DNA of 7,351 nt from Thermoplasmata archaeon (GTDB lineage Archaea; Thermoplasmatota; Thermoplasmata; Thermoplasmatales; Thermoplasmataceae): NCBI GenBank assembly GCA_021797225.1, contig JAKAAE010000080.1, positions 1-7,351 of the forward strand, in the 5' to 3' direction. How positions within the stretch are numbered: position 1 is the stretch's first letter; each line of letters begins with the position of its first letter. Below are positions 1 through 7,351 of this stretch, one piece after another. The notes under the pieces were generated by a model, which was given only the letters and a program-made list of their open reading frames with translations, was not told the DNA's origin and did not search any database. A program made the position numbers and the translations under genes.

Positions 1-51
1 CTGCCGATAAAACCCTAAAAAATTAATAACTAAAAACAGATACAGACTAAG

Positions 52-124
52 GGGCTTGTGGTCCAGTGGTTATGACGCTTCCCTCACACGGAAGAAATCG
101 CCGGTTCAAATCCGGCCAGGCCCA
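52..124 (+). tRNA. tRNA-Val (anticodon CAC)
   Basis: A full cloverleaf can be drawn. The acceptor stem is 52-58 with 117-123 (seven pairs, one G-T), and the discriminator base is A124. The D stem is 61-63/74-76. The anticodon stem 78-82/90-94 has five Watson-Crick pairs and a seven-base loop 83-89, placing CAC at 85-87 (reads GUG, valine). The T stem is 100-104/112-116 with loop TTCAAAT. Conserved T8, A14, G18, G19, A21 and the G15-C48 Levitt pair are all present. CCA is not encoded (the gene is followed by TTCC), as is usual in archaea, and there is no intron. An A/T stretch at about 21-30 is at a suitable distance for a TATA box, but it is weak. I found no convincing second copy of the 3' half in the window, so use as an integration site is not shown. 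Confidence 0.95.
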
Positions 125-161
125 TTCCATTAATGGTAAGTAAACAGACTCATATAACACC

Positions 162-167
162 TTTTTT
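162..167 (+). terminator. T6 tract after tRNA-Val
   Basis: A run of six T lies 38 bases past the tRNA 3' end. Archaeal RNA polymerase commonly stops at T-tracts without needing a hairpin, so this is a fair candidate for the end of the tRNA transcript. A ten-base palindrome, CCATTAATGG, lies between them at 127-136. The assignment rests on composition and position alone. Confidence 0.35.
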
Positions 168-201
168 ATATACACTTAAAGTGTTTCGGATATATATAAA
201 T

Positions 202-230
202 GATTGACTACTTAAAAATAAAAGTCAATC
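202..230. repeat. Hairpin, 8-bp stem, 13-base loop
   Basis: GATTGACT at 202-209 is the exact reverse complement of AGTCAATC at 223-230. It is a stand-alone inverted repeat between the tRNA and the first possible gene. Its strand and role are unknown; a transcript end or a small RNA structure would both fit. Confidence 0.4.
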
Positions 231-410
231 CAATTTTCCAGTGCATCTTGTTATAACTTTCCGTTATCCTTAACTAATTGAGTTTAACAATATTTTTTAT
301 TTAAAGGAATCAACATTTTTGATAAACATCACCTGTATTAAATTCATTAATCACTGCAAAAGACGCAATATATGGAAATTCTGGGCTATACAGTGTAATA
401 CACTAAAACT

Positions 411-420
411 CTAAATATAT
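411..420 (+). promoter_or_regulatory. TATA-like box before small ORF
   Basis: The sequence CTAAATATAT is centred about 29 bases ahead of the ATG at 445, so transcription would start close to that codon. This is the arrangement of a leaderless archaeal gene. An alternative is a TTG start at 436 with the partial ribosome site AGAGGG at 421-426. The surrounding DNA is so AT-rich that TATA-like words are common, hence low confidence. Confidence 0.3.
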
Positions 421-444
421 AGAGGGAATATATATTTGATAAAA

Positions 445-615
445 ATGACAAATGGTTTTAATATAAGACATGAGAGAAATAAACAAAGGAATAAGCTTGT
501 TGGTTCAGAAAGGTCTCTTAAACTTAATTTGCTATTCGGATCGTATACTATGACGAATATTTACAAACCGGTTCAGGCGAATAAACGTAGAGTAGGTACC
601 AGGCCATATAAATAA
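445..615 (+). CDS. Possible small basic protein, 56 aa
   Basis: An ATG-started frame of 56 codons ends at TAA 613-615. No family is recognised. The product is strongly basic (many Lys and Arg against few acidic residues), rich in Asn, has no membrane segment, and ends in a cluster containing KRRVGTRPYK. Base composition is visibly less AT-rich than the flanks, and a TATA-like box sits about 29 bases upstream, so a short leaderless gene is plausible. An in-frame TTG at 436 would add three residues. A segment at 1623-1649 resembles codons 34-41 of this frame (YTMxNIYK). Against it: it is short, isolated, and no homology can be tested here. It could encode a small nucleic-acid-binding protein, or be a chance frame. 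Confidence 0.38.
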   Translation: MTNGFNIRHERNKQRNKLVGSERSLKLNLLFGSYTMTNIYKPVQANKRRVGTRPYK

Positions 616-724
616 TCAGCACAAAATTCACCATATAAAATTATACGGAATTAAAATAAAAATAATTATCCCTTTTAATCTGTTCTCATCTACAATACAG
701 AGTTTTTAATTAATATCTGAAGCT

Positions 725-778
725 ATAATCGTTATAATTTAAAACGATTATATAATCCTTGTTATCGGCTACGATTAT
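725..778. repeat. Double-hairpin core, copy 1
   Basis: P is ATAATCGTT (725-733), loop 1 ATAATTTAA, P' AACGATTAT (743-751, exact), second P ATAATCCTT (752-760, one change), loop 2 GTTATCGGC, second P' TACGATTAT (770-778). The outer arms also pair exactly as CTATAATCGT (723-732) with ACGATTATAG (771-780). Thus 725-733 can pair with either the near or the far arm, and the two foldings exclude each other. It is preceded by TTTTTAATTAATAT (703-716). The tail is AGGTTTTCC and then a long wobble hairpin at about 787-808. Confidence 0.85.
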
Positions 779-853
779 AGGTTTTCCTTATATATGTATA
801 TGTGTGAGTAAAAATATCCCTGCGGTTCTGTATATCCATTATCTATTTCATCC

Positions 854-907
854 ATGAACCTTTATTGGTAAAAGATTTATACAGACCTTTATATCTGCAA
901 GGTTCAT
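854..907. repeat. Double-hairpin core, copy 2
   Basis: P is ATGAACCTT (854-862), loop 1 TATTGGTAA, P' AAGATTTAT (872-880, pairs with one wobble and one mismatch), second P ACAGACCTT (881-889, 6 of 9), loop 2 TATATCTGC, second P' AAGGTTCAT (899-907). The outermost arms match perfectly over ten bases (853-862 with 899-908). This is the most diverged copy inside, yet it keeps the exact six-by-nine spacing. The tail starts GCCTGTTATA, like GCCTTTTTTA of copy 5. Confidence 0.75.
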
Positions 908-1001
908 GCCTGTTATAGCTATATGTATATATGATATTACTGACGGGAGAACATACAATATAAAATCTCTTAAAATATTATTTTGGTTTTAATTAACATT
1001 C

Positions 1002-1055
1002 ATAACAGTTATACTTTAAAACTGTCATATGACAGTTAAATGATGGGAGTGTTAT
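1002..1055. repeat. Double-hairpin core, copy 3
   Basis: P is ATAACAGTT (1002-1010), loop 1 ATACTTTAA, P' AACTGTCAT (1020-1028), second P ATGACAGTT (1029-1037), loop 2 AAATGATGG, second P' GAGTGTTAT (1047-1055). The inner P'-P junction is a perfect 18-bp palindrome, AACTGTCATATGACAGTT. The last arm has kept the T that matches the first P (ATAA) rather than the second (ATGA). The tail is ACC, a T5 run, then an eight-pair hairpin, CGTGTATT/AATATACG with loop TGC, and GATTTGATG (1084-1092). The upstream flank TTTTAATTAACATTC is 987-1001. Confidence 0.87.
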
Positions 1056-1110
1056 ACCGTTTTTACGTGTATTTGCAATATACGATTTGATGCATGAAGA
1101 TTTAATATTC

Positions 1111-1164
1111 ATAAGTCTTTTATTTTATAAGACTTATATAAGTCTTAAGTGCTGGGACACTTAT
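1111..1164. repeat. Double-hairpin core, copy 4
   Basis: P is ATAAGTCTT (1111-1119), loop 1 TTATTTTAT, P' AAGACTTAT (1129-1137, exact), second P ATAAGTCTT (1138-1146, exact), loop 2 AAGTGCTGG, second P' GACACTTAT (1156-1164). The inner junction is again a perfect 18-bp palindrome. An alternative short hairpin, TAAGTG/CACTTA (1146-1151/1158-1163), overlaps the second one. The tail is CATATTT-GGC-AAATATG (1167-1183) enclosed by ATACC/GGTAT (1163-1167/1188-1192), with GATTTGGTATG in place of GATTTGATG. Confidence 0.87.
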
Positions 1165-1261
1165 ACCATATTTGGCAAATATGATTTGGTATGCCTCAGA
1201 TAAATAATAATAGTGAATTTTTAAAGAAAATAAGATGGTATTGTTTTAATTTACATGCTCA

Positions 1262-1315
1262 TATTAAGTTTTATTTAATAACTTAATAAATTAAGTTTGT
1301 TGTCGTGAGTTAAGA
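1262..1315. repeat. Double-hairpin core, copy 5
   Basis: P is TATTAAGTT (1262-1270), loop 1 TTATTTAAT, P' AACTTAATA (1280-1288, exact), second P AATTAAGTT (1289-1297, one change), loop 2 TGTTGTCGT, second P' GAGTTAAGA (1307-1315, weaker). The upstream flank TTTTAATTTACATGCTC (1244-1260) resembles that of copy 3. The tail is GCC, a T6 run, ACGTATATTGCATATATATG and GATTTGATG (1344-1352), closely matching the copy 3 tail. Confidence 0.82.
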
Positions 1316-1362
1316 GCCTTTTTTACGTATATTGCATATATATGATTTGATGTATCTGTCAG

Positions 1363-1819
1363 TACGAAGGACAAAGAGCAAATCCAGAGACCATCTAATC
1401 ATATTAATGCAATATTGCAACGCCTGGGTGTATATCAAGGATTGAGTTACCTTACATCATTAAATATGGTATGTATCTGTCCATTAGTTCTTTCAAAATG
1501 CATGATATGGAATATACGTGCATATTCATGCATGATAAATTTATTGCATATTTTTAAACATCTTGGATAATAATATTGCATATTAACGTTGAAATAAAAT
1601 TGATGCAAAATTTTGGTTAATATATACTATGGGAAATATATACAAAACCAATAATGGTACTCCAGCAGATATAAAATACATTAAATAAAATAAAAAAATT
1701 AAAATCTAATAAGAAGATATTGTTTATAATTAGGGGATCTAACCAAATTCAGGAACAAGTTTCTGGAAGAGAGAAGTAAAAAGGAGAAAAGGAGATTGAA
1801 AAGAAAAATCAATATAAAC
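1363..1819. other. Non-coding stretch between array and membrane-protein gene
   Basis: There is no convincing gene. It contains a perfect 12-bp palindrome, TGCAATATTGCA (1408-1419). A sequence at 1448-1481 resembles the repeat tails (TACC...GGTATGTATCTGTC; ATGTATCTGTC is shared with the copy 5 tail at 1351-1361). It also holds a strong hairpin at 1499-1532, a short match to the small ORF at 1623-1649, and a very purine-rich tract from about 1735 to 1832 that is probably the 5' leader of the downstream genes. Confidence 0.5.
1499..1532. repeat. 11-bp stem-loop
   Basis: TGCATGATATG (1499-1509) pairs with CATA (1521-1524) and TCATGCA (1526-1532), leaving a single bulged T at 1525 and an eleven-base loop. 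Downstream is a T5 run in TATTTTTAA (about 1549-1557), so a transcript end on the + strand is possible. It does not follow the nine-base block spacing of the array. Confidence 0.45.
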
Positions 1820-1825
1820 AGGAGG
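1820..1825 (+). promoter_or_regulatory. Strong Shine-Dalgarno site AGGAGG
   Basis: AGGAGG stands seven bases before a GTG at 1833 and only one base before an ATG at 1827. The spacing favours the GTG. It is the clearest ribosome site in the window and serves either an 18-codon leader ORF or, by coupling, the membrane-protein gene beginning at 1886. Confidence 0.6.
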
Positions 1826-1832
1826 AATGAAA

Positions 1833-1889
1833 GTGTCTCAATATTATACTAAAAAACTGTCAAAATTTTGGGGGGACAGATCACAATGA
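1833..1889 (+). CDS. 18-codon ORF coupled to the next gene
   Basis: The GTG at 1833, seven bases after AGGAGG, opens a frame ending at TGA 1887-1889 ([18 protein letters not shown]). An ATG at 1827 would add two residues but is too close to the ribosome site. The stop overlaps the ATG of the next gene as ATGA, the classical form of translational coupling. The peptide is basic and aromatic and matches nothing I know. Three readings are possible: a leader peptide that passes ribosomes on; the true N-terminus of the membrane protein joined by a -1 shift on the T4G6 tract at 1866-1875; or a sequencing or genuine indel in that tract. Its position is strong evidence of translation; its identity as a separate protein is not. 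Confidence 0.42.
1866..1875 (+). other. T4G6 tract at the ORF overlap
   Basis: Four T then six G lie inside the overlap of the 18-codon ORF and the TTG-extended frame of the membrane protein. One extra base (or a -1 ribosomal slip) here would fuse the two frames into a single protein of about 230 residues. Such tracts are known sites of slippage in other organisms; slippage here is inference. The G run may alternatively act as a weak ribosome site for the ATG at 1886. Confidence 0.4.
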
Positions 1890-2524
1890 TTCTTATTCTC
1901 GAATCATTTTTAGTTTCATTGTTAGCTATAATCATAGCTCAGTGGTTATGGAAGTTCTATATGGGCCCTAAGATAGTGCTCACTGTTGATGATAAGGTTG
2001 CTTCTCATCCTGTGAATAGAATAAAATACTACAAAATTGGCGTTAAAAACATAGGATATACTTCTGCTAAATCTGCAACCGTTTACATTAATATCCCGAA
2101 AGTATCACAAAGGGACTTTATACCAAAGTGGGATTCTACACCGGAGGCAGGGGTTGCAGGAAACCAGTTTCTTTTTGATTATTACCAAAAAGTTGACCTT
2201 CCTCCAAAAGGAATTCATAAAGAATTAATACCAATTTTGATAAGTCCAACTGTAACGATAGATAAAAAGCCGTATAACCCGAACCATTTATACATATTTT
2301 CAAATTTTCATCATTATTCTTTAGGTAACGCAGATATCGAAATTAGCCCTAGTAGAGACAAATACCAAGGGCATATTTACATTGCATGTGAAAATTATTG
2401 TTCTAAATTTAAACTATATATCTTATATGAAGAGGTTGGAAAAAAACCTATTATAGAACTCAAACCAGAATATGTGAGTAGGTTGCTTTTCAGGAAAGGC
2501 AAGGTAGAGACGAGGGTCAATTAG
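1886..2524 (+). CDS. Membrane-anchored protein with beta-rich domain, unknown function
   Basis: From the ATG at 1886 the product has 212 residues. Residues 1-23 form one hydrophobic segment ([16 protein letters not shown] and on to QWLWK), an N-terminal anchor without a clear signal-peptidase site. The rest looks beta-rich. The segment [18 protein letters not shown] followed by VYI (about 48-68) resembles the strand-turn-strand of Ig-like/CARDB folds, where an N-x-G turn is followed by A-x-x-A. Lysines right after the anchor suggest, by the positive-inside rule, that the domain faces the cytoplasm. A TTG at 1868 would add six residues (GGQITM). I prefer the ATG because it overlaps the stop of the upstream ORF (ATGA) and has the G6A stretch nine bases ahead. 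No family name can be given with confidence. A T6 tract follows at 2558-2563. Confidence 0.75.
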
Positions 2525-2821
2525 AATATGAATTATTTATTAAAACTTAAGGAATTATTTTTTAGGATTATCAAAATATAATATATAATTTCATATCTTC
2601 AATAATTTTTGTTTTTAAAATGCCTCCATAAGTTCAAAAAATTAGATATAATTTTTAACACCCCTCCCCTAGAATTATACCACAAAGACATTTTATCGAT
2701 GTTTTTTGTTTCATTTTTTGCATTTTTAAACTGTAAATTTCTCCATCATATCACCTCATTATATTCTAATTTATATTTATCTATTTCTATATATTCCACT
2801 TGATAACTGTCCAAATAATAA
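2525..2821. other. AT-rich stretch without a clear gene
   Basis: The + strand frame at 2609-2803 is made almost only of Phe, Leu, Ile, Ser and Lys, with no ribosome site, and looks like composition rather than a gene. On the - strand a good GAGGTGAT site near 2750 leads only to seven codons. A C-rich patch at about 2662-2670 (CCCCTCCCC) stands out against the AT background. The right edge abuts the transposase remnant. Confidence 0.45.
2558..2563 (+). terminator. T6 tract after membrane-protein gene
   Basis: Six T lie 34 bases past the stop codon, with further T-rich runs at about 2607-2616. This is compatible with an archaeal T-tract transcript end. No stable hairpin is needed or seen. Confidence 0.35.
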
Positions 2822-3130
2822 ATAGTACGCACCAACGTTGAATACGCTTTCATTGTATACAAGAATGACCTTGAAACGGATATATCATATATCAGGGATG
2901 GCCACATGCTTTCATCCTACATGTTCCTTAATTTACTGACACTTTACCTGCATTTCCAGGTACTTAACATGATAGATGGAAAATACAGTGTAAGGGATGT
3001 TCTGCTCATCCTTTCCAGGATAAAAATATACAGTACAGGGAAAACTGAGATGGTAAGCGAAATACCGAAAAAGGCAAAGGAACTTATATCAAAGTTAGGG
3101 ATAGACCTGGACATATTACGTAAAAAATGA
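2822..3130 (+). pseudogene. 3' remnant of an IS4-type DDE transposase
   Basis: One frame is open from just after two stop codons (2816-2821) to TGA 3128-3130, 102 codons. It contains R-x3-E-x6-K (Arg at 2828, Glu at 2840, Lys at 2861), the later part of the Y-x2-R-x3-E-x6-K signature of IS4-superfamily transposases, whose Glu is the third catalytic acid. The position of the signature Tyr is the stop TAA at 2819-2821. After it come KNDLETD and a hydrophobic helix with FLNLLTLYLH. The C-terminus, EIPKKAKELISKLGIDL and onward, is of the kind seen in IS4/IS1634-like elements of Thermoplasmatales. The two upstream catalytic Asp and the left end are missing, so it cannot be active. An ATG at 2906 gives 74 residues but is probably not a real start. 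Exact subfamily is uncertain. Confidence 0.8.
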
Positions 3131-3180
3131 AGAGTTAAGGATAAACCTATTTTTTACTACCAAATTCCAGAGATGAGCAT

Positions 3181-3309
3181 TTATTTTTTCCCTTGTTGCA
3201 TATCAATCATCATATATAACTGCCCAATGGCATCTCTTATGCTTTCTGCTATTGCCTTTGCTACTTTGGCAGCCATCCTCAAGCTTAATAACTTAATGCG
3301 TTTTGACAT
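3181..3309 (-). CDS. Possible small helical protein, 42 aa
   Basis: The frame runs from ATG (3307-3309 on the complement) to TAA at 3181-3183. The peptide is Ala-, Lys- and Met-rich and reads as one amphipathic helix (AAKVAKAIAESIRDAIG), with basic ends. No family is recognised. The frame upstream of the ATG stays open for a dozen more codons without another start, so this could be the C-terminal end of a broken gene rather than a complete one. It faces the transposase remnant tail to tail, 50 bases away. The hydrophobic + strand frame over the same bases (3173-3355) looks like its mirror and was left out. No clear promoter or ribosome site is seen. Confidence 0.25.
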   Translation of the reverse strand: MSKRIKLLSLRMAAKVAKAIAESIRDAIGQLYMMIDMQQGKK

Positions 3310-3451
3310 ATGTACATTTTTATGGATGCTGTTGCACGAGAAAAGTCATGTCTAACATAAAGTCTAAAGGCACATCCCCATAAATGGAACTTATGAAAAC
3401 CCTCTGGCACTCTAACATGTGCTGAAATTATATTTCAACCATTAATAATAT

Positions 3452-3460
3452 TTTTATATT
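3452..3460 (+). promoter_or_regulatory. TATA box of the zinc-cluster gene
   Basis: TTTTATATT is centred 24 bases before the ATG at 3480, and no ribosome site lies between. This is the spacing expected when transcription begins at or next to the start codon, so the gene is probably leaderless. It also argues against the TTG at 3459 as the start, since that would lie in the promoter. Confidence 0.5.
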
Positions 3461-3479
3461 GTTAATTATTATAAAAACA

Positions 3480-4373
3480 ATGAAGCCAATAGATAAATTT
3501 AACAGGCCAATAAACAAAAAAACTTTTGAAATAATTGCTGGGATTGGTGACCGATTATTTAGAATAGGGTATGGTGAATCTTCGAAAAAACCAAATTTAT
3601 TTTATTTCAATGATCTGGAAATGACGTTTTTTGCAGATTTCAGAGGAACCGATGAGGTTCCTATATGGGAAGATCCAAGGCCGCTTCTATACTGGAAAAA
3701 GAATAAAGAAATAGATAGCAAGGAAATTATTACAAGAATTGTTGATCATTACGGCCTGCTTGGGTCTGTTCATGTTGAAACAAGAACTTCGTTTTATGAA
3801 AATGTAGAACCTGACAGCTATACAAACGAAAATAAATATAATTTTGAAGATTGTATTCATGATAAGTATAAAATTCCATATTTTTTAATGGATCTTGATT
3901 ACCAGTCACTTCAGCGTTACAGGCTCACCGGAAAAGTAGAATATTATAATGAATTGGAATATGATTCACAGGATGGCATATGCAAATTCTGTAGAGAAGA
4001 ATTCGACTCCGATGGATTTTTCTGCTCTGAAGAATGTAGGGTTAAATATATAAAAAGGCTTATAGCTATAATTATTTACAATGCACCGCGCTGTGATATC
4101 TGCCATTCTTTAATTTTAAACCACGGAGGAATTACGACCGATGATTATACTTTTTTAAATAAATCCACATTTGAGGAGTTTAATCAGTATATTAACTTAA
4201 AAGCAAAGGAAGGCTTTCATAAATACCATAAATCATATTTTCCGGTAACTGTTTTAAACGTATGCGATGATTGCTATACTGATATTAAGCATAATAAATA
4301 TCCAGAACTTAAACCTCCAAAAGGCGATAGAAAAAAATTCCTTCAGAATACTCGTGATAATGTTAAATTATAA
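3480..4373 (+). CDS. Two-zinc-cluster protein with HNH-like C-terminal domain, unknown function
   Basis: From the ATG at 3480 the product has 297 residues; a TTG at 3459 would add seven but overlaps the TATA box. The first 160 or so residues are mixed alpha/beta, acidic and aromatic, without a motif I know. Residues 168-186 hold C-x2-C-x10-C-x3-C within CKFCREE...FFCSEEC, a pattern like FCS/TRASH-type zinc fingers. A second pair of knuckles follows: CDICH at 205-209 and CDDC at 262-265. Just before the latter comes HKYHKSYFP and then VLNVCDDCYTDIKH. That layout (C-x2-C, His-rich turn, C-x2-C near the end) resembles treble-clef HNH domains, in which the turn supplies the catalytic His. Here the usual HH is YH and the last CH is CY, so nuclease activity is doubtful; the domain may only bind nucleic acid or protein. 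It converges on the restriction operon. Confidence 0.75.
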   Translation: MKPIDKFNRPINKKTFEIIAGIGDRLFRIGYGESSKKPNLFYFNDLEMTFFADFRGTDEVPIWEDPRPLLYWKKNKEIDSKEIITRIVDHYGLLGSVHVETRTSFYENVEPDSYTNENKYNFEDCIHDKYKIPYFLMDLDYQSLQRYRLTGKVEYYNELEYDSQDGICKFCREEFDSDGFFCSEECRVKYIKRLIAIIIYNAPRCDICHSLILNHGGITTDDYTFLNKSTFEEFNQYINLKAKEGFHKYHKSYFPVTVLNVCDDCYTDIKHNKYPELKPPKGDRKKFLQNTRDNVKL

Positions 4374-4688
4374 TTAGAATAAACTGAAATTAACATCGGC
4401 TCGAATTTTTAGCTTCGGAACTCAAGTGAAAATAACTAATATACGTACATTATTTAGTTTAAAAGCTCTTTTGGTAGAATTATACAACTAAATGACTCCG
4501 TCCGCGTTTTTACTATTAATGCCCATTACTAACCTCTCACTTACTTTTCATAGCATTTCTCTTTATACGGAAAATATGTTTTCCCATTGGAAGTTTTACT
4601 ATTTATCTAGCGTACTCTCATGGATCAAGTTTCTGGGTTTTCTGCTATGAGATCGTAAATTGTGAAATCATATTAATGTTTCAAAATT
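4374..4688. other. Convergent intergenic region
   Basis: This lies between two genes that point at each other, with no frame of useful size. Visible elements are a T5 tract at 4406-4410 (possible end of the + strand transcript), an AACTAA...TTTAGTT inverted repeat at about 4434-4461, and a perfect hairpin GGAAAA-TATG-TTTTCC at 4569-4584. The hairpin could mark the end of the - strand operon, about 105 bases past its last stop codon. CTCAT/ATGAG arms also occur at 4617-4651. No tRNA or repeat-array copy is present. Confidence 0.5.
4569..4584. terminator. Hairpin GGAAAA-TATG-TTTTCC, possible transcript end
   Basis: A six-base-pair perfect stem has a four-base loop. It lies downstream of both converging genes and could serve either strand, since each reading carries four T in its 3' arm. 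It is the only perfect inverted repeat in the gap. A role in termination is inferred from position. Confidence 0.3.
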
Positions 4689-5126
4689 TCAAAGCTGTAT
4701 GGGCAATCTCCTCTGCTTGCCACCTATATAGGCCATGGCCATCAAAAATTTCTCATCGTGGTGGCTGGAAAATATATGGGCAAGCTCATGAATCAGAATT
4801 TCCCTTATATCAACCCTTGATAATTTAATGGTATCTTCCCTTACCAGAATGGTTGAACCCTTTAGCATTGATATTATGGATTTATCCCGGAAATTTCTGA
4901 CAATCTCAAAGTTTATTTCACCCACTAGGAAGAATTTGCCGCTGCTGGACAGTTTAGAAAATTCTGACTTTATGATACGCCTCAACCTCATTCTCAAATA
5001 TTCTTTGAGTGCATGTTCATCAAAGGAAACGGGAATGTAAAGTATGTTTCCAGATTGTTTAGGCCTTTTCCTTTCGCTTTTTATGACCGTAAGTTTTTTG
5101 CCCATTATAGTTATTTCAGAATCCAA
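4689..5126 (-). CDS. Small zinc metallopeptidase, DUF45/YgjP-like (HELAH)
   Basis: The 145-residue product has HELAH at 113-117, then five residues, then His123 followed by D-E-K-F. This is the H-E-x-x-H-x5-H-x3-F arrangement of the YgjP-like DUF45 metallopeptidases, in which the three His hold zinc and Glu114 is the catalytic base. Genes of this family often lie beside hsdR in type I restriction loci; their function there is not established. The protein is shorter than typical members (often over 200 residues), mainly for lack of N-terminal sequence. The TTG start at 5126 follows GAGGGA by five bases and overlaps the hsdR end by eleven, which favours coupled translation. The ATG at 5105, ten bases past the hsdR stop, is the alternative and would remove seven residues. 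There is no signal peptide or membrane segment, so it acts in the cytoplasm. Confidence 0.82.
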   Translation of the reverse strand: MDSEITIMGKKLTVIKSERKRPKQSGNILYIPVSFDEHALKEYLRMRLRRIIKSEFSKLSSSGKFFLVGEINFEIVRNFRDKSIISMLKGSTILVREDTIKLSRVDIREILIHELAHIFSSHHDEKFLMAMAYIGGKQRRLPIQL

Positions 5127-7351
5127 ATGTATCCCTCAGGTTTTTGTATATAACGCCTACAGATGTCTTTTCCTTCTCTAAATCACCGGCACCGAACACT
5201 TTTATGTATGCATACCTTATCGATTTTTGGATTTTAGCCCTATCTACCTTCCGTACAATTTTTTCACCGTTCAGGAGTGACTTTATTCCGGGCCGAACAG
5301 CCAGGTTGTCACAGAATGGGTTCAGTATATCAGCATTAACATCGCCTAGGGAAATCTTTATCGCTTCCCTGAAGGCTGCTTTTGTTTCGCCTTCAGTTGA
5401 TTCTGATTCAGCAATTGAATCCATTGTGTCCTTTATTGACTTTATCTGCTGCAGTATGTCATCATTAACAGCTTTGGCATTTAACAGTTTCTGGTATGCG
5501 TTTACTATCCTCTCCAGAAGGCCTGGATATCCGTATCTTCTACTGGAAATTTCTGTGTGCCATGTATTCAATGCTCTCAATGCAGATCCATAATCCCTTG
5601 TTTTTCCAAGCTGGTTCAGGTAATCCCTGTCTATGGTGAAATTGCCACGGTTTTCCACATCAAGGAAGAAATTTTCGCTAATTATCTTCTTTACCCTTTC
5701 ATATGCCTCCTGCACCTTCTCGCCATCAACAGCACCAAGCTTCAGGTTATTGACGTATATGCCATATGCCCTTGCAAGTTGCCTGTATTTATCTATATGT
5801 AATGTGAGGTATGTTTTTGCCCTGGGTAGGTTGATCATCGCCGTTAATTTTCTAAAATTCTTCTCAAATCTATCTGATATTTCTGGATTAGAAAGAATCT
5901 TTATCAGTTTGTTAAGATTATCATGGCTATTGTCCGAGAAATCAAAATTCCCGAAGATGGCATAGGTTTCATCCAGCAACTTAATGAAATCTTTTTCAAT
6001 TTCCTCCCTTGATATGACTATGCCCTGAATGCCGGGTTTAGATGCTCCACCCTCATATTTATTTAATGTCTTGTTCAGTGTCCCCAGGAGGTACACATAA
6101 TCTATAACATAGCCATAATCCTTATCCCTAAATGGTCTGTCAGTACGCCCTATTGCCTGGAGCAGGCGTTCTTCAAAGAGTGGCTTGGCAAGATACATAA
6201 CCCATAGCTTCGGAGAATCAAAACCGGTAAGCAGCATATCGGTAACTATGAGTATTTTCGGATTCCCAGAGATATTGAAACTTTCGGTGAATTCCTTGCA
6301 TGCCTGCTTAGCATCTTTGCCGGTTCTCTTTTGCAGTTCTTCCCTGTATTCACTTATTAGACTGGATGATTCATTATGCCCGAATGTCATTACAATCTCT
6401 GATGTTTCCGGTGCAAGCAATTTATCCAGCTTTCTCTTGTACATTACACATGCTTCCCGGTCCACGGCAACAAGCATAGCTTTCAATCCGGAATTGGTGT
6501 TTTCCACTTCATTTTTAAAATGGTTTGCAACATCCCTTGCTATTGTATCAACATTGGCATCTGTTTTATATAATTCCTTGATAACCTTTATCTTTCTGTT
6601 CAGAAGATCCTTTTCGGATTCTGTAAGGCCTTCCGTTTCCTCATCATGTTCGAGGGCTTCATTAATGATGCGATCCTTAACCGCAGGAATAGCCGCATTG
6701 TACTCATAGGCGATTGGAACAGTAAAACCGTCATCCTGAGCATCCTTCATGGTATACCTGTCAAGGTAAATCTCACCGGGTGGGCAGAATTCCTCAAAGG
6801 TGTTTCTTACATTTCCACCGGATTTCTTCTTTATTGGAGTCCCCGTGAAACCGAAGACAAATGCATCGGGAAATGCACTTCTAAAAGTTCCTGCCATTAA
6901 TCCATACTGTGTCCTGTGGCTCTCATCAACCAGGCATATCACATTGTTATTCATATGAGACTCCTTAACTACAGATCTGAAATTTTCAGGGCTGAATTTC
7001 TGAATAGTTACAATGAATATTCCCGGCATAGCATTGCCATTGTTGTAGGCAATAAGGTCTCCAAGCTCTGTTGTATTTTTAATGTCCTTTGTAAGCTCCA
7101 GGCCCTGTATATCAGAGAAGCTTGATAGTGCCTGGTTGTCCAGGTCTTTTCTGTCCACTACTATTAGTATAGTTGCATCGGGCAAAGATTTTCTTAACTG
7201 GTATGCTGTATATGCCATTATTAGAGTCTTGCCGGAACCCTGCCAGTGCCATATCAAACCGGTTTTCTCTGGGTTCTTTAAAGTTTTGTCCATATTGTTA
7301 TAGATTCTATTAAGTATCTTCTCAGTGGCCCTGAACTGCATATACCTGGCT
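5116..7351 (-). CDS. hsdR: Type I restriction enzyme R subunit (HsdR), 5' end off the window
   Basis: This is the ATP-driven translocating and cleaving subunit of a type I restriction-modification complex, working with HsdM and HsdS. The frame is open to the window edge, so the Met at 7341 is internal (preceded by A-R-Y, as in the family's RYMQ region). Numbering from that Met: Walker A GSGKT 35-39, motif Ia VDRKDLDNQ 62-70, DEAD-box variant DESH 139-142, motif III GFTGTP 164-169, motif V TGFDSP 372-377, motif VI QAIGRTDR 395-402, then a long helical C-terminal domain that binds the methylase. All helicase motifs look intact. The N-terminal PD-(D/E)xK nuclease domain, normally some 250 residues, lies beyond 7351 and cannot be judged. 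No frameshift is visible across 744 codons. The stop overlaps the metallopeptidase start. hsdM and hsdS should lie to the right. Confidence 0.96.
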   Translation of the reverse strand, partial: ARYMQFRATEKILNRIYNNMDKTLKNPEKTGLIWHWQGSGKTLIMAYTAYQLRKSLPDATILIVVDRKDLDNQALSSFSDIQGLELTKDIKNTTELGDLIAYNNGNAMPGIFIVTIQKFSPENFRSVVKESHMNNNVICLVDESHRTQYGLMAGTFRSAFPDAFVFGFTGTPIKKKSGGNVRNTFEEFCPPGEIYLDRYTMKDAQDDGFTVPIAYEYNAAIPAVKDRIINEALEHDEETEGLTESEKDLLNRKIKVIKELYKTDANVDTIARDVANHFKNEVENTNSGLKAMLVAVDREACVMYKRKLDKLLAPETSEIVMTFGHNESSSLISEYREELQKRTGKDAKQACKEFTESFNISGNPKILIVTDMLLTGFDSPKLWVMYLAKPLFEERLLQAIGRTDRPFRDKDYGYVIDYVYLLGTLNKTLNKYEGGASKPGIQGIVISREEIEKDFIKLLDETYAIFGNFDFSDNSHDNLNKLIKILSNPEISDRFEKNFRKLTAMINLPRAKTYLTLHIDKYRQLARAYGIYVNNLKLGAVDGEKVQEAYERVKKIISENFFLDVENRGNFTIDRDYLNQLGKTRDYGSALRALNTWHTEISSRRYGYPGLLERIVNAYQKLLNAKAVNDDILQQIKSIKDTMDSIAESESTEGETKAAFREAIKISLGDVNADILNPFCDNLAVRPGIKSLLNGEKIVRKVDRAKIQKSIRYAYIKVFGAGDLEKEKTSVGVIYKNLRDTFGF

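Follow-up and report, generated by a model that had tools for sequence, protein, structure and literature searches.

What kind of element is a DNA array whose copies share one layout but differ in the letters that fill it? The question is raised by the window (the whole stretch of archaeal DNA analyzed here, 7,351 nucleotides long), for which a preliminary description had listed five 54-base cores, each made of six blocks (P1, L1, P1', P2, L2, P2') of nine bases. Judged by its sequence, this DNA belongs to an organism closely related to Ferroplasma acidarmanus Fer1, a member of an acid-loving archaeal genus. Its hsdR-type ORF (5116-7350, minus strand) encodes an HsdR with 95% identity to a Fer1 counterpart, and positions 4687-7351 share 94.7% identity with Fer1 DNA.

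An array of nine-base blocks in inserted DNA

The five cores were found at the starts given in that description, each dividing directly into six nine-base blocks with the words it quoted (Table 1). Each site was scored by summing the Watson-Crick matches over P1:P1', P1':P2, P2:P2', and P1:P2', for a maximum of 36. In a plus-strand scan, w1 to w5 were the top five sites of the window, the next one scoring 21. The proposed check against shuffled sequence favored the array as well: in region 124-1800, five sites scored at least 24, against a mean of 0.08 and never more than two in 1,000 dinucleotide shuffles, whose maximum score had a 95th percentile of 24 and a highest value of 28. For comparison, 86,813 start positions on one strand of DNA from Fer1 and its relatives gave two sites of at least 25 (best, 26), and an unrelated, nearly all-A/T site in a relative (L105, 1381) scored 26. 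Core starts in the window are 109-151 bp apart. Matching within a copy is imperfect and is weakest for P2:P2' (5-7 of 9). The 18-base self-complementary center ascribed to the element is complete in cores 3 and 4 only, cores 1, 2, and 5 having 8, 6, and 8 of 9 matches.

Table 1. Features of the array, its insertion site, and the related Fer1 copies (block scores out of 36)
Feature	Position	Strand	Description
tRNA-Val (anticodon CAC)	52-124	+	ARAGORN; Rfam tRNA 64.9 bits; insertion anchor
Start of inserted DNA	127-186	+	About 60 bp, also downstream of Fer1 tRNA-Val(GAC) and tRNA-Arg(CCG)
Core w1	725-778	+	P1 725-733, L1 734-742, P1' 743-751, P2 752-760, L2 761-769, P2' 770-778; score 32; orthologous to Fer1 fd by flanks (656-760, 88.6%)
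Core w2	854-907	+	Score 28; long-range P1:P2' perfect (9/9); Fer1 counterpart not found
Core w3	1002-1055	+	Score 30; flanks resemble Fer1 fc (956-1021, 74%)
Core w4	1111-1164	+	Score 32; w4 plus w5 match Fer1 fa-fb (1117-1348, 79%)
Core w5	1262-1315	+	Variant type, word TATTAAGTT, center AATA-AATT; score 28; matches Fer1 fb
Tail of unit 5	1317-1355	+	Semi-conserved, AT-rich; recurs at 1057-1095 after unit 3 (79% direct repeat D1)
Fer1 fa, fb, fc	L010 2194, 2342, 2489 (C1:1183693-1184040)		Downstream of tRNA-Cys(GCA)
Fer1 fd	from 1505504	-	Downstream of tRNA-Val(GAC)

Comparison with Fer1 placed this array in inserted DNA. Positions 1-126 are 100% identical to Fer1 C1:696059-696184, which holds tRNA-Val(CAC) and its upstream sequence, and the two are unrelated from there on; since the identity ends 2 bp past the tRNA-Val 3' end, the array lies in DNA that was inserted. 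As in a tRNA-anchored genomic island, the junction thus falls at a tRNA 3' end. The segment that follows is common to three tRNAs (the window tRNA-Val and, in Fer1, tRNA-Val(GAC) and tRNA-Arg(CCG)), and a 21-base piece of it, searched in 61 genomes with up to two mismatches, occurred at those two Fer1 sites only. At the tRNA-Arg place, 5.5 kb of Fer1 DNA held no array, as judged by BLAST with the window array and by block scores of at least 25. No second copy of the tRNA end was found within the window, and the far junction may be outside it; a pattern search allowing up to three mismatches gave none for Fer1 tRNA-Val(GAC) or tRNA-Arg. No integrase was seen among five of the 16 listed window ORFs (Pfam) or the eight Fer1 proteins downstream of the tRNA-Cys array. 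Two window ORFs, 1868-2524 and 3459-4373 (304 aa, with CxxC motifs), had seven homologues each at E ≤0.001 in a protein search; neither had a Pfam match above the curated cut-off, and neither offered a hint about the array.

Related copies at two further tRNA loci

Fer1 (G001) carries four further homologous copies, fa to fd, at two loci that both adjoin tRNA genes, which brings the set to nine copies over three loci with one to five copies each. These were accepted as copies because of their sequence similarity to the window, together with covariance model R1 for fa, fc, and fd (themselves members of that model), and not because of their block scores, which are 26 for fa, fb, and fd and 27 for fc (at 9/8). 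Flanks pair w1 with fd, w3 with fc, w4 with fa, and w5 with fb, leaving w2 unpaired. Further genomic copies with the same spacing were thus present: steps of exactly nine bases occur in three of the four, and fc, which has a 1-base deletion (fitting 9/8), is free of it and exact in a second genome, G093, where the same two loci are nearly identical to those of Fer1. Since the two genomes have hardly diverged, they are not independent evidence. When 169 combinations of loop lengths were scanned (3-15 by 3-15), 9/9 was the single best in seven of nine copies; in fd it tied with 9/15.

All three arrays lie downstream of their tRNA and on its strand; the distance from the tRNA end is 601 bp in the window, 232 bp at tRNA-Cys, and 369 bp at tRNA-Val(GAC). 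Comparison established the junction for the window alone, and for both Fer1 loci we infer insertion. The Fer1 tRNA-Cys end forms an imperfect direct repeat of about 50 bp (C1:1183440 and about 1195160; L010, L026). Next to fd lies an insertion-sequence-like element with TGTGAAGGTTGTGT-type ends, delimited by eye (L011, about 2890 to 1805), one end of which is repeated at more than 10 places in Fer1.

The Fer1 tRNA-Cys repeats bracket the array, cas6, cas7, cas5, cas3, cas4, cas1, and cas2 (Pfam), which we take to be a type I-B set, and an 8-repeat CRISPR; the last core of the array is about 570 bp upstream of cas6. A functional link between the array and CRISPR-Cas was considered and rejected. 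At this place G093 is without the stretch from about Fer1 1184389 to 1195881 and keeps the tRNA-Cys gene and the array, so that array and CRISPR cargo are not bound together, and the seven Fer1 spacers gave short matches only to the window (longest exact match, 12 bases; E 0.01). In G093 the flanking pieces overlap by 141 bp, a direct repeat in Fer1, and the Fer1 CRISPR repeat was absent from the 17-kb region examined there. The Fer1 cas4 frame is apparently cut by a DDE transposase ORF (L026 4278-5821), and the same transposase lies inverted at L026 14648-15706.

Wider searches with the array and with R1 were then compared. BLAST against 61 genomes gave matches beyond chance in Fer1 only, eight other genomes having one match each (E 0.003-0.01 over 23-38 bases). 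In the same genomes, R1 matched Fer1 and, weakly, G003 (E 0.017; L022, with no loop-2 bases) and G008 (E 0.065; L023, with three pairs broken and one base short). At E ≤0.005, it matched two of 400 class genomes, Fer1 and G093, and the same two of 41 family genomes. The candidates scored per genome numbered at most 79, 12, and 117 in the sets of 61, 400, and 41 genomes, which limited sensitivity, and with 150 candidates and an E limit of 10, R1 still missed the Fer1 copy fb. In the window, a weak match fell at 2610-2682 (23.2 bits, E 0.02), and w5, which was left out of the model, reached just 14.9 bits (E 1). In viral contigs, two patterns led to 48 loci, among which R1 gave a single weak match (26.1 bits, E 0.046) and nothing convincing, and neither the post-tRNA pattern nor the 218-aa ORF was matched there; plasmids gave no match. 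Relatives' tRNA-Val and tRNA-Cys flanks (14 loci) and two insertion-sequence loci reached 14.3 bits at best (E 1.4). The suggested covariance-model search of archaeal genomes therefore succeeded clearly in Fer1 and G093 and gave no convincing copy elsewhere, in searches insensitive enough to leave room for a wider occurrence.

Four-way change and two proposed folds

The nine-base words had been described as copy-specific, with partners that change inside each copy, and this was borne out in all four pairings. Over the nine copies, matches to the own partner exceeded those to other copies (of 9: P1:P1', 7.89 versus 4.64; P1':P2, 7.56 versus 4.50; P2:P2', 6.22 versus 3.96; P1:P2', 6.67 versus 3.68), and the observed sums were reached by 0, 3, 7, and 0 of 100,000 permutations, respectively. 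Restricting the analysis to the five window copies left the actual pairing first among 120 permutations in all four cases. Written in a single sense, the four words of one copy are near-identical. Moreover, between orthologs, six word positions were swapped to the same new letter in all four words (one in w1/fd, three in w3/fc, two in w4/fa, none in w5/fb), while 100,000 randomizations that kept the changes per word gave no such replacement in 96,954 cases, one in 3,015, and two in 31. This null treats words as independent and so rules out independent drift, not mutation that copies from arm to arm. The four-way statistics take in the four ortholog pairs, w2 having no ortholog, and the own-partner and mismatch statistics take in all nine copies.

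Selection for two folds accounts for the four-way change most directly; template switching inside palindromes can also produce it, and the data here fit both. The mutational alternative gains weight from Fer1, where the words of fa, fc, and fd are alike yet differ from their window orthologs: they are close to ATAG(T/A)C-TT, with G at position 4 in 11 of 12. Such likeness at two separate loci is not accounted for by selection on shape only. It also bears on a rather doubtful reading in which each copy would hold four half-sites for putative double-stranded binding by protein, kept alike by template switching within near-perfect palindromes. The outer letters of the words are largely constant (ATA....TT) around a variable middle, several bases were replaced in all four arms, as palindrome-templated mutation would do, and the closest arms (P1, P1', P2) agree best, all of which would suit protein sites, as would the Fer1 words. 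The window words differ among copies at positions 5-7, and 9/9 spacing is exact in eight of nine copies and, for the ninth, in G093, both of which speak against them. The earlier exclusion of protein operators is weakened by the Fer1 words and by a mutational process that could homogenize words. At P2' position 7, the letter in w3, w4, w5, and fb is the complement of the expected one, giving G-G or C-C against the other arms.

A single strand of each core would have two folds open to it: a pair of 9-bp hairpins, each with a 9-base loop, or one long hairpin with a 9-bp outer stem, a 9x9 internal loop, an inner stem of up to 7 bp, and an AUAU-type loop. Alignment A6, on which both folds were evaluated, comprised seven of nine copies (w1-w4, fd, and fa and fc as they stand in G093); w5 and fb were left out of R1 and of the A6 pair counts because MAFFT set them out of register in 35 of 35 flank combinations. 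The two-hairpin fold had 85.7% of cells paired with a covariation score of 0.476, and the long hairpin 86.6% and 0.568. None of 500 shuffles reached either measure for either fold, and slid controls paired at most 48.4% (two-hairpin) and 41.8% (long hairpin) of cells. Pairs changed on both sides were matched by 51 of 500 shuffles for the two-hairpin fold and 4 of 500 for the long one, the corresponding counts for further pair types being 11 and 1; related sequences can beat such shuffles even without structure. The two proposed folds are thus about equally supported. Predicted RNA energies (two-hairpin/long, in kcal/mol) were close in w1 (-6.2/-6.6), fc (-11.0/-10.8), and fa (-4.7/-4.1); they clearly favored the long form for w2 and w3 and two hairpins for w5 and fb. 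The previously proposed switch between two short hairpins and a long stem agrees with this similar covariation support and with the similar energies of several copies. As a bare core, only fc has the two-hairpin form as its minimum-energy RNA fold and only w3 the long form, the remaining seven folding otherwise and mostly retaining one stem.

Whether this pairing acts in RNA or in DNA was considered next. The array could consist of tandem small structured non-coding RNAs (units of about 110-150 nt) produced from tRNA-anchored insertions and switching folds or dimerizing through the center, a possibility that we regard as real but doubtful. Both folds covary, every array shares the orientation of the upstream tRNA, and w1, w2, and fc outperform most shuffled versions in unit folding (z = -2.47, -2.81, and -2.42), which would be expected of such RNAs; z-scores over the nine units, with RNA parameters, run from -2.81 to +0.56, and six lie above -2, which would not. 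Loop L1 is more alike between orthologs (30/36) than the words are (99/144), an identity inflated by its being nearly all A/T, and L2 is not conserved (2, 2, 4, and 7 of 9, the w3/fc value being affected by the deletion). RNA helices usually show G-U intermediates. Without the constant first base of P2', the mismatches comprise 8 G-U and 15 A-C (p = 0.21), with no significant G-U excess; that one column supplies the surplus in the full count of 18 G-U versus 15 A-C. The plus strand thus has no clear RNA signature, and the mismatch types favor neither RNA nor DNA.

RNAalifold picked the long hairpin on alignment A5, with an inner stem of 4 pairs, and no pair on the longer MAFFT alignment A2. 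In Rfam (E up to 5), the array had no match at a gathering score, in line with the statement that no named family is known to have this design; tRNA alone reached its own score, and a minus-strand mir-2076 match overlapping the array end (1323-1419) had 26.1 against a gathering score of 90. Given the mismatch types, the z-scores, and the lack of an Rfam family, action at the DNA level is at least as likely. The cores show the base-pair covariation of a structured non-coding RNA, and folded DNA would fit as well. Of the selection on pairing in RNA or single-stranded DNA that had been proposed, the covariation inside copies supports pairing, and the mismatches, z-scores, and A2 result do not support action as RNA.

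Likeness to known repeats and a candidate role

Structured palindromic repeats are a known kind of element, and the array shares traits with several of them. Integron attC sites, which the preliminary description had named as a candidate, also combine imperfect inverted repeats and copy-varying sequence with a kept folded shape (two stems and an unpaired spacer). However, attC sites have constant RYYYAAC/GTTRRRY ends, which the cores lack: P1 ends in GTT in six and CTT in three of nine cores, followed by ATA, TTA, or TAT (by eye), with no constant 7-base core. Furthermore, attC sites flank gene cassettes, whereas no ORF of at least 60 aa overlaps 700-1362; the inner and outer stems of the array use one word, and no integron integrase was seen in the five window ORFs compared with Pfam. 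REP, ERIC, and MITE-type repeats are likewise repeated, structured, non-coding elements in which compensatory changes are possible. The array differs in having few copies, in being tandem at two of three loci and beside tRNA genes, and in the number of its covarying arms, four instead of two. Short tandem units, dyad half-sites, and fixed spacing are traits it shares with plasmid iterons and operator arrays, but copies of those normally share one sequence, and here the window words differ in mid-word; the alike Fer1 words and the largely constant outer letters come nearer to such sameness. CRISPR arrays, which also consist of tandem palindromic units, have near-identical direct repeats and unique spacers, whereas the best core pair reported is 74% identical over 27 nt (D2), and the Fer1 CRISPR repeat looks unrelated to the cores (by eye).

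Four covarying arms at nine-base steps fit no family searched. Covariation of two arms is common; to our knowledge, no described element has four arms that change together while keeping a fixed spacing, as nine copies at three loci do here. Among the matches listed by literature searches, neither the titles nor the opening lines of the abstracts dealt with an element of this type. Passages of two papers, PMC12350378 and PMC12302457, concern genomic islands, and the word "hairpin" does not occur in PMC12302457.

We tentatively favor, at less than even confidence, the reading that the array is a shape-selected, cis-acting nucleic-acid element of DNA inserted at Ferroplasma tRNA 3' ends. In each 54-base copy, selection would act on shape and not on sequence. 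With one word in all four arms, both shapes are available whatever the word, and words would be free to drift if all four change together; differing words would stop neighboring copies from pairing or recombining with each other. We would place the action slightly more at folded or extruded DNA than at RNA, as a putative site recognized when the insertion replicates, transfers, or recombines. The layout, the copies, the four-way change, the tRNA-Val junction of the window, and the tRNA proximity of the two Fer1 loci are shown; selection for shape, the switch, action as DNA, and the role are inferred. Because the arrays lie beside tRNA genes, one of them in demonstrably inserted DNA, our first choice is a site for the processing of the element itself, followed closely by a structured RNA array and then by protein sites that mutate in concert, an order held with modest confidence.

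We counted for selection on shape the rigid spacing and scores, the own-partner excess, the four-way replacements, the fold covariation, the insertion, the shared orientation, and the lack of a significant G-U excess. Against it we counted that shuffles reach the weaker measures, that most bare cores fold otherwise, that z-scores are modest, that G-U versus A-C is not significant, that the Fer1 words are alike, that no integrase was found in the ORFs and proteins scanned, and that G093 has the array without the cas-CRISPR stretch there and is not independent of Fer1. A bolder form of shape selection, which we consider unlikely, is a bistable site in which one drifting word, used four times at exact nine-base steps, would keep two mutually exclusive folds always available as a shape-recognized switch for the replication, transfer, or expression of tRNA-anchored archaeal insertions, with copy-specific words preventing cross-pairing. 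Least probable is a decaying relic of repeated tRNA-end insertions with no present function; remnants do occur at the loci (the antisense gene end at 215-272, the insertion-sequence-like repeat by fd, and the remnant at 2835-3142), but four-way replacement with pairing kept and uniform spacing would not be expected under decay.

If selection maintains the four-way matching, the array would be a nucleic acid needing two alternative folds; if mutation does, it would offer a clear example from nature of palindromes whose arms are rewritten in concert. Both readings are testable in cultured Ferroplasma. Whether this is a new kind of system hinges on function, which lies beyond the reach of sequence alone. 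The array marks tRNA-anchored insertions of Ferroplasma, one place having a CRISPR-Cas locus in Fer1 and not in G093.

Several minor features accompany the array in the window. Positions 2835-3142, a mobile-element remnant, share 91% identity with Fer1 sequence in locus L007, and positions 2750-2830 resemble, by eye, the sequence downstream of Fer1 tRNA-Arg(CCG). An antisense remnant at 215-272 resembles a 340-aa gene of G006 (L127 1988-3010) at its C-terminal end. Finally, a small WLM/SprT-like metallopeptidase ORF (4689-5126, minus strand) overlaps the end of the hsdR-type gene.
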